Positions 1 through 64,000 of a DNA stretch of 64,000 nt are shown here, piece after piece. The translations under genes were made by a program, and so were the position numbers. Origin of the DNA: Fodinicola acaciae (lineage in GTDB: Bacteria > Actinomycetota > Actinomycetes > Mycobacteriales > HKI-0501); the NCBI RefSeq assembly GCF_010993745.1, contig NZ_WOTN01000002.1:310001-374000 (forward strand), written 5' to 3'. The notes beneath the pieces were generated by a model. That model was not told the origin of the DNA. It was given only the letters and a program-made list of their open reading frames with translations, and did no database searches. How positions within the stretch are numbered: position 1 is the first letter of the stretch; each line of letters starts with the position of its first letter.

Positions 1-93
1 CGCGACCAGCAACAACGGCTCTGTGGAAGTCTTTAGCTAGGTGACATTTCGCTTACTGGTTTCCTATTGGCAACTCAGTGCATTCCTACGGCG

Positions 94-112
94 TTCTCAG
101 GCAGTTCTGAGG
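94..112 (+). promoter_or_regulatory. Putative response-regulator operator upstream of htrA
   Basis: The site reads TTCTCAGGCAGTTCTGAGG: two TTCTNAG half-sites repeated directly with an 11-base period, also readable as CTCAG-N6-CTGAG. The 11-base period is typical of OmpR/PhoB-class response regulators. A near-identical site lies in front of the two-component genes at 7349-7367. It sits 22 bases before the htrA start. The binding protein is inferred. Confidence 0.5.
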
Positions 113-134
113 TAGCCGCAGGACGGTTGACGTT

Positions 135-1472
135 ATGAGCGAGCACACCGATCCCCAGCAGCCGTGGCAGCCGGCGGGCGAGCCGGAAGCCGGTGGTGAC
201 GCGCCGACGCGCCCCGACGAGTCCGCGGCCGTGGACGACACGTACGCCTTCGCGACACCGGCCTATGCGCCGGCCGTTGGCGCCGCCTCCATCGGCGGCC
301 CTCCACCCGTACCCCCGGCCGGCGCCTTCGGTCCGACGCCGCCGCCTCCGGACGGCAGCCGCCGCCACCGGTTTCCGCTGATCGCGGTCGCCGTCGTGGC
401 CGCGCTGGTCACCGGGGGCGTGGCCGGCGCCGGTGGAGCCGCCGCGGTGTTGTACGCGACGGGGTCCACCGGCTCGCCGGTGGTGTCGGCCGCGGCGCCG
501 GTCAGCGGCTCGACCACTCCGCAGCAGCTGATCTCCAAGATCGCCGCCGCGGTCAGCCCCAGCGTGGTCTCGATCAAGGTCACCACCAGCCAGGGCGGCG
601 ACGAGGGCTCGGGCATGGTCGTGACGGCCGACGGCAACATCGTCACCAACAACCACGTGGTCGCCGACGCGGCCAACGGCGGCGGCACGATCACCGTCAC
701 GTTCGCCAACGGCAAGTCCGCGAAGGCCACGATCGTCGGCCGCGACCCGACAACCGACATCGCCGTGATCAAGGTCAGCGGCGTCTCCGGGCTGCAGCCG
801 GTCACCTTCGTCAGCAGCTCGTCGCTGCACGTCGGCGACACGGTGGTCGCGATCGGCAACCCGCTCGGCCTGGAGGGCTCGGTCACCTCCGGCATCGTCA
901 GCGCGCTGCACCGCAGCGTCACGCTCGGCAGCGCCCAGCAAGGTGGCGGCGGCCGCTACCAGCAGCAACAGCCGAGCGAGACGGCCTCGGTAGCCAACGC
1001 CATCCAGACCGACGCGGCGATCAACCCCGGCAACTCCGGCGGCCCGCTGGTCGACGCCAACGGCCGCGTCGTCGGCATCACCACGGCCATCGCGTCGGTC
1101 GGCGGCAACAGCGGGTCGCAGGGCGGCAACATCGGCGTCGGCTTCGCCATCCCGGCCGAGACCGTACAGTCGGTGGCCAACCAGCTGATGGCCGGCAAGC
1201 AGCCGTCGCACGCCAACCTCGGCGTCTCGGTCACGGACACGTCGAGTGGCGGCGCCCAGGTGACCCAGATAACGTCGGGGAGCCCGGCGGCCAACGCCGG
1301 GCTGAAGGCCGGGGATGTGATCACCAAGGTGGGAGACACGGCGATCAGCGGCGCCGACGACCTCGGCGCGGCCGTGCGCTCGCACAACCCCGGTGACAAG
1401 GTCACGCTCACCGTCGTACGCGGCGGCCAGACCATCTCGGTCCCGGTCACCCTCGGCAGCGCGACCGGCTGA
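135..1472 (+). CDS. HtrA/DegP-type membrane-anchored serine protease with PDZ domain
   Basis: 445 residues. A proline- and acid-rich cytoplasmic N-terminus (about 1-78) precedes one membrane segment (about 81-106), so the catalytic part faces outward. The trypsin-like domain carries His174 (NNHVV), Asp208 (TTDIAVIKV) and Ser301 (GNSGGPLV), so the triad is complete. A PDZ domain follows (about 361-440). Family members degrade or refold damaged envelope proteins. Residues 268-281 form a Gly/Gln-rich loop inside the protease domain. The start ATG follows a weak AGGACGG. The putative operator upstream links it to the two-component system at 7.4-9.4 kb, as MprAB and pepD are linked in mycobacteria. 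Confidence 0.93.
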   Translation: MSEHTDPQQPWQPAGEPEAGGDAPTRPDESAAVDDTYAFATPAYAPAVGAASIGGPPPVPPAGAFGPTPPPPDGSRRHRFPLIAVAVVAALVTGGVAGAGGAAAVLYATGSTGSPVVSAAAPVSGSTTPQQLISKIAAAVSPSVVSIKVTTSQGGDEGSGMVVTADGNIVTNNHVVADAANGGGTITVTFANGKSAKATIVGRDPTTDIAVIKVSGVSGLQPVTFVSSSSLHVGDTVVAIGNPLGLEGSVTSGIVSALHRSVTLGSAQQGGGGRYQQQQPSETASVANAIQTDAAINPGNSGGPLVDANGRVVGITTAIASVGGNSGSQGGNIGVGFAIPAETVQSVANQLMAGKQPSHANLGVSVTDTSSGGAQVTQITSGSPAANAGLKAGDVITKVGDTAISGADDLGAAVRSHNPGDKVTLTVVRGGQTISVPVTLGSATG

Positions 1473-1495
1473 GCGCACCAAAGCACGCACAGAAT

Positions 1496-1527
1496 CGCCG
1501 CCGCCGACAAAGAGGTCGGTGGCGGCG
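1496..1527 (+). terminator. Hairpin terminator after htrA
   Basis: A 13-base stem (1496-1508 with 1515-1527, one G-T pair) encloses the six-base loop AAAGAG, 24 bases after the htrA stop. There is no T-run, as is common in actinobacteria. Confidence 0.6.
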
Positions 1528-1533
1528 ACGTGC

Positions 1534-1691
1534 GCATCAGAAGACGCAATCGGATTCCGATTGCGTCTTCTGATGCCGCCTGACCTGCTGCGACTCCCCG
1601 CCAGGTGACAATCGGACCGCCGGTTCGGCGTCCGAATGCGACCTTCCTGACCGCCTGGATCGCTTCAGTAGGTCAACAAAGTCGCATTCGG
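1534..1691 (+). repeat. Intergenic repeat family A, copy 1
   Basis: Two structures in tandem. First is a near-perfect palindrome (1534-1576) with 21-base arms around one base and the core CAATCGGATTCCGATTG. Second is a long hairpin whose left arm (1632-1652, CCGAATGCGACC...) pairs with the right arm (1671-1691, GGTCAACAAAGTCGCATTCGG without its last base) at about 18 of 21 positions. Between them lie TGACCTG and a short CAATCGG echo. The same arrangement recurs at 46720-46873, and inverted at 60176-60323. It fills the gap between htrA and the convergent MFS gene. Confidence 0.7.
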
Positions 1692-1702
1692 TCAATGCCC
1701 GG

Positions 1703-3283
1703 TCAGTCCGTGGCGGGGACCGGGTCGACGGCTTCGACCAGGGGTCGCGCGGCGGTCTCGATGCCGGTGCGCCAGATGGCGAATGCCGCCAGCGCGACCG
1801 GCACCAGGCCGGCCAGCGCCAGCGTCGTCAGGCTCGGCGAGGCCGCGACGATGAGCGGACCGGCCAGGCCACCGGCCTTGCTGGCGGCGGCGACCAAGCC
1901 GCTGCCGGTGCCGCGCAGCGCGGTCGGATAGATTTCCGCCGCATACGGCGAAAGCATCGCGATCATGCCACCGGCGCCGATCAGCAGGACGGTCAGCATG
2001 GCGGTCAGCGGGCCGGCGGTCGGCCACTGTTCTGGCCGCAACACGACGAAAAGCGCGAGCACGACGACAGTCGCCATCGCGTAGACGATGATCGACCACC
2101 GGCTGCTCCACCGCGCGTAGAGGAAAGCCGCGAGTCCGGTCGCCGGCACGGTGAGCAGTGACGCGGTGAAGATCATCGACGGCGCCGACGCGGCCATGCC
2201 GGATCCAGCGAGGAAAGTCGGCAGGAACGTCACGAATCCCCAGTTGACCAAGCCCCAGCCGAGGCCATAGAGCAGGACGGCGACGGTACGCCACCGATAT
2301 CGCGGCACGAGCAGCCCGCCGATTTTCCCGGCGAAACTGCGCCGCACCAGCGGAGTGACCGGAGCCGGCGCCGTTTTCATGCCTGGGACACCGGAAACCA
2401 GCTGGATGCCGTACGTGCGCATCACCCGCTCGGCCTCCGCGTTGCGCCCGATCGACAGGAGGAACCGCGGCGACTCGGGGATCCAGACGCACAGCACCAG
2501 CAGCAAAAGTCCGGTCGGGAAGTTGAGGACCCAGAGGAATCGCCAGCTGAGCAACGGAACCAGCGCGGCGGCCGCGCCACTGGCGACCAGATAGCCAAGT
2601 GTGGCACCGAGACCGCTCTGCAGCACCAGCAGCCAACCGCGATAACGCGACGGGACTGACTCGGACATCAGCGCGTAGACGGTGGGCAGCATGCCGCCGG
2701 CCGAGGCGCCCATGATGAAGCACATCACCAGATTCCACTCGAAGGCCGGCATGAAACCGCAGATCGAGGTGCCGACATAGAGCAGCGAGGAAAACACGAT
2801 CGTCGAGCGTCGGCCGATCACATCCGCGACATATCCCCAAATCAGCGAGCCGACGACCGTGCCGAACAACGCGGTCAACGGAAAGGTCGCGACGATCGCG
2901 GTGCTCAGGCCGTATTCCTCGCGCATGCCGGGCAGCACGAAACCGAGTGAGGCCGGCTTCATGGTGTCGACCACCAGGCCGACGGTCAGCAGCACCGCCA
3001 GGACGACGTGCGCACGCGAGAGCTTCGCGCCGTCGATCGCGGCGAAGCGGTCGGCAGCACTCACCGCGCCCTCGATTTTTTGCGCCCGGCCGTACGAGAT
3101 CAGGCTCCAGCCGGCCACCGCGAGGCCGCCGATGATGAGCGACATGCCGATGCTCATCGGTGTCCCCATCGCCATGCCGGCCATCATGAAATGGTCGGGC
3201 GCGGCCATCACGTAGTCCGGCACGTGCAGGCCGACGCCGGCGATGATCGCGGCGGCACCGAGCCAGACCCCGTAGTTCTTCAC
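1703..3283 (-). CDS. MFS transporter with extra N-terminal membrane segments
   Basis: 526 residues and the last gene of a four-gene operon. Its GTG start shares four bases (GTGA) with the stop of the P450 gene. Two hydrophobic segments (about 6-25 and 43-64) and a short cytoplasmic stretch precede the MFS core, which begins near residue 90. The core shows the A-loop GYVADVIGRRS and a PESPRFL motif as in sugar/metabolite porters. It probably exports or imports the substrate or product of the three oxidative enzymes encoded upstream. The substrate is unknown. Confidence 0.85.
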   Translation of the reverse strand: MKNYGVWLGAAAIIAGVGLHVPDYVMAAPDHFMMAGMAMGTPMSIGMSLIIGGLAVAGWSLISYGRAQKIEGAVSAADRFAAIDGAKLSRAHVVLAVLLTVGLVVDTMKPASLGFVLPGMREEYGLSTAIVATFPLTALFGTVVGSLIWGYVADVIGRRSTIVFSSLLYVGTSICGFMPAFEWNLVMCFIMGASAGGMLPTVYALMSESVPSRYRGWLLVLQSGLGATLGYLVASGAAAALVPLLSWRFLWVLNFPTGLLLLVLCVWIPESPRFLLSIGRNAEAERVMRTYGIQLVSGVPGMKTAPAPVTPLVRRSFAGKIGGLLVPRYRWRTVAVLLYGLGWGLVNWGFVTFLPTFLAGSGMAASAPSMIFTASLLTVPATGLAAFLYARWSSRWSIIVYAMATVVVLALFVVLRPEQWPTAGPLTAMLTVLLIGAGGMIAMLSPYAAEIYPTALRGTGSGLVAAASKAGGLAGPLIVAASPSLTTLALAGLVPVALAAFAIWRTGIETAARPLVEAVDPVPATD

Positions 3284-4656
3284 TCGTGTCCTCCGACGGA
3301 TTGAGCCGTCTCGTGGTCGGCGAAATACCGTCCGGTGAGGCGCTGGCGCCGCGCGTCCCACACCATGTACGTGCCGAGGAAGAGCTGGCTGACGCTGCGC
3401 GTGACGTCCTCCGCGCGGTCGCGCAGCTGCTGAGCCGCCAGCCGCGCGACCGGCTTTGCCCTGTCTTCCACCGGCACCAGTACGCACGGGCCGCGGTTGG
3501 GGATCGACCGGACGTGCGTCGCCGACGAGTGGAACCGCACGGCCGCCAGCATTTCGCGTACGACCACCCGCATCGTCAGCGGCGCGATGCCTTTCGCCGG
3601 ACAGGGCCGGTTCTGCGTGACGCCAAACGGGATGTGGTTGGCCGTACGCGCGGACAGGTGATTCCACCGGTCCGGATCGAACGTGTGCGGGTTTTCGAAG
3701 CCGCTGGCGTGAAAATCGGCGTAGCTGAAACACAGCACCGTGCCGGCCGGCAGCGTCAGCTCCGGCGTCACAGCGATGTCGTCGGTGGTGATCCGGTGTG
3801 CGATGCCAAACAGCGGATAGCTGCGAAACGTCTCGTCCATGACGTGGTCGAGATAGCGGTCGTCGTCCGGATTGTCGCGGAGCCGCTCCTGGATCTCCGG
3901 ATTTCGTGCCAGCACCAGGAAAAGATGCGTCATCGCCTCGGACATCTGCACGATCGCGGTGTTGAAGAACGTGCCCTGCAGAAACCAGGCCTGTTCCTCC
4001 GGCGTCAGCGCGGCCGGCAGCGGATGCGGAATGTCGTCGTTGTCGATGGCCTCGCGCAGAAACCGCGTCAGGCGGTCGCGTACGTCCATGTGCCGCAGTC
4101 CGGTGCATTTCAACGCGGTGATGACATCGTTGGCGTTGTCGACGATCAACTTTCGCGTGTGTGCGGTCGCCGGCTTCTCGAAGACCAGTTGGTGGTAGAA
4201 ATCGGCCCAGATCGGCATCATCAGCTCGCGCAGCCGGACCGTACGAGCTCCGGTGACGGCCAGTTCGCCGAGATAGTCGCGTACGACCCTGGCCAGGACG
4301 CGCTCCACCTCGCCTTTCGGCCGCGCCAGGATTTTCCTTGTCGTACGCGCGACATCGTCGTATCGCGCGCCGGGCTCGAGGTGTTCCTGGTGCACCTGCG
4401 GACCAGGTGCCAGCCAATACCAGAACAGGTCGGACAGCGCGGCGCCGCGGCTGCGGCCGTTGGCGGCCGGATGCGCGTACAGCTGGCGGAAATGCTCGAT
4501 CCCGATCTCCGGACCCGGCACGAGCACGCCGTCGGGTCCGTTGATCCGCGCGAAAATCCGTACGCGCAGGCTGATCACGATCTTCGGCAGCCACCACGGC
4601 AGGCTCACTACCAGGAGCAGCACCGCGATGGCGACGAGCAACGCCGGCATCATCAC
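3280..4656 (-). CDS. Cytochrome P450, membrane-anchored and atypical
   Basis: 458 residues. A hydrophobic N-terminal segment (about 4-22) followed by WWLPK suggests a membrane anchor, which is unusual for bacterial P450s. P450 signatures are the ExxR pair Glu275/Arg278 (DETFRSY), the FDPDRW stretch (326-331) and Cys352 in PFGVTQNRPCPAKG. That loop is one residue longer than the usual FxxGxRxCxG. The I-helix region (about 226-246, QGTFFNTAIVQMSE) lacks the usual acid-Thr pair used for oxygen activation. About 60 residues follow the usual P450 end. The GTG start overlaps the oxidase stop by one base; ATG at 4653 or 4650 is equally possible. Confidence 0.85.
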   Translation of the reverse strand: MMMPALLVAIAVLLLVVSLPWWLPKIVISLRVRIFARINGPDGVLVPGPEIGIEHFRQLYAHPAANGRSRGAALSDLFWYWLAPGPQVHQEHLEPGARYDDVARTTRKILARPKGEVERVLARVVRDYLGELAVTGARTVRLRELMMPIWADFYHQLVFEKPATAHTRKLIVDNANDVITALKCTGLRHMDVRDRLTRFLREAIDNDDIPHPLPAALTPEEQAWFLQGTFFNTAIVQMSEAMTHLFLVLARNPEIQERLRDNPDDDRYLDHVMDETFRSYPLFGIAHRITTDDIAVTPELTLPAGTVLCFSYADFHASGFENPHTFDPDRWNHLSARTANHIPFGVTQNRPCPAKGIAPLTMRVVVREMLAAVRFHSSATHVRSIPNRGPCVLVPVEDRAKPVARLAAQQLRDRAEDVTRSVSQLFLGTYMVWDARRQRLTGRYFADHETAQSVGGHE

Positions 4657-5726
4657 TATTCTCCGGACGGCAGGCGCAGGAGGTCGGCGCCGAGGTCGGT
4701 CAGTGCGTCATAGCCACACAAAACCATCGCGTGCTCCAGCTCAGCACACAGGATGTCCAGCACCTCGGCGACGCCTTTTTCGCCGTCCACGGTCAGTCCC
4801 CAGATCACCGGCCGGCCGATCGCCACCGCGGATGCGCCGAGCGCGAGCGCCTTCAACGCGTCGGTGCCGCGCCGGATGCCGCCGTCCAGCAACACCGGAA
4901 TGCGGCCGTCGACGGCACGTACGACCGCGGGCAGCGCCTGGATGGTGGCCGGTGCCGTGTCCAGCTGCCGGCCGCCGTGGTTGGATACGACGACCGCGGC
5001 CGCGCCGGCCTCGACCGCCAGCCGGCCGTCGTCCGGATGCAAGACGCCCTTGAGCACGACCGGAAGATCGGTGATCGACCTCAGCCATTCCAGGTGCCGC
5101 CAGGAAAACTCCGGCGACATCCGGATCGGCCGTACCACCCCGTCGGCGTCGCGCAGGTTTTCGCAGGCCAGACCGTCGGGAAGTTGATGGAAGTCGTTGC
5201 GGTCGTCGCGTTCGTGCCGGCCGAACACCGCGGAGTCGACGGTCAACACCAGCGCGTTGCAGCCGGCCGCCTCGGCGCGTCGTACGACCGACTCGGTGAA
5301 GCCGAGATCCGGCTGCAGATAGAGCTGGAACCACAGCCGCGGTGTGCCGGTTTCGGCGGCACGCAAGGCGACTTCCTCGATGGCGATGGTGGACGCCATC
5401 GACGCGATCATGATCGCGCCGGCCGCGGTCGCGGCACGCGCGGTCGCGATCTCGCCGTCAGGATGGGCGATCCGGTGGAACGCGGTCGGCGCGATCATGA
5501 TCGGCGTGGCAGCCCGGCAGCCGAGCAACTCGACCGCCAGGTCCGGCTGCGCCGCGCCGCGCAGGATTCTTGGCAGCAAAGCGATCCGCCGGAAGGCCGC
5601 CTCGTTTTCGGCCAGCGTGATCTCGTCGCATGCGCCGCCGGCGAAATAGTCGTAATGCGCCGGCGCCAGCGCTTCTCTTGCTGGTGCCTCGAAATCTCGT
5701 ACGGTCAGCAGCCGGCGGCTGCTCAT
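4656..5726 (-). CDS. FMN-dependent 2-hydroxy-acid oxidase (glycolate/lactate/mandelate oxidase family)
   Basis: 356 residues, full length for the family. It oxidises a 2-hydroxy acid to the 2-oxo acid, using FMN in a TIM barrel. Visible are YDYFAGGA near the N-terminus, WFQLY (132-136), LTVDS (161-165), Lys226, the active-site stretch SNHGGRQLD (His250, Arg253), and the phosphate loop LLDGGIRRGTD with IGRP. ATGA overlaps the stop of the flavoprotein gene upstream. Homologues include lactate dehydrogenase LldD, hydroxymandelate oxidase and MftD. No mycofactocin precursor or maturase is in view, so I do not assign it to that system. Confidence 0.9.
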   Translation of the reverse strand: MSSRRLLTVRDFEAPAREALAPAHYDYFAGGACDEITLAENEAAFRRIALLPRILRGAAQPDLAVELLGCRAATPIMIAPTAFHRIAHPDGEIATARAATAAGAIMIASMASTIAIEEVALRAAETGTPRLWFQLYLQPDLGFTESVVRRAEAAGCNALVLTVDSAVFGRHERDDRNDFHQLPDGLACENLRDADGVVRPIRMSPEFSWRHLEWLRSITDLPVVLKGVLHPDDGRLAVEAGAAAVVVSNHGGRQLDTAPATIQALPAVVRAVDGRIPVLLDGGIRRGTDALKALALGASAVAIGRPVIWGLTVDGEKGVAEVLDILCAELEHAMVLCGYDALTDLGADLLRLPSGE

Positions 5727-7297
5727 CGCCGGTCGCCGGCCGTGGCCGGCTCTCCGAGCTGTGCGTCCAGGAAGGCGGCGAGTGGTCGCCGGTGCGTGAC
5801 CTCGCGAGCCCAGTCGTTCTCCAGGTTCTCGTCCATCCGGTGCATCGCCACGAGCTCACCACCGCGCCAGTGCCGGATCACCGGATGCAGATAGCGCTGG
5901 TCGTGGCCGGCGTCGCCTTCGCGTGCCTTGCCGGCGTCGATGTCGAACGGGTCGATCTCGTCGTGACCTTCGCCGTATTCCAGCGTGACAACGAAATACT
6001 CGCGTGCGTCCTGGACCAGCGGCGAGTCCGGCACCAGGTCGACCGGCAGCTCCTCGTAATAGGACGCGGCGCCGTCGTTGCCAATGGTCAGCAGGTCACC
6101 GATGAAGGCGAACTGCTGCCACATCGCCGAGCTGCGGTTGACGCGCGCGATGATGGCGTCGGCCAGCGAGAGACCGGAGACAGGCTCGACCGTACGAGCC
6201 GGCCACGCGGTGTTTTCGTAGCGCTCGTCCAGAATCCGGCTCAGCGAGCGCGCGCCGTAGCGGAAGCCGTGGATGAACGCGCTGGTCGACTTCTTGAAGT
6301 CGCGCATCTGCGTGATGGTGCCGACGAAGTAGAGATCCGGCACGTTGACCGACTCCCAGGCCGGTGTCTGGTCCGGAAACCGGCCCGAGATGGCCAGCGC
6401 CGGCCGGCAGTCGTCGGCGAAAATCGAGGCGTCGAAACGAAAACCGGTGCAGAAAATGACCCGGTCGTAGGCGCCCTGCATGTGCACGTCACGTCGTGCG
6501 TAATGGATGTGGACGCGGAGTCCGTCGCCGTCGCGCTCGATTTTCTCGACCGCACCGTCCAGCACGGCGTTTTGCAGCTTGAGCTGGTAGGTGTCCAGGA
6601 AGTTGGCGTTGATCGCCCGCAGGTGACCGACGAAATGCGTACGCCACGCGAGCTTCTGCGAGTGCGGTCCGGCGACGTGGATGACCGCGGCCTTCTCGAT
6701 AAGGTTTTCCGCCGTCTCGTACGCCGAGTTGCCCTTGCCGACGATCAACACGCGCTGGTCGGTGAAATCGTCCGGGTCGACCGAGACGTCCTCGTACTGC
6801 TCGGCCAGCTCCACCCCCGGGATGTCCGGCGTGTTCGGCTTGCTGACACCGGTCGCCATGACCAGCCGGCGCGACCGGATGCGGTCACCGTTGGCCGTGC
6901 TGACAACGAAATCTCCGTCGCGCTCGATCCGGACGACCTCGCTGTCGTAGCGGACCCGCAGCCCGAACTCGGCGACGAAGTCGGCGAGATAGCGGACGAA
7001 ATCGTCCGGATGCGGCCAGAACTTCTCCGAGTAGTTCCTGAACAGCATCTTCTCGGTGTCGCTGAGCAGCGAGTTCCAGTCCATCCGCATGTTCAGCTCG
7101 GGGTCGGTCCAGCCGGTGTGCACCTTGTTGACGGAAATCATCTTGCGGTGGCGCGGAAAAGTCGTGAAGAACGTGCCGGGACCGGCGCCGGCTTCCAGGA
7201 CCAGGTAGTCGCGGCCGGCGCGTTCCAGGTAGTAGGCGAGCTGCAGGCCGGCCGGGCCGGCACCGATCACCAGGTAGTCCACGGACTGTTCTGACAC
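5723..7297 (-). CDS. FOXRED2-like FAD/NAD(P)H-dependent oxidoreductase
   Basis: First gene of the four-gene operon; 524 residues from the GTG at 7297. I chose that start over the more distal one at 7318 because AGGAGG lies eight bases upstream. Two dinucleotide folds are visible: the FAD loop GAGPAGLQ at the N-terminus and a second loop VGKGNSAYE mid-protein, as in flavin monooxygenases. The stretch TTFPRHRKMISVNKVHTGW resembles the animal FOXRED2 family and its bacterial relatives. The C-terminal third (from about 390) is a domain of unknown role. Expected to hydroxylate or oxidise a small molecule that the following oxidase and P450 handle next; this is inference. Confidence 0.85.
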   Translation of the reverse strand: MSEQSVDYLVIGAGPAGLQLAYYLERAGRDYLVLEAGAGPGTFFTTFPRHRKMISVNKVHTGWTDPELNMRMDWNSLLSDTEKMLFRNYSEKFWPHPDDFVRYLADFVAEFGLRVRYDSEVVRIERDGDFVVSTANGDRIRSRRLVMATGVSKPNTPDIPGVELAEQYEDVSVDPDDFTDQRVLIVGKGNSAYETAENLIEKAAVIHVAGPHSQKLAWRTHFVGHLRAINANFLDTYQLKLQNAVLDGAVEKIERDGDGLRVHIHYARRDVHMQGAYDRVIFCTGFRFDASIFADDCRPALAISGRFPDQTPAWESVNVPDLYFVGTITQMRDFKKSTSAFIHGFRYGARSLSRILDERYENTAWPARTVEPVSGLSLADAIIARVNRSSAMWQQFAFIGDLLTIGNDGAASYYEELPVDLVPDSPLVQDAREYFVVTLEYGEGHDEIDPFDIDAGKAREGDAGHDQRYLHPVIRHWRGGELVAMHRMDENLENDWAREVTHRRPLAAFLDAQLGEPATAGDRR

Positions 7298-7348
7298 TCT
7301 CGGCTCCTCCTCGCACACACGGCATCTGGCCGGGAATCTAGGGCGGAA

Positions 7349-7367
7349 TTCTCAGAACTCTCTGAGG
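7349..7367. promoter_or_regulatory. Putative response-regulator operator between the redox operon and the two-component genes
   Basis: TTCTCAGAACTCTCTGAGG: two TTCTNAG-like half-sites 11 bases apart, matching the site upstream of htrA at 94-112. It lies 49 bases before the regulator start and 52 bases before the divergent flavoprotein start, so it could serve autoregulation, the redox operon, or both. Confidence 0.5.
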
Positions 7368-7415
7368 ATGTGCGGAGTCGGTACGAAAGTGGATACGGCA
7401 TGACATAGTCGCTGC

Positions 7416-8117
7416 GTGGTCGAGATGTCCCGGCAACCGGACGCCACCGGCTGTCCTGACCAGCCAGGTCGGGTGCTGGTGGTCGACGACGATGCCGATT
7501 TGCGGGTGATGCTGGCCGAGTTGTTGGCCGGAGCGGGTTATCGGGTCGACCAGGCCGCGGACGGCCAGAGCGGCCTGCATTTGGCGCTGACGCGCGCATA
7601 CCAGGTGATGGTGCTCGACCGTGGACTGCCGGCGCTGGACGGACTCGACCTGCTCGCGAGGCTGCGCAGGCAGGGTTTCGACGTGCCCGTGCTGATCCTG
7701 ACCGCCCGCGGCTCGGTGGCCGACCGGGTCGCCGGCCTGGACGCCGGTGCCGAGGACTATCTGGTCAAGCCGTTCGACATCGACGAGTTTTTGGCTCGCG
7801 TACGCGCGTTGTGGCGCCGGCATCTGCGCGGCGCGACCGAGTTGCCGATCGGCCGTGGCCTGCTCGATGTCGCGCAGCGGGTGGTGCGTACGCGCACCGG
7901 CGACGTGGCGCTGTCCGGTCGCGAGTTCGACCTGCTGCACCTGTTGGCGCGCCATCCCAATGTCGTCTATCAGCGCGCCGATCTGCGCGAGCAGGTTTTC
8001 GCCGACACGGCGTCGGAGTCGATCGTGGACACCTACGTCTACTACCTGCGGCGAAAACTCGGCCGGAAGGTGGTGCGTACGGTCCGCGGCACCGGTTATC
8101 GCCTCGGTGAGCTTTGA
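7416..8117 (+). CDS. OmpR/PhoB-family response regulator
   Basis: 233 residues. The receiver domain (about 18-130) has the acidic pocket VVDDD, the phospho-acceptor Asp68 (VMVLDRGLPALDG) and the conserved Lys in YLVKPFD. The winged-helix DNA-binding domain follows (about 145-230; VDTYVYYLRRKL and TVRGTGYRL). GTG at 7416 is used here; ATG at 7425 is an alternative. It precedes the kinase gene. The paired 11-base sites at 94 and 7349 are its best candidate targets. Confidence 0.92.
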   Translation: MVEMSRQPDATGCPDQPGRVLVVDDDADLRVMLAELLAGAGYRVDQAADGQSGLHLALTRAYQVMVLDRGLPALDGLDLLARLRRQGFDVPVLILTARGSVADRVAGLDAGAEDYLVKPFDIDEFLARVRALWRRHLRGATELPIGRGLLDVAQRVVRTRTGDVALSGREFDLLHLLARHPNVVYQRADLREQVFADTASESIVDTYVYYLRRKLGRKVVRTVRGTGYRLGEL

Positions 8118-8172
8118 ACGCGGAATTCCGTTGCGCCGTGTTTGTTGTCGTAGGCCGATGGTGGAGGGACAG

Positions 8173-9411
8173 ATGAACCGCGGTGACCAACGCGTGCTGC
8201 GCCGCGCGAGATGGGTGTTGACGGCTCAGCTGGCCGGTGCGGTCACGATCGTGGTGCTGTTGATGGGGGCGCTGTCCTTCGGCATGATGCTGGCCGGCCA
8301 GCATTCCGACGCGGAGCGCGACCTGCGCGCGTACGTGGTGCGCGGTGACATCGAACATCCGCCGCCGTGCGTGTGGCTGTTTTCCGAGCAGGGCGTTGTG
8401 GCGCGGCGTACGCCGAGCGCGCCGGTCGCGCTGCCGGTGCGCTCGGCGATGGACGAGGTCGCGCGTACCGGTGTGCTGCAGGTCCGTGAGACCACGGTCG
8501 GCGGGATCGACTATCTGATCCGCACCGAGCGGCGCGGCACCACGGTCGTGCAGGCCGTTCTCGACCTGCGTTATCAGGTGCAGGAGCGGCAGCGGCTGAC
8601 GACCGCTCTCGGCATCGCCGAGCTGGTCGGCCTGTTCGGCGCGGCCCTGGCCGGCCTGGTGCTGGCGCGGCGCGCGATGGCGCCGCTGGAGGAGGCGCTG
8701 GACCGGCAGAGCCGGTTCGTCGCCGACGCGAGCCACGAGCTGCGTACGCCGCTGACGCGGTTGCGCGTACGCGCGCAGTTGCTGGCGCGAAAGCTCTCGA
8801 GCGATGCCGAGGCGCGAAAACTCGTCGCCGACACCGACGACATGGCCTCGGTGATCGACGACCTGTTGCTGTCGACGCAGGTCGGCGGCTCTGCCGGCGG
8901 ATTTCCGGTCGACCTGGAGCTGGTCGCGTCGTCGGTGTTGTCCGCCGAGGCCGAGCGCGCGCAGTGTTCCGGTGTCTCGCTGGAACTGGTCGCCGATCCG
9001 TCGGCTCGCTATGTCGTACGCGGCATCCAGCCGGCGCTGCTGCGTGTCGTGTCCGCGCTGGTGGACAACGCTTTGGGCCACACGACCGCCGGCGGCCGGA
9101 TCGTCGTGGCGCTGGAGCGGACGGACCGGCACGTGCGACTGTCCGTACGCGACACCGGCATCGGCCTCGATCCGCGCGACGCGAGCCGCATCTTCCGCCG
9201 ATTCGCGCGCGGGCCGCACCGCGCCCGCAACTTCGGCCTCGGCTTGGCGCTGGTGCGTGAGGTCGTACAAGGCCACGGCGGCTCCGTCACCGCCACCGGC
9301 GAGCCCGGCCACGGTGCGGTCTTCACGGTGTCGCTGCCCGCGCCGTCGCGGACCGACGGCCCGGCGCCGCTGCCATCACCACGCCGCGGCCTGCGCGCCG
9401 TACGTCCCTGA
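8173..9411 (+). CDS. Sensor histidine kinase
   Basis: 412 residues from ATG 8173, preceded by GGAGGGA. There are two membrane segments (about 16-41 and 147-166) enclosing a roughly 105-residue extracytoplasmic sensor with a single Cys. The phospho-acceptor is His188 in ASHELRTPL. The ATPase domain shows LVDNALGHT (N box), RDTGIGLD (G1) and NFGLGLALV (G2). It is the partner of the upstream regulator. The inferred stimulus is envelope stress, because the shared operator also precedes htrA. Confidence 0.92.
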   Translation: MNRGDQRVLRRARWVLTAQLAGAVTIVVLLMGALSFGMMLAGQHSDAERDLRAYVVRGDIEHPPPCVWLFSEQGVVARRTPSAPVALPVRSAMDEVARTGVLQVRETTVGGIDYLIRTERRGTTVVQAVLDLRYQVQERQRLTTALGIAELVGLFGAALAGLVLARRAMAPLEEALDRQSRFVADASHELRTPLTRLRVRAQLLARKLSSDAEARKLVADTDDMASVIDDLLLSTQVGGSAGGFPVDLELVASSVLSAEAERAQCSGVSLELVADPSARYVVRGIQPALLRVVSALVDNALGHTTAGGRIVVALERTDRHVRLSVRDTGIGLDPRDASRIFRRFARGPHRARNFGLGLALVREVVQGHGGSVTATGEPGHGAVFTVSLPAPSRTDGPAPLPSPRRGLRAVRP

Positions 9412-9525
9412 GCGCTTGCCCGGTTCTGCTGAGCCTGCGATGCGGGATTTCCCGCACTCGACGCACAAGAAGCCCGCGCACACCAAGATCAACTTTGAAC
9501 TTAGCTGAGTTTCCACGCGGACCCG

Positions 9526-9594
9526 CCCCCCACCCGATCTGGGTGGGGGCTCAGATTGACAGGGGGGTACGACAGTTTCGCGCTGTAGCGGGTA
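9526..9594 (+). repeat. Intergenic repeat family C, copy 1 (hairpin plus conserved block)
   Basis: A CCCCCACCC/GGGTGGGGG hairpin (9526-9534 with 9541-9549, loop about GATCT) is followed after about ten bases by a conserved 35-base block (9559-9594) containing TACGACAGTTTCGCG and TGTAGCGGGTA. Hairpin, spacing and block recur at 28358-28424. Here it lies between the convergent kinase and menE, where the hairpin could end transcription in both directions. At the second site it lies between divergent genes, so a terminator role alone does not explain it. Confidence 0.65.
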
Positions 9595-9601
9595 ACGCGG
9601 G

Positions 9602-10792
9602 TCAGGAGTCGACGGTTTGGCCGAGCTCGGTGGCGATCGAGGTGATGGCCTGGCGGTCGATCTTGCCGAGTGGCAGGCGTGGCAGTTCTGGTACGACGGC
9701 GATGGCGCGTGGTGCGGCGTGCGGGCCGAGCAGGCTGCTGACGTGTGCGCGTACGACGGCGAGGGTCGGGGCCGGTTCGTCGGCGTGCGGGGTGATGACG
9801 GCGATCACGACCTGGCCCCACTCGGGGTGGCCGACACCGGTGACCGCTGACTCCGACACGCCCGGACACGAGGCGAGCGCGGCTTCGACGGCGGCCGGTG
9901 CGACGTTGACGCCGCCGGTGATGATCACGTCGTCGGCGCGACCGATGACCTCCAGGCCGCCGGTCGCCGACCACTGTCCGACGTCGGAGGTGCGGAACCG
10001 GCCGCCGGCCAGCACCTCGGCGGTCAGGTCGGGCCGCAGCCGATAGCCGCTGAACAGCACCGGACCGCCGATGCTGATCCGGCCGGAGGGCGCCAGGTCG
10101 ATGTCCACGTCGGCGAGTGGCTGTCCGTCGTAGACGCAGCCGCCGCAGGTCTCGGTCATGCCGTACGTGGTGACGATCGGGATCCCCGCGTCGGTGGCCT
10201 GCTCGCGCAGCGCGATCGGAGCCGGAGCGCCGCCGAGCAGCACCGCGTCGACGCTGGCCAGCGTGGTGACGGCGAGGCCGCCGGCGTCGAGTACGCGGCG
10301 CAGCTGTGTCGGGACCAGGGACACGTATCGCCGGCCGCCGTTCATCGCGTCCAGCGCGGCGGCCAGGTCCAGTGGCCGGAAGCCGGCGCGCAGGTCCATC
10401 AGCGCCGGATCGGTGCCGGCGAGCGTGGCGCGTACGAGCACCTGCAGGCCGGCGATGTGCGTCGCCGGCAGTGCCAGCAGCCATTTCCCCGGACCGCCGA
10501 GAAAGGCGTGTGTCGCGTTGGCGGACGCGCGCAGCGCGCGAGCCGACAACAGGGCCGCCTTGGGCTCGCCGGTCGATCCGGAGGTCGGTACGACCAGCGC
10601 GATCTCCTCGTCGGAGTGTTCCAGCCGTTGGTCCGGCCGGATCGCCGACAGCGCGCGGTCCTGCTCGACCCGGTCGGACGGCAGTGCCGCGAGCGCCGGG
10701 CCGCCGGCCAGCGCGGCGGCCAACGCTGGCAGCAGCGAACGCCGTATCTCGTCCGGACCCGCCGCCGTCAACGTGATCAGCCGCCTCTGCAC
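9602..10792 (-). CDS. menE: o-Succinylbenzoate-CoA ligase
   Basis: 396 residues, an ANL-superfamily AMP ligase that makes OSB-CoA in menaquinone synthesis. The adenylate loop TSGSTGEPKA is at 70-79; TYGMTETCGG, GRADDVIITGG and the C-terminal catalytic Lys in LPLGKIDRQ follow. It is shorter than general acyl-CoA ligases, as expected for actinobacterial MenE. The GTG start lies six bases after a TAGCCT -10 box (10804-10799), so the transcript looks leaderless. It stands alone on the minus strand, facing the toxin-antitoxin pair. Confidence 0.93.
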   Translation of the reverse strand: MQRRLITLTAAGPDEIRRSLLPALAAALAGGPALAALPSDRVEQDRALSAIRPDQRLEHSDEEIALVVPTSGSTGEPKAALLSARALRASANATHAFLGGPGKWLLALPATHIAGLQVLVRATLAGTDPALMDLRAGFRPLDLAAALDAMNGGRRYVSLVPTQLRRVLDAGGLAVTTLASVDAVLLGGAPAPIALREQATDAGIPIVTTYGMTETCGGCVYDGQPLADVDIDLAPSGRISIGGPVLFSGYRLRPDLTAEVLAGGRFRTSDVGQWSATGGLEVIGRADDVIITGGVNVAPAAVEAALASCPGVSESAVTGVGHPEWGQVVIAVITPHADEPAPTLAVVRAHVSSLLGPHAAPRAIAVVPELPRLPLGKIDRQAITSIATELGQTVDS

Positions 10793-10874
10793 CCCCTCAG
10801 GCTAACCGCAAGCAGCCTTCCCGCGGATGCGGTGAGTCAGGTCCACCCGGCCGGGCCACCCCTTCTCTTGCAGA

Positions 10875-10892
10875 TGTCACTTCAATGTGACA
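10875..10892. promoter_or_regulatory. Inverted-repeat operator of the toxin-antitoxin pair
   Basis: TGTCAC-N6-GTGACA is a perfect inverted repeat ending ten bases before the antitoxin start. Phd/YefM antitoxins normally repress their own promoter, so this is the likely autoregulatory site. Confidence 0.55.
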
Positions 10893-10902
10893 CCATCAGG
10901 TC

Positions 10903-11274
10903 ATGGCGAGGGATCATGGAGATGACACGCAGCCACGTGTCGACATCGTCTATCCAGCGTTTTCGATCGGCATCCGAGATCTCCGGCACGACACCGCCGG
11001 CCTGCTGAAACGGGTCGAGGAAGGTGAGGAAATCGTGATCACCAACCGTGGCAGAGCGGTCGCCGTGCTGCGGCCGCTGACCGCCGAGGAACGTCGCCAG
11101 GAGGAGCTCGTGGAGAAAGGCATCGTGACCATGCCGGAGAGCGGCGGCAGCGGCACGGGAGCGGAAATCCTGGCCGTGATGGAGAAATATCCGCCGGTCG
11201 GCCGAGAGCGCGGGCAGCACGAGATCGACGACGCTCTCGACTACGTGCGCGCTGACCGGGATCCGGCCGGATGA
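10903..11274 (+). CDS. Phd/YefM-family antitoxin
   Basis: 123 residues. The Phd/YefM DNA-binding and dimerisation region is visible from about residue 24 (IGIRDLRHDTAGLLKRVEEG, then EIVITNRGRAVAVLRPL). A loose C-terminal half should wrap the toxin. About 20 residues precede the usual family start, and the ribosome-binding site is weak. ATGA overlap with the PIN toxin gives coupled translation. The pair is wedged between menE and menB. Confidence 0.85.
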   Translation: MARDHGDDTQPRVDIVYPAFSIGIRDLRHDTAGLLKRVEEGEEIVITNRGRAVAVLRPLTAEERRQEELVEKGIVTMPESGGSGTGAEILAVMEKYPPVGRERGQHEIDDALDYVRADRDPAG

Positions 11275-11681
11275 TCTATTTCGACACGTCCGCGATCGTG
11301 CGGCTGGTGATTCCGCACGACTGGACGCGGTCCCTGCGGTCCTACCTCGGCCGGCTGGCGAACCTGCGATGGGTGACGAGCGTGATCGCGGTGGTCGAGA
11401 CCAATCGCGCGCTGATGCGTGAAGGTGCGACCGAGCGCGAGTTGGCGATCGGTGGTCGCTATCTGGCCGAGTTCCGCAAGGTCGGCGTCACCGACGAGGT
11501 CGTCCAGTCAGCGATCGCGATTCCGAGCCGCACGCTGAAATCGCTCGACGCGATCCACGTGGCGAGCGCGCTCGAGGTCGGCGCGGAGGTCCTCGTCACG
11601 TACGACAAAACCATGATCAAGGCGGCCCGCGACGCCGGCCTGCGCACCGCCTCGCCCGGCCTCGACGAGAGCCGATCCTAG
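11271..11681 (+). CDS. VapC-type PIN-domain ribonuclease toxin
   Basis: 136 residues, full length for a PIN toxin. The acidic metal-binding set is visible: Asp5 (YFDTSAIVRL), Glu in ETNRALMRE, Asp in SLDAIHVASAL, and Asp in TYDKTM. VapC toxins cleave tRNA or rRNA when the antitoxin is lost. Its stop codon overlaps the stop of the convergent menB gene, leaving no room for a terminator between them. Confidence 0.88.
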   Translation: MIYFDTSAIVRLVIPHDWTRSLRSYLGRLANLRWVTSVIAVVETNRALMREGATERELAIGGRYLAEFRKVGVTDEVVQSAIAIPSRTLKSLDAIHVASALEVGAEVLVTYDKTMIKAARDAGLRTASPGLDESRS

Positions 11682-12592
11682 AAATACCAGGGAAATTTCG
11701 ACCAGTCGGGCGTGCGCTTCTCCAGGAAGGCGTCCCGGCCCTCGACGGCTTCCTCGGTCATGTACGCCAACCGGGTCGCCTCGCCGGCGAACACCTGCTG
11801 ACCCATCAGGCCGTCGTCGACCAGATTGAAGGCGTATTTCGCCATTCGCTGCGCGGTCGGCGACTTGCTGTTGATCTCCGCCGACCATTCCAGCGCGACC
11901 TTCTCCAGGTCGGCATGCGGCACGACCGCGTTGGCTGTCCCCATCCGATACGCGTCCTGCGCGGAATATTCGCGCCCCAGAAAGAAAATCTCCCGGGCGA
12001 CCTTCTGACCGACCTGCCGCGCCAGATAGGCCGAGCCGTAACCGCCGTCGAAAGAACCGACCGCGGTGTCGGTCTGCTTGAAACGCGCGTGCTCGGCGCT
12101 GGCGATGGTCAGGTCGCAGACCACGTGCAGGCTGTGTCCACCGCCGGCGGCCCAGCCGTTCACCAGGGCGATCACCACCTTCGGCATCATCCGGATCAGC
12201 CGCTGGCATTCCAGGATGTGCAACCGGCCGGCGCGCGCCGGGTCGACCGTCTCGCCGCTGACATAGCGATAGCCGTCGCGGCCTCGAATCCGCTGGTCAC
12301 CGCCGGAGCAGAAGGCCCAGCCGCCGTCCTTGCGCGACGGCCCGTTGCCGGTCAGCAGCACGCAGCCGACGTCGGAGGTCATCCGCGCGTGGTCCAGCGC
12401 ACGATAAAGCTCGTCGACCGTCTCTGGCCGGAAGGCGTTGCGCACCTCTGGCCGGTCAAACGCGATGCGTACGGTCGGACCGTCCTGACCGTCGATCACC
12501 TGGCGGTGGTAGGTGATGTCGGAAAAGTCGAATCCCCGCACCTCGCGCCACGCGTTTGTATCGAAGATCTCAGACACTGATGAGGCAGCCAC
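11678..12592 (-). CDS. menB: 1,4-Dihydroxy-2-naphthoyl-CoA synthase
   Basis: 304 residues, crotonase fold; cyclises OSB-CoA to DHNA-CoA. MenB hallmarks are the long insert with WAFCSGGDQRIRG, NGWAAGGGHSLHVVCDLTIAS, GSFDGGYGS and the C-terminal tail ending WSKFPWYF. The GTG at 12592 lies seven bases after the -10 box TAGGCT (12605-12600), so the transcript looks leaderless. It is divergent from menC-menD. Confidence 0.95.
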   Translation of the reverse strand: MAASSVSEIFDTNAWREVRGFDFSDITYHRQVIDGQDGPTVRIAFDRPEVRNAFRPETVDELYRALDHARMTSDVGCVLLTGNGPSRKDGGWAFCSGGDQRIRGRDGYRYVSGETVDPARAGRLHILECQRLIRMMPKVVIALVNGWAAGGGHSLHVVCDLTIASAEHARFKQTDTAVGSFDGGYGSAYLARQVGQKVAREIFFLGREYSAQDAYRMGTANAVVPHADLEKVALEWSAEINSKSPTAQRMAKYAFNLVDDGLMGQQVFAGEATRLAYMTEEAVEGRDAFLEKRTPDWSKFPWYF

Positions 12593-12599
12593 CCCAGCG

Positions 12600-12623
12600 A
12601 GCCTAAAGGTGGGTACGTACGCT
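12600..12623. promoter_or_regulatory. Divergent menB/menC leaderless promoters
   Basis: On the minus strand, TAGGCT (12605-12600) lies seven bases before the menB GTG. On the plus strand, TACGCT (12618-12623) lies six bases before the menC GTG at 12630. Neither gene has a convincing ribosome-binding site. I see no strong -35 element for either. Confidence 0.5.
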
Positions 12624-12629
12624 GAGGTT

Positions 12630-13580
12630 GTGGGGTTCGGACGGACAACGTACGCGATCGGAATGCGTCAGCGGTTCCGGCGTATCACCGTCCGCGAGGG
12701 AATGTTGTTCCAAGGCCCGGCCGGTTGGGCCGAATTTTCCCCGTTTCTGGACTATGACGCGGCCGAATGCGTGCCGTGGCTCGCGGCCGCCAGGGAGGCC
12801 GCCGAGACCGGTTGGCCGGAGCCGGTGCGCGCGCGCGTCCCGGTCAACGTGACCGTGCCGGCGGTCGGACCGGAGGCGGCCGCGGCGATCGTCCGCGGCT
12901 CCGGGGGCTGCCGCACCGCCAAGGTCAAGGTCGCCGAGCCCGGCCAGCGGCTGGCCGACGACATCGCGCGGGTCGAGGCCGTACGGGACGCCATCGGGTC
13001 CGACGGCCGGATCCGGGTGGACGCCAACGGCGGCTGGTCGGTCGACCGCGCGTACCAGGCGCTCGCCGAGCTCAAGCGATTCGACCTGGAATACGCCGAG
13101 CAGCCGTGCCCGAGCGTCGAGGACCTCGCCGCGCTGAGACGGCGTACGGACGTGCCGGTCGCCGCCGACGAGTCGATCCGCCGCGCCGACGACCCCTACC
13201 GCGTGGTCGCGCTGGACGCCGCCGACATCGCGGTGCTCAAGGTGCAGCCGCTCGGCGGCGTGGCCGCCTGCCTGCGGATCGCCGAGCGGATCGGCCTGCC
13301 GGTCGTCGTGTCCTCGGCGTTGGAGACCTCGGTCGGCATCGCCGCCGGCGTCGCGTTGGCCGCCGCGCTGCCGGAGCTGCCGTACGCGTGCGGCCTCGCG
13401 ACCGTGCACCTGCTGACCGCCGACGTGGTCACCGACCCGCTGCTTCCGGTCGACGGCCAGATCGACGTACGCCAGCCGGTGCCGGATCCGGCGCTGCTGG
13501 CCGCCGCGGCCGCGGACCCATCCACCAGCCGACGTTGGAGCGAACGCCTGGCGACCGTAGAAAACGTTGGTGCCCGATGA
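12630..13580 (+). CDS. menC: o-Succinylbenzoate synthase
   Basis: 316 residues, enolase superfamily; dehydrates SHCHC to o-succinylbenzoate. The catalytic order is visible: the Lys pair in AKVKVAEPG, then RVDANGGW (Asp), YAEQPCP (Glu), ADESIRR (Asp) and LKVQPLGG (Lys). The frame is open upstream to 12513. I place the start at GTG 12630 because it lies six bases after TACGCT and leaves the family-typical N-terminus (YAIGMRQRFR). Its stop overlaps the menD start (ATGA). Confidence 0.9.
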   Translation: MGFGRTTYAIGMRQRFRRITVREGMLFQGPAGWAEFSPFLDYDAAECVPWLAAAREAAETGWPEPVRARVPVNVTVPAVGPEAAAAIVRGSGGCRTAKVKVAEPGQRLADDIARVEAVRDAIGSDGRIRVDANGGWSVDRAYQALAELKRFDLEYAEQPCPSVEDLAALRRRTDVPVAADESIRRADDPYRVVALDAADIAVLKVQPLGGVAACLRIAERIGLPVVVSSALETSVGIAAGVALAAALPELPYACGLATVHLLTADVVTDPLLPVDGQIDVRQPVPDPALLAAAAADPSTSRRWSERLATVENVGAR

Positions 13581-15274
13581 ACCCCTCGACCGCGATGGCG
13601 ACCGTGCTGGTCGACGAGCTGGTGCTCGCCGGCGTGACCGACGCGGTGCTCTCGCCCGGCTCGCGCAACGCTCCGCTGTCCTTCGCGTTCGCCCGCGCGG
13701 CGGCGGCCGGCCGATTGCGGCTGCACGTACGCATCGACGAGCGATCGGCCGGCTTCCTGGCCCTCGGCCTGGCCAAGCGGTCCGGCCGGCCGGTGCCGGT
13801 GTCCTGCACGTCCGGCACGGCGGCGGCCAACCTGCATCCGGCCGTGCTGGAGGCCAACCACGCCGGCGTACCGCTGATGGTGCTGACCGCCGACCGGCCG
13901 CCGGAGCTGCGCGACACCGGCGCGTCGCAGACCATCGACCAGATCCACCTGTACGGCACGGCCGTCCGCTATTTCCACGAGTTCGGCGTCGCCGAGCGGC
14001 GCGCCAACCAGAACGGCTATTGGCGCGAGCAGATCTGCCGCGCGATCCACATGGCGACCGCGGCGACCACCTCGCCCGGCCCCGTACACCTCAACCTGCC
14101 GCTGCGCGACCCGCTGGTGCCGGACGCGGACGGCAACGACGACTGGCCGGAGCCGCTGGCCGGCCGCGCCGACGGCCAGCCGTGGGCCCGGCCGCCGCGG
14201 CTGTCGCACCGCGAGGTCGGCGACCCGGTCGTGCTGCCTGGCCGCACACTCGTGGTCGCCGGCGAGGCACCGGACCGGTACGGCCAGGCCGCCGCGCGGT
14301 TCGCCGCCGGCTATGGCCTGCCGCTGATCAGCGAGCCGAGCGGCGGCGCGTGGGGTTCGTCGCTGGCCGCCGGCGCCTGGCTGCTCGGCGACCGCGGCTT
14401 CCTTGACCGGGTCGCGCCGGAGCACGTGCTGGTCATCGGCCGGCCGACGCTCGGCCGGTCGCTGTCCCGGCTGGTGCAGCGCGAGGAGGTCGGCGTCACC
14501 GCGGTCGAGCCGGACCCGCGCTGGCCGGACCCGTTCCACACCGCGTCGCGGATCGTCCTGGACCTGGTCGAGGTCGAGGTGGACGACCCCGACCCGGAAT
14601 GGCTGCCGGCCTGGACGCTGGCCGACAAGGCGGCCGCCGACGTGGTCGCCGAGCGGCTGCGCGGCAGCTGGCCGTCCGGAGGACTCGCGGCGGCGGCATT
14701 GGTGTCGGCGATGCCGAGTGACTCACTGTTGTGCTGTGGCTCGTCCAACCCGGTGCGCGACGTCGACTACTTCGCCGCACGGCGTACGGACATCGACGTC
14801 CTCACCAACCGCGGCGTGGCCGGCATCGACGGCAACGTGTCGACCGCGATCGGCGCCGCGCTCGCCTCCGACCGGCCGAGCTTCGCGCTGGTCGGCGACC
14901 TGACCTTCCTGCACGACCACAACGGCCTGGTGATCGGCCCCGGTGAGCCGCGTCCGGACCTGACGATCGTGGTGTTCAACGACAACGGCGGCGCGATCTT
15001 CTCGCTGCTGGAGCAGGGCGAGCCGGCGTACGCGGACGTGTTCGAGCGGGTCTTCGGCACGCCGCACGACACCGACCTGAGCCGCCTGTGCGCGGCCAAC
15101 GACATCCCGCACCAACTGGCCGGCTCGGCGCAGGAGCTGGCCGACGCCGTACGCGCGCCGGCCACCGGGATCCGGGTGCTTGAGGTGGCGGCCGACCGCG
15201 TTGGTTTGCGCGAACTTCACAATGACATCCGCACCGCCGTCGCCGATGCCCTTTCCGGCCATCCGGCCGGCTAG
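13577..15274 (+). CDS. menD: 2-Succinyl-5-enolpyruvyl-6-hydroxy-3-cyclohexene-1-carboxylate synthase
   Basis: 565 residues, a ThDP enzyme joining isochorismate and 2-oxoglutarate. It starts SPGSRNAPLSFA (MenD signature), then CTSGTAAANLHPAV, QTIDQIHLYG, NRGVAGIDGNVSTAIG and the ThDP/Mg site VGDLTFLHDHNGL with VVFNDNGG. Its ATGA overlap with menC indicates one transcript. Confidence 0.95.
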   Translation: MNPSTAMATVLVDELVLAGVTDAVLSPGSRNAPLSFAFARAAAAGRLRLHVRIDERSAGFLALGLAKRSGRPVPVSCTSGTAAANLHPAVLEANHAGVPLMVLTADRPPELRDTGASQTIDQIHLYGTAVRYFHEFGVAERRANQNGYWREQICRAIHMATAATTSPGPVHLNLPLRDPLVPDADGNDDWPEPLAGRADGQPWARPPRLSHREVGDPVVLPGRTLVVAGEAPDRYGQAAARFAAGYGLPLISEPSGGAWGSSLAAGAWLLGDRGFLDRVAPEHVLVIGRPTLGRSLSRLVQREEVGVTAVEPDPRWPDPFHTASRIVLDLVEVEVDDPDPEWLPAWTLADKAAADVVAERLRGSWPSGGLAAAALVSAMPSDSLLCCGSSNPVRDVDYFAARRTDIDVLTNRGVAGIDGNVSTAIGAALASDRPSFALVGDLTFLHDHNGLVIGPGEPRPDLTIVVFNDNGGAIFSLLEQGEPAYADVFERVFGTPHDTDLSRLCAANDIPHQLAGSAQELADAVRAPATGIRVLEVAADRVGLRELHNDIRTAVADALSGHPAG

Positions 15275-15453
15275 CGTTTTCGGCCGCTTTGCGGCATTAC
15301 GTCCCTCGCCTTTTCGGGCAGGAAACGGAAAAGTCAGCCGCGCGTTGCAACCTTAGAGATAGCTTAAGGGCTCCTATGTGCAGTGGGCCGGAACACCGGC
15401 TCGCCTCACCTGGACCTCAATGACGAGTCTCTGACAGAACACGGGGGAGTGCG

Positions 15454-17058
15454 GTGCGCGCACCTACTTCGTTTCTCCGGCCGTTGGCCGCAGCCGGCCT
15501 GGTCGCCGGCCTGACGTTGATGCCGCTGACGCCGGTCGCGGCGGCCGACACGCTGCCGGCGCCGGCCGACCCGTCGGCAACGCCGTCACCGCCCGCCTCC
15601 AAGGCCCCGCCGAAGACGCTGCCGAAGGCCGCCGCCACGCCGGCCGACCTGAGCGTCGCGGTGACCGGCCTGAAGGTCGCGCAGGGCAGCAACGGCAAGC
15701 CGTTCATCGTGACGGTGAAGAACAACAGCAACAAGCCGTCCGTCGCCAAGTCGGTTGTCGTCGACGTACAGGCGACCGCGCTGGACAACCCTTCGCAGTT
15801 GAACGGCCCCGACCCGGCCAGCAAGACGTGCGTCGCCGACGAGGTCAAGACCGGTCACTTCACCTGCACGATCGGCGATCTCGGCCCGCAGCAGAAGCGC
15901 AACCTGCAGTTCATCTACGCGCCGAAAGGCGGCGCGCTGCCACACACCGCCGGCACGATCACCGCGTCGGCGAAGTCCGGCACGCCTGACCCGAACCAGA
16001 AGAACAACGAGGCGACCGGCCAGGTCGACATCGTCCCGGGCGGCATCGACCTCGGCACGGTCATCCCGGACACCAACGTGACCGACGTCGGCGGCACCGC
16101 GACGACCGTCGCGGAGATCCGAAACACTGGCACGGCGGACGCGAAGAACGTGACTTTCTCCGTACGCGCACCGGCCAAGAGCACGATCAAGGCGGTCAAC
16201 CTGAAGGGGACCGACGGCCAGTTCAGCGTGCCGTGCAAGAAGACCAGCAGCATCGGCGCGACCTGCACGGTCGGCGACCTGCAGGCCAACTTCCTGGCAA
16301 CCGCGCAGGTCCAGCTGACCGTGTCCGGCAGCGTCAACCCCGGCGACGTGCTGACCGGCGGCCAGGGTGGCGTCAAGGGTGAGCTGAAAGCCGCGGAGGC
16401 GCAGACGTTCGCCAAGAAGCAGGATGACACGCCGGCCAAGAGCCGCGTCCTGACGAAGCGGATCAGCTCGAGCGCGGCGGCCGCGACCAGCGACGACCCG
16501 TCCGACAACGGCGACACGTACTCGATCCCGATCAGCGCCAAGGCCAAGGCCGACCTGGAGGTCAAGCTGACCAAGGTGACCGGCGCGCCGAAGTCCGACG
16601 TGGTGGTCAAGGGTACGGTCTCCAATCACGGTCCGAGCGCGGCCAGCGGCCTGTACGTCGACGTGACGATCCCGAGCGACACCGGCTACGCGGCGATCCC
16701 GTCGTCCTGCAAGCACCGCGGCGACAACCCGCGCACGCTGCGCTGCGCCTTCAACGGCGGCACGCTCGCCGCGTACAAGAGCTTCGGCTTCCAGGTGAAG
16801 GTGCAGCTGCACGACACCAAGCCCGGCCAGGACGGCAGCGCGGTCGTGAACGCCAATGTCGCCGACCCGGTGGACAAGAACAACAGCGTCGCCATGGTCA
16901 TCGGCCAGACGACCGCCAGCAACGCGAGCAACACCAACAACGGCGGCACGCTGCCGAAGACGGGTGAGCGTACCGGCCTGATCGCCTTCGGCGGTGCGGC
17001 GCTGCTGCTGCTCGGCGGCGCGCTCACGCTGACCGCGCGGCGCCGCCGTACGGCCTGA
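15454..17058 (+). CDS. Sortase-anchored secreted protein with DUF11/CARDB-like repeats
   Basis: 534 residues. A signal peptide (about 1-31, ending PVAAADT) is followed by a Pro/Ala spacer and three beta-rich repeats of DUF11/CARDB type (about 62-195, 196-345 and 360-485). Paired cysteines (for example CVADEVKTGHFTC) suggest disulphides. The C-terminus has LPKTG at 500-504, a hydrophobic span and RRRR, a full sorting signal. GTG 15454 follows GGGGGAG with six-base spacing. The 19.1-20.0 kb gene is a shorter paralogue. Likely role: cell-wall surface protein; ligand unknown. Confidence 0.85.
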   Translation: MRAPTSFLRPLAAAGLVAGLTLMPLTPVAAADTLPAPADPSATPSPPASKAPPKTLPKAAATPADLSVAVTGLKVAQGSNGKPFIVTVKNNSNKPSVAKSVVVDVQATALDNPSQLNGPDPASKTCVADEVKTGHFTCTIGDLGPQQKRNLQFIYAPKGGALPHTAGTITASAKSGTPDPNQKNNEATGQVDIVPGGIDLGTVIPDTNVTDVGGTATTVAEIRNTGTADAKNVTFSVRAPAKSTIKAVNLKGTDGQFSVPCKKTSSIGATCTVGDLQANFLATAQVQLTVSGSVNPGDVLTGGQGGVKGELKAAEAQTFAKKQDDTPAKSRVLTKRISSSAAAATSDDPSDNGDTYSIPISAKAKADLEVKLTKVTGAPKSDVVVKGTVSNHGPSAASGLYVDVTIPSDTGYAAIPSSCKHRGDNPRTLRCAFNGGTLAAYKSFGFQVKVQLHDTKPGQDGSAVVNANVADPVDKNNSVAMVIGQTTASNASNTNNGGTLPKTGERTGLIAFGGAALLLLGGALTLTARRRRTA

Positions 17059-17075
17059 TCCGAGGCGTCCTGACT

Positions 17076-17113
17076 GCCGCTCCGCCACCTCGGCGGAGCG
17101 GCGGTTTGGTTTT
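17076..17113 (+). terminator. Intrinsic terminator after the LPXTG gene
   Basis: A perfect 11-base stem (GCCGCTCCGCC, 17076-17086, with 17092-17102) and a five-base loop are followed by GGTTTGGTTTT. This is the most canonical terminator in the window. Confidence 0.85.
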
Positions 17114-17154
17114 ACGGCCGCCGGACTGTCACAGGCGCGTGCGAGGCTGACGAG

Positions 17155-17802
17155 ATGGCGACCGTACGGGCCGGACCGATGCGCAACAGGGTCACACCGA
17201 TGGGTGACATCGTGGCGATCGAGCTGCGCGGCAGCTGGCTGGGCAACCGCGGCATCCTGCATGAGGACACCGACATCGTCCGGTTTCACCGCAGCAACCT
17301 GTGGATCACTTGCGCGTTGAGCTTCCGCGACTGGCGGTTGCCCCAGTGGCAGCCGGGCCGCTTCACCGTGCTCTTCTTCCACGATGAGGCGGTCGCCTTC
17401 GCCGCCGGCCACCGGCCGTGTGCGCTCTGCCGCCGCGAGGCGTACAACGCCTATCGGGCCACCTGGCGAGGTCGCCCGCTGGCCAAGGAGATGGACCGCC
17501 AGCTGCACGGCGAGCGGCTCTATCGCGGCACGCATCGGCGCCGGCTGCATCCGGCGCGCTGGCCTGACCTGCCGACCGGGGCGTTCGTCCGGCTCGATGG
17601 CAGGCCGGTGCTGGTACGCGACGACGCCGTGGTGCCGTGGGGCTTCGACGGCTATGGCGATCCGCTGCCGCGGCCGCCAAGCGGGACGGTCGAGCTGATC
17701 ACACCGCCGTCGACGGTCAACGCGATCCGTGCCGGCTATCGGCCGCAGATCGACGATCAGGCGTTTTCCAGCGCGTCGCGCAGCGCGGCGAGCTTGGCGT
17801 AG
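17155..17802 (+). CDS. Conserved actinobacterial protein of unknown function with a CxxC motif
   Basis: 215 residues. I recognise the pattern as a widespread actinobacterial hypothetical family (MRNRVTPMGDIVA, WLGNRGILHE, then AAGHRPCALCRREAYNAYR) but know no function. The HRPCALCRRE stretch could bind a metal. No signal peptide or membrane segment. The last 46 bases overlap the end of the convergent menF gene, so the C-terminal residues may not be conserved. Confidence 0.75.
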   Translation: MATVRAGPMRNRVTPMGDIVAIELRGSWLGNRGILHEDTDIVRFHRSNLWITCALSFRDWRLPQWQPGRFTVLFFHDEAVAFAAGHRPCALCRREAYNAYRATWRGRPLAKEMDRQLHGERLYRGTHRRRLHPARWPDLPTGAFVRLDGRPVLVRDDAVVPWGFDGYGDPLPRPPSGTVELITPPSTVNAIRAGYRPQIDDQAFSSASRSAASLA

Positions 17803-18998
17803 GTCTCCTCCAGCTCGTTCTCCGGCACCGAGTCGGCGACGATGCCGCCACCGGCATAAAGCCGTGCCGTCGAGCCGGTGACGCGCGCGCAGCGCAGTGC
17901 GATCCCCAGCTCGCCGTTGCCGGCGGCGTCCATCCAGCCGATCGGGCCGGCATAGCGGTCGCGGTCGAGGCCTCCGCGCGCACGGATGTAGTCGCCGGCC
18001 GCCTCAGTCGGCGTGCCGCACACCGCGGCGGTCGGATGCAGAGCGCCGGCGAGCTCGACCACCGACACCGGTCGCGACAGCCGGCCGGTGATGTCGGTGG
18101 CCAGGTGGACGACGTTGGCCAGCCGGAGCGCGGACGGCCGCTCCGGCACGTCGAGGTCGGCACAGTACGGCTCCAAAGCGCGCGCCGCGGAGGCCGCCGC
18201 GTACTCGTGCTCCTCGGTGTTTTTCTCGGAACCACGAAGAAAATCGGCCACCGCGTCGTCCGGATTCTCGGTGCCGGCGCGCTCGGCGCCACCGCGCCAG
18301 CCGGTGCCGGCGAGGACCCGCGAGAAGATCTGGTCGTCCTGCCGGCGGACCAGCATCTCCGGGGTCGCGCCGATCATGCCGTCGACCGCGTACGTCCAGC
18401 ACTGCGGATAGCGGTCGGCGAGCCGTGCCAGCAGCGGACGCACGTCCAGCGGCGCCTCCGCGGTCGCGACCACGTCGCGGGCGAGCACGACCTTCTGGAA
18501 CGCGCCACCGCGGATCGCCGCCACCGCGTCGGCGACCGCCGCCTTGTAGCCGTCGCCGCTGACCTGGCCGTCCGACCAGCCCAGTGGCCCCGGCGACCGC
18601 ATCGGAGCCTGGCTCGGCCGCGGCGCCGGACCTCCGATCGTCGTGACGAAGCCGCGGCCATCGCGTACGCCGAACACCACACGCGGCACCACGACCACAG
18701 AAGTTTCGGCGTCTTCGAAGGAAAAACTCGCGAAGGCGACCGGGCCGCCGCCAGGCACGCCGAGCTGGTCGTCGACCTCGAACGACGCGGCCACCCGCTC
18801 CCACCACTGTGCGGCGCGGACGAAGCGGTCCCGGCCGGTCACCTCGAACCGCGTCACCTCACCCCAGCCGATCAGGCCGTCGCCGCCGCGTATCCAGCAG
18901 AGGATGTCCTCGGCACGCGCGTCCGGCAGATTGGCCAGCGCGAGCGTGCCGGTGGCGGGTTCGGTGCGGGCGGTGGTCGGCAGCGAGACCGAGGTCAT
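17757..18998 (-). CDS. menF: Isochorismate synthase
   Basis: 413 residues, chorismate-binding fold; first step toward menaquinone. The general-base Lys lies in AFQKVVLARD. GTGWRGG, then GSEKNTEEHEY (metal Glu), HPTAAVCGTP and YAGGGIVADS complete the active site. No siderophore or salicylate genes are near, so menaquinone is the likely destination. ATG 18998 lies seven bases after TAATCT (19011-19006), a leaderless arrangement. Confidence 0.92.
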   Translation of the reverse strand: MTSVSLPTTARTEPATGTLALANLPDARAEDILCWIRGGDGLIGWGEVTRFEVTGRDRFVRAAQWWERVAASFEVDDQLGVPGGGPVAFASFSFEDAETSVVVVPRVVFGVRDGRGFVTTIGGPAPRPSQAPMRSPGPLGWSDGQVSGDGYKAAVADAVAAIRGGAFQKVVLARDVVATAEAPLDVRPLLARLADRYPQCWTYAVDGMIGATPEMLVRRQDDQIFSRVLAGTGWRGGAERAGTENPDDAVADFLRGSEKNTEEHEYAAASAARALEPYCADLDVPERPSALRLANVVHLATDITGRLSRPVSVVELAGALHPTAAVCGTPTEAAGDYIRARGGLDRDRYAGPIGWMDAAGNGELGIALRCARVTGSTARLYAGGGIVADSVPENELEETYAKLAALRDALENA

Positions 18999-19076
18999 GA
19001 CCCTGAGATTACGGGCCGATACGCGCGCGTACCCTGTGACGATGACCGCACAGGGTGGGTTTTGACGGAGGATCGC

Positions 19077-20030
19077 ATGATTCGTTGGCGTATTCCGGTT
19101 TTGCTGGCCTCTCTGTGCGTCCTGGCCGCGGCGGCGCCGGTGCAGGCGATGGTGCGCCAGCCGGTCGACGAGCGGCTGTCGGCAGACCTGTCGGTCGTGG
19201 TGCACGGCACGAGCGTGCCGGTCGGCAGCAAAGGCAAGCCGTTCATCGTCGTCGCCACCAACCAGTCGCGGTCGGCCACCGCGCACACGGTGACCGTCAC
19301 CGTGTCGGCCAGCGCCAGCAGGCCGGGAGAGCTGCTCGGTCCGACGCCGTACGACAAGGCCTGCCGGTCCGTCTCGGCCGGCCGGTTCGCCTGCGCGGCC
19401 GGTGACCTGCTGCCCGGCACCAGCGCGAGGTTCAGCTTCTCGTACGCGGCGGCCAGCGGTGTGCGGCCGCATGCCGGCGCCGGCACGGTGACCGCGTCGG
19501 TCGCCGCGCTCACGCCTGACCCGAGTGAGTCCAACAACACCGACCAGGCACGGATCGACATCGTGTCGGCCGGCTCCGACCTGTCCGTGCGGATCCCGGA
19601 CGTGCCGCCGGCCGCGCCGGGAAAGTCCGGCCGGACATACGCGACGATCGGAAACTACGGCTCGACCGACGCCGGCGGCGTACGCTTCACCGTCAGCGCG
19701 CCAAACGGCTCGGCCCTGGCCGGCGTGGCGCTGCGCGCGAACAACGGCGGCTACAGCATCAGCTGTCCGGTCAACGCGGCCGGCACGACCGCGACCTGCA
19801 CGGTCGGCACGCTCCGCGCCGGCAACTACGCGACCGCGCAGGTCACCGTCGCCGTGCCGGCCGGAGCCGAGCACTCGACCACTTTGACCGGCGGCTCCGG
19901 GACGGTCGACCAGGCCACCACCACGCCGTACGCGTCGCGCTCGGCCACCGTCTGGCAGCGTCCGCTGGCCACCGTCGCGACCGACGACCCCAGCGACGAC
20001 ACCGACACGTACGCCTGTCCCGTCTCCTGA
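19077..20030 (+). CDS. Secreted DUF11/CARDB-like repeat protein, short paralogue without anchor
   Basis: 317 residues. The signal peptide (about 1-24, ending APVQA) is followed by two repeats matching the first two of the 15.4 kb protein, for example GSKGKPFIV, TPDPSESNNTDQARIDIV and ATDDPSDDTDTY. It stops just where the longer protein enters its third repeat, so the third repeat and the LPXTG signal are absent. GGAGG lies eight bases before ATG 19077. Repeat B copy 1 begins about ten bases after the stop. Confidence 0.82.
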   Translation: MIRWRIPVLLASLCVLAAAAPVQAMVRQPVDERLSADLSVVVHGTSVPVGSKGKPFIVVATNQSRSATAHTVTVTVSASASRPGELLGPTPYDKACRSVSAGRFACAAGDLLPGTSARFSFSYAAASGVRPHAGAGTVTASVAALTPDPSESNNTDQARIDIVSAGSDLSVRIPDVPPAAPGKSGRTYATIGNYGSTDAGGVRFTVSAPNGSALAGVALRANNGGYSISCPVNAAGTTATCTVGTLRAGNYATAQVTVAVPAGAEHSTTLTGGSGTVDQATTTPYASRSATVWQRPLATVATDDPSDDTDTYACPVS

Positions 20031-20039
20031 CGACCGGCC

Positions 20040-20084
20040 GCATGGCCACCATGCTTGCGTCCAGCGCACGCATGGGGGCCATGC
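20040..20084 (+). repeat. Intergenic repeat family B, copy 1 (long hairpin)
   Basis: GCATGGCCACCATGC (20040-20054) pairs with GCATGGGGGCCATGC (20070-20084) at 14 of 15 positions. The loop has its own TGCG/CGCA pairing. The same element with perfect 19-base arms lies at 54344-54396. Sited right after a stop codon, it may also act as a terminator. Confidence 0.7.
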
Positions 20085-20107
20085 GAACTTCGGCGTGGAC
20101 GTACGCA

Positions 20108-20113
20108 TAGGCT
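20108..20113 (+). promoter_or_regulatory. -10 box of menG (leaderless)
   Basis: TAGGCT followed by seven bases and the menG ATG at 20121. No ribosome-binding site is present, so the transcript probably starts at the ATG. Confidence 0.5.
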
Positions 20114-20120
20114 CGTCCGC

Positions 20121-20813
20121 ATGACACGCGCGACCTTGGACAAGCAGCCGCACGAGGTGGCGGCGATGTTCGACGGTGTGGCGCAGCATTACGACCGCAC
20201 CAACACTGTCCTCGCCTTCGCCATGGACAGGGCCTGGCGCCGCGCCACTCGCCGCGCGCTCGCCCTGACCAGCGCCGACCGCTGCCTGGACGTGGCCGCC
20301 GGCACCGCGGTGTCGACCGAGGAGCTGGCGCTGTCCGGCGCGGACGTGGTGGCCTGCGACTTCTCGCTCGGCATGCTGCGCGCCGGCCGGAGCCGCGGCC
20401 TGCCGATGATCGCCGGCGACGCGCTGCACCTGCCCTTCGTCGACGGCGCCTTCGACGCGGTGACCATCTCCTTCGGACTGCGCAACGTGGTCGACGTGCC
20501 GGCGGCGCTGCGCGAGTTCGCCCGGGTGACCAGGCCGGGCGGCCGGCTGGTGGTCTGTGAGTTCAGCCACCCGACCTGGGCGCCGTTCCGGACCGTCTAC
20601 AGCGAATACCTGATGCGGGCGATCCCGCCGGTCGCGCGCGCGGTCAGCAGCAACCCGGACGCGTACGTCTATCTGGCCGAGTCGATCCCCGCCTGGCCCA
20701 ACCAGGAGGCGCTGGCCGGCCGGATCGCCGCGGCCGGCTGGTCGCAGGTGGCCTGGCGGTCGCTGACCGGTGGCATCGTCGCGTTGCACCGCGCGGTGAA
20801 GCCCGCCGAGTAG
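20121..20813 (+). CDS. menG: Demethylmenaquinone methyltransferase
   Basis: 230 residues, class I SAM methyltransferase of the UbiE/MenG family; last step of menaquinone synthesis. Motif I is [17 protein letters not shown] (one substitution from the usual GTGD). DFSLGML, the UbiE signature [24 protein letters not shown] and [15 protein letters not shown] follow. Stands alone on the plus strand. Confidence 0.92.
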
Positions 20814-20881
20814 CGATGGCCGGTCAGGTCCGGTAGGCAGGAGGGGAGACACCCGAAGCCTGCCGGAGGGAGTCCTGCCCG

Positions 20882-21100
20882 ATGACCGCGCCACCCGTGG
20901 AGCCGACGCCTGTGTCACCGGCGCCGATGCCGTCGGAGCCGCTGCCGCTGCCGGACGAGCCGCTGCCACCAGCGCCGGTCTCACCCGCCGTACCGGTCAC
21001 TCCGGAGCCGCTGCGGCCGATCCCCGATCAGCCTGGGGAGCCGGAGCACGACCCGGACGGTCCGCTCAACCCCGACCCACCGAAGCCGCCGACCCGCTGA
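20882..21100 (+). CDS. Small proline-rich protein (possible)
   Basis: 72 residues, about one-third proline, acidic, no Cys, no signal peptide. GGAGGGAG lies about 11 bases before the ATG, and the frame uses typical third-position GC. Nothing else explains this gap between menG and tetR. Low complexity means it could also be chance coding-like sequence. No function proposed. Confidence 0.4.
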   Translation: MTAPPVEPTPVSPAPMPSEPLPLPDEPLPPAPVSPAVPVTPEPLRPIPDQPGEPEHDPDGPLNPDPPKPPTR

Positions 21101-21103
21101 CGC

Positions 21104-21664
21104 TCATGAGATCGCGCAGATGTCGGTGATCCGCGCGCGCAACTCGTCGAAGGAGCGCGGCGTGACCGCGGAGCGTACGACTTCTCCGAGCAGAAACGAG
21201 AAAAGCTCGTCGGCACGCCGCGCCGGATCGTCCACGCCGATGTCGGTCAACAGCTCGGCGAAGATGCCGGCGACCGAGTCGTGCATCGTCTCGATCGCGG
21301 TGAGCCGGTTTTTGGTGGTGGCCGAGATCCAGTACGCGAACCACAGCCGCAAAACGCCTGGCTGCTGGCGAAAAGTCTCGACGTAGTCGCGTACGGCGGC
21401 CCAGAACCGGTCCGCCGCAGCGTCCTGCCGCGCAGCCGCCGCGCGCAGGTTGGCGACGAACGCGTCGATGTGTCCGGCCATCGCCTGGTCGATCAGGTCG
21501 TCCATGTCGGCGAAGTAGTAGTGGATCGCGCTCTTGGTCAGTGGACTGGCATCGGCGACCGCGCGCGCGGTGCAGCCGGCCAGGCCGTCGCGCGCCAGCA
21601 CCAGCCGCGCGGCGTCGACGATTTGCTGCCGCTTGGCGAGCTGGTTAGGCGTGAGGTCCGGCAC
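21104..21664 (-). CDS. TetR-family transcriptional regulator
   Basis: About 186 residues from GTG 21664 (TTG at 21673 is also possible). N-terminal helix-turn-helix (RQQIVDAARLVLARDG, CTARAVADASPLTKSAIHYYFADMDDL) and an all-helical ligand domain with several Trp/Phe residues. TACCCT lies eight bases before GTG 21664. Its target is unknown. It is followed by the proline-rich ORF on the opposite strand and shares the minus strand with the Nudix gene. Confidence 0.85.
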   Translation of the reverse strand: MPDLTPNQLAKRQQIVDAARLVLARDGLAGCTARAVADASPLTKSAIHYYFADMDDLIDQAMAGHIDAFVANLRAAAARQDAAADRFWAAVRDYVETFRQQPGVLRLWFAYWISATTKNRLTAIETMHDSVAGIFAELLTDIGVDDPARRADELFSFLLGEVVRSAVTPRSFDELRARITDICAIS

Positions 21665-21718
21665 GGCATCCAAGGGTAGGACAGTTGACTGCGACAGGGA
21701 CGCAAGCTGAGGTGAGGA

Positions 21719-22273
21719 TCAGTCACCGGCCGCGTCCTGCACCGCGGTCAGAAGATCGCCGGCGAGGAAGAGGTGGGTGAGGTGGAAGCTTTGGGTGAGG
21801 TAGCCGAGGCTCACGACGGTCTCGACCGGCTCCAGGCGTACGTCGATCTCGACGGCATCTAGCGGATCGCGTCGTCCACCCTCTTCCGTAGTGCCGGCGT
21901 AGATGTAGTGCACGCGATTGGTGTGGTTTCCCCAGGTGGCCCAAGCGCTCCCGAGCTCGATGACGTCTTGGGCTCGATAGCCGGTCTCTTCCTCGAGTTC
22001 ACGCACCGCCGCATCGGCCGGGCTCTCTCCGTTTTCGACAGCACCTCCGGGCAGGCCGGGAGCAACAACACCCGCGCCATGGTGATACTCGTCGACGACG
22101 ATCACCTGGCCTTTATGAAGCGCCAGGATTGATACCCACGGCGCGGCTTCGACGATGTAGTACGGCGCGGCGGCACTTCCGTCCGTGCGTACGCAATCGT
22201 CGGCCCGCAGGTGGAGCCACCTGTCGTGGACCACGTGCCGGCTGCGTTCGACTTTCCAGGCTTGCGGTCGCAT
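21719..22273 (-). CDS. Nudix hydrolase
   Basis: 184 residues from ATG 22273 (AGAGGG upstream); the frame opens at 22306. A complete Nudix box is visible: GGAVENGESP...AVRELEEETGY. The flanking sequence (VVDEYHHGAG, then LPGGAVE) resembles ADP-ribose/nucleoside-diphosphate-sugar pyrophosphatases. It neighbours an HNH fragment and two decayed nucleotide-enzyme genes. Substrate unassigned. Confidence 0.85.
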   Translation of the reverse strand: MRPQAWKVERSRHVVHDRWLHLRADDCVRTDGSAAAPYYIVEAAPWVSILALHKGQVIVVDEYHHGAGVVAPGLPGGAVENGESPADAAVRELEEETGYRAQDVIELGSAWATWGNHTNRVHYIYAGTTEEGGRRDPLDAVEIDVRLEPVETVVSLGYLTQSFHLTHLFLAGDLLTAVQDAAGD

Positions 22274-22330
22274 TCCCTGCCCTCTCACCGCGCTTACGAC
22301 GTGCATGACTACACGGTGGTGGACCGGCTG

Positions 22331-22613
22331 TTTTCGTCAGTGGTTGGTGCGATGGGGTGGATCGGTTTAGCAGCGCATCGAATAGCGTGCGTGGCGTATA
22401 GGTGTGCGGGTTGGGTCTGACGTAGACGGGTGGCAGGAAGTAGGGGATGCCGCCGAGCATGTCGATCGACCATTGGCTATGGTACAGGATTTGGTGGTGG
22501 GCAAGGCACAGCAGCGTCATGTTGTGCAGTGTGGTTTGCCCGCCGAACTCCCACGGTGTGACGTGGTGCGCGTCGCACCAGGCAAGTGCCACTTTAGTTA
22601 CAAGTACGTTTCC
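22331..22613 (-). pseudogene. C-terminal fragment of a DUF222/HNH (13E12-type) endonuclease gene
   Basis: About 94 codons encode an HNH core (WCDAHHVTPWEFGG, then TTLHNMTLLCLAHHQILYHS) plus the tail typical of the actinobacterial DUF222-HNH family. The large DUF222 part is missing, and homology stops just before the IS30 element. No start codon in context. A remnant, probably severed by the insertion or by an earlier one. Confidence 0.75.
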
Positions 22614-22698
22614 GCAGGTAGATGCTCTGGCTCTGTGCCTCGATTGTGTCAACGGCACGCGAAATTTGACCCACTTTCGGCACTTGGGTTCTAGGTCT

Positions 22699-23923
22699 CG
22701 TCGCAACACTTCATGATCAAATAGGGAGTGTTGATGGGCAGGCGCGGACGCAAGCGCAGACTGGTGATCGAGGCGGAGTACTGGCGGCTGCTGGCCTCCG
22801 GTATGGGCACGGCTGAGGCGTGCGGGCAGCTGGGGATCGGCCGCAAGACCGGGTACCGATGGCGGGCGGAGAATGGCGGCCTGGCCCCGCTGACGCTGCC
22901 GGAGCGTGCGCACTCGGGCAGGTACTTGTCGTTGCTGGAGCGGCGGAGAATTGCCACCCTGCGCCGGGACGGACTCACCGTCCGGGCCATCGCGACCGCG
23001 CTTGGACGTTCACCGTCGACCATCAGCCGCGAGCTGAAACGCAACACCACAGCTGACGACCGGTCCTACGACGGCGACCTGGCACACGCCCGGGCACGCG
23101 AGCGAGCCCGTCGACCACGCCGCGGCCGCCTCCTTGCCGACACCGAGCTTCGGGCGCACGTGCAGTCCAAGCTCGAACTCGAGTGGAGCCCGGAGCAAAT
23201 CGCGGCATGGCTGCGCACCGAATTTCCCGACAAACGCACCTGGAACCTGTGCCACGAAACCATCTACAGGGCCCTCTATCTGGGCGGGCCCGGCGGGCTC
23301 GATCGACAACTGACCAAGCGGCTACGCACCAGCCGACCGTTGCGCAAACGCCGCCGACGCCCCGACCAGCGCCGCCCACGATTCACCGTCCCGGGCACCC
23401 CGATCAACCAACGCCCGCCATCGTCACCGAACGAACCCGGATCGGCGACTGGGAAGGCGACCTCATCGTCGGCCGAAGCAGCCGCTCGGCGATCGCCACC
23501 GCGGTCTGCCGCACCAGCCGCTATGTGAAACTCATTCACCTCCCGCACGGCCACTGCGCCGCCGCGGTCGACCACGCCTTAACCGCGTCATTCGCCCCGT
23601 TGCCAACCACTGTTCGCCTGACGCTGACCTGGGATCAAGGTTCGGAGATGGCCCACCACGACCGAATCGCGCAGCACTTCAGCGAGGGTGTGTACTTCGC
23701 CTTTCCCGGCTCGCCCTGGCTACGCGGCACAAACGAGAACACCAACGGACTGTTGCGCCAGTACTTCCCCAAGGGCACCGATCTATCCATCCACAGCGCG
23801 GAAGAACTGCAACGCATCGAGCAACGGCTCAACGACCGCCCCCGCAAAACCCTCGGCTGGCGCACCCCAGCCGACATCTTCACCGCCGCTTTGACACCAT
23901 GACCTAACAGCAACGTTGCGACG
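22699..23923 (+). mobile_element. IS30-family insertion sequence
   Basis: About 1.22 kb. The ends carry the inverted repeat CGTCGCAAC (22699-22707) and GTTGCGACG (23915-23923), with one more matching base outside. It carries one transposase gene with a frame break. It separates the HNH remnant from a 5'-truncated thymidylate-kinase-like gene. I could not define a target duplication by eye. Confidence 0.75.
22734..23902 (+). pseudogene. IS30-family transposase with a frame change
   Basis: The first frame (to about 23,415) encodes the helix-turn-helix region, including RRDGLTVRAIATALGRSPST and ELKRN, then WSPEQIAAWLR. The second frame encodes the DDE half: IGDWEGDLIVG, TWDQGSEM and NENTNGLLRQYFPKG. 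The catalytic acids are thus present but in another frame. The switch lies around 23405-23425 and equals a one-base deletion (or a -1 shift). AGGGAG precedes ATG 22734; GTG 22728 is an alternative. Confidence 0.8.
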
Positions 23924-24372
23924 ATCACTGGAATTCACCTGGCAGGCCCTTGGCGCCCGGCATCGCGGCCGACCGGTACGCGCATCTGGAGCACGAGATC
24001 ATTCCGGCAATGGATGCCGGCCAGTGGGTGCTCTCGGACCGCTATGTGCAGTCCTCGCTGGTTCTGCAATGCCTTGACGGCCTGTCAGCGGCCGAGATCT
24101 GGAGTTACAACCGGTACGTCCGGCGGCCAGACCTTTCCGTGTATCTCAGCGAGACCGCAGATCGCATCGCCTCCCGGTTGGCCGAGCGGCAGCAGCTGTC
24201 GCGGCTGGAACTGGCCGGTTCGCCCGAGCGTGAGCTGCGGCTTTATCGGGAGGCGTACGAGTTTCTGCAAGCCCGCGGCTGGACCCAGGTCGTCGTCAGA
24301 TGCCGGGGTCAGGTGCCGGCGCAGATCGCGAGCCGTATCGTCACACACCTCGACCGACTGTCGAAGTCGTAG
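23924..24372 (+). pseudogene. 5'-truncated thymidylate-kinase-like gene
   Basis: The readable part starts right at the IS edge: VLSDRYVQSSLVLQCLDGL is the DRYxxS motif of dTMP kinases, then RPDLSVYLSETADRIASRL and a lid-like Arg-rich stretch. The N-terminal P-loop and the first strand are absent, so no ATP site is left. Without the P-loop it should be inactive. The diverged sequence suggests it was an accessory kinase rather than the housekeeping tmk. Confidence 0.75.
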
Positions 24373-24387
24373 TTCAGGAAGGCGACA

Positions 24388-25185
24388 ATGCTGTCGATCT
24401 TGACCGTCAATATCGGAGCCGCCGCCCGCCAGCGAGCCGAGGTTCTGCTGGCGTGGCTGGCGGCGAGGCCCGAGGACGTGTTCGTCCTGACCGAGACCAG
24501 TAACGGACCAGGCACCGCCTACCTGCTCGAGCAGTTCCGGACCGCTGGTTCGCCGTCGCGTACACCCCGGACGCCAGCGGCGATCGCGGGACCGCCGTGG
24601 TCAGCCGCGTCAAGGTCGAACGCACCCTTCACGATTTGACCGGCAACATGAGTTTTCCTAGTCGGGTGGCGGGCATCGAGCTGGCCACGAGACCGGGTAC
24701 GGCGGTGCTCGGGATTTACGTGCCGAGTCGCGACCGCAGTGTGAACAAGATCGAGAAGAAGGAACGGTTCATCAGCTCGATGCTGGCGGGGCTGGACAAG
24801 CTGCCCGACGATGTACGCGGCCGGCTGGTCATCGGCGGTGATTACAACGTCATCGCCCGAGACCACCAGCCGCTGCACGCCGGCTTCCTGCCGTTCGAGT
24901 TCGGACTGCTCGAAAACACTGCAGCACCACGGGTTCATCGACGCGTACGCCCGGTGCTCACCCGGCGAGCAGGCGTACAGCTGGATCGGACGCACCAACG
25001 ACGGCTACCGCTACGACTACTTCCACGTCGGCGCCGCACTCAGCGACCGCATCGCCAGCTGCGCCTATCTGCACGAAACCCGAGAGCAGCGACTCACCGA
25101 CCACGCCGCGGTGACCCTCACTTTGGATGTAGCGGCAGTCGAGCGCATCGACACGGGTGACCCGGTCGCCGACGGGTTGTTCTAA
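24388..25185 (+). pseudogene. Frameshifted endonuclease/exonuclease/phosphatase-family gene
   Basis: Three consecutive frames join into one protein. Frame one gives ILTVNIGAAARQRAEVLLAW and ETSNGPGTAYLLEQF. Frame two (from about 24540) gives DRWFAVAYTPDASGDRGTAVV to GGDYNVIARDHQP. Frame three (from about 24920) gives LQHHGFIDAYARC, YDYFHVG and LTDHAAVTLTL. NVIARD and the terminal SDH-like TDHAAV are family motifs. Two opposite single-base shifts (about 24538 and 24920) break it. It starts 15 bases after the kinase remnant and ends four bases inside the convergent CYTH gene. Confidence 0.72.
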
Positions 25186-25736
25186 GCCGATACCAACGCG
25201 GCGCGTACGAGCGAGTCGTACGTGTCGGTCATGCGCTCAACGTCCAAACCTAGCGAGCGTACGAGACGATCGAGGTCGTCCTGCACCTCGACGCCTGGCC
25301 GGCCAGGAGGTACGACCGTTTCGACCTCCAGGAAGGTGCCGGCATGCTCGACATCGTCCAGGCACAGCGATAGGTCGCCGCGAGCCGCGGTCCGTCGGGA
25401 CTTCACGATGCGTACGGTCGGCCGAAAACCCATCACCAGCAGCGCGGCGTGCATCTGGTCGCGATCAGCGATCTCGGTCTCGTGCTCAAGACAAGCCATC
25501 TCGTTGTCCTGCGGTTGCTTGAGCGTGAATAGGTGGCGGCCGTGCTGCGTACGAAGACGAGCGAAAGCCACACCGATCTTGGACTGGCCGTAGTCCCAGC
25601 CGGCCTCCGCGTATGCCTGGTCGTCCTGATGAACCGGCGACGAGAGACGAAACCCGTGGTCAGCCAGCTGGTCGACGGCGACCACGGCATCGCGGAGGCG
25701 GTACTTGACCTCGATCTCCCGCCGCTGATCAGCCAC
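25182..25736 (-). CDS. CYTH-domain (class IV adenylate cyclase/ThTPase-like) protein
   Basis: 184 residues from GTG 25736, chosen because the family-defining ExExK motif (REIEVKYRL) then lies at the N-terminus. The frame is open to 25919, but that part is Arg-rich nonsense. Charged tunnel-lining strands follow: FTLKQP, ECEHETEIADRD-like LEHETEIADRD, IVKSRRTA, LCLDDVEHAGTFLEVETVV. CYTH proteins act on triphosphate-containing small molecules. It appears intact, unlike its two convergent neighbours. Confidence 0.8.
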   Translation of the reverse strand: MADQRREIEVKYRLRDAVVAVDQLADHGFRLSSPVHQDDQAYAEAGWDYGQSKIGVAFARLRTQHGRHLFTLKQPQDNEMACLEHETEIADRDQMHAALLVMGFRPTVRIVKSRRTAARGDLSLCLDDVEHAGTFLEVETVVPPGRPGVEVQDDLDRLVRSLGLDVERMTDTYDSLVRAALVSA

Positions 25737-26022
25737 GTACGCGCTACCCGAACGCCGACGACACCGACCACAGCAGGCTAGCCAAGGTCGTGTCCGCGAT
25801 GAGGGAAGGGGGCCACCGACACGCCGCCCGGACCGGATGTCCGGCTGGGACGGCCGACCCGGCGGACCGACCCTGTGGATGCCAGAACACGCCGCTGACG
25901 TTGCGAACATTGACCCCATACTCCGGACGCCCCGGATGTTTCTTGCTCTCAGCGAAATTCACGCCTTTGTGGCATGTCTCGAGAGGCTGGCGCAAACTTG
26001 GTGTAGACGGATCGGGACGAGT
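25737..26022. other. Gene-free stretch
   Basis: About 290 bases upstream of the CYTH gene. I see only a small CCGGAC/GTCCGG hairpin near 25830-25850. No convincing ORF in the right codon pattern. Confidence 0.4.
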
Positions 26023-26048
26023 GTCCTAAACTTCAGGACGTATGTCCT
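26023..26048. promoter_or_regulatory. Putative operator of the VOC/MFS pair
   Basis: Three half-sites: GTCCT (26023-26027), AGGAC (26035-26039) and GTCCT (26044-26048), forming AGGAC-N4-GTCCT and GTCCT-N7-AGGAC. It ends 15 bases before the VOC start, next to an AAAGGGA ribosome-binding site. It probably binds a repressor that is not encoded in this window. Confidence 0.5.
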
Positions 26049-26063
26049 AAGAAAGGGATCTTC

Positions 26064-26399
26064 ATGCCTGGACCGTTTGTGTTCTTCGACCTGCGCTCCT
26101 CGGACACACCGAAGGCGCGTGACTTCTACACCGGCCTGTTCGGCTGGACGGTGAACGAGCATTCCTTGCTGACCGACGAAAACGGCGTCTGGGGTGGCTT
26201 CACACCGCTGCCGCCAGGCGATCAGCGGCGTCCACAGTGGACACCGTACGCACCGGTCGACGACCTCGACGCCGCGACCACGAAGGTGCGCGAGCTCGGC
26301 GGCAGCGTGCTCCGCGAGCGGATCAAGCTGCCAGGTGGTTCTGCGGCGGTCATCGAGGACCCGACCGGCGCGTCGTTGGTGCTGTGGGAAGCGGAGTGA
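26064..26399 (+). CDS. VOC-superfamily (glyoxalase/bleomycin-resistance-like) protein
   Basis: 111 residues, a single VOC module. FVFFDLRSSDTPKARDFYTGLFGW opens the fold and AAVIEDPTGASLVLWEAE closes it. Members bind or modify small molecules, often in drug resistance. AAAGGGA lies six bases before the ATG. Its stop overlaps the start of the MFS gene (GTGA). Confidence 0.85.
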   Translation: MPGPFVFFDLRSSDTPKARDFYTGLFGWTVNEHSLLTDENGVWGGFTPLPPGDQRRPQWTPYAPVDDLDAATTKVRELGGSVLRERIKLPGGSAAVIEDPTGASLVLWEAE

Positions 26400-27706
26400 C
26401 CGCGACCGCAGTGCATGGCAGCCGGCAGGGTGTGGCGCTGCTGGTCATTACGGCGGCGACCCTGCTGGTCGTGTTGGACTCGACGATCGTCAACGTCGCG
26501 CTTCCCAGCATCAGGACAGGCCTCGGTTTCACGACCACCGGCCTGGAGTGGGTCGTGACGGCATACTCGGTCGCGTTCGGAGGACTGCTGTTGCTTGGCG
26601 GACGCCTCGGAGATCTGTACGGCCGCAGGCGAATGTTTCTGGTCGGCATAGCGCTTTTCACCGCTGCCTCGTTGCTCGGCGGTCTGGCGTTGACGCAGCT
26701 GTGGTTGATCGCCGCGCGTACGGTCCAAGGGATCGGCGCGGCCATCGCAGCGCCGGCCGCGCTTTCGCTGGTCGCGACGACGTTTCCGGAAGGCGAGCCG
26801 CGTAACCGCGCGATGGGTTGGTATGCGACGGTGGCCGGCTCGGCCGGTGCGATCGGTCTCGTGCTCGGTGGACTGCTCACGCACGTCGGGTCGTGGCGAT
26901 GGGTTTTCTTCGTAGCCGTGCCAATCGGCGCGCTCGTGTTGGTCGCCGCGCCACGCGCACTGGCCGAGCCGCCTCGACAGGACGCCGGTCGCCTCGACCT
27001 AGCTGGCGCGATCACCGGTACGGCCGGCGTCGCGCTGCTGGTTTACGGCCTGATCCAACCAAGTTGGCCGGTGGCCGCGGCCGGAATTGTCGTGCTGCTG
27101 GTCTTTCTGGTGATCGAGTCGCGAGTTTCCACGCCATTGTTGCCATTGCGGTTGTTCGCCGACGGCAGGAGAGCGGCCGCGTACGCCGTGACCCTGACCG
27201 TCGGCGTCGGACTTTACGGCGTCACCTTCTTTCTCATGCTCTACGTGCAGGAGACGCTCGCTTTTGGTGCGGTGCTGGCCGGCTTGGCGTTCCTTCCGCT
27301 CGCGGCCGGCATCGGCGTGCTGGCGGCGGCGATGGGTCGGCTGGCCGGCCGGATCGGCACGCGCGTCGGCGTCGTCGGTGGTCCGCTGGTCGCTGCGGCC
27401 GGCGCGGTTTGGCTCTATGCCGGCGTTTCCGCGCACACCGGCTATGCCGGCCTGGTCGGTCCGCTCGTCCTGCTCGGCGTCGGTCTCGGCGCGGCCGTCG
27501 TGCCGCTGACGCTGACCGTCCTCGCCGCCGTCCGGCGCGAGGACGCCGGCATCGCCTCGGCGTTGGTCAGCGCCGGCCAGCAGCTCGGCGGCGCGATCGG
27601 CCTGGCCGCGCTCGGCGCCGCCGGCGCACCGGCCGCCTATCTCGTCGCCGCCGCCGTTCTCGTGCTGGCCGCGGCGATCGCTAGCCGAAATAGAGCCAGG
27701 CCGTGA
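26396..27706 (+). CDS. MFS drug/metabolite exporter (DHA2-like)
   Basis: 436 residues. LDSTIVNVALPSIR in the first helix is the DHA2/EmrB-QacA signature. The A-loop GGRLGDLYGRRR and motif C GSAGAIGLVLGG follow. It is shorter than most DHA2 proteins (about 470-520), mainly at the C-terminus, where the gene runs 26 bases into the end of the convergent LecA-like gene. With the VOC protein it suggests a two-gene detoxification unit. Confidence 0.87.
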   Translation: MTATAVHGSRQGVALLVITAATLLVVLDSTIVNVALPSIRTGLGFTTTGLEWVVTAYSVAFGGLLLLGGRLGDLYGRRRMFLVGIALFTAASLLGGLALTQLWLIAARTVQGIGAAIAAPAALSLVATTFPEGEPRNRAMGWYATVAGSAGAIGLVLGGLLTHVGSWRWVFFVAVPIGALVLVAAPRALAEPPRQDAGRLDLAGAITGTAGVALLVYGLIQPSWPVAAAGIVVLLVFLVIESRVSTPLLPLRLFADGRRAAAYAVTLTVGVGLYGVTFFLMLYVQETLAFGAVLAGLAFLPLAAGIGVLAAAMGRLAGRIGTRVGVVGGPLVAAAGAVWLYAGVSAHTGYAGLVGPLVLLGVGLGAAVVPLTLTVLAAVRREDAGIASALVSAGQQLGGAIGLAALGAAGAPAAYLVAAAVLVLAAAIASRNRARP

Positions 27707-28226
27707 CGTTCAGGTAGTAACCGACGTCACCGTTGTCGGTGAAGTCGTTGTCGTTGGTGACCAGACGCAGCGCGCTGTCCTTCACCACGACGCACCTGCT
27801 GTCCGAACCGATCTTCAGGTTTTCGCCGAGGTGCGACCACGTGCCGACCAGCGCGGCGTCCGGACCGCCGGGATAGGGAAAGCCGTGGTCGCGCGGATCG
27901 ACCGTCCGGCCGTTGCCGTCCGGACCCCACGTGCCGCGCCAGTTGAAGATGCCGCCATAGCTGACCTTTCCGCTGGCGCGTACGTGGACGACCGCGCCGG
28001 GTCGCAGCTGCGGCTCGAGCGGTCCGCCGGTGCCGCCGACCGACACGCTTCCGACGGTGGGTTCCAGGTGCAGCGCGGCACTGACCCCGCCGACGTTGTG
28101 GTTGCAGGCACTCAAGGCGGCGGCCGTGTCGACGCCGGCGTACGCGGGGACGGCGCCGAGGCCGACGCCGGTGGCGAGGATCGCGAGCGGCAGCAGCGTA
28201 CGGCCGAGTTGGCGCGAAGAGGTCAT
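27681..28226 (-). CDS. Secreted PA-IL (LecA)-like lectin domain protein
   Basis: 181 residues from ATG 28226 (AAGGA upstream). The signal peptide (about 1-30) ends PAYAG. The mature protein matches the LecA fold pattern: PGAVVHVRASGKVSYGG, WGPDGNG, DAALVGTW, then NDNDFTDNGDVGYYLNV. Against the Pseudomonas LecA loop NDxxxTxxNNxG, the Ca/galactose Asp and Thr are kept while the two Asn read Gly and Asp. Two Cys pairs are possible. The sugar target is unproven. Confidence 0.7.
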   Translation of the reverse strand: MTSSRQLGRTLLPLAILATGVGLGAVPAYAGVDTAAALSACNHNVGGVSAALHLEPTVGSVSVGGTGGPLEPQLRPGAVVHVRASGKVSYGGIFNWRGTWGPDGNGRTVDPRDHGFPYPGGPDAALVGTWSHLGENLKIGSDSRCVVVKDSALRLVTNDNDFTDNGDVGYYLNVTAWLYFG

Positions 28227-28357
28227 GGAAACGGTCCTTCTCAACGAAAATCGGACCAGTGCAGTGTCGGCGGCAAGGCCGTCCCGGCGCCTGAGTAGGC
28301 GACTACTCAAACGTGTTCAAGATCGACTTTCGCCATATCTAGAACCTCTCAACCCAC

Positions 28358-28424
28358 CCCCCACCCGTAATGGGTGGGGGAAATTTATACAGGGGGTACG
28401 ACAGTTTCGCGTTGTAGCGGGTAC
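28358..28424 (+). repeat. Intergenic repeat family C, copy 2
   Basis: CCCCCACCC (28358-28366), loop GTAAT, GGGTGGGGG (28372-28380), then ACAGGGGGTACGACAG and TTGTAGCGGGTA up to 28424. It differs from copy 1 mainly in the loop and in the AT-rich link. It sits between divergent genes. Confidence 0.65.
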
Positions 28425-28438
28425 TCTGTGCGATCAAA

Positions 28439-28457
28439 TTAGGATCGCCTTACCTAA
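28439..28457. promoter_or_regulatory. Putative iron box (DtxR/IdeR type)
   Basis: TTAGGATCGCCTTACCTAA matches the 19-base consensus TTAGGTTAGGCTAACCTAA at about 15 of 19 positions, with both outer TTAGG/CCTAA arms intact. It lies about 180 bases before menJ and 210 before the LecA-like gene, so either could be the target. Confidence 0.5.
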
Positions 28458-28637
28458 GTTTCCCTGGCGTGCGGCGGAATTCGCCGGCACGGCCGGGTGG
28501 CCGCCGGGACAGCGTGAACAGGCGGGACTAGACTCAGCCTGATGACATCGTGAAGTCGTTCACAAGCGCACGTACGGGTGTCGTCGGAGCAAAGGAGCTC
28601 GCGCCGAAAACGCCGCCTAGCAAATAAAGAGGACGAT

Positions 28638-29924
28638 GTGAGCACCGCGGAAAGTTCCCCGACCGGGACTGCAGACGTCATTGTCGTAGGGGCTGGCCCG
28701 TCCGGCTCGACCGCGGCCTTCTACCTCGCGCAGGCCGGCCTGGACGTGCTGGTGCTGGAGAAGACCGAGTTTCCCCGCGAGAAGGTGTGCGGCGACGGGC
28801 TCACGCCGCGAGCGGTGAAAGAGCTGGTCAAGATGGGTGTCGACATCGACGAGAAGGCCGGCTGGATCCGCAACAGGGGTCTGCGGGTGATCGGTGGCGG
28901 CGTACGGCTGGAGCTGCCGTGGCCCGATCTGGCCAGCTATCCCAACTACGGCCTGGTGCGGCCACGACTCGACTTCGACGACGTGCTCGCGCGCAACGCG
29001 GTCAAGGCCGGCGCGCGGCTGCAGACGCTCAGCAACGTCACCGGTCCGATCCTCAACCGGGCCGGACGGCTCAAAGGCGTCACCGCCAAGGTCGGTCCGG
29101 ACAAGCAGGAGGCGCGGTACGAGGCGCCGCTGGTGCTCTCCGGCGAGGGCGTGAGCGGCCGGCTGGCGATCGCGATGGGCCTGCAGCGGCGAGAAGACCG
29201 CCCGATGGGTGTGGCGGTCCGCCGCTACTACAAGTCACCGCGGCACGACGACGACTTCCTGGAGTCGTGGCTCGAGCTGCGCGACAGCGCCAGCAACTCC
29301 GACGTGCTGCTTCCCGGCTACGGCTGGATCTTCGGCGTCGGCGACGGCCGGTCCAACGTCGGCCTCGGCGTCCTCAACTCCAGTACGGCCTTCCAGGGCA
29401 CCGACTTCCGCAAGATGATGGTCAACTGGCTGGACGGCCTGCCGGAGGAATGGGGCTACACCGAGGAAAACGCCGACGGACCGATCCGCGGCGCGGCGTT
29501 GCCGATGGGCTTCAACCGCACTCCGCACTACACCCGCGGCCTGCTGCTGATGGGTGACTCCGGCGGCATGGTCAACCCGTTCAACGGCGAGGGCATCGCG
29601 TACGCGATGGAGTCGGCCGGCATCGCCGCCGAGATCGCCGCGCAGGCGCTGGCCCGGCCGGCCGGCCCGCAGCGCGAGCGCGTCCTCTACGCGTATCCGA
29701 AGATCCTCAAGGACACCTACGGCGGTTACTACCGGCTCGGCAAGATCTTCGTCGACCTGCTCGGCCATCCCGCCACCATGAAGCTCGCGACCAGGTACGG
29801 CATGCCGCGGCCGATGCTGATGCGTTTTGTGCTCAAGCTGCTGGCCAACCTGACCGACCCGCACGCGAGCGACTCGTTCGATCGGATCATCAACGCCATG
29901 AAGAAGGTGGCCCCCGCTGTATAA
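28638..29924 (+). CDS. menJ: Geranylgeranyl-reductase-family protein, probable menaquinone reductase MenJ
   Basis: 428 residues from GTG 28638 (AGAGGA upstream). FAD loop VVVGAGPSGSTAAFYL, family motif EKVCGDGLTPRAV and the second FAD motif GDSGGMVNPFNGEGIAYAMES. In mycobacteria the orthologue MenJ saturates one isoprene unit of menaquinone. Its place directly before nuoA and the men genes in this window favours that role over phospholipid-tail or chlorophyll reductases. Confidence 0.85.
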   Translation: MSTAESSPTGTADVIVVGAGPSGSTAAFYLAQAGLDVLVLEKTEFPREKVCGDGLTPRAVKELVKMGVDIDEKAGWIRNRGLRVIGGGVRLELPWPDLASYPNYGLVRPRLDFDDVLARNAVKAGARLQTLSNVTGPILNRAGRLKGVTAKVGPDKQEARYEAPLVLSGEGVSGRLAIAMGLQRREDRPMGVAVRRYYKSPRHDDDFLESWLELRDSASNSDVLLPGYGWIFGVGDGRSNVGLGVLNSSTAFQGTDFRKMMVNWLDGLPEEWGYTEENADGPIRGAALPMGFNRTPHYTRGLLLMGDSGGMVNPFNGEGIAYAMESAGIAAEIAAQALARPAGPQRERVLYAYPKILKDTYGGYYRLGKIFVDLLGHPATMKLATRYGMPRPMLMRFVLKLLANLTDPHASDSFDRIINAMKKVAPAV

Positions 29925-29966
29925 GCCGACGATGACCCCGATGATCACCCCGATGACCAGCGGTCT

Positions 29967-29972
29967 TAGGCT
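29967..29972 (+). promoter_or_regulatory. -10 element of the nuo operon
   Basis: TAGGCT, 33 bases before nuoA, with GGGGAG as the ribosome-binding site, so this transcript has a short leader. Just upstream (29930-29960) are three tandem CCCCGATGAYC-like units. Confidence 0.4.
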
Positions 29973-30005
29973 CCGGAACCGAGTACGCCAGACAGGGGAG
30001 ATGGC

Positions 30006-30374
30006 ATGTCGCTAGCGCCGTACATCCCGATCGCCACGCTTTTCGTGCTGTCGTTCGGGTTCGCCTTGTTGTCGGTCTACGGCATCTCGTCGATGACCGG
30101 TCCGAAGCGCTACAACAGGGCCAAGTACGAGCCGTACGAGTGCGGCATCGAGCCGACCCCGCAGCCGATCGGCGGCGGCAAGTTTCCGATCAAGTTCTAT
30201 CTGACGGCGATGCTGTTCATCGTCTTCGACATCGAGATCATCTTCCTCTACCCGTGGGCGGTGGCAAACAAAGCGCTCGGCGTCTTCGGGTTCGTCGAGA
30301 TGGTGCTCTTCATCGTCACGGTGCTGGTCGCGTACGCCTACGTGTGGCGCCGCGGCGGCCTGGACTGGGACTAG
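30006..30374 (+). CDS. nuoA: NADH-quinone oxidoreductase subunit A
   Basis: 122 residues, three membrane helices. YECGIEP carries the conserved loop Cys; [12 protein letters not shown] is the family signature in helix 2. First gene of a complete nuoA-N set reading in one direction. Confidence 0.95.
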
Positions 30375-30384
30375 GGACAGACAA

Positions 30385-31023
30385 ATGGGTATCGAAGAAA
30401 AGCTTCCCAGTGGGTTTTTGCTGACCAACCTGGAAAAGCTGGTCAACTGGGGCCGCAAGAGCTCGATGTGGCCGGCCACCTTCGGGCTGGCCTGCTGCGC
30501 GATCGAGATGATGGCGGTCGGCGGGTCGCGGCACGACATCGCACGGCTGGGCATGGAGCGGTTCTCCGCGACACCGCGGCAGGCCGACCTGATGATCGTG
30601 GCCGGCCGGGTGAGCCAGAAGATGGCGCCGGTGCTGCGGCAGATCTACGACCAGATGCCGGACCCCAAGTGGGTCCTGTCGATGGGGGTCTGCGCCTCCA
30701 GCGGCGGCATGTTCAACAACTACGCGATCGTGCAGGGCGTCGACCACGTCGTGCCGGTGGACATGTATCTGCCCGGCTGCCCGCCGCGGCCGGAGATGCT
30801 GCTGGACGCGATCCTCAAGCTGCACGAGAAGGTCATGCACGAGCCGCTCGGGCCCAAGCGCAAGGCCGAGTTCGCCGAGATGAAGGCCAACGGCACGCTC
30901 CCGCGCTATGGCACCATGCCGTCCTCGTACCGCTTCGACAAGAAGAAAAAGAAGCAGTGGCTGGAAGCCGCGGCGCAGGGCCGCGAGGAGCAGCTGCGGA
31001 TCGAAAGTGAGTATCGCCGGTGA
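30385..31023 (+). CDS. nuoB: NADH-quinone oxidoreductase subunit B
   Basis: 212 residues. Carries cluster N2 next to the quinone site: ligands in ACCAIEMM (adjacent Cys pair), VCASSGGMF and GCPPRPEM. A Lys-rich C-terminal tail (KKKKK) follows. Stop overlaps nuoC (GTGA). Confidence 0.96.
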
Positions 31024-31724
31024 GCGACAACGACGACCGCCTGCCGGCGCCGCGCGGCATCGGCATCCCGGACGGGGAAAGCGTTGTGTCGTCCGGAAAA
31101 GGCATGTTCGGTGTCACCGGTACGGGTGACACGTCCGGGTTCGGCGGCCTGGTGCGTACGCGGGCCGTCCTTCCTCCGGCCACGCGTCCGTACGGCGGCT
31201 ATTTCGACGAGGTCGTCGACGCGCTGAACGACGCTTACCCCGAGTTCGCCGACGCGATCCTGCGCGTCGAGATCGACCGCGACGAGCTGACAATCCACGT
31301 GCGGCCGGAGAAGATCGCGGCGGTCTGCCAGGTGATGCGTGACGACGAGGCGCTGCGCTTCGAGCTGTGCTCGTCGGTGTCCGGTGTCGACTACGGTCCG
31401 GCCGAGGCCGACCGGTTGCACGTCACCTACCACCTGACCTCGATGACCTACCGCCGGCGCGTACGGCTGGAGGTCGCGGTCGGCGTCGACGACCCGCACG
31501 TCGCCTCGGTGACGCGGGTCTATCCGACCGCCGACTGGCAGGAACGCGAGACCTGGGACCTGTTCGGCGTCATCTTCGACGGCCACCCCGGCCTGACCAG
31601 GATCCTGATGCCGGACGACTGGGAGGGTCACCCCCAGCGCAAGGACTACCCGCTCGGCGGCATCCCGGTCGAATACAAGGGCGCCGAGATCCCGCCACCA
31701 GACGAACGGAGGGCCTACCGGTGA
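31020..31724 (+). CDS. nuoC: NADH-quinone oxidoreductase subunit C
   Basis: 234 residues, separate from NuoD, as in other actinobacteria. The signature [20 protein letters not shown] is followed by [18 protein letters not shown]. About 60 extra N-terminal residues precede the conserved core. Starts on GTG. Confidence 0.95.
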
Positions 31725-33043
31725 CGACCACGGATCCGTACGCCGCGTCGGCGCGCGAGACCACCGAAGGCCGCGTCTACACGATCACCGGTGGCGACTG
31801 GGACGACATCGTCGCCGGCAGCCCGTTCGAGGACGAGCGGCTGGTGCTCAACATGGGCCCGCAGCATCCGTCCACGCACGGCGTGCTCCGGCTGGTGCTG
31901 GAGCTGGAAGGCGAGACGGTCACCGAGGCCACCGCGGTGGTCGGCTATCTGCACACCGGCATCGAGAAGAACCTCGAGTTCCGTACCTGGACGCAGGGCA
32001 CCACGTTCGTGACGCGTGCCGACTACCTGTCGCCGATCTTCAACGAGACCGCGTACTGCCTCGCGGTGGAGAAGCTGCTCGGCATCCAGGTGCCCGAGCG
32101 CGCCGACGTGATCCGGGTGATCATGATGGAGCTCAACCGGATCAGCTCGCACCTGGTCTGGCTGGCCACCGGCGCCAACGAGCTCGGCGCGACCACGCCG
32201 ATGACCGACGGCTTCCTGGACCGCGAGTACATTCTGGACATCTTCGAGAAGGTGTCCGGCCTGCGGATGAACATGGCCTACATCCGGCCAGGCGGGGTCG
32301 CGCAGGACTTCCCGCCCGGCACCGAGGACCAGATCCGCGACTTCTGCCAGTACATGCGCAAGCGCGTCGACTGGTATCACGGCCTGCTCACCGGCCAGCC
32401 GGTCTTCCAGTCCCGGATGAAGGACGTCGCCTACCTCGACGTGGAGGGTTGCCTCGCGCTCGGTGTGACCGGTCCGATGCTGCGGGCCGCCGGCCTGCCG
32501 TGGGACCTGCGCAAGACGATGCCCTACTGCGGCTACGAAAACTACGACTTCGAGGTGCCGACGCACACCGACGCCGACTGTTGGGCCCGGTACGTGGTCC
32601 GGATGGACGAGATGCGCGAGTCGCTCAAGATCATCGAGCAGGCGCTCGGCCGGCTGGAGCCGGGTCCGGTGGTGGTCGAGGACAAGAAGATCGCCTGGCC
32701 GGCGCAGCTGGCCGTCGGCCTGGACGGGATGGGTAACTCGCTCGACCACGTCCGCAAGATCATGGGCCAGTCGATGGAGGCCCTGATCCACCACTTCAAG
32801 CTGGTCACCGAGGGCTTCCGCGTCCCGGCCGGCCAGGTGTACGCGGCGGTCGAGTCGCCGCGCGGCGAGCTCGGCGTACACGCGGTGTCCGACGGTGGCA
32901 CGCGTCCGTTCCGCGTGCACATGCGCGAACCCAGCTTCATCAACCTGCAGGCCATTCCGGCGCTGACCGAGGGCGGCCTGCTCGGCGACGCGGTGGTCGC
33001 GGTCGCCTCTCTCGACCCCGTCATGGGTGGATGTGATCGCTGA
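31721..33043 (+). CDS. nuoD: NADH-quinone oxidoreductase subunit D
   Basis: 440 residues from GTG 31721, four bases inside nuo[15 protein letters not shown] holds the quinone-site His; [20 protein letters not shown] and the terminal DPVMGGCDR are all present. Forms the quinone cavity with NuoB. Confidence 0.96.
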
Positions 33044-33736
33044 AATGCCACTGACCGACGAAACCCGCGCGAAGGCCCGCGAGATCATCGCGCGCTATCC
33101 GAAGTCCCGTTCCGCGCTGTTGCCGATGCTGCACCTGGTGCAGGCCGAGGAAGGCTACGTCAGCCCCGAGGGCATCACGCTGTGCGCCGAGGAGCTGGGC
33201 CTGACCAAGGCCGAGGTCTCCGCGGTGGCCACCTTCTACACCATGTACAAGCGCCGGCCGGTCGGCGAATACCTGGTCAGCGTGTGTACGAACACGATGT
33301 GCGGCGTGCTCGGCGGCGACAAGGCATACCAGGCGCTGTCCGAGCACCTGGGCGTCGGCCACGACGAGACCACCGAGGACGGCCAGTTCACGCTGGAGCA
33401 CGCCGAGTGCCTGGCGGCCTGCGACTACGCGCCGGTGATGACGGTCAACTACGAGTTCTTCGACCAGGTCGACGAGGAGTCGGCGGTCGACATCGTGCGG
33501 CGGCTGCAGACCGGCAGCTCGCCGCTGCCGACCCGCGGCGCGCGGCTGTGCACCTTCAAGCAGATCGAGATGCAGCTGGCCGGCTTCGCCGACGAGCGTG
33601 AGGGCGCCACCGGCGAGGGGCCGGCCGGCACGCCGACGCTGGCCGGCGCGCGGCTGGCCGACTCGGTCGGTGTGACGGTGCCGGGTTACGACCCCAACAC
33701 GCCGATCCCTCCCGTACCACCGAAGGACGAGAAGAA

Positions 33737-33740
<4 letters not shown>
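33027..33740 (+). CDS. nuoE: NADH-quinone oxidoreductase subunit E
   Basis: 237 residues. The thioredoxin-like domain binds cluster N1a through CTNTMC and CLAAC. A 50-residue Pro/Gly-rich C-terminal tail follows the core. GTG 33027 overlaps nuoD by 17 bases; GTG 33033 is an alternative. Confidence 0.94.
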
Positions 33741-35056
<1,316 letters not shown>

Positions 35057-35058
35057 AG

Positions 35059-37497
35059 ATGACAATGGCGCCAGAAAAGGTCGACACCGTCACCTGCAAC
35101 ATCGACGGCATCGACGTGACCGTGCCGAAGGGCACGCTGGTGATCCGGGCCGCCGAGCAGATCGGTGTCCAGATCCCGCGGTTCTGCGACCACCCGCTGC
35201 TGGAGCCGGCCGGTGCCTGCCGGCAGTGCATGGTCGAGGTGTCCGTTGGTGGCCGGCCGATGCCCAAGCCGCAGGCCTCCTGCACGCTGGCCTGCTCCGA
35301 CGGCATGGTGGTCAAGACCCAGCTGACCAGCCCGGTGGCCGAGAAGGCACAGCGCGGCACGCTGGAGATGCTGCTGATCAACCACCCGCTGGACTGCCCG
35401 ATCTGCGACAAGGGCGGCGAGTGCCCGCTGCAGAACCAGGCGCTGGCCAACGGCGACGCGGACAGTCGCTTCCTGGAGCAGAAGCGTACGTTCCCCAAGC
35501 CGATCGCGATCTCCTCGCAGGTGCTGCTCGACCGCGAGCGCTGCGTGCTCTGCCAGCGGTGTACGCGGTTCAGCGACCAGATCGCCGGCGACAAGTTCAT
35601 CGACCTGCTGGAGCGCGGCGCGCAGCAGCAGATCGGCATCGACCAGCGCGAGCCGTTCCAGTCCTACTTCTCCGGCAACACCGTGCAGATCTGCCCGGTC
35701 GGCGCGCTGACCGGCGCCGCCTACCGGTTCCGCGCACGGCCGTTCGACCTGGTCAGCACGCCGAGCGTGTGCGAGCACTGCTCCGGCGGCTGCGACCAGC
35801 GTACGGACTGGCGGCGCAACAAGGTGCTGCGTCGGCTCGCCGGTGACGACCCCGAGGTCAACGAGGAGTGGAACTGCGACAAGGGTCGGTGGGCGTTCAC
35901 CTACGCCACCGCCGACGACCGCCTGACCACTCCGCTGGTCCGCAACGAGGCGGGTGAGCTGCAGCCGGCGTCCTGGACCGAGGCCTTCGAGCGGGCCGCT
36001 GAGGGCCTGCGCGAGGCGCGTGACAACGGCCGTGGCGTCGGTGTGCTGACCGGTGGCCGGCTGACCATGGAGGACGCTTACGCGTACTCGAAGTTCGCCC
36101 GCGCGGTGCTGCGCACCAACGACATCGACTTCCGTACGAGCGCCGGCTCCGACGAGGAGCTGACCTTCATCGCCACTCGCGCGCTCGGCGTCACGCCGGA
36201 CAACGGCGGTGTCACCTATCGGAAGGTCGAGAACGCTCCGGCGGTGCTGCTGGTCGGCCTGGAGGCCGAGGAGGAGTCGCCGATCCTGTTCCTCCGGCTG
36301 CGCAAGGCGTGGCGGAAGAAGGGCCTGCGGCTGTTCTCGGTGGCGCCGTACGCGACCCGCGGCCTGGCCAAGGCCGGCGGCACGCTGATCGAGGCGGTGC
36401 CCGGCACCGAGCCGCTCGTCCTCAACGGACTCGCCGGCGACGCCTTCGAGGCGCTGCGCCAGCCGGGCGCGATCGTGCTGGCCGGCTCGCGGCTGGCCGG
36501 TGTGCCAGGTGCGCTGACGGCCGTGTCCCGGCTGGCCAACGCGACCGGCGCCGAGCTGGCCTGGGTGCCGCGGCGGGCCGGTGACCGCGGTGCGGTGGAG
36601 GCCGGCGCGCTGCCGACCCTGCTGCCGGGCGGCGCTGCGGTGACCGACGACGACGCTCGCGGGGAGCTGGAGCGTACGTGGGGCATCGACGCCGGCAGCA
36701 TCCCGCCGGTCCCCGGCCGCTCGACCACCCAGATCGTCGACGCGCTGGCCGACGGCTCGCTGTCGGCGGCGGTGATCGCCGGTGTGGACACCGCCGACCT
36801 GCCGGACCCGGCGGCCGCCGAGGCAGCGCTGGAGACGGCCGGTTTCGTCGTCAGCCTGGAGCTGCGCGCGTCCGCCGTCACCAACCGCGCCGACGTGGTG
36901 TTCCCGGTCGCCGCGGTCAGCGAGAAGGCCGGCACCTTCGTCAACTGGGAGGGCCGCCAGCGGCCGTTCGAGGTGGTGCTGCCGCAGGCCGGCACGCTGA
37001 GCGACGCGGCCGTACTGGACGAGCTGGCAGAGGAGATCGCCGACGAGGACGGCGACTTCGCGCCCCTGGACACCGCCGCGCTCGACGCGCTGCGCGCACA
37101 GCTGGCCGACCTGCCCGAGCCGGGTCCGCGTGCGGTCACGGTGCCGAGCAACGTCGACGTGACCACCCCGACGCCGGCGGCCGGCGAGGCCGTACTGGCG
37201 ACCTGGTCACAGAACCTCGACCTCGGCCGGATGCAGGACAACGAGCAGCACCTGGCCGGTACGGCCAAGCCGCCGTTGGCCCGGATCTCCGCCGCGACGG
37301 CCGAGGAGCTGGGCCTCACCGACGGTCAGGACGTGCGGGTCAGCACCGACGCCGGCACCATCACGCTGCCGGTCGCGGTGACGCCAATGCCGGACCGGGT
37401 CGTCTGGCTGCCGGCAAACTCGCCCGGCTCACAGGTGCGTAAGACGCTGCGGGCCGGCGCCGGCGCGGTCGTACGGCTCGCTAAGGGGGACAAATGA
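35059..37497 (+). CDS. nuoG: NADH-quinone oxidoreductase subunit G
   Basis: 812 codons including the stop (811 residues). N1b ferredoxin domain ([15 protein letters not shown]), N4/N5 ligands ([12 protein letters not shown] and [10 protein letters not shown]), then CEHCSGGC plus a distant Cys (NEEWNCDKG), consistent with the extra N7 cluster. The molybdopterin-oxidoreductase-like remainder has lost catalytic function in this family. Two bases separate it from nuoF. Confidence 0.95.
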
Positions 37498-38792
37498 TCA
37501 CGGCTGAGCCGGTGCCGCAGCTGCCGATCGACCAGTTCGGCCACGAGCCGTTCTGGATCACGCTGATCAAGGTCGTCGCGGTCTTCGCGTTCCTGATGCT
37601 GATGACGATCTTCATGATCACCTTCGAGCGCAAGCTGATCGCCAGGATGCAGTTCCGGCTGGGTCCCAACCGGCACGGTCCCAACGGCTGGTTCCAGTCG
37701 ATCGCGGACGCGATCAAGCTGCCGTTCAAGGAGGAAGTCATCCCGAAGATGGCCGACAAGGTCGTCTTCGCGCTGGCTCCGGTGATCGCCGCGTTCCCGT
37801 CGTTCCTGGCGCTCGCGGTCACGCCGTTCGGCCCGACCGTCAACATGTTCGGCTATCGGGTCGCGCTGCAGGTCACCGATCTGCCGGTGGCGGTGCTGTG
37901 GGTGCTGGTCTGCTCGTCCATGGGTGTCTACGGCATCGTGCTGGCCGGCTGGGCGTCCAACTCGACGTACTCGCTGCTGGGCGGCCTGCGGTCGGCGGCG
38001 CAGATGATCTCGTACGAGGTCGCCATGGGCCTGTCCTTCGTGGCGGTCTTTCTCTACGCGGGCTCGCTGTCGACCTCGCAGATCGTCAGCGCGCAGGACA
38101 AGGTCTGGTATGCGTTCATCCTGCTGCCGTCCTTCATCATCTACGTGATCTCGGCGGTCGGTGAGACCAACCGGATCCCGTTCGACCTGCCGGAGGCCGA
38201 AGGCGAGCTGGTCGGTGGCTATCACACCGAATACACCTCGCTGAAGTTCGGCATGTTCTTCCTCGCCGAGTACGTCAACATGGTCGGCGTCTCGTCGCTG
38301 GCGATCACGCTGTTCCTCGGCGGCTGGCACGCGCCGTTTGGCCTGGGCAACCTGCTGCCGTGGATCGACCAGGGCTACTGGGGCCTGCTGTGGTTCTTCG
38401 TGAAGATCATGGCCTTCATGTTCTTCTTCGTCTGGCTGCGCGGCACGCTGCCGCGGCTGCGCTACGACCAGCTGATGCGCCTGGGCTGGAAGGTGCTGGT
38501 GCCGATCAACCTGGCCTGGATCCTGGTGGTCTCCGGCGTGCAGACCTTCGCCAACGCCAGCAACACCTCGCCGCTGCAGCGGCTGGTCATCATCGGCGCG
38601 GTCGTGCTGGTGATCCTGCTGGTGGTGCTGTTCTGGCCGTCCGGCAAGAAGAAGGACGAGGCGGCGGCCAAGGCGGCCGCGGTCGAACCCGAGCAGCCGG
38701 TCTACCCGGTCCCGCCGATGGACCTGGTCGTGCCACCTTCGCCGCGGCTCGCGCGTACCGCCGCGGTCACCGAGAAATCAGGGAAGGCCTGA
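37494..38792 (+). CDS. nuoH: NADH-quinone oxidoreductase subunit H
   Basis: 432 residues with about eight membrane helices. [19 protein letters not shown], and [20 protein letters not shown] on the quinone-facing loop, are hallmark motifs. A charged Lys/Ala/Pro C-terminal tail (about 50 residues) extends beyond the last helix. ATGA overlap with nuoG. Confidence 0.96.
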
Positions 38793-38795
38793 GAA

Positions 38796-39347
38796 ATGCT
38801 GGACTGGGCCAAGGGTTACGGGCTGACGTTCGCGGCGATCTTCCAGAAGGTCGGCACGTACCAGTATCCGGAAAAGGGAAAACAGGTCGAGGCGCGCTAC
38901 CACGGCCGGCACGTGCTCAACCGGCATCCGGACGGCTTGGAGAAGTGCGTCGGTTGTGAGCTGTGCGCGTGGGCCTGCCCGGCCGACGCGATCTACGTGG
39001 AAGGCGGCGACAACACCGAGGAGAAGCGGTTCTCTCCCGGTGAGCGCTATGGCGCGGTCTACCAGATCAACTACTCGCGGTGCATCTTCTGCGGACTGTG
39101 CATCGAGGCCTGTCCGACCCGGTCGCTGACCATGAGCAACGCGTACGAGCTGGCGCTGGACAACCGGCACGACCTGATCTTCACCAAGGAGCAGCTGCTC
39201 GCGCCGCTGCTGCCCGGCATGGAACAGCCGCCGCATCCGATGCGCCTCGGCGACGACGAGAAGGACTACTACGTCGGCGCGATGACCAACCCCGGTGCCT
39301 CCAAGGGCGCGGAGTTTCCGCAGTGGACCGGGGCGGAGGACGAGTAG
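38796..39347 (+). CDS. nuoI: NADH-quinone oxidoreductase subunit I
   Basis: 183 residues. Two 4Fe-4S motifs, [12 protein letters not shown] and [12 protein letters not shown] (clusters N6a and N6b). The TAG stop is followed without a gap by an in-frame ATG that opens a 34-codon micro-ORF. Confidence 0.96.
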
Positions 39348-39452
39348 ATGACTCCCGAAGACGACGGGTTCGTGAGCATCGAACAAAAGAGAATGAGCGC
39401 AGCGAATTCGCTTTTGTCGAAGGCACGGAGCGGTTCCGGAGGCGAGGCATGA
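39348..39452 (+). CDS. 34-residue micro-ORF between nuoI and nuoJ (possible)
   Basis: Begins at the base after the nuoI stop and ends in ATGA with nuoJ, so it fills exactly the only roughly 100-base gap of the operon's first half. It stays in the nuoI frame, so read-through of the TAG would extend NuoI by 35 residues. It contains an inverted repeat (TCGAACAAAAG ... CTTTTGTCGA) around 39375-39420. It could instead be mere spacer with a hairpin. Confidence 0.3.
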   Translation: MTPEDDGFVSIEQKRMSAANSLLSKARSGSGGEA

Positions 39453-40291
39453 GCACAGCTGAGACCGTACTTTTCTTCATTCTCGGGCCGATCGCGCTGA
39501 TCGGCGCGATCGGCATGGTGCTGGCGCGCAACGCCGTCCATTCGGCGCTGTTCCTGGTGCTGACGATGGCCAGCCTCGGTGTCTTCTACATCATCCAGGC
39601 CGGTCCGTTCATCGGCATGGTGCAGATCATCGTCTACACCGGCGCGATCATGATGCTGTTCCTGTTCGTGCTGATGCTGGTCGGCCGGGACGCCTCGGAC
39701 TCGGTGGTGGAGACGCTGCGCGGCCAGCGGGTCGCCGCCACCGTGGTCGGCATCGGCTTCGCCGGCCTGCTCGGCACCGGCCTGCTGCGCGGCCTCGGCT
39801 CGATCGACGCCGTCGGCCTCGCGAAGTACAACACCAACGGCCAGAACGTGAACAACCTGGCCTACCTGATCTTCTCCAAGTACGTCTTCGCCTTCGAGGT
39901 CACCTCGGCGCTGCTGATCACGGCGGCGGTCGGCGCGATCATCCTGGCGCACATCCAGCACGAGCCGGGCGAGAAGCGTACGCAGAAGCAGCGGTCGAAG
40001 GCCCGCTTCGCCAAGGGCAACTACCCGGCGCCCAAGCCCGGCCCCGGTGTCTTCGCGCGGCACGACTCGGTCGCCACGCCGGCGCTGCTGCCGGACGGCT
40101 CGGTCGCCGAGGCGAGCCGCAACGCGACCACCAAGCGGATCGCCGCCGAGCGCGGCCTGCCGTCGGCCGAGCGGCTGGTCGAGACCGGTGGCGACCTGGA
40201 GGACACCGACGCGGCGCCTTCGCCGATCGAAGACCATGAGCACGTTCACGGACACGCCCACAGCGGCCAGTCCGGACCGGGGAGGATCTAG
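39449..40291 (+). CDS. nuoJ: NADH-quinone oxidoreductase subunit J
   Basis: 280 residues; GGAGGCGAGG before ATG 39449 fixes the start (the frame is open to 39080). Five helices with the conserved VQIIVYTGAIMMLFLFVLML helix. The roughly 115-residue soluble C-terminal tail is long and ends His-rich (EDHEHVHGHAHSGQ). Confidence 0.94.
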   Translation: MSTAETVLFFILGPIALIGAIGMVLARNAVHSALFLVLTMASLGVFYIIQAGPFIGMVQIIVYTGAIMMLFLFVLMLVGRDASDSVVETLRGQRVAATVVGIGFAGLLGTGLLRGLGSIDAVGLAKYNTNGQNVNNLAYLIFSKYVFAFEVTSALLITAAVGAIILAHIQHEPGEKRTQKQRSKARFAKGNYPAPKPGPGVFARHDSVATPALLPDGSVAEASRNATTKRIAAERGLPSAERLVETGGDLEDTDAAPSPIEDHEHVHGHAHSGQSGPGRI

Positions 40292-40591
40292 ATGTCTCCG
40301 ACCTACTACCTCGTACTGTCGGCGATCCTGTTCACCATCGGCGCGGTCGGCGTGCTGGTACGCCGTAACGCGATCGTCGTGTTCATGTCGGTCGAGCTGA
40401 TGCTCAACGCGGTGAACCTGTCGCTGGTCACCTTCTCGCGGATCAACGGCTCGTTGGACGGCCAGATCATGGCCTTCTTCGTGATGGTCGTCGCCGCCGC
40501 CGAAGTGGTGGTCGGCCTGGCGATCATCATGTCGATCTTCCGTACCCGTAAGTCGGCGTCCGTCGACGACTCGAACCTTTTGAAGTACTAA
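40292..40591 (+). CDS. nuoK: NADH-quinone oxidoreductase subunit K
   Basis: 99 residues, three helices. The proton-path Glu lies in [13 protein letters not shown], and a second in [12 protein letters not shown]. Starts one base after the nuoJ stop. Confidence 0.96.
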
Positions 40592-40607
40592 AGGAAAGGT
40601 TTCCTCA

Positions 40608-40628
40608 ATGTCGAGGTGTACGCCGTGA
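40608..40628 (+). other. Six-codon leader ORF before nuoL (possible)
   Basis: ATG TCG AGG TGT ACG CCG TGA follows GGAAAGG and ends in a GTGA overlap with the second possible nuoL start. It may only couple translation across the short nuoK-nuoL gap. Confidence 0.25.
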
Positions 40629-42565
40629 GCAACGACGTGCTCGCCGAGGCGGTGACGTACGGCCACCCGGACGGCGGCGTGATGAGCTACCTGTGGTTGC
40701 TCATCGCCCTGCCGGCCTTCGGCGCGACCGTACTGCTGCTGGTCGGCAAGCGCGGTGACAAGTGGGGGCACTATCTGGGTTGCCTCACCTCGCTCGCCGC
40801 GTTCGGGTTGGGGTTGGCGCAGTTCCTGACGTTGCGCGGGATGCAGACCAAGTCGGTCGAGCAGATCCTGTTCAGCTTCATCCCGGTCGGTGACCTGAAG
40901 ATCGACGCTGGCCTGCTGTTCGACCCGCTGTCCGGCGTTTTCGTGCTGCTGATCACCGGCATCGGCTCGCTGATCCACATCTACTCGATCGGCTACATGG
41001 CGCACGACGAGGGCCGCCGGCGCTTCTTCGCCTACCTCAACCTGTTCGTCGCCGCGATGCTGCTCCTGGTGCTCGGCAACGGATACGTGATGCTCTACGT
41101 CGGCTGGGAAGGCGTCGGCCTGGCGTCGTATCTGCTGATCGCCTTCTGGTATTTCAAGCCGGCGGCGGCGACCGCGGCGAAGAAGGCGTTCATCATGAAC
41201 CGGGTCGGCGATGTCGGCCTGACGCTGGCGATCTTCCTGATGTTCGCGACGCTCGGCACGACCTCGTACTCGCAGGTCTTCTCCAACGCCGACAAGCTCA
41301 ACTCGACGATCCTGACCGTCATGACGCTGCTGCTCCTGCTTGGCGCGTGCGGCAAGTCCGGCCAGTTCCCGCTGCAGGCGTGGTTGCCGGACGCGATGGA
41401 AGGCCCGACACCGGTTTCCGCGCTGATCCACGCGGCGACGATGGTGACCGCCGGCGTCTATCTGATCGGCAGATCCGCGCCGCTCTACAACCTCACGCCG
41501 ACCGGCCAGACGGTGGTCTGCGCGATCGGCGCGTTCACGCTGCTGCTCGGATGCATCGCCGGTTGCGCCAAGGACGACATCAAGAAGGTGCTGGCCTGGT
41601 CGACGGTGTCGCAGATCGGCTACATGTTCCTGGCCGTCGGCCTCGGCGGTCCGGCGTACGCGCTGGGCATCTTCCACCTGCTCTGCCACGGCTTCTTCAA
41701 GGCCGGCATGTTCCTCGGCGCCGGTTCGGTGATGCACGGCATGAACGACCAGGTCGACATGCGCAGGTTCGGTGGCCTGGCCAGATACATGCCGATCACC
41801 GCCGTCACCTTCGGCCTCGGCTATCTGGCGATCCTCGGCATTCCACCGTTCGCCGGCTTCTTCTCCAAGGACGCGATCATCGAGGCGGCGTTCAACCGGC
41901 CCGGCTGGACCGGCTGGCTGTTCGGCGGCGCGGCGCTGGTCGGCGCCGGCATCACCGCCTTCTACATGAGCCGGCTGTTCGTCATGACGTTCCTCGGTAA
42001 GAAGCGCTGGACCGAGGACATCAAGCATCCGCACGAGTCGCCGGCGGTCATGTGGGTGCCGATGGCGATCATCGCGGTCGGCTCGATCGGCGCCGGTTTC
42101 GGCCTGCAGGCACTGGGACTGCTCGACTGGCTCGCACCGGCCTTCGGCACCGAGGCCGGCGCGCACGAGGCCGAGCGTTTCCCGGCCTGGATGGTGAGCA
42201 CGGCGACGCTGGTCATCGTGGTGCTCGGCGCGGCGTTGGCGTACTGGCTCTATCTCGGCCGTAAGGTCCGCGAGACCGAGCCGGCCACCACCAACGGTTT
42301 CGTGCTGGCGGCGCGCAACGCGCTCTACGCCGACCAGGTCAACGAGGCGCTCTTCGAGCGTCCCGGCCTCGGCCTGACCCGCGCGATCACCTCCCTGGAC
42401 GGCCGGGGGATCGACGGCTTCGTCAACGGCCTCGGCGGTTTCATGAGCGGACTCTCCAACCGGATGAAGCGAGCTCAGACCGGGTTCGTCCGGACGTACG
42501 CGTTGACGATGCTGATCGGTGCCGTCCTGGTGGTCGGTGCGCTGTTGGCGGTGAGGATCGGATGA
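40616..42565 (+). CDS. nuoL: NADH-quinone oxidoreductase subunit L
   Basis: 649 residues, antiporter-like proton channel with the long lateral helix region at the C-terminus. GWEGVGLASYLLIAFWY, the Lys-bearing helix AAKKAFIMNRVGD, and LPDAMEGPTPVSALIHAATMV are typical. Start uncertain: GTG 40616 as given, or GTG 40625, which forms GTGA with a six-codon ORF at 40608-40628. Confidence 0.95.
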   Translation: MYAVSNDVLAEAVTYGHPDGGVMSYLWLLIALPAFGATVLLLVGKRGDKWGHYLGCLTSLAAFGLGLAQFLTLRGMQTKSVEQILFSFIPVGDLKIDAGLLFDPLSGVFVLLITGIGSLIHIYSIGYMAHDEGRRRFFAYLNLFVAAMLLLVLGNGYVMLYVGWEGVGLASYLLIAFWYFKPAAATAAKKAFIMNRVGDVGLTLAIFLMFATLGTTSYSQVFSNADKLNSTILTVMTLLLLLGACGKSGQFPLQAWLPDAMEGPTPVSALIHAATMVTAGVYLIGRSAPLYNLTPTGQTVVCAIGAFTLLLGCIAGCAKDDIKKVLAWSTVSQIGYMFLAVGLGGPAYALGIFHLLCHGFFKAGMFLGAGSVMHGMNDQVDMRRFGGLARYMPITAVTFGLGYLAILGIPPFAGFFSKDAIIEAAFNRPGWTGWLFGGAALVGAGITAFYMSRLFVMTFLGKKRWTEDIKHPHESPAVMWVPMAIIAVGSIGAGFGLQALGLLDWLAPAFGTEAGAHEAERFPAWMVSTATLVIVVLGAALAYWLYLGRKVRETEPATTNGFVLAARNALYADQVNEALFERPGLGLTRAITSLDGRGIDGFVNGLGGFMSGLSNRMKRAQTGFVRTYALTMLIGAVLVVGALLAVRIG

Positions 42566-44118
42566 GCCACTTCCCTTATCTGTCCGTACTGACGCTGTTT
42601 CCGCTGGTCGGCGCGCTGATCATCCTGCTGCTGCCCAAAGGCGCCGACCAGGTCGTGAAGGTCTTCGCGCTGGTCTGGTCGTTGCTGTCGCTGGTGATCA
42701 CCGGCTTGGCGGCGTATTCGTTCGTGCCCAGCGGTCCGCGTTTCCAGCTGGTCGAGTCGTATCCGTGGATCCCGGCCTTCGGCGTACGGTTTGCCTTCGG
42801 CGTCGACGGCATCGCGCTGGTGATGCTGGCGCTGGTCGCGCTGCTGACGCCGATCGTGGTGCTGGCCTCCTGGCACGACGCGGAAAAGTACGCCGGTGCG
42901 CCCGGCATCACCGGAAAGCGCTCCACCAAGGCGTTCTTCGCCCTGATGCTCTGCCTGCAGACCTGCATGGTCGGCGTGTTCGCCGCCACCGACGTGTTTT
43001 TCTTCTACGTCTTCTTCGAGGTCATGCTGGTGCCGATGTATTTCCTCATCGGGTCCTACGGTGGCCCGAAGCGGCAGTACGCGGCGGTGAAGTTCTTCCT
43101 CTACTCGCTGTTCGGCGGCCTGCTGATGCTCGCCGCGGTGATCGGCGTGTACGTCGTGTCGGCCAACCTGCTCAACGGTCGCGGCACCTTCGACTTCAGC
43201 ACGCTGGCCAACCTGAACATCGACCCCGGCATGCAGAAGGCACTGTTCCTCGGCTTCTTCATCGCCTTCGCGATCAAGGCGCCGCTTTTCCCGTTCCACA
43301 CCTGGCTTCCGGACGCCGGTGGCCAGGCGCCGGCCGGCGCGGCCGTGCTGTTGGTCGGCGTACTGGACAAGGTCGGCACGTTTGGTTTCCTGCGTTACTG
43401 CATCCCGCTTTTCCCGGACGCGTCGCAGTTTTTCGCACCGTACGTCTTCGCGCTGGCGCTGATCGGCATTTTCTACGGCGCTTTCCTGGCGATCGGCCAG
43501 AGCGACCTGAAGCGACTCGTGTCGTACACCTCGGTGGCGCACTTCGGTTTCATCGCGCTCGGCTGCTTCGCCTTCACCAGCCAGGCCGGTGTCGGTGCCG
43601 TGCTCTACATGGTCAACCACGGTCTGTCCACCGGCGCGCTGTTCCTGGTGGTCGGCTTTTTGGCCGTACGCCGGCAGAGTGTGCGGGTCGAGGACTTCGG
43701 CGGCACGCACAAGCTCGTACCGCTCATCTCCGGCGCGTTCTTCATCGCCGGCCTGTCCGCGCTCGCGCTGCCTGGCACCAACTCGTTCGTGAGTGAGTTC
43801 CTGGTGCTGATCGGCACGTTCACGGTCAACACGACGGTCGCGGTCATCGCCACGCTCGGCATGATCCTGGCCGCGCTCTACGTGCTCTGGATGTACCAGC
43901 GCACGATGCATGGTCCGCTCAACGCGGCACAGCCGAAGATGGTCGACCTCTCGACGCGGGAGAAATGGGTGATCGCGCCGCTGATCGCGCTGATCATCTT
44001 CACCGGTGTCTACCCGAAGCCGATCATCGACGTGATCACCCCGGCGGTGAAATACACCATGCAGGACATAGGTAAGCATGATCCGCAGCCCAGCGCGCTC
44101 TCTGGAGGCGGCAAGTGA
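42562..44118 (+). CDS. nuoM: NADH-quinone oxidoreductase subunit M
   Basis: 518 residues, antiporter-like. FFEVMLVPMYFLIG (key Glu), LPDAGGQAPAGAAVLLVGVLDK-like helices with conserved Lys, and TSVAHFGFIALG. ATGA overlap with nuoL. Confidence 0.96.
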   Translation: MSHFPYLSVLTLFPLVGALIILLLPKGADQVVKVFALVWSLLSLVITGLAAYSFVPSGPRFQLVESYPWIPAFGVRFAFGVDGIALVMLALVALLTPIVVLASWHDAEKYAGAPGITGKRSTKAFFALMLCLQTCMVGVFAATDVFFFYVFFEVMLVPMYFLIGSYGGPKRQYAAVKFFLYSLFGGLLMLAAVIGVYVVSANLLNGRGTFDFSTLANLNIDPGMQKALFLGFFIAFAIKAPLFPFHTWLPDAGGQAPAGAAVLLVGVLDKVGTFGFLRYCIPLFPDASQFFAPYVFALALIGIFYGAFLAIGQSDLKRLVSYTSVAHFGFIALGCFAFTSQAGVGAVLYMVNHGLSTGALFLVVGFLAVRRQSVRVEDFGGTHKLVPLISGAFFIAGLSALALPGTNSFVSEFLVLIGTFTVNTTVAVIATLGMILAALYVLWMYQRTMHGPLNAAQPKMVDLSTREKWVIAPLIALIIFTGVYPKPIIDVITPAVKYTMQDIGKHDPQPSALSGGGK

Positions 44119-45671
44119 TGCCGGCGTTCTCCCTTCCACCGATCAACTACATCGCGCTGCTGCCGATGCTGATCCTGTTCGCCGCCGCGACGGTGGGGAT
44201 CCTGCTTGAGGCCTTCCTGCCGCGTACGGTCCGCCAGCCGGTGCAGGTTGTGCTGTCGCTGGTCGCCCTGCTCGGCTCGCTCGGCGCGGTGATCTTCGCC
44301 GCCGGCCACATCTCGCCGGGTGCCAAACCCGGCGTGATCACCGCCGGCGACGCGATCGCGGTCGACGGACCGGCGCTGTTCCTGCAGGGCAGCCTCGCGG
44401 TCCTCGGCGTGGTCAGCGTGTTGCTGCTGGCCGACCGGTCGACCGAGGCCGGCGGCGTGTTCACCGCGCAGGCCGGCATCACCGCCGGCACCGCGTCCGA
44501 CCGCAAGTCGGCGGCGTCGCCGTTCATGCAGACCGAGGTCTATCCGCTGGCGCTGTTCTCGTTCGGCGGCATGATGCTGTTCGTATCGTCCAACGACCTG
44601 CTGATCATGTTCGTGGCGCTGGAGGTGCTGTCGCTGCCGCTCTATCTGCTGTGCGGCATGGCGCGCCGGCGCCGGCTGCTGTCGCAGGAGGCGGCCGTCA
44701 AGTACTTCCTGCTCGGTGCCTTCGCCTCGGCGTTCTTCCTGTACGGGGTGGCGCTGCTCTACGGCTATGCCAACAGCGTGAAGCTCGGCGACATCTGGGC
44801 CGCGGTGGCGCAGTCCGACCGCAGCCCGCTGCTCCTGCTGCTGGGCATCGGCATGCTGATCATCGGCCTGATGTTCAAGGCCGGCGTGGCGCCGTTCCAC
44901 TCCTGGACACCGGATGTCTACCAGGGCGCTCCGACGCCGGTCACCGCGCTGATGGCCTCCTGCACCAAGGTGGCCGCCTTCGGCGCGATCCTGCGGGTCT
45001 TCTACGTGGCGCTGCCGACCGCCAAGTGGGACTGGCGGCCGCTGATGATCGGCATCGCCATCCTGACGATGATCGTCGGCGCGGTGCTGGCCATCACGCA
45101 GACCGACATCAAGCGCCTGCTCGCGTACTCGTCGATCGCCAACGCCGGCTTCATCCTGACCGGTGTGGTCGCGCAGACCGGGCAGGGCATCTCGTCCACG
45201 ATGTTCTACCTGGTCGCGTACGGCTTCACCACGATCGGCGCGTTCGCGATCGTGATGCTCGTACGCGACGCCGACGGTGAGGCGACTCACCTGTCCCGCT
45301 GGGCCGGGCTGGGGAAGCGGTCGCCGCTGTTCGCCGCGGTGTTCACCTTCTTCATGCTCGCCTTCGCCGGCATCCCGCTGACCAGCGGCTTCACCAGCAA
45401 GTTCGCGGTGTTCGCGGCGGCCAGCGGCGGCGGCGCGGTGTCGCTGGTGATCCTCGGTGTGATCGCCAGCGCGGTCATCGCGTTTCCGTACCTGCGGGTC
45501 ATCGTGCTGATGTACCTGTCCGAGCCGGCCGCGGATGCGCCGACCGTCACAGTGCCAGGCGGGTTCACGTCCGCATCGCTTACGCTTGGCGCATTGGCCA
45601 CTCTGCTGCTCGGAGTGGCGCCGCAGCCGTTGCTCGACCTGGCCAACCAGGCCGTGACGTTCGTCCGATGA
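44115..45671 (+). CDS. nuoN: NADH-quinone oxidoreductase subunit N
   Basis: 518 residues, antiporter-like. VALEVLSLPLYLLCGM (Glu), FKAGVAPFHSWTPDVYQGAP and LLAYSSIANAGFILTG. GGAGG serves either GTG 44115 (GTGA overlap, used here) or ATG 44118. Closes the nuo set. Confidence 0.96.
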   Translation: MMPAFSLPPINYIALLPMLILFAAATVGILLEAFLPRTVRQPVQVVLSLVALLGSLGAVIFAAGHISPGAKPGVITAGDAIAVDGPALFLQGSLAVLGVVSVLLLADRSTEAGGVFTAQAGITAGTASDRKSAASPFMQTEVYPLALFSFGGMMLFVSSNDLLIMFVALEVLSLPLYLLCGMARRRRLLSQEAAVKYFLLGAFASAFFLYGVALLYGYANSVKLGDIWAAVAQSDRSPLLLLLGIGMLIIGLMFKAGVAPFHSWTPDVYQGAPTPVTALMASCTKVAAFGAILRVFYVALPTAKWDWRPLMIGIAILTMIVGAVLAITQTDIKRLLAYSSIANAGFILTGVVAQTGQGISSTMFYLVAYGFTTIGAFAIVMLVRDADGEATHLSRWAGLGKRSPLFAAVFTFFMLAFAGIPLTSGFTSKFAVFAAASGGGAVSLVILGVIASAVIAFPYLRVIVLMYLSEPAADAPTVTVPGGFTSASLTLGALATLLLGVAPQPLLDLANQAVTFVR

Positions 45672-45693
45672 CCTGCTCGTAAGGAGCTGAGCC

Positions 45694-46692
45694 TTGGTGC
45701 GCCGCCCCACTTCTCTCACGGACGTCGTGTTGAGCGACCCGGAGTTCGAGGCGTCCATCAAGGCCGGTCTCGACGCGGTGGAGGAGCAGCTGCGACAGGC
45801 CGTCGCGGCCGCGGACCCGCTGGTCAACGAGGCCGCGCGGCACCTGCTGGACGCCGGCGGCAAGCGGTTTCGGCCGCTGCTGGTGCTGGCCGCCGCGCAG
45901 CTTGGCGACGCCGAGCGCGACGAGGTCGTCGCCTCCGCCGTCGTGGTCGAGCTGACCCACCTCGCGACGCTCTACCACGACGACGTGATGGACGAGGCGG
46001 ACGTACGCCGCGGCGCCGCGTCCGCCAACTCGCGCTGGTCCAACTCGGTCGCCATCCTCACCGGCGACTACCTGTTCGCGCGCGCCTCCGACGTGGTCGC
46101 CGACCTCGGCCCGGAGGCCGTACGCATCCAGTCGCGGACGTTCTCGCGGCTGGTCACCGGCCAGATCCGGGAGACCGCCGGACCGCTTCCGGGTGTCGAC
46201 CCGGTCGAGCACTACCTCGGCGTACTGGCCGACAAGACCGGCTCGCTGATCGCCACCTCCGGCCGCTTTGGCGCCATGTTCTCCGGGGCCTCCGCCGCGG
46301 TCGTGGACACGCTGACGGCCTACGGCGAGGCGATCGGAGTGGCCTTCCAGCTGTCCGACGACCTGCTCGACATCGAGTCCGAGTCGTCCGGCAAGACGCC
46401 CGGCACCGACCTGCGGGAAGGCATCCCCACGCTGCCGGTGCTCTATGCGCTCGCGTCCACCGACCCGGCCGAGGCCCGGTTGCGCTCGCTGGTCAGCCGG
46501 CCGCTGTCCGACGACGACGAGGTCGCCGAGGCACTGACCCTGCTGCGGGCCTCGCCGGCGATGGCGGCCGCCCGCCAGGTCGTACGCGAATATGCCGACC
46601 GGTCGCGCGCGTTGGTCGCCAGCCTGCCGGACGGCCCGGCCAAGTCGGCGCTGCTCTCGTTGGCCGACCTCGTCGTCGACCGCGCCGCCTAG
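45694..46692 (+). CDS. Polyprenyl diphosphate synthase (menaquinone side chain)
   Basis: 332 residues, all-alpha trans-prenyltransferase. First Asp-rich motif in LYHDDVMDEADVRRG, second in FQLSDDLLDIESES; GGKRFRP at the N-terminus. Small residues before the first motif favour long products, as in heptaprenyl or longer synthases that feed MenA. AAGGAG lies seven bases before TTG 45694 and ten before GTG 45697. It follows nuoN by 22 bases and probably shares its transcript. Confidence 0.9.
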   Translation: MVRRPTSLTDVVLSDPEFEASIKAGLDAVEEQLRQAVAAADPLVNEAARHLLDAGGKRFRPLLVLAAAQLGDAERDEVVASAVVVELTHLATLYHDDVMDEADVRRGAASANSRWSNSVAILTGDYLFARASDVVADLGPEAVRIQSRTFSRLVTGQIRETAGPLPGVDPVEHYLGVLADKTGSLIATSGRFGAMFSGASAAVVDTLTAYGEAIGVAFQLSDDLLDIESESSGKTPGTDLREGIPTLPVLYALASTDPAEARLRSLVSRPLSDDDEVAEALTLLRASPAMAAARQVVREYADRSRALVASLPDGPAKSALLSLADLVVDRAA

Positions 46693-46719
46693 GGTCTGTG
46701 TCGAGAAAGATCCCTGCGT

Positions 46720-46873
46720 CCGACGACGCAATCGGAATCCGATTGCGTCGTCGGGGGTGCTGCTGACCTGCGGCTTTGCTTGCCGAGGTGCCAATCGGGC
46801 AGCGCTTACGGCGTCCGCTCGTCACCTTGTCGACCGCTGTCCGCGCTGAAGTGGTCAACAAGGTCACATACGG
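46720..46873 (+). repeat. Intergenic repeat family A, copy 2
   Basis: A palindrome with 17-base arms (46720-46736 and 46738-46754) has the core CAATCGGAATCCGATTG. TGACCTG follows, then a hairpin of 46815-46835 with 46853-46873 (GGTCAACAAGGTCAC...). Same order as copy 1. Its last ten bases form the 3' end of the convergent YunG-like gene. Confidence 0.7.
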
Positions 46874-47280
46874 ACATCCGTCGCGGTGCCAGGGGTGACA
46901 CGCAGGCTGGCGAGGACACGGTCGCGCAGCGTCTCGTACTGTTCGCGGCAGCGCTTCGGCGGCCCGGCCGGCCGCACGACGACCTTGCCGCCGGACACGA
47001 TCTCCTCGGCGCGGAACTGCTCACGGGTCAGGTCGACCTCGACGACGCCGGCGAACCGGTTCCAGTAGTGGTAGCCGACCTTCGCACCGGTCACGTGCAC
47101 CTCACCGAGGATCAGCTCGCCGCCGAGCAGGTCGTGCAGCACGAGCGCGGTCACGCCGCACTGGCCACGAGCGGGGTTGTCCGGCCGCCAGCTGTCCAGG
47201 TCGGCCGGATCGCAGGTGTCCGGTCCCCAGCTCGCTCGTACGACGCCTTCGAGATCGGCCAGGGTCAACGTGGGCGCCAT
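46864..47280 (-). CDS. YunG-like protein
   Basis: 138 residues. The pattern RGQCGVTALVLHDLLGGEL, GYHYWNRF and VEVDLTREQF matches the YunG family of unknown role. Cys41, His71 and Asp83 are ordered as in papain-like folds, so a cysteine hydrolase is conceivable, though unproven. It overlaps the flavin monooxygenase gene upstream by 16 bases. The last codons lie in repeat A copy 2. Confidence 0.75.
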   Translation of the reverse strand: MAPTLTLADLEGVVRASWGPDTCDPADLDSWRPDNPARGQCGVTALVLHDLLGGELILGEVHVTGAKVGYHYWNRFAGVVEVDLTREQFRAEEIVSGGKVVVRPAGPPKRCREQYETLRDRVLASLRVTPGTATDVRM

Positions 47281-48722
47281 GCCCCGACGTTATCCAACAG
47301 CTCCGCGTCGGCCGGCTCGGAGGTGAGCCAGGCGACGTAGCCGTCGGGCCGTACGAGTGCTGCCGAGCAGCCATAGAGCCGAGCCCAGTCAGGCGAGGCG
47401 TCCGCGCGGTAAGCCCGCACCGGCCGGCCCTGCGCCGCGCGCAGCCACTCGTCGCTGTCGCACAGCAGCACGTACGAGTCGACGCACACGTCGTGGACGG
47501 CGAGCCCGTCGGCGAGCCACAGATGTGGCGCGCGGCCGCCGACGCGCGCCGGCGTCAGGGTGTCGGCGAACGGCGTCGGCCCGCCGTAGACCTGCGCGAA
47601 CGGCTTGAGGTTGGTGCCGTCCGGCTCCGGCTGGCCGCTCATCCGCGCCTGCTGGTGGCCGACGATCATCGGCGCGAGAGCCTCGGCCAGCGGACGCCGC
47701 TCGGCGTCGTACGTGTCCAGGAGGCTGTCGTCGGCGATGCCGCGGATGACGTGCGCGAGTTTCCAGGCCAGGTTGTGCGCGTCCTGCACACCGGTGTTGG
47801 CGCCGAGCGCGGCGGCCGGCGGCCACACGTGTGCGCTGTCGCCGGCCAGGAAGACGCGGCCGGCGCGGAAGCGCTCGGCGACGCCGAGGCCCTGTTCCCA
47901 GGCCGCCACGCCTTCGATCGTCACGTCGATGTCGGCGCCGATCGCGGCTCGTACGAGCGAAATGCAGCGCTCGTCGGGAAAAGATGCTTCCGACTCGGTT
48001 AGCGGGTCGTAGGTGACGGTCAGCTGCCACCGCTGTGGATCGACCGTGCTGACCAGGCCGCCGCCAACGTTTTCGTTGAATATCATCCAAAACAAAGCGC
48101 GCCGCGGCAGGTATGGCGACAGGTCGGCGCGGAAGACGATGTTCATCGAGTGCATGAAGGTCGCCTCGCCGGTCCTGGCGATGCCGAGCCGTTGCCGGAT
48201 CGGGCTGCGGTTGCCGTCGGCGGCGATCAGATAGTCGGCGCGCACGGTCCGGCGCTCGCCGCCGGTCCGGTTCTGGATCTCCGCGACGATGCCGTTTTCG
48301 GTCTCCTCAAAGGAAAGCAGCTCAGTGTCGAAGAGGTGCTCGGCGCCGTACGAGGTGGCCGCCTCGATCAGGATCGGCTCGACGGTGTTCTGGTCGGCCA
48401 TGCAGAAGACGCCGGCGGTGTCCGGACTGGTGCGCGGCTCGTCGGCGTCGAAAAGCCATTCCCATTCGCCGGCGAGCGTATGGCAACGCGCCACGCCGGC
48501 CTCTTCGTCAAACGGCTTGCCCGCGCGTTCGACCGCCTCCGCCACGCCATAGGCGCGATAGATCTCCATGGTGCGCGGGTTGATGCCGCGGGCCCGGCCG
48601 TGGATCGACACACCGGGATGCCGGTCCACCAGGACCGGCCGGATCCCTTGCCGGCTCAGGAAAAGCGCGCTGGCCAGGCCGACCAGGCCGCCGCCGGCGA
48701 TCAGCACGTCAGTTTTGTTCAC
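47265..48722 (-). CDS. FAD-dependent aromatic hydroxylase (class A, RdmE/DnrF/MhpA-like)
   Basis: 485 residues. FAD loop IAGGGLVGLASALFLSRQG, the RARGINPRTMEIYR segment typical of polyketide and rifamycin-type hydroxylases, the DG motif (AADGNRSPIRQRLG) and the GD motif VFLAGDSAHVWPPAAALG. The thioredoxin-like C-terminal domain is visible. AAGGAG before GTG 48722 lies inside the padR gene, which overlaps by 14 bases. Likely inactivates or modifies an aromatic compound sensed by PadR. Confidence 0.88.
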   Translation of the reverse strand: MNKTDVLIAGGGLVGLASALFLSRQGIRPVLVDRHPGVSIHGRARGINPRTMEIYRAYGVAEAVERAGKPFDEEAGVARCHTLAGEWEWLFDADEPRTSPDTAGVFCMADQNTVEPILIEAATSYGAEHLFDTELLSFEETENGIVAEIQNRTGGERRTVRADYLIAADGNRSPIRQRLGIARTGEATFMHSMNIVFRADLSPYLPRRALFWMIFNENVGGGLVSTVDPQRWQLTVTYDPLTESEASFPDERCISLVRAAIGADIDVTIEGVAAWEQGLGVAERFRAGRVFLAGDSAHVWPPAAALGANTGVQDAHNLAWKLAHVIRGIADDSLLDTYDAERRPLAEALAPMIVGHQQARMSGQPEPDGTNLKPFAQVYGGPTPFADTLTPARVGGRAPHLWLADGLAVHDVCVDSYVLLCDSDEWLRAAQGRPVRAYRADASPDWARLYGCSAALVRPDGYVAWLTSEPADAELLDNVGAWRPR

Positions 48723-49341
48723 GGCGTTTCTCCTTCTGTTTCTTGTTGTATTCGACGGCGAGCTGCCGGATCCACTCCTCGGTCCAGGTCAGCCGGCCGG
48801 CGTGCAGATCGGCGACGACCGAGCGCAGCCAGGACAGCTCGGCCTTCAGCACGATGCGCCGATATTCCTCTTCCAGCAGGAAAAGTCGCGGCACGTCGGC
48901 GGCCTCGTGCAGGACCGTGTCGGTGCCGGCGAGCTCGCTCGCGAGCGCTTTGGCGCGGATTTCCAGCTGTGCGGCGGCATCCTCCGGCGCGAGCGCCATG
49001 ATGAAGGACAGACCGACCGGAAACTCCGGAAAGTCGCCGCCGGTGGTGGACAGCATCTCCTTGACCCAGGTCACCGCGGTCGCACGGCCGGCCGGCGTGA
49101 GCTGGTAGACGGTGCGCTCCGGCCTGTTCTCCACTCGCGCGGTGCTGTGTACGGCGATCAGTCCGAGCCGCAGCAACCGCTCGATGGTCTGGTAGATGCT
49201 GGCGCGTTGCCGGATGTTGACGACGCGGTCCTTGCCGCGCTCCTTGATCACCTCCTGGATGCGATAGGCGTGCATCGGCTCCTCGGCGAGCGCGCCGAGC
49301 ACGGTCAGGCCGAGCGCGGAACGCTTGTCTTCTCTGCTCAT
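48709..49341 (-). CDS. PadR-family transcriptional regulator
   Basis: 210 residues. Winged helix at the N-terminus (LGALAEEPMHAYRIQEVI, RQRASIYQTIERLLRLGLI) and a C-terminal coiled dimerisation part with a basic tail (KKQKEKRR). The ATG at 49341 lies six bases after TAGGCT. The palindrome at 49359-49382 covers its own promoter, so autorepression is likely, with release by the substrate of the hydroxylase. Confidence 0.9.
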   Translation of the reverse strand: MSREDKRSALGLTVLGALAEEPMHAYRIQEVIKERGKDRVVNIRQRASIYQTIERLLRLGLIAVHSTARVENRPERTVYQLTPAGRATAVTWVKEMLSTTGGDFPEFPVGLSFIMALAPEDAAAQLEIRAKALASELAGTDTVLHEAADVPRLFLLEEEYRRIVLKAELSWLRSVVADLHAGRLTWTEEWIRQLAVEYNKKQKEKRREQN

Positions 49342-49347
49342 GCCACC

Positions 49348-49410
49348 AGCCTAATAGTCATGAGATAACTAGTCATCTCATGGGTACGAGCATAGTCATG
49401 GAATAACTAT
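49348..49410 (-). promoter_or_regulatory. padR promoter with two operators
   Basis: The -35 ATGACT (49376-49371), a 17-base spacer and the -10 TAGGCT (49353-49348) are overlaid by the perfect inverted repeat CATGAGAT-N8-ATCTCATG (49359-49382). A second inverted repeat, ATAGT-N9-ACTAT, lies at 49392-49410. Confidence 0.6.
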
Positions 49411-49424
49411 TGTCAAGCGTACGA

Positions 49425-49453
49425 TTGCAAAGATACGTGCATGTACGTATGAT
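49425..49453 (+). promoter_or_regulatory. tetR promoter and operator
   Basis: TTGCAA (49425-49430), 17 bases, TATGAT (49448-49453), then seven bases to GTG 49461. The palindrome ATACGTGCATGTACGTAT (49433-49450) fills the spacer and overlaps the -10, as expected for a self-repressing TetR. Confidence 0.6.
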
Positions 49454-49460
49454 TGATGCC

Positions 49461-50054
49461 GTGGTGAAGAGGACCGCCGACGAGGCCGCCGAGACCCGCA
49501 GAGCGCTGCTGGAGGCGGCGTTGATGGAGTTCGCCGACAAGGGTTTCCATGCCGCCAAGCTCGCCGACATCGCTGCTCGAGCCGGTGTCACGCGCGGCGC
49601 GCTCTATCACCACTTCGCCGACAAGACCGAGATGTATGGCACGGTGCTGGACGACGGCTGGGAGATCGCGACCGAGGAGGCGTGGTCGGCGCTGGACGCC
49701 GACGGCACCCCACGCGAGCGGCTGCGCAACTTCCTGCTCGACCTCTATCGGCTGGTATGCACCGACCAGCGGTTTCGCGCGCTGCTGGTGGTCAGCATCG
49801 TCTTTCCGAGCGATGTCGCCGGAAAACTCGACGATGCCACGCTGGCCGCGAAGGCCGCCGGCATCTACGCGTGGGCCGACCGGCTCGCCGCCGTGTGCGA
49901 GGAGGCCGGCAGCGCCCACCCGCGCCGCTCCGCCGCGCTCATCCTGACCTGGTTCAACGGCCTGTCCGTGTCGGCCGCGTTCACCCCGGCGGTGCTCGGC
50001 GAGATCGCGGATCCGTACGACATGGTCGACTACATTTTCGAGGGATTGTTGTGA
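49461..50054 (+). CDS. TetR-family transcriptional regulator (AcrR-like)
   Basis: 197 residues from GTG 49461, chosen from the leaderless promoter spacing; ATG 49449 is an alternative. Helix-turn-helix: TRRALLEAALMEFADKGFH, LADIAARAGVTRGALYHHFADK. The ligand domain is typical of AcrR/TtgR efflux repressors. Its stop overlaps the MFS start (GTGA). Confidence 0.9.
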   Translation: MVKRTADEAAETRRALLEAALMEFADKGFHAAKLADIAARAGVTRGALYHHFADKTEMYGTVLDDGWEIATEEAWSALDADGTPRERLRNFLLDLYRLVCTDQRFRALLVVSIVFPSDVAGKLDDATLAAKAAGIYAWADRLAAVCEEAGSAHPRRSAALILTWFNGLSVSAAFTPAVLGEIADPYDMVDYIFEGLL

Positions 50055-51205
50055 AACGTTCCGCAGCCTTGATCGTCACCTCGGTGGCGTTGGCCGCCGA
50101 CATGCTCATCTACGGCGTCGCGATTCCGGTGTTGCCGAGGATTGCCAGCTCCGCCGGCGCCGACGCTTCGGCGGTGAGCGTGCTTTTCGCCTGCTACGCC
50201 GTGGCGATGCTGGTCGCCACGCCGTTCGCCGGCTGGCTGGTCGACCGCATCGGCCATCGGCTGCCGATGATCGCCGGCCTGTTCGCGCTGGCCGCCTCCA
50301 CCGTACTTTTCGCGACCCTGCAGGCATTTCCGGTGTTGATGGCCGCGCGCGTGCTGCAAGGCGTGGCCGCCGCCTTCGCCTGGACGGCCGGTCTCGCGTT
50401 GATCGCGGCGGTCTTTCCGGCCGAGGAGCGGGGGAAGCCGCTCGGCATCGCATTGTCGGCGAGCGGCGTCGGCGTACTTCTCGGGCCGGCTGTCGGCGGT
50501 TTTCTGGCCGACACCTGGGGAACGCACGCGCCGTTCGTCCTTGCCGCCGTCGTCGCGTTGCTCGACGGGGTCGCGCGTTTGGTGCTCGTACGCGATGGCG
50601 ACCACGCGCCGGCCGAGCGGCCCGGTCGGGTGTGGCGGCATCCGTCGACCGCATTGATGTTTGCCCTGACCGCGCTCGGTGCCGGTCTTATCGCTTTCCT
50701 GGAGCCAATCCTGCCGTTGCACGCGGCGGCGGCGTTTTCGGCCGACAGCAACACCATCGGCCTGATCTTCGCCGGCGCCGTCCTCGCCGGTGCGGTGTCG
50801 TCGTCGATCGGCGGCTTTCTCGCCGACAAGCTGCCACGCCGGCTGCTGGCCGGTGCCGGTGCGTTCGTCGCCGCGGCCGGTCTGGTGATCACCGGTTATG
50901 CCGGCACGTTGTGGCTGGTCGCGGTCGGCCTGGCTCTGGTCACGGTCGGCGCACAGCTCGGTCTGGTCACCACAATCGCGTTGATCTCGGCGATCGCCGA
51001 CGACCAGTCGCCACCCGCGTACGGCGCCGCCTATGCGCTCTACAGCATCGCGTACACGACCGGCATGATGGTCGCTCCGCTGTTGGCGGCGGCCGGCAGT
51101 GCGTTCCTGAACTTCGCCTGGCTCACCATCGCGGCCGCGGTTTTGGCCGCTGTCATCGCATTGGTCACCACGCTGACGCGTACGCGCACGGCCGTACGTG
51201 TTTGA
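50051..51205 (+). CDS. MFS efflux transporter (DHA1, 12 helices)
   Basis: 384 residues from GTG 50051. LIYGVAIPVLP in helix 1, A-loop GWLVDRIGHRLP, motif C GVLLGPAVGGFLAD. Expected to export the drug sensed by the adjoining TetR, next to a flavin hydroxylase acting on a possibly related compound. Confidence 0.9.
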   Translation: MKRSAALIVTSVALAADMLIYGVAIPVLPRIASSAGADASAVSVLFACYAVAMLVATPFAGWLVDRIGHRLPMIAGLFALAASTVLFATLQAFPVLMAARVLQGVAAAFAWTAGLALIAAVFPAEERGKPLGIALSASGVGVLLGPAVGGFLADTWGTHAPFVLAAVVALLDGVARLVLVRDGDHAPAERPGRVWRHPSTALMFALTALGAGLIAFLEPILPLHAAAAFSADSNTIGLIFAGAVLAGAVSSSIGGFLADKLPRRLLAGAGAFVAAAGLVITGYAGTLWLVAVGLALVTVGAQLGLVTTIALISAIADDQSPPAYGAAYALYSIAYTTGMMVAPLLAAAGSAFLNFAWLTIAAAVLAAVIALVTTLTRTRTAVRV

Positions 51206-51213
51206 ATAAGGCG

Positions 51214-51486
51214 ATGGCGACGGACGAGGAGCTCCGCGCGCGAGCCGGACACAGCTCGACGCTCGACCTCGCCATGATCGAAAAGCGCCTCCAGGCCGCC
51301 GACGAGACCATCGCGGCGGCCAGGGAACGCCTGGAGGAGCGGGAAAATCCGCCGGAGCCGGAAGCGGAGCCGACGCTCAGCGCGGCCGACTCGCTGCGGC
51401 TGGCGACCGTGCACGTGCGGGCCAGGCTCGCCGCCACCCGCTCGGCGAGGTCCGTCAGCCGACCGACGCTCTCTAATAACCGCTGA
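51214..51486 (+). CDS. Small charged helical protein, unknown
   Basis: 90 residues; heptad-like helix (LDLAMIEKRLQAADETIAAA, then RERLEERE) and a Pro/Glu linker. AAGG is close to the ATG, eight bases after the MFS stop. The last 14 bases overlap the end of the convergent FhuF-like gene. No relatives recognised. Confidence 0.45.
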   Translation: MATDEELRARAGHSSTLDLAMIEKRLQAADETIAAARERLEERENPPEPEAEPTLSAADSLRLATVHVRARLAATRSARSVSRPTLSNNR

Positions 51487-52051
51487 GCCGCCGGCGCCGG
51501 TCGTCGGCCGGCCGCTTCGGGCAGCTGGTGCACAGGTCGTTGCCCGGCACGCGATAGATCAGGCAACAGGACGTACGCCGTACGAACAGTTTGCCTTGCA
51601 CTTCTTCGAAACGCGGCAGCGGCAGCGGATCGCCGATCGCCTTTCCGAGCCCTACGGCGATTTCCGGCCGACCGACTGCCAGTTGCTGGGTGGCCAGCGA
51701 GTCGGCGGCGATGGCCCACAGCGGCCGGTCGCGCTGGCCGGTCACCACGCAGATCGACGCGATCGTCTCGGCGAACAGGTCGCGGAGCGCGGTGGCCAGG
51801 TCGCCGTCGAGCGTGCGAGTGGACCGGCTGGCGCTGATCAGACCACCCGGCCGTACGTCCAGCACGATCGCGTCGAGCCGCGGATCCATCCCCGGCTCGG
51901 AGGCTGGCTGCACGAGCAGCGACCAGCTCGCGGCATACCACCACATCGTGCCGGCCACACGCTCGTCACCGGTGCGATAGGTGGCCTTCGCGGCCTCGAT
52001 CTGGCCGGCGAGCCACTCGATGTCCCTGACCAGCTCTCCGCGCACCTCCAC
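51473..52051 (-). CDS. FhuF-like 2Fe-2S siderophore-iron reductase
   Basis: 192 residues from GTG 52051. The C-terminus carries the FhuF cluster motif CC-x10-C-x2-C (TSCCLIYRVPGNDLCTSC). The N-terminal part is diverged from E. coli FhuF and shorter. Such proteins reduce ferric siderophores in the cytoplasm. TAGGCT lies seven bases before the GTG, so it looks leaderless. No iron box is visible here. Confidence 0.8.
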   Translation of the reverse strand: MEVRGELVRDIEWLAGQIEAAKATYRTGDERVAGTMWWYAASWSLLVQPASEPGMDPRLDAIVLDVRPGGLISASRSTRTLDGDLATALRDLFAETIASICVVTGQRDRPLWAIAADSLATQQLAVGRPEIAVGLGKAIGDPLPLPRFEEVQGKLFVRRTSCCLIYRVPGNDLCTSCPKRPADDRRRRLSGY

Positions 52052-52058
52052 ACCGTCG

Positions 52059-52068
52059 AGCCTAAAGT
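52059..52068. promoter_or_regulatory. Overlapping divergent -10 boxes
   Basis: Minus-strand TAGGCT (52064-52059) for the FhuF-like gene and plus-strand TAAAGT (52063-52068) for the dehydrogenase share two bases, each seven bases from its start codon. The two promoters can hardly fire at the same time. Confidence 0.5.
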
Positions 52069-52075
52069 GGCGTGT

Positions 52076-52990
52076 ATGCGACGCGTACTGGTGCCGTGGC
52101 CTCAGCTCATCGGCCGGATGGGAGGTCGGTGGCCGGACGGCCTCGATGTCGACGTGTACGACGGCAAAGGCGACCCTCCCGAGCAGGCCGACGACGTCGA
52201 GCTCTACGTCATGCCGTACGCGAAGCCGTCGGCGCTGGCGCTGCTGGAGCGGATGCCGTCGCTGCGGGTGCTGCAGGTGCTCACGGCCGGCGTCGACGCC
52301 GTCATCGACCGGATCGGGCCGGACGTCACCCTCTGCAACGGCCGCGGCCTGCACGACGCCAGTACGGCCGAGCTGGCGCTTGGCCTGATGCTGGCGGCGC
52401 AGCGCGAGATCCCGCACTGGTCGGCCAACCAGCGGGAGCGCAACTGGGATCCGCACTTCACCCGTTCGCTGGCCGACTCCACCGTGCTGATCCTCGGCTA
52501 TGGCTCGATCGGCTCGGCTCTGGAGGCGCGGCTGCTGGCCTGTGAGTGCGAGGTGATCCGGGTGGCCAGCCGGCCGCGGCCGGCGGAGCGGATCCATGGT
52601 CCGGACGACCTGCCGGAGCTGTTGCCGCGTACGACCGTCCTCGCCAACATCCTGCCGGCGACTCCGGCCACCGCGAAGTTCGTCAACGCCGAGCGCCTCG
52701 CGCTGCTGCCGGACGACGCGCTCGTCGTCAACGTCGGCCGCGGCGCGACGGTCGACACCGAGGCGTTGTTGAAGGAGGTCTCGTCCGGCCGGTTGCGTGC
52801 CGCGCTGGATGTCACCGATCCGGAGCCATTGCCGGCCGACCATCCGTTGTGGACGCTGCCAAACGTACTCATCACCCCGCATGTCGCCGGTGGCTCGAAC
52901 ACTTTCTATCCACGCGCGGAAAAGTTCGTGGCGGACCAGCTGCGCCGTTTCGCCGCCGGTGAAGCGCTGGCAAACGTGGTCGATCGATAG
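52076..52990 (+). CDS. D-2-hydroxyacid dehydrogenase
   Basis: 304 residues. NAD fold VLILGYGSIGSALEARLLA, then the catalytic set: Arg in NVGRGATVDTEAL, Glu in DVTDPEPLP, His in ITPHVAGGS. Substrate unassigned; the family reduces 2-oxo acids or phosphonates. Confidence 0.88.
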   Translation: MRRVLVPWPQLIGRMGGRWPDGLDVDVYDGKGDPPEQADDVELYVMPYAKPSALALLERMPSLRVLQVLTAGVDAVIDRIGPDVTLCNGRGLHDASTAELALGLMLAAQREIPHWSANQRERNWDPHFTRSLADSTVLILGYGSIGSALEARLLACECEVIRVASRPRPAERIHGPDDLPELLPRTTVLANILPATPATAKFVNAERLALLPDDALVVNVGRGATVDTEALLKEVSSGRLRAALDVTDPEPLPADHPLWTLPNVLITPHVAGGSNTFYPRAEKFVADQLRRFAAGEALANVVDR

Positions 52991-53039
52991 AGCGAAAATT
53001 TGTTCGCCGGTGTGGCCGCGTGACCCTAGCATTTCCGGG

Positions 53040-53438
53040 ATGCGGAAGGAATTCGCCGACGCGCTGGCGGTTGTCATGCGCGATCTGGAGACAACCGGCG
53101 TGCCGCGTCCGGACGTACGCGACGACCCGTGGTCGGACGTGCCGGACGCCGAGTCGGTGATGCTCTATGGCCCGGACGGCTCTGGTGCCGGAGTCGGCGT
53201 CGATCTCAGGCAACCGATGTTCGCGCAGGTCGCGGCCATAGCCGACAAAGTCCAGGAGTGGGTCGTCGAAGAGCTGTGGTCGCGGAGCCGCTCGACCAGC
53301 TGGCCGGAGTGTCCGGCGCATCCGCACACTCATCCACTTGAGCCGGCCGCCGACGGCGACCGGGCAGTGTGGCGTTGTCCTGCCACGAAAAAGGTGGTCG
53401 CTCAGATCGGTGCACTGCGGCTGGCGGAAAACTCCTGA
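53040..53438 (+). CDS. Conserved small protein with a Cys/His-rich C-terminus
   Basis: 132 residues. The stretch WPECPAHPHTHPLEP followed by AVWRCPATKK may bind zinc. The N-terminal half is acidic. TAGCAT lies seven bases before ATG 53040 (leaderless). Family function unknown to me. Confidence 0.7.
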   Translation: MRKEFADALAVVMRDLETTGVPRPDVRDDPWSDVPDAESVMLYGPDGSGAGVGVDLRQPMFAQVAAIADKVQEWVVEELWSRSRSTSWPECPAHPHTHPLEPAADGDRAVWRCPATKKVVAQIGALRLAENS

Positions 53439-53533
53439 CCGACATCCGATCGTCATGTGCAGACGGCCGGCCGGTCACATAGCCGGGTCACGATGTGCTC
53501 GACCGCATCGTCGTGACCTGGCAGAGGTGCGTG

Positions 53534-54436
53534 ATGAGCGTACATCCGCGACCGGCGCCGACCGGCTGGACTCCGTTTTCCCCGTGCCACCCCGATCGCT
53601 GCCTGCCGGCCGCCTCGGACGAGGCCGGATGGGCCCGGCGTGCTGGCAGATTGCTGTCGGCCGCTTTCCTGGTGTTGTGTGGCCTCGCGTTTTCACCGGT
53701 GTTGCTGGTGGTCTCGCGCCGCCGGCGGCACACGTTGGTCAGTGCCGGTGCGCGGATGTTGTTGCGTGCCCTCGGCATCCGGCTGACCGTCGCCGGCTCG
53801 GTCGTACGGCCGGGCGGGCGGGCCGTGCTCTACGTCGGAAATCACGGGTCCTGGATCGACATTCTCACGATGGTCGCGATCCAGCCGTGCCGGCACGTGG
53901 CGAAGGCGTCCATCCGCCGCTGGCCGGTGGTCGGTCCGATCGCAGCCGCGGCCGGCTCGGTGTGGATGGAACGCGACAAGCTCTCGAAGCTGCCGGCCAC
54001 CATCGACGCGGCCTCCCGGGCGCTGCGGATGAGTGGTGCGCTGGCCGGATTTCCGGAGGGTACGACGTGGTGCGGCCAGGAACGCGGTCCGTTCAAGCCG
54101 GCGCTTTTCGAGGCCGCCGTGCGTGCCGGTGCCGTCGTACAGCCGGTCGCGCTGCGGTTCGGCGACACCAGGATGGCCTTTGTCGGTGACGACTCGCTGG
54201 CCGCGTCGCTGTGGCGTGCCGTCAGCCTGCGCCGGCCGACCGTCGAGGCGATCCCGACCGCCGCGCTGGACGCCACGGTGATCCGCTCACGCCGCGAGCT
54301 GGCCGCCCTGGCGTCGTCATCGATCGCCTCGGCGCTCACGGATGGTCGCATGGCCACCATGCGTGCATCCAGCGCAAGCATGGTGGCCATGCGACCACAG
54401 GCCCCGAGCTACTTGACGGCCCTGCCTTCCAGCTGA
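53534..54436 (+). CDS. 1-Acylglycerol-3-phosphate acyltransferase (PlsC-like)
   Basis: 300 residues. A membrane segment (about 40-60) is followed by the acyltransferase motifs NHGSWID (HX4D), FPEGTT and the Pro motif VVQPVALRF. The last 30 or so residues (from DGRMATMRAS) are encoded by repeat B copy 2 and run 28 bases into the end of the convergent MHS gene, so the native end is probably near residue 270. ATG 53534 follows AGAGG; GTG 53531 is an alternative. Confidence 0.85.
   Translation: MSVHPRPAPTGWTPFSPCHPDRCLPAASDEAGWARRAGRLLSAAFLVLCGLAFSPVLLVVSRRRRHTLVSAGARMLLRALGIRLTVAGSVVRPGGRAVLYVGNHGSWIDILTMVAIQPCRHVAKASIRRWPVVGPIAAAAGSVWMERDKLSKLPATIDAASRALRMSGALAGFPEGTTWCGQERGPFKPALFEAAVRAGAVVQPVALRFGDTRMAFVGDDSLAASLWRAVSLRRPTVEAIPTAALDATVIRSRRELAALASSSIASALTDGRMATMRASSASMVAMRPQAPSYLTALPSS
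54344..54396 (+). repeat. Intergenic repeat family B, copy 2, read through by plsC
   Basis: Perfect 19-base arms: GGTCGCATGGCCACCATGC (54344-54362) and its complement (54378-54396). The 15-base loop matches copy 1 at most positions. It lies between convergent genes but inside the plsC reading frame. Confidence 0.75.
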
Positions 54437-55764
54437 GCGGCAGCGGCGGCGCCTTCGTGGTGGTCGACGGCGGCGCTGCTGGCGGCGACCTTCGGCATGG
54501 CCAGCAGGGCGATCATCGACAGCACGGCGCAGCCGATGATGAACAGGCTGATGCCGACCGACGACTTTGTGTTGGTGAGGATCGCGGCGGCGATCAGCGG
54601 TGCCGGGCCGCCGGCCACCACGGAGGCGAGCTGATAGCCGAGACCCGCGCCGCTGTAACGTACGCCGGTGCCGAAGCCTTCGGCGATCAGCGCCGCCTGT
54701 GGACCGTACTGGGTGTCGTGGAATATCAGCGAAAGTACGATCGCGAGCAGCACGAGGGCCGGCATTTTGGTGTTGAGCAACCCAAAGTACGGAAAAGCGA
54801 ACAGCGCGGTCGCCACGATGCCGATGCCGTAGATCAGCCGCCGGCCGAACAGGTCGGACAGATAGCCGGCCAGCGGGATGGTGACCAGGCCGATGCAGGC
54901 GGCGATGATGGTGTCGTTGAGCAAGGAACTTTGGCTCAACCCCAACGTTTTCGTGCCGTAGGTCAACACGAAGGTGACGAAGAGATAGAACGGCGCCTGC
55001 TCGGACATCCGCACGAAGGCGCCGGTGACGATCGCCAGCGGCTGCGTCTTGATGACCTCCCACACCGGCAGGCGTACGACGCTGGCGTCCTTCTTCAGCA
55101 CCGCGAAGGCCGGGCTTTCCAGCACCCGCAGCCGCACGTAGAGGCCGATCGCGATCAGCACCGCGCTCAACAGGAACGGGACGCGCCAGCCCCAGGTCTG
55201 GAACGCCGGACCGGTCCACGTGCTGATGAGCAGGAAGCAGCCGTTGGAGGTGATCAGCCCCATCGGTACGCCGAACTGCGGCCAGCTGGCCATCAGCCCG
55301 CGCCGGTCGTTGCGGCCCCACTCCATCGACATCAGCACCGAGCCACCCCACTCGCCGCCGACCCCGATGCCCTGCACGATTCGCAGCACCACCAACAAAA
55401 TCGGCGCGGCGATGCCGATCGTCGCGTACGTCGGCAGCACACCCATCAGGAAGGTCGCGAGCCCCATCAGCATCAGCGTGGTGACCAGCGTGGCCTTGCG
55501 GCCGATCCGGTCGCCGTAATGGCCGAAGATGATCGCACCGACCGGCCGGGCGGCGAAACCGACGAACTGCGTGCCGAAGGCGAGCAGGATGCCGGCCGCC
55601 GGATCCGCCTTGGGGAAGAACAACGCCGGGAAGATCAGCGCGGACGCGGTGCCGTACAGGAAAAAGTCATACCACTCGATGGTGGTGCCGACGGTGGAGG
55701 CGACGACCGCACGGAGTCGTTGCCGGCGGACGAGGTCGGGACTGGCGGCGGCGGGTCCGGTCAT
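54409..55764 (-). CDS. MFS transporter, metabolite:H+ symporter (MHS) family
   Basis: 451 residues. GTTIEWYDFFLYGTASAL in helix 1 is the MHS signature; RPVGAIIFGHYGDRIGRK is the A-loop; GVGGEWGGSVLM follows. Related to shikimate, citrate and proline/betaine symporters. AGGGAGAG precedes the ATG. It lies downstream of korAB on the same strand, so a 2-oxoacid or dicarboxylate is a reasonable substrate guess. Confidence 0.88.
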   Translation of the reverse strand: MTGPAAASPDLVRRQRLRAVVASTVGTTIEWYDFFLYGTASALIFPALFFPKADPAAGILLAFGTQFVGFAARPVGAIIFGHYGDRIGRKATLVTTLMLMGLATFLMGVLPTYATIGIAAPILLVVLRIVQGIGVGGEWGGSVLMSMEWGRNDRRGLMASWPQFGVPMGLITSNGCFLLISTWTGPAFQTWGWRVPFLLSAVLIAIGLYVRLRVLESPAFAVLKKDASVVRLPVWEVIKTQPLAIVTGAFVRMSEQAPFYLFVTFVLTYGTKTLGLSQSSLLNDTIIAACIGLVTIPLAGYLSDLFGRRLIYGIGIVATALFAFPYFGLLNTKMPALVLLAIVLSLIFHDTQYGPQAALIAEGFGTGVRYSGAGLGYQLASVVAGGPAPLIAAAILTNTKSSVGISLFIIGCAVLSMIALLAMPKVAASSAAVDHHEGAAAAAQLEGRAVK

Positions 55765-55787
55765 CGCGCACTCTCCCTGATCGCACA

Positions 55788-55801
55788 GTGACGTCGATCA
55801 C
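55788..55801. promoter_or_regulatory. Possible operator of the MHS transporter
   Basis: GTGACGTCGATCAC is an inverted repeat (GTGA-N6-TCAC) 24 bases before the transporter start. Regulator unknown. Confidence 0.3.
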
Positions 55802-55878
55802 GGAGCCTGCATGCCGCACGCGGTCAGCGTCAAGGAGATCGGCGCAATCGATCGCATGCGGCCAGCGGCAAACCGCCC

Positions 55879-55894
55879 GATAACCGGTGTTATC
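55879..55894 (-). terminator. Small hairpin at the korB stop
   Basis: GATAAC-CGGT-GTTATC overlaps the korB stop codon. Six base pairs and no T-run, so a weak terminator at best. Confidence 0.3.
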
Positions 55895-56959
55895 CGACGG
55901 TCCAGGTGTCCTGGCCCCGCAACAGGCCGGCCAGCTCGGTCGTACGGTCGTCGGACATCTTGGCCGCCGCCGTGGAGACCTGGCCGCGCAGCAGGTCGTC
56001 GTACGTCGGCTGCTCCACCGAGCGGAAAACCCCGATCGGCGTGTGCGGAGTGTCCGAAGTGGACAGCCGGGACAGGGCGTACGCGTAGGCGCTGTCCGGC
56101 GAGTGCGCGTCGTGGACGACGACGTTGTCCTTGCCGACCTCGTCGACGTTGGCGACGACCAGCGAGCCGGTCTTCGGGTCGCGTACGACACCCTTGTTGG
56201 AGTCGGTGCCGAAGATCAGCGGCTCGCCGTGCTCCATCCGAAGCAGCCAGTCGGCGCCGCTCTGCCGGTCTTTGAGCAGGTCGAAGGCGCCGTCGTTGAA
56301 GATGTTGCAGTTCTGGTAGATCTCCACCAGCGCGGTGCCCTTGTGCTCGGCCGCCTGGCGCAGCACCGAGGTCAGGTGCTTGCGGTCGGTGTCGAGCGTA
56401 CGCGCGACGAAGGTCGCCTCCGCGCCGATCGCCAGCGACACCGGGTTGAACGGGTTGTCCAGCGACCCCATCGGCGTCGACTTGGTGACCTTGCCGACCT
56501 CACTGGTCGGCGAGTACTGGCCCTTGGTGAGGCCGTAGATCCGGTTGTTGAACAGCAGGATCTTCAGGTTGACGTTGCGTCGCAGGGCATGGATGAGGTG
56601 GTTGCCACCGATCGACAGCGCGTCGCCGTCACCAGTCACCACCCAGACGCTCAGATCTTCCCGGGCCGAGGCCAGACCGGTCGCGATCGCCGGCGCGCGG
56701 CCGTGGATCGAGTGCATGCCGTAGGTGTTCATGTAGTACGGGAAGCGCGAGGAACAGCCGATGCCGGAGACGAAGACGATGTTTTCCCGCGCCAAACCAA
56801 GCTCCGGCAGGAAACCCTGCACGGCGGCCAGCACGGCGTAGTCACCGCAGCCGGGGCACCAGCGGACTTCCTGGTCGGTCTTGAAATCGGCGGCCCGCTG
56901 CGGCGTGTCGCTTTTCGGGACACTGCCCAGCGAGGGAAATCCCAGTTGGACGACGTCGG

Positions 56960-56963
<4 letters not shown>
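55890..56963 (-). CDS. korB: 2-Oxoacid:ferredoxin oxidoreductase, beta subunit
   Basis: 357 residues. RWCPGCGDYAVL opens the ThDP domain; GDGDALSIGGNHLIHALRRN and FNNRIYGLTKGQYSPTS form the ThDP/Mg site. With KorA it decarboxylates 2-oxoglutarate (or a related 2-oxoacid) and reduces ferredoxin. GTGA overlap with korA. Confidence 0.93.
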
Positions 56964-58855
<1,892 letters not shown>

Positions 58856-58973
58856 GGCGCAGGCACGACCTTCCAACGAATTTAGCCCCACCTATGTTAC
58901 GACGCCGTAGGTAGTGATTCGCGGAGCGCTGCGTCACAGTGACCGGTTTGCCCCCGTGCACCTGTCTGGTCGG

Positions 58974-59969
58974 TCAACCGGACTGGCCCGCACGGTGGAG
59001 CTCGCCGTCGTTCGCCGAGGTCAGCGGCGGTGTGACCGGCTCGATCGAGTGGCCTGATGTGGTCGGCGTCACATGCGTGATCCGAGTGGTCCGCGACCCC
59101 GGTCTGTCCGTACGGACCCGCGTCAGCGCCACGCCGCCCAGGACCAGCAGCATGCCGCCGATGGTCAGCGCGTCGAGCTTCTCGCTCAGTACGAGCGCGC
59201 CGAGGATCACCGACACGGCCGGCAGCAGATAGCCGACCATCGCCGCCAGCGTCGGTCCGTCGTCGGCGATCAGCCGGTAGTTGAGCAGCATGCCCAAGCC
59301 CGTACCGGCCAGGCCGAGCACGACCACGCTCGCGACGACCGGCCAGCTCAGGCTCACCGGCGCGGTGGTCGCGAACGGTGTCGCGATGCCGACCAGGACA
59401 GTGGCGACCAGCAGCTGCCCGGCGGTCAACGCGGCCGGTTGTACGCGGCCGCTGAGGAAGCGGCTGACGAAGATGTAGCTGACGGCGTACAAGGCGGCCG
59501 CGGCCAGACACGACAGCGCGCCGGCGACGCTGCCGCCGGCGGACCGCCATGGGCTGAGGATGACGACGACGCCGGCGAAACCGACGATCACGCCGGCGAT
59601 CCGCGGCCAGCCCGGCCGCCGCTCGACACCGGCGAGGAACGACAGCACGACGACCATGATCGGCGTGGTGGCGTTGAGTACGCCGGCCAGGTTGGAGTCG
59701 ACGCTCTGCTCGCCGATGCCGAAGAGCGTGAACGGCAGCGCCGCGCCACTGACCGCCGGCACCGCGAGCAGCCCCCAGGTCCGCCAGTCCGTCGGCAGTT
59801 TCACCTTGGTGACCAGGCAAAAAACGACCATCACCAGCGCGCCGAGGGCGAGCCGGCCGAGGGTGATCTGCAGCGGGGACAGGCCGGCCAGCGCGATCTT
59901 GATCCACAGAAAGCTGGAGCCCCAACACAGCGCCAGCAAACCCAGTCGTGCCAGGCTCCCCATCCCCAT
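58974..59969 (-). CDS. EamA/DMT-family permease
   Basis: 331 residues, ten membrane helices in two EamA repeats (LCWGSSFLWIKIAL and SCLAAAALYAVSYIF begin the halves). Probably a metabolite exporter. About 30 polar residues end the protein. ATG 59969 or 59963. It precedes korA on the same strand by 118 bases. Confidence 0.85.
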   Translation of the reverse strand: MGMGSLARLGLLALCWGSSFLWIKIALAGLSPLQITLGRLALGALVMVVFCLVTKVKLPTDWRTWGLLAVPAVSGAALPFTLFGIGEQSVDSNLAGVLNATTPIMVVVLSFLAGVERRPGWPRIAGVIVGFAGVVVILSPWRSAGGSVAGALSCLAAAALYAVSYIFVSRFLSGRVQPAALTAGQLLVATVLVGIATPFATTAPVSLSWPVVASVVVLGLAGTGLGMLLNYRLIADDGPTLAAMVGYLLPAVSVILGALVLSEKLDALTIGGMLLVLGGVALTRVRTDRPGSRTTRITHVTPTTSGHSIEPVTPPLTSANDGELHRAGQSG

Positions 59970-60175
59970 GCCAGACAGCCTGCGTCGCCGGCCGCGCTAG
60001 TTCAAGCGATTTGTGATGTATGGACGGGTAAGTGTTGCTGCATCGTTATCTTCGGGACGACATTTACTGGCGCTAGATGCAAGGAAAACGGTTTCACTCC
60101 CACACGCCCGACCTTCGCTGTGACTGGAGGGACTGTTGAGTCGACGCCGAGGTCCTGATCGCCTGAGCGAATTGT
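59970..60175. other. Gene-free stretch beside repeat A copy 3
   Basis: I see no coding sequence with the right codon pattern in 59970-60175, nor in 60324-60439 beyond the repeat. Together with the repeat this is the longest non-coding gap (about 470 bases). Confidence 0.4.
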
Positions 60176-60323
60176 CCGCTTGCCACCTTGTTGTCGACCT
60201 GAATCGATCCGCTCGGTCAACAAGGCGACAATCGGTCGCCGCATGCCGTGCCCGAATGCGACCGGCGACGGTATTTGCGCAGGTCAGGTCACATCGGACG
60301 ACACAATCGGATTCCGATTGCGG
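60176..60323 (-). repeat. Intergenic repeat family A, copy 3 (inverted)
   Basis: Reversed order relative to copies 1 and 2. The hairpin comes first (60176-60199 with 60215-60235, CACCTTGTTGTCGACC and GGTCAACAAGGCGACAATCGG without its last base). CCCGAATGCGACCGG and GGTCAGGTCACAT follow, then the palindrome core CAATCGGATTCCGATTG (60304-60320). The palindrome arms are shorter and the element more worn. Confidence 0.65.
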
Positions 60324-60439
60324 CCAATGCTGTTGTGACTCGTAGGGGTCGGCTTGCTCGCTGTCCCTGGTTCGCGCTTCCCTCGACCGCGACGCGCGTC
60401 CAACCATCGGGCACCAGGTCAAACTCAAGCCGTCCCAGC

Positions 60440-60925
60440 CTAGAGATGGATGGACGACTGGCCGAAGGTGTAGCGCCACTGGCCCTGCCGCAGCACGTAC
60501 GTGTCGCTGAACCACAGTTTCTGGTCGACGGTCGAGCCGTCCGAGCAACTGCCCTTGATCCACAACAATGCCGTCACGGTCGCGGTGTGTTGCCCGAAGA
60601 CGCGCACTTTCTGGGTCCCCGGCATCTCGTCCTGCTTCTCGTACGTGCAGGCCTGCGTACGCGCGTCGTTGAGCACGTCCTCCTTGGTGAAGACCGAGCC
60701 GCGGCCGGTGACGATGACGAAGTCGTCGGCGAGGATGCGGTCGATGGTGGCGACGTCGTTGTTTTTCACCGCTGCCTGGTATTTCGTGTCCAACGAGGCC
60801 ACGGTCGCGGCCGGGTCGCGGTGGTGCTCCGGTGTGGTGCCGGCGCTGGCCGACATAGCCGGCAGGACGAGCGCGGTGGCCAGGCTGGCGCCGATGGCGG
60901 TCAGGGACGTGCGTGCTGTGAACAT
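60440..60925 (-). CDS. Secreted SnoaL/DUF4440-like protein
   Basis: 161 residues from ATG 60925 (AGAGGA upstream). The signal peptide ends SASAG (about residue 28). One NTF2-like domain follows: LDTKYQAAVKNNDVATIDRI, LADDFVIVTGRG and WRYTFGQSS. Two Cys could form a disulphide. Domain members bind small ligands or act as ketosteroid-isomerase-like enzymes; role unknown. Divergent from the AraC gene. Confidence 0.82.
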   Translation of the reverse strand: MFTARTSLTAIGASLATALVLPAMSASAGTTPEHHRDPAATVASLDTKYQAAVKNNDVATIDRILADDFVIVTGRGSVFTKEDVLNDARTQACTYEKQDEMPGTQKVRVFGQHTATVTALLWIKGSCSDGSTVDQKLWFSDTYVLRQGQWRYTFGQSSIHL

Positions 60926-61010
60926 CGGTTTCCTCTCTGTCGCAGGCCAGCGTGCCGGCCGGCGCGGCAGAGGTCTTGAAAATCGTTGCACCGTCGTGAT
61001 CCGCCGCGCG

Positions 61011-61016
61011 TACGGT
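61011..61016 (+). promoter_or_regulatory. -10 box of the AraC regulator (leaderless)
   Basis: TACGGT six bases before ATG 61023, with TTGCAC at 60986-60991 (19-base spacing) as a possible -35. Confidence 0.4.
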
Positions 61017-61022
61017 CACGGC

Positions 61023-61811
61023 ATGCACCAGGGCGAGGACATGGTGGTCGCGACCGACCCGGATTTCGTGGTCGAGGAGTTCAGCTGCGTCGACGACCAC
61101 ACCGGCTGGTTCGCCGGCCACGCCGAGTCCTACCAGGTCATGCTGGTGCGCGACGGCATGTTCCGGGTACGCAGCGGCGGCGCCGTCGCCGAGGTGGACC
61201 GGACGACATGTTTTCTTGGCGTGCCTGGAGAAGAGCGCGACTACGCGCATCCGGCGTCCGGCGAGCGGACCACGATCGTCACGCTCAGCCCAAAACTGTG
61301 GCGGTCGATGGCCGGCGACGCGCGCATTTCGCGTTATCGCGTGTATGCCGACGCGCGGATCGAGCTCGCACATCGCGCGATCCTGGCCGCCCGTCCGGAT
61401 CCCGCGTACGCGCTCACCGAGCGACTTCTCGGCCTGCTGGCCGGATTGTTCGCGTACGCGGTCGAGCCGCGGCCGGGTACGGACCGCGTGCTGGTCGAAA
61501 ACGCGCGCGCCGCGATCGCCGCCGGCCATCCATCGGCTGGCCGGCTGACCACGCTCGCCGCGTTGCTCGACAGCTCGCCATACCGGCTGAGCCGCGCGTT
61601 CACCCGCGAGCTCGGTGTTTCCGTTACGTACTACCGCAATCGCGTACGCATAACGCGCGCGTTGGACCGGCTGGAGGCCGGCGAGCCGAGCCTGGCCGCG
61701 CTGGCCGCCGATCTGGGTTTCTCGGATCAGGCGCATCTGACGCGTACGGTCCGCGAGCAGCTCGGTCACACCCCGAGCGCACTGCGTGAGCTGCTGTCGA
61801 AGACGGTGTAG
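61023..61811 (+). CDS. AraC-family transcriptional regulator
   Basis: 262 residues. An N-terminal cupin-like ligand region (about 15-95; YQVMLVRDGMFRVRSGG) and a C-terminal double helix-turn-helix: LTTLAALLDSSPYRLSRAFTRE and PSLAALAADLGFSDQAHLTRT. Likely controls the divergent secreted protein or the following protease; target not proven. Confidence 0.88.
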   Translation: MHQGEDMVVATDPDFVVEEFSCVDDHTGWFAGHAESYQVMLVRDGMFRVRSGGAVAEVDRTTCFLGVPGEERDYAHPASGERTTIVTLSPKLWRSMAGDARISRYRVYADARIELAHRAILAARPDPAYALTERLLGLLAGLFAYAVEPRPGTDRVLVENARAAIAAGHPSAGRLTTLAALLDSSPYRLSRAFTRELGVSVTYYRNRVRITRALDRLEAGEPSLAALAADLGFSDQAHLTRTVREQLGHTPSALRELLSKTV

Positions 61812-61912
61812 CAGGCTCCACCATTTCTTCGGGTGGTCGCCGGCCTGATCGGCACCCGCCGGACTGGTGAGCTGGTTCGCGACCGAATCACTCGCCAGAA
61901 GGGACCACTGCG

Positions 61913-62794
61913 GTGGCCGATGTTCGCGGCTTCGTGCGGAGCCGACCGCTGATCTGTTTCTTCGTGCTGGCCTGCGGACTGAGCTGGCTCGCCTGGATCC
62001 CGTACGTGTTGTCGGAGACCGGACTGGGGATCTGGCACTTCCGTTTTCCCGAGTTTCTCGGCACGACACAACTCGCCGGCGTGCTGCCCGGCGCCTACCT
62101 CGGCCCGATCACGGCGGCGGCGCTGGTGACCGCGCTCGCCGACGGCCGAGCCGGCATCCGGGTGTGGGTCGGCCGGCTCCTGCGCTGGAAGGTGAGCTGG
62201 CGCTGGTACGCCGGCGTGCTGCTCGGCGTACCGGCCGTCATCGTCCTGTTTTCCACCGCTCTGGCCGACGGGAAGGTGGTCGCGCCGCCGGCCGCCGTGC
62301 TGATCGCGTACGTGCCGGGCCTGTTGTTGCAGATGATCACCACCGGGCTGGCCGAGGAGCCCGGCTGGCGTGACTTCGCACAGCCCCGGTTGCAGCAGAA
62401 GTACGGTCCGCTGGCGGCGGCCTTCATCCTCGGACCGATCTGGGGCGTGTGGCACCTGCCGCTGTTCTTCAGCGAATGGGGTGACTGGCCGCACGTCACC
62501 GTGCTCGGCATCGTCGAGTTCGTCGCCGCCACCACCGCGTTGAGCATCGTGATGGCGTGGGTTTTCAACCGTACCGGCGAAAGCCTGCCGCTGGCGATGC
62601 TGTTGCACGTCAGCATCAACAACTTCTTCTCGATCGTCTGGTCGAGCATGTATCCGACCCTGACCAAGGACGACGTCGGACACGTGATGCTGCTGGCCTG
62701 CGCGGTCGTGGCGGTCATCGTGCTGGTGGCGACCCGCGGCCGGCTCGGCCTGCCGAAGACGTTAGCCAGGAAGGCGATGCAGGATCAGCTCTAG
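61913..62794 (+). CDS. CPBP-family intramembrane metalloprotease
   Basis: 293 residues, about eight helices. The EExxWR motif (AEEPGWRDF), FxxxH (GVWHLPLFF) and HxxxN (HVSINNFF) supply the metal ligands of CAAX-protease/bacteriocin-processing (Abi/CPBP) enzymes. GTG 61913 has GAAGGGA upstream. The end overlaps the convergent GntR gene by 33 bases. Confidence 0.87.
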   Translation: MADVRGFVRSRPLICFFVLACGLSWLAWIPYVLSETGLGIWHFRFPEFLGTTQLAGVLPGAYLGPITAAALVTALADGRAGIRVWVGRLLRWKVSWRWYAGVLLGVPAVIVLFSTALADGKVVAPPAAVLIAYVPGLLLQMITTGLAEEPGWRDFAQPRLQQKYGPLAAAFILGPIWGVWHLPLFFSEWGDWPHVTVLGIVEFVAATTALSIVMAWVFNRTGESLPLAMLLHVSINNFFSIVWSSMYPTLTKDDVGHVMLLACAVVAVIVLVATRGRLGLPKTLARKAMQDQL

Positions 62795-63379
62795 CGCGAA
62801 CTCGACGTGGTCACGTGCGGCCGCCTCGGCACGGTCCGGGTCGCGGTCGCACACCGCGTCGATCAGCGTGTCGTGCTGCTCGGTCGACTTGACCAGGTCG
62901 GCCTCGGTGTAGAGGCTCGCGACCGTACGGTTGAAGAAGTAGAGCCGGCTGGTGCGGGTCTGTCGGAGCAGGGTTTCGTTGTGCGACAACCGGATGATCG
63001 AGTCGTGCAGGTGCTCGTTGTAGTCAATGCGCTGGTCCCTGGTCTGGCCTCCGCGCAACGCGGCGATGGCGACCAGCTCGTCGTCGGTCGCGCGCAGCGC
63101 GGCCAGCCGCGCCGAATAGCTCTCCAGCGCGGCGCGCACCTCGTAGATCTCGGAGATCTCCGCCTTGCTGTGCTCGTAGACGATCCACCGGCGCCGGTGC
63201 GAGGTGATCAGGCCTTCGGAGGCGAGCCGCTGCAGGCTCTCGCGCACCGGCGTACGGCTCACCTGCAGCCGCTCGGCGATCTCCACCTCCGACAGCGACT
63301 CGCGCGGCCGCAGGTCGCCGTGCACGATCTCCTGGCGTAACCGCCGGTAGACCTCTTCGGAGAGGCTGGGACCGTCCAT
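62762..63379 (-). CDS. GntR-family regulator (FadR/FCD subfamily)
   Basis: 205 residues. Winged helix RLRQEIVHGDLRPRESLSE and LQVSRTPVRESLQRLASEGL, then the helical FCD ligand domain with metal-type residues (EVRAALES, YNEHLHDSIIRLSHN, EQHDTLIDAV). Twelve bases after the ThDP-enzyme gene on the same strand, so it probably regulates that gene in response to its substrate. Confidence 0.9.
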   Translation of the reverse strand: MDGPSLSEEVYRRLRQEIVHGDLRPRESLSEVEIAERLQVSRTPVRESLQRLASEGLITSHRRRWIVYEHSKAEISEIYEVRAALESYSARLAALRATDDELVAIAALRGGQTRDQRIDYNEHLHDSIIRLSHNETLLRQTRTSRLYFFNRTVASLYTEADLVKSTEQHDTLIDAVCDRDPDRAEAAARDHVEFALELILHRLPG

Positions 63380-63391
63380 CCGGCCATTTTC

Positions 63392-64000
63392 TCAGTAGAC
63401 CGGTCGCTCGCGGTCACCGGCCAGCGCACGCGACCAGGCCGGCACCGGCGGCAGGTGGTCGATCAGGTGCGGCACCTCGACGTCGACGTAGACCGGCATG
63501 CGGTCCCGTACGGCCTCGCTGACCGCCTTGCGCACGTCGTCGAGGTCCGTCGCGCGTACGCCCCGGATGCCGGATGCCTCGGCGACCTTGGCCGCGTCGA
63601 TCGTGCCCGGGTCGACGCTGAAGTAGCGCTGGCCGGTGTAGAGGTGCTGCAACATCTTGATCCAACCCATGCTGTGGTTGGTGAACTGGATGAAGACGAT
63701 CGGCAGGTCGAGGCGTGCGGCGGTCTCCAGCTCACCGCAGGCCATCGCGAAGCTGCCGTCGGCGGTGAGCGCCAGCACCGGCTCGCCCGGCCGCGCGATC
63801 GCGACGCCGATGGCCGCCGGGATCGCGTATCCCATCGGCCCGTGGCCGCGCGGCACGATGACCGAACGCCCGGGCGCTTTGACCTTCCAATACGTCGCCA
63901 CGTTCGGCGTCGGCGTACCGGGATCGGCCACCACCGGCACCTGACCGAGCACCTCCTGCGCCGCCTCGATCACCTCCTCCGGCAGCAGCACCCCGTCGTT
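63392..64000 (-). CDS. ThDP-dependent enzyme, C-terminal part (runs off the window)
   Basis: About 202 residues are visible; the gene continues past 64000. GHGPMGYAIPAAIGVAIARP, the ThDP/Mg motif TADGSF ... FTNHS, and VPVYVDVEVP-like ends place it in the acetolactate-synthase/benzoylformate-decarboxylase/oxalyl-CoA-decarboxylase superfamily. The substrate-specific N-terminus is not in view. Pairing with an FCD-type regulator suggests a catabolic enzyme. Confidence 0.85.
   Translation of the reverse strand, partial: NDGVLLPEEVIEAAQEVLGQVPVVADPGTPTPNVATYWKVKAPGRSVIVPRGHGPMGYAIPAAIGVAIARPGEPVLALTADGSFAMACGELETAARLDLPIVFIQFTNHSMGWIKMLQHLYTGQRYFSVDPGTIDAAKVAEASGIRGVRATDLDDVRKAVSEAVRDRMPVYVDVEVPHLIDHLPPVPAWSRALAGDRERPVY

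Follow-up and report, generated by a model that had tools for sequence, protein, structure and literature searches.

The human endoplasmic reticulum (ER) protein ERFAD, or FOXRED2, is described in the accessible part of a 2026 sponge paper as having no characterized enzymatic reaction (PMC12833800), and human ERFAD is stated in the available portion of another report to be able to reduce a prodrug (PMC5751730). The accessible text of the sponge paper also describes OroF, a sponge ERFAD-like enzyme that brominates pyrrole acids and amides (PMC12833800). Among open-licence papers, this bromination was the sole biosynthetic reaction that we found reported for ERFAD-like enzymes. Here, we describe an actinobacterial operon that encodes an ERFAD-like flavoprotein (here FOX) together with three further proteins. 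It lies on the minus strand at 1703-7297 of a 64,000-nucleotide stretch of the Fodinicola acaciae genome (here the window). The operon and its surroundings comprise the following features.

95..111, no strand assigned: second operator-like site (one mismatch), located 23 bp 5' of the HtrA-like gene
135..1472, plus: HtrA/DegP-like serine protease with a PDZ domain
3283-1703, minus: MFS transporter, 526 aa, N-terminally extended; resembles aromatic-acid/H+ symporters, with a score under the curated cut-off
4656-3280, minus: cytochrome P450, predicted to be membrane anchored, 458 aa
5726-4656, minus: FMN 2-hydroxy-acid oxidase, 356 aa
7297-5723, minus: FOX, ERFAD/FOXRED2-like FAD/NAD(P)H flavoprotein, GTG start, 524 aa, two Rossmann-type domains and a C-terminal domain (about residues 365-515)
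7350..7366, no strand assigned: candidate inverted-repeat operator TCTCAGAACTCTCTGAG in the divergent promoter between FOX and the regulator, 52 bp from the FOX start
7416..8117, plus: response regulator of the OmpR family, oriented divergently to the operon; the true start may be 7473
8158..9411, plus: histidine kinase, partner of the response regulator

We confirmed that the four minus-strand genes are real and under purifying selection. Each is open from start to stop, and third-position GC across the four is 0.84-0.87. A ribosome site (GAGGAGGAG) lies 6 bases 5' of the GTG of FOX. The original prediction of a single operon with three junctions overlapping by one to four bases was borne out: FOX and the FMN oxidase gene share 4 bp (5723-5726), the FMN oxidase and P450 genes 1 bp (4656), and the P450 and MFS genes 4 bp (3280-3283). 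Pfam searches assigned the proteins to Pyr_redox_3 (1.8e-48, using a slightly longer version of FOX), FMN_dh (2.2e-124), p450 (1.2e-16), and MFS_1 (2.5e-29, likewise using a slightly longer version). Relative to Fodinicola feengrottensis, dN is 0.136-0.144 and dS is 0.66-0.97, based on the whole MFS gene and the open pieces of the other three.

Because the gene set is conserved across lineages, its association is far beyond chance. FOX shares the locus in all 38 loci that carry this P450, and FOX, the FMN oxidase, and the P450 are contiguous in 35 of them, across actinobacteria and in one Novosphingobium; these counts exclude a remote match (L036) and a locus on the same record as another (L107 and L025). 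The gene order thus holds for the enzyme trio but not for the transporter, which is of the MFS type in 5/38 loci and a CPA2 antiporter in 25/38. The FMN step is not found everywhere: in a Nonomuraea locus (L083), the gene is missing, as it is, at E<=1e-60, from the rest of the record. Twelve loci have a second FOX copy (not counting the split gene of L025).

With an unverified version of the human ERFAD sequence, rather than a database entry, as the reference, FOX is 38% identical to ERFAD over 564 columns (E 5e-122), which supports the FOXRED2-like label given earlier. Against this unverified reference, all 59 bacterial rows of the FOX tree show 34-43% identity, and 76 of 90 conserved columns are common to the FOX rows and human ERFAD. 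(Before alignment, three short FOX rows, two ligase rows, and one P450 row were dropped; the FOX tree also omits L010, whose gene was miscalled.) Judged by this reference, bacterial FOX is related to ERFAD/FOXRED2 along its whole length, C-terminal domain included. The ER traits of animal ERFAD are absent: FOX has no ER signal peptide, its N-terminus lying right at the Rossmann fold (VSEQSVDYLVIGAG), and there is no C-terminal KEEL. In L091, a single uninterrupted frame of 976 aa covers both the MFS transporter and FOX, and the two are joined in the same way in L090 up to where the contig stops. A viral fold library returned nothing informative.

The remaining three proteins keep the hallmarks of their families. 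In the FMN oxidase, K226, H250, R253, and D164 are invariant in 34/34 aligned relatives, with R173 in 33/34 and Y136 in 32/34, which gives it the catalytic Lys/His/Arg/Asp set of PF01070. The position that we take to be Tyr24 in spinach numbering is Phe in 16/34. The P450 has the heme motif FGxxxNRPCPA, a C-terminal helical extension, and, across 20 rows, an invariant heme cysteine (C352) and a nearly invariant ExxR (E275/R278), as expected of a cytochrome P450. In the same 20 rows, the I-helix acid-alcohol pair of classical monooxygenase P450s is replaced by N232 (nearly invariant) and T233 (invariant). CYP152 peroxygenases carry an Arg-Pro in the I helix; the corresponding segment of the window P450, LQGTFFNTAIVQMSEAM, has no Arg, and P450BSbeta was one among many fold matches. 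Within the sequence sample used, this P450 forms a discrete family. A single N-terminal hydrophobic segment agrees with the proposed membrane anchor, and the extra helices previously noted in the transporter correspond to one additional N-terminal hydrophobic segment in the window and two in L024 and L025. The closest families to the MFS protein are aromatic-acid/H+ symporters (PcaK, for example), with scores below curated cut-offs.

The claim that no scaffold-making enzyme accompanies the operon was not supported by comparison with other loci. An McbA-like ligase is linked in 27/38 P450 loci and a tyrosine ammonia-lyase-type gene in 13/38; in the window's own genome, the pathway ligase is unlinked (C4:118827-120314). 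The class sample contains the ligase at E<=1e-90 in 12/388 genomes, and these are the same 12 that have a full-length main-clade FOX among 394 (58-62% identity, or own). Only in the window's genome is it unlinked; in the other 11, it lies with the locus. A fragmentary genome (G009) has a partial FOX and no ligase match. In a further test of 13 genomes, the ligase was found at the same threshold in 2, and the P450 was present in 8 of the 11 without it: three Actinomadura, Actinoallomurus, Spongiactinospora, Embleya, Novosphingobium, and G434.

The nearest solved relatives of the ligase are 6sq8/6h1b (E 7e-72, 246 bits), with the next entry at 8.8e-52. We take 6sq8/6h1b to be McbA, with five chains as in PMC6282839. 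The GKPDK motif is present in 25/27 ligase rows (row L025, 4511, is really MenE). By-eye reading of the alignment suggests that Glu400 and Asp201 of McbA are not kept, that Glu221 and Asp463 have acidic counterparts, and that the Asp201 position has no CoA-ligase-type His. Some acids of the amine entrance are thus retained and others lost, and the ligase may have CoA ligase activity. The ammonia-lyase, which aligns to 2o6y/2o78, has the MIO motif and the Tyr-selecting His-Leu of tyrosine ammonia-lyases/aminomutases in 14/14 aligned sequences, all from other loci (the L072 copy lies outside the alignment). Carboxyl-activating enzymes also neighbor FOX relatives elsewhere: an NRPS in L029-L031 (as judged by Pfam for the L029 protein), an ATP-grasp enzyme in L028, and a GCS2-type ligase in L076-L080.

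Several other candidates were set aside. A MenE-like gene beside the operon (9602-10792) scores above the o-succinylbenzoate-CoA ligase equivalog cut-off and is therefore not the pathway ligase. No NRPS/PKS core enzyme was found in window positions 1-22000, where the largest called gene encodes 565 aa, and no NRPS or PKS was found among eight long proteins checked from P450 loci. A match to ApyO raised the idea of a RiPP, and we noticed no precursor or maturase among the recurrent neighbors. Glucosinolate-like sulfation was rejected, with Sulfotransfer_4-type genes linked in only 6/38 P450 loci. A cyanogenic or aldoxime route (FMO, then P450) is chemically possible, but the ligase, the lyase, and the OroF parallel fit the amide route better.

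A two-component regulatory system accompanies most of these loci. A response-regulator homolog is linked in 27/38 P450 loci. Of the 27 loci in which the two-component system is linked, 24 have the inverted repeat TCTCAGA-N4-TCTGAG directly upstream of FOX, against 0/11 of the loci that lack such a system; L020 and L024 have no operator despite the linked system. Across 747 kb searched, 26/29 operator sites stand directly before a FOX gene. The site at 7350..7366 is the sole exact match in the 8.86-Mb genome, and the same site is found 5' of FOX in other loci. We infer that the two-component regulator acts through this repeat. No pathway link was recognized for the genes next to two more exact matches in a Lentzea genome (L157 and L158) or next to the one-mismatch site of G097 (L159).

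Our main reading, to which we give a probability of about one-half, is that the operon supplies the tailoring and transport functions of a regulated, NRPS/PKS-independent pathway to a small oxidized, probably aromatic, amide. The ANL-type, amide-bond-synthetase-like ligase (unlinked here) would activate a carboxylic acid and couple it to an amine; in some lineages, the acid may be p-coumaric acid supplied by the tyrosine ammonia-lyase-type enzyme. FOX, with FAD and NAD(P)H, would oxidize or halogenate the aromatic acid or amide, by analogy with OroF; halogenation of the OroF kind would depend on NADPH and bromide. The FMN enzyme would oxidize a 2-hydroxy or N-hydroxy carboxylate and yield H2O2, and the membrane-anchored P450, perhaps using this H2O2, would carry out an additional oxidation. 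The MFS protein (elsewhere the CPA2 antiporter) may transport the acid, the product, or a counter-ion, and the adjacent two-component system would switch the operon via the inverted repeat before FOX. As for the host- or diet-derived acid proposed originally, nothing points there; one species of the genus was isolated from Acacia roots, according to the available text of its report (PMC7232338).

Instead of an oxygenase or halogenase, the flavoprotein could be an NAD(P)H-dependent reductase, serving as the electron donor of the P450 or reducing disulfides or nitro groups, a possible but unlikely reading. An AF2 model of a 531-aa FOX version (pLDDT 82.9) places the fold over residues 10-370 in the YpdA/FMO/TrxR group, with YpdA reductase (Z 27.6) ahead of FMO (Z 25.7); the other neighbors include TrxR and TrxR-like ferredoxin reductases. 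A reductase would also fit the presence of FOX in every locus with this P450 and the reported prodrug reduction by human ERFAD. Profile searches, however, place FMO enzymes first (79.5 bits versus 68.6 for YpdA). The only Cys-majority columns in the FOX alignment are 283 and 297, so there is no conserved TrxR-type Cys pair; FOX shares with ERFAD itself the absence of an active-site pair, in that the accessible literature describes ERFAD as lacking the glutathione-reductase Cys pair. Some FOX genes also lie in loci without this P450 (L026, L028-L031, and L076-L082), and second copies stand next to the lyase and ligase.

The regulatory genes invite another interpretation, in which an MprAB/CssRS-like two-component system, HtrA, and the ERFAD-like flavoprotein form an envelope-stress response that detoxifies or repairs instead of making a metabolite. 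The genome has three distinct sites when up to 1 mismatch is allowed, and the one at 95..111 precedes the HtrA-like gene, which is probably co-regulated with the operon; F. feengrottensis has the same arrangement, and G033, a genome without any FOX at E<=1e-80, carries a one-mismatch site within an HK-HtrA locus. The likeness to MprAB-PepD points the same way. Among the loci compared, however, HtrA stands beside the operon in Fodinicola alone, and the exact repeat occurs in 0/10 genomes without the operon versus 6/21 with it. The sporadic distribution (any FOX at E<=1e-80 in 18/394 genomes of the class sample) and the lyase, ligase, and sulfotransferase partners likewise suit biosynthesis better, and we consider a stress response improbable. 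A catabolic operon, in which an aromatic or hydroxy acid taken up by the MFS protein is degraded by FOX, the FMN enzyme, the P450, and a CoA ligase, would accord with the resemblance to PcaK and with the aldehyde-dehydrogenase-like and DUF6282 genes 3' of the P450 in Actinomadura. It seems very improbable to us, as the identified recurrent neighbor clusters (c1-c7, c14-c16, c20, and c21) include no ring-cleavage or beta-oxidation gene, and the McbA-like ligase and coumarate-feeding ammonia-lyase point to synthesis.

If the amide pathway is correct, the locus would define a conserved, assembly-line-free route with a discrete P450 family. The bacterial ERFAD relatives, apparently cytosolic, 34-43% identical over their full length to the unverified ERFAD reference, and encoded in a compact regulated operon, offer a tractable route to the chemistry of the family and a test of whether its halogenation is general; the operator could be used for induction. 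A bolder proposal, which we regard as speculative and doubtful, is that FOX represents the bacterial branch of a new ERFAD-type halogenase class and that the operon is central to a not yet described family of aromatic amides, halogenated or oxidized, combining an amide synthetase, an ERFAD-type enzyme, a peroxygenase-like P450 fed by the FMN oxidase, and a dedicated two-component switch. On that view, human ERFAD would either have its chemistry in common with a small-molecule oxygenase or halogenase or be descended from one.

Several described systems resemble parts of the locus. The MprAB-PepD and CssRS-HtrA stress systems share the OmpR-type pair and an HtrA gene with a matching operator, whereas the main target here would be a biosynthetic operon. 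The 4-hydroxymandelate and glycolate oxidases (PF01070) have the FMN fold and catalytic residues of the FMN oxidase but different partner genes. To our knowledge, the McbA cluster contains no FOX, FMN oxidase, or P450 of this kind. Among solved structures, McbA, the marinacarboline amide bond synthetase, is the closest to the pathway ligase and shares its GKPDK motif but, as the available text describes, works in a beta-carboline pathway (PMC6282839). The SCO7467/SCO7468 indole aldoxime pathway, in the accessible part of its report, is similar in having an actinobacterial FMO, acting on an aromatic amino acid, in a tiny cluster; its partner is a prenyltransferase, and SCO7468 leads to an aldoxime via N-hydroxylation (PMC3617294). 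As originally claimed, we found no characterized cluster with the same four families in open-licence papers, the nearest parallel being the sponge oro bundle for oroidin. The accessible text describes the oro genes as scattered in an animal genome, with a CoA ligase and a separate acyltransferase, and reports no FMN oxidase or two-component system among them, both of which are present here; bromination by OroF was demonstrated in vitro, whereas the chemistry of FOX is inferred (PMC12833800). Like the present locus, the oro bundle combines an ERFAD-like flavoenzyme, with duplicated genes, with P450s and a ligase that activates an acid, and it forms an amide, as proposed here too, according to the same text (PMC12833800).

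The four-gene operon reads leftward on the minus strand of the window, with overlaps of 4, 1 and 4 bases at its gene junctions. This bears out the original prediction of one overlapping operon, and the gene families it named were right by Pfam and NCBIfam. The operon lies in an 8.86-Mb genome of the genus Fodinicola, arranged as follows.

Start 7297, minus strand, first gene: FOX, an ERFAD/FOXRED2-like flavoprotein, 524 aa
Second gene, minus strand: FMN 2-hydroxy-acid oxidase (FMN), 356 aa
Third gene, minus strand: P450, 458 aa
Last gene, minus strand, end 1703: MFS transporter, 526 aa
Start ~7416, divergent from the operon: OmpR-type regulator
Start ~8158, divergent from the operon: histidine kinase
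135-1472: HtrA-like protease

Downstream of the kinase (window 9602-12592) are MenE, matching NF005877 above cut-off, and, by eye, VapBC-like antitoxin-like and PIN-like toxin genes and a MenB-like gene.

Related loci were drawn from a named-genome scan (29 loci), a class sample (394 genomes for FOX, 388 for the ligase discussed below), a phylum sample and a plasmid-collection search, which matched a single Nonomuraea replicon. FOX was found at E<=1e-80 in 18/394 genomes of the class sample. Within the phylum sample the P450 stands out as a discrete family, present in 6/396 genomes, with all six matches at E<1e-200 and nothing further reaching 1e-30. Among the 38 P450 loci, which include the window and are not independent (seven are from Lentzea), FOX is present in 38 and FMN in 37, and the order FOX-FMN-P450 is contiguous in 35. 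The exceptions are L021, where a sulfotransferase is inserted between FMN and P450; L073, where the P450 is inverted; and L083, with no FMN in the entire record at E<=1e-60. The trio also occurs in Novosphingobium rosa and two same-phylum genomes (L090, L091), consistent with gene transfer. The operon is real, conserved and dedicated. In the F. feengrottensis record (L025 8001-12042), frameshifts break up each of FOX, FMN and P450, and the MFS gene is open; the high gene count of that genome, given as 11,978 (PMC7232338), suggests sequencing errors.

Transport genes vary, with a CPA2 antiporter in 25/38 P450 loci, an MFS transporter in 5/38 and neither counted in 8. MFS and FOX form a single reading frame in L091, and likewise up to the contig end in L090 (a cut frame, and a sixth MFS case outside the 5/38), which ties transport to FOX. 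A loop rich in His and Met (HVPDYVMA...HFMMAGMAMG) in the N-terminal extension of the MFS protein (window 3120-3283) resembles those of L024 and L025 and may bind metal.

A regulator and kinase accompany 27/38 P450 loci. The FOX/regulator gap of the window holds TCTCAGAACTCTCTGAG, from which we derived an inverted-repeat pattern that was then tested and refined on the other loci. In 747 kb (38 loci) there are 18 zero-mismatch sites, 17 of them within 150 bp upstream of a FOX gene. When one mismatch and three half-site arrangements are permitted, the count rises to 29 sites. Of these, 26 are upstream of FOX at steady spacing (22-29 or 65-77 bp, measured to where the aligned FOX segment begins), and the remaining three comprise the HtrA sites of the window and F. 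feengrottensis and a site in L015, which lacks the second FOX and has the site between lyase and ligase. A FOX-upstream site is present in 24/27 loci with a linked two-component system versus 0/11 without; L020 and L024 have the system and no site. The window's genome has the exact site once and one-mismatch sites at two more places, one before HtrA. Exact sites occur in 6/21 genomes with the operon versus 0/10 without, and one-mismatch sites in 7/10 operon-free genomes, one in an HK-HtrA locus. The site is therefore likely that of a stress-type regulator family which the pathway took over.

The claim that no scaffold-making enzyme is present did not survive. An ANL-type ligase is linked in 27/38 P450 loci, adjoining the trio in most, and the window's genome has one close relative on another contig (C4:118827-120314, 60% identity; runner-up 32%). 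At E<=1e-90 the ligase is in 12/388 genomes of the class sample, and these 12 are exactly the genomes with full-length main-clade FOX; one fragmentary genome gave part of a FOX without any ligase match, and five have a 45-47% FOX type alone. As counter-evidence to this co-occurrence, the ligase is in two of 13 tested genomes (F. feengrottensis and Amycolatopsis iheyensis), and the P450 is present in 8/11 of the ligase-free ones. The closest solved structures are 6sq8 and 6h1b, which we take to be McbA. In the loop that corresponds to the CoA-ligase 'GG-N' motif, one regular expression recovered N/Q-A-x-x-x-Y-x-G-x-I-E in 17/27 rows.

Substrate hints come from an ammonia-lyase in 13/38 P450 loci, with the Tyr-type His-Leu motif in 14/14 aligned sequences. 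A second FOX, its own clade (support 100/99), is in 12/38 P450 loci; it accompanies 12/13 lyase loci, the ligase accompanies 13/13, and a lyase-FOX-ligase module is free-standing in L064 and L066. A tyrosine to p-coumarate to amide route is therefore a reasonable prediction for lyase-bearing lineages. FMN retains the residues with which 2-hydroxy-acid oxidases bind the carboxylate and carry out catalysis. The P450 keeps its Cys and ExxR, with Asn-Thr replacing the acid-alcohol pair; given the adjoining oxidase, H2O2 from that enzyme would be an attractive driver. The modeled P450 C-terminus (window 3280-3450) forms two long helices with conserved residues (403-438 and 440-454), beyond the span of solved P450 matches (26-400). 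Sulfation of some products is possible, since sulfotransferases recur in 6/38 P450 loci; a DUF6282 gene is in 4/38. In L090 (4193-9849) a sulfate adenylyltransferase/APS-kinase-like gene (by eye) and a sulfotransferase-like gene are found beside the locus.

FOX relatives also occur in other settings. In Kordia and Snuella (L029 1-17516, L030, L031) one lies by NRPS genes and a CmlA-type beta-hydroxylase, with SbnA- and SbnB-like genes by eye. The 45-47% subfamily (L076-L080) faces a convergent gene for a GCS2/YbdK-type carboxylate-amine ligase and is flanked on its opposite side by genes that look SnoaL-like and AhpD-like by eye. Streptomyces NRRL S-337 (L028 5890-15000) has FOX, a CPA2 antiporter, ATP-grasp, a carbamoyltransferase-like gene (by eye) and a different P450-like gene; neither FMN nor the operon P450 is at this locus.

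We found no description of the operon or pathway in open-licence papers. The best reading of the gene content is a set of tailoring and transport genes for a predicted pathway to a small amide, centered on an ERFAD-type flavoenzyme whose chemistry is likewise a prediction. A FOX profile search ranked FMO first (79.5 bits; YpdA, 68.6), and VIA-align of modeled residues 10-370 gave YpdA Z 27.6 (rmsd 3.1, 315 aligned) and FMO Z 25.7 (rmsd 2.8, 314 aligned). Against a provisional human ERFAD reference sequence, the window's FOX shows 38% identity over 564 columns and 59 bacterial rows show 34-43%, with agreement at 76/90 near-invariant columns. The sponge enzyme OroF shares 43% identity with human ERFAD; supplied with FAD, NADPH and KBr, it brominates both pyrrole-2-carboxylate and pyrrole amides, and KCl gave no detected chlorinated product (PMC12833800). 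Alongside OroF the same paper describes a ligase, two P450s and an acyltransferase that forms the amide. OroF is the closest functional parallel to FOX, indicating a capability of the family rather than FOX's own reaction.
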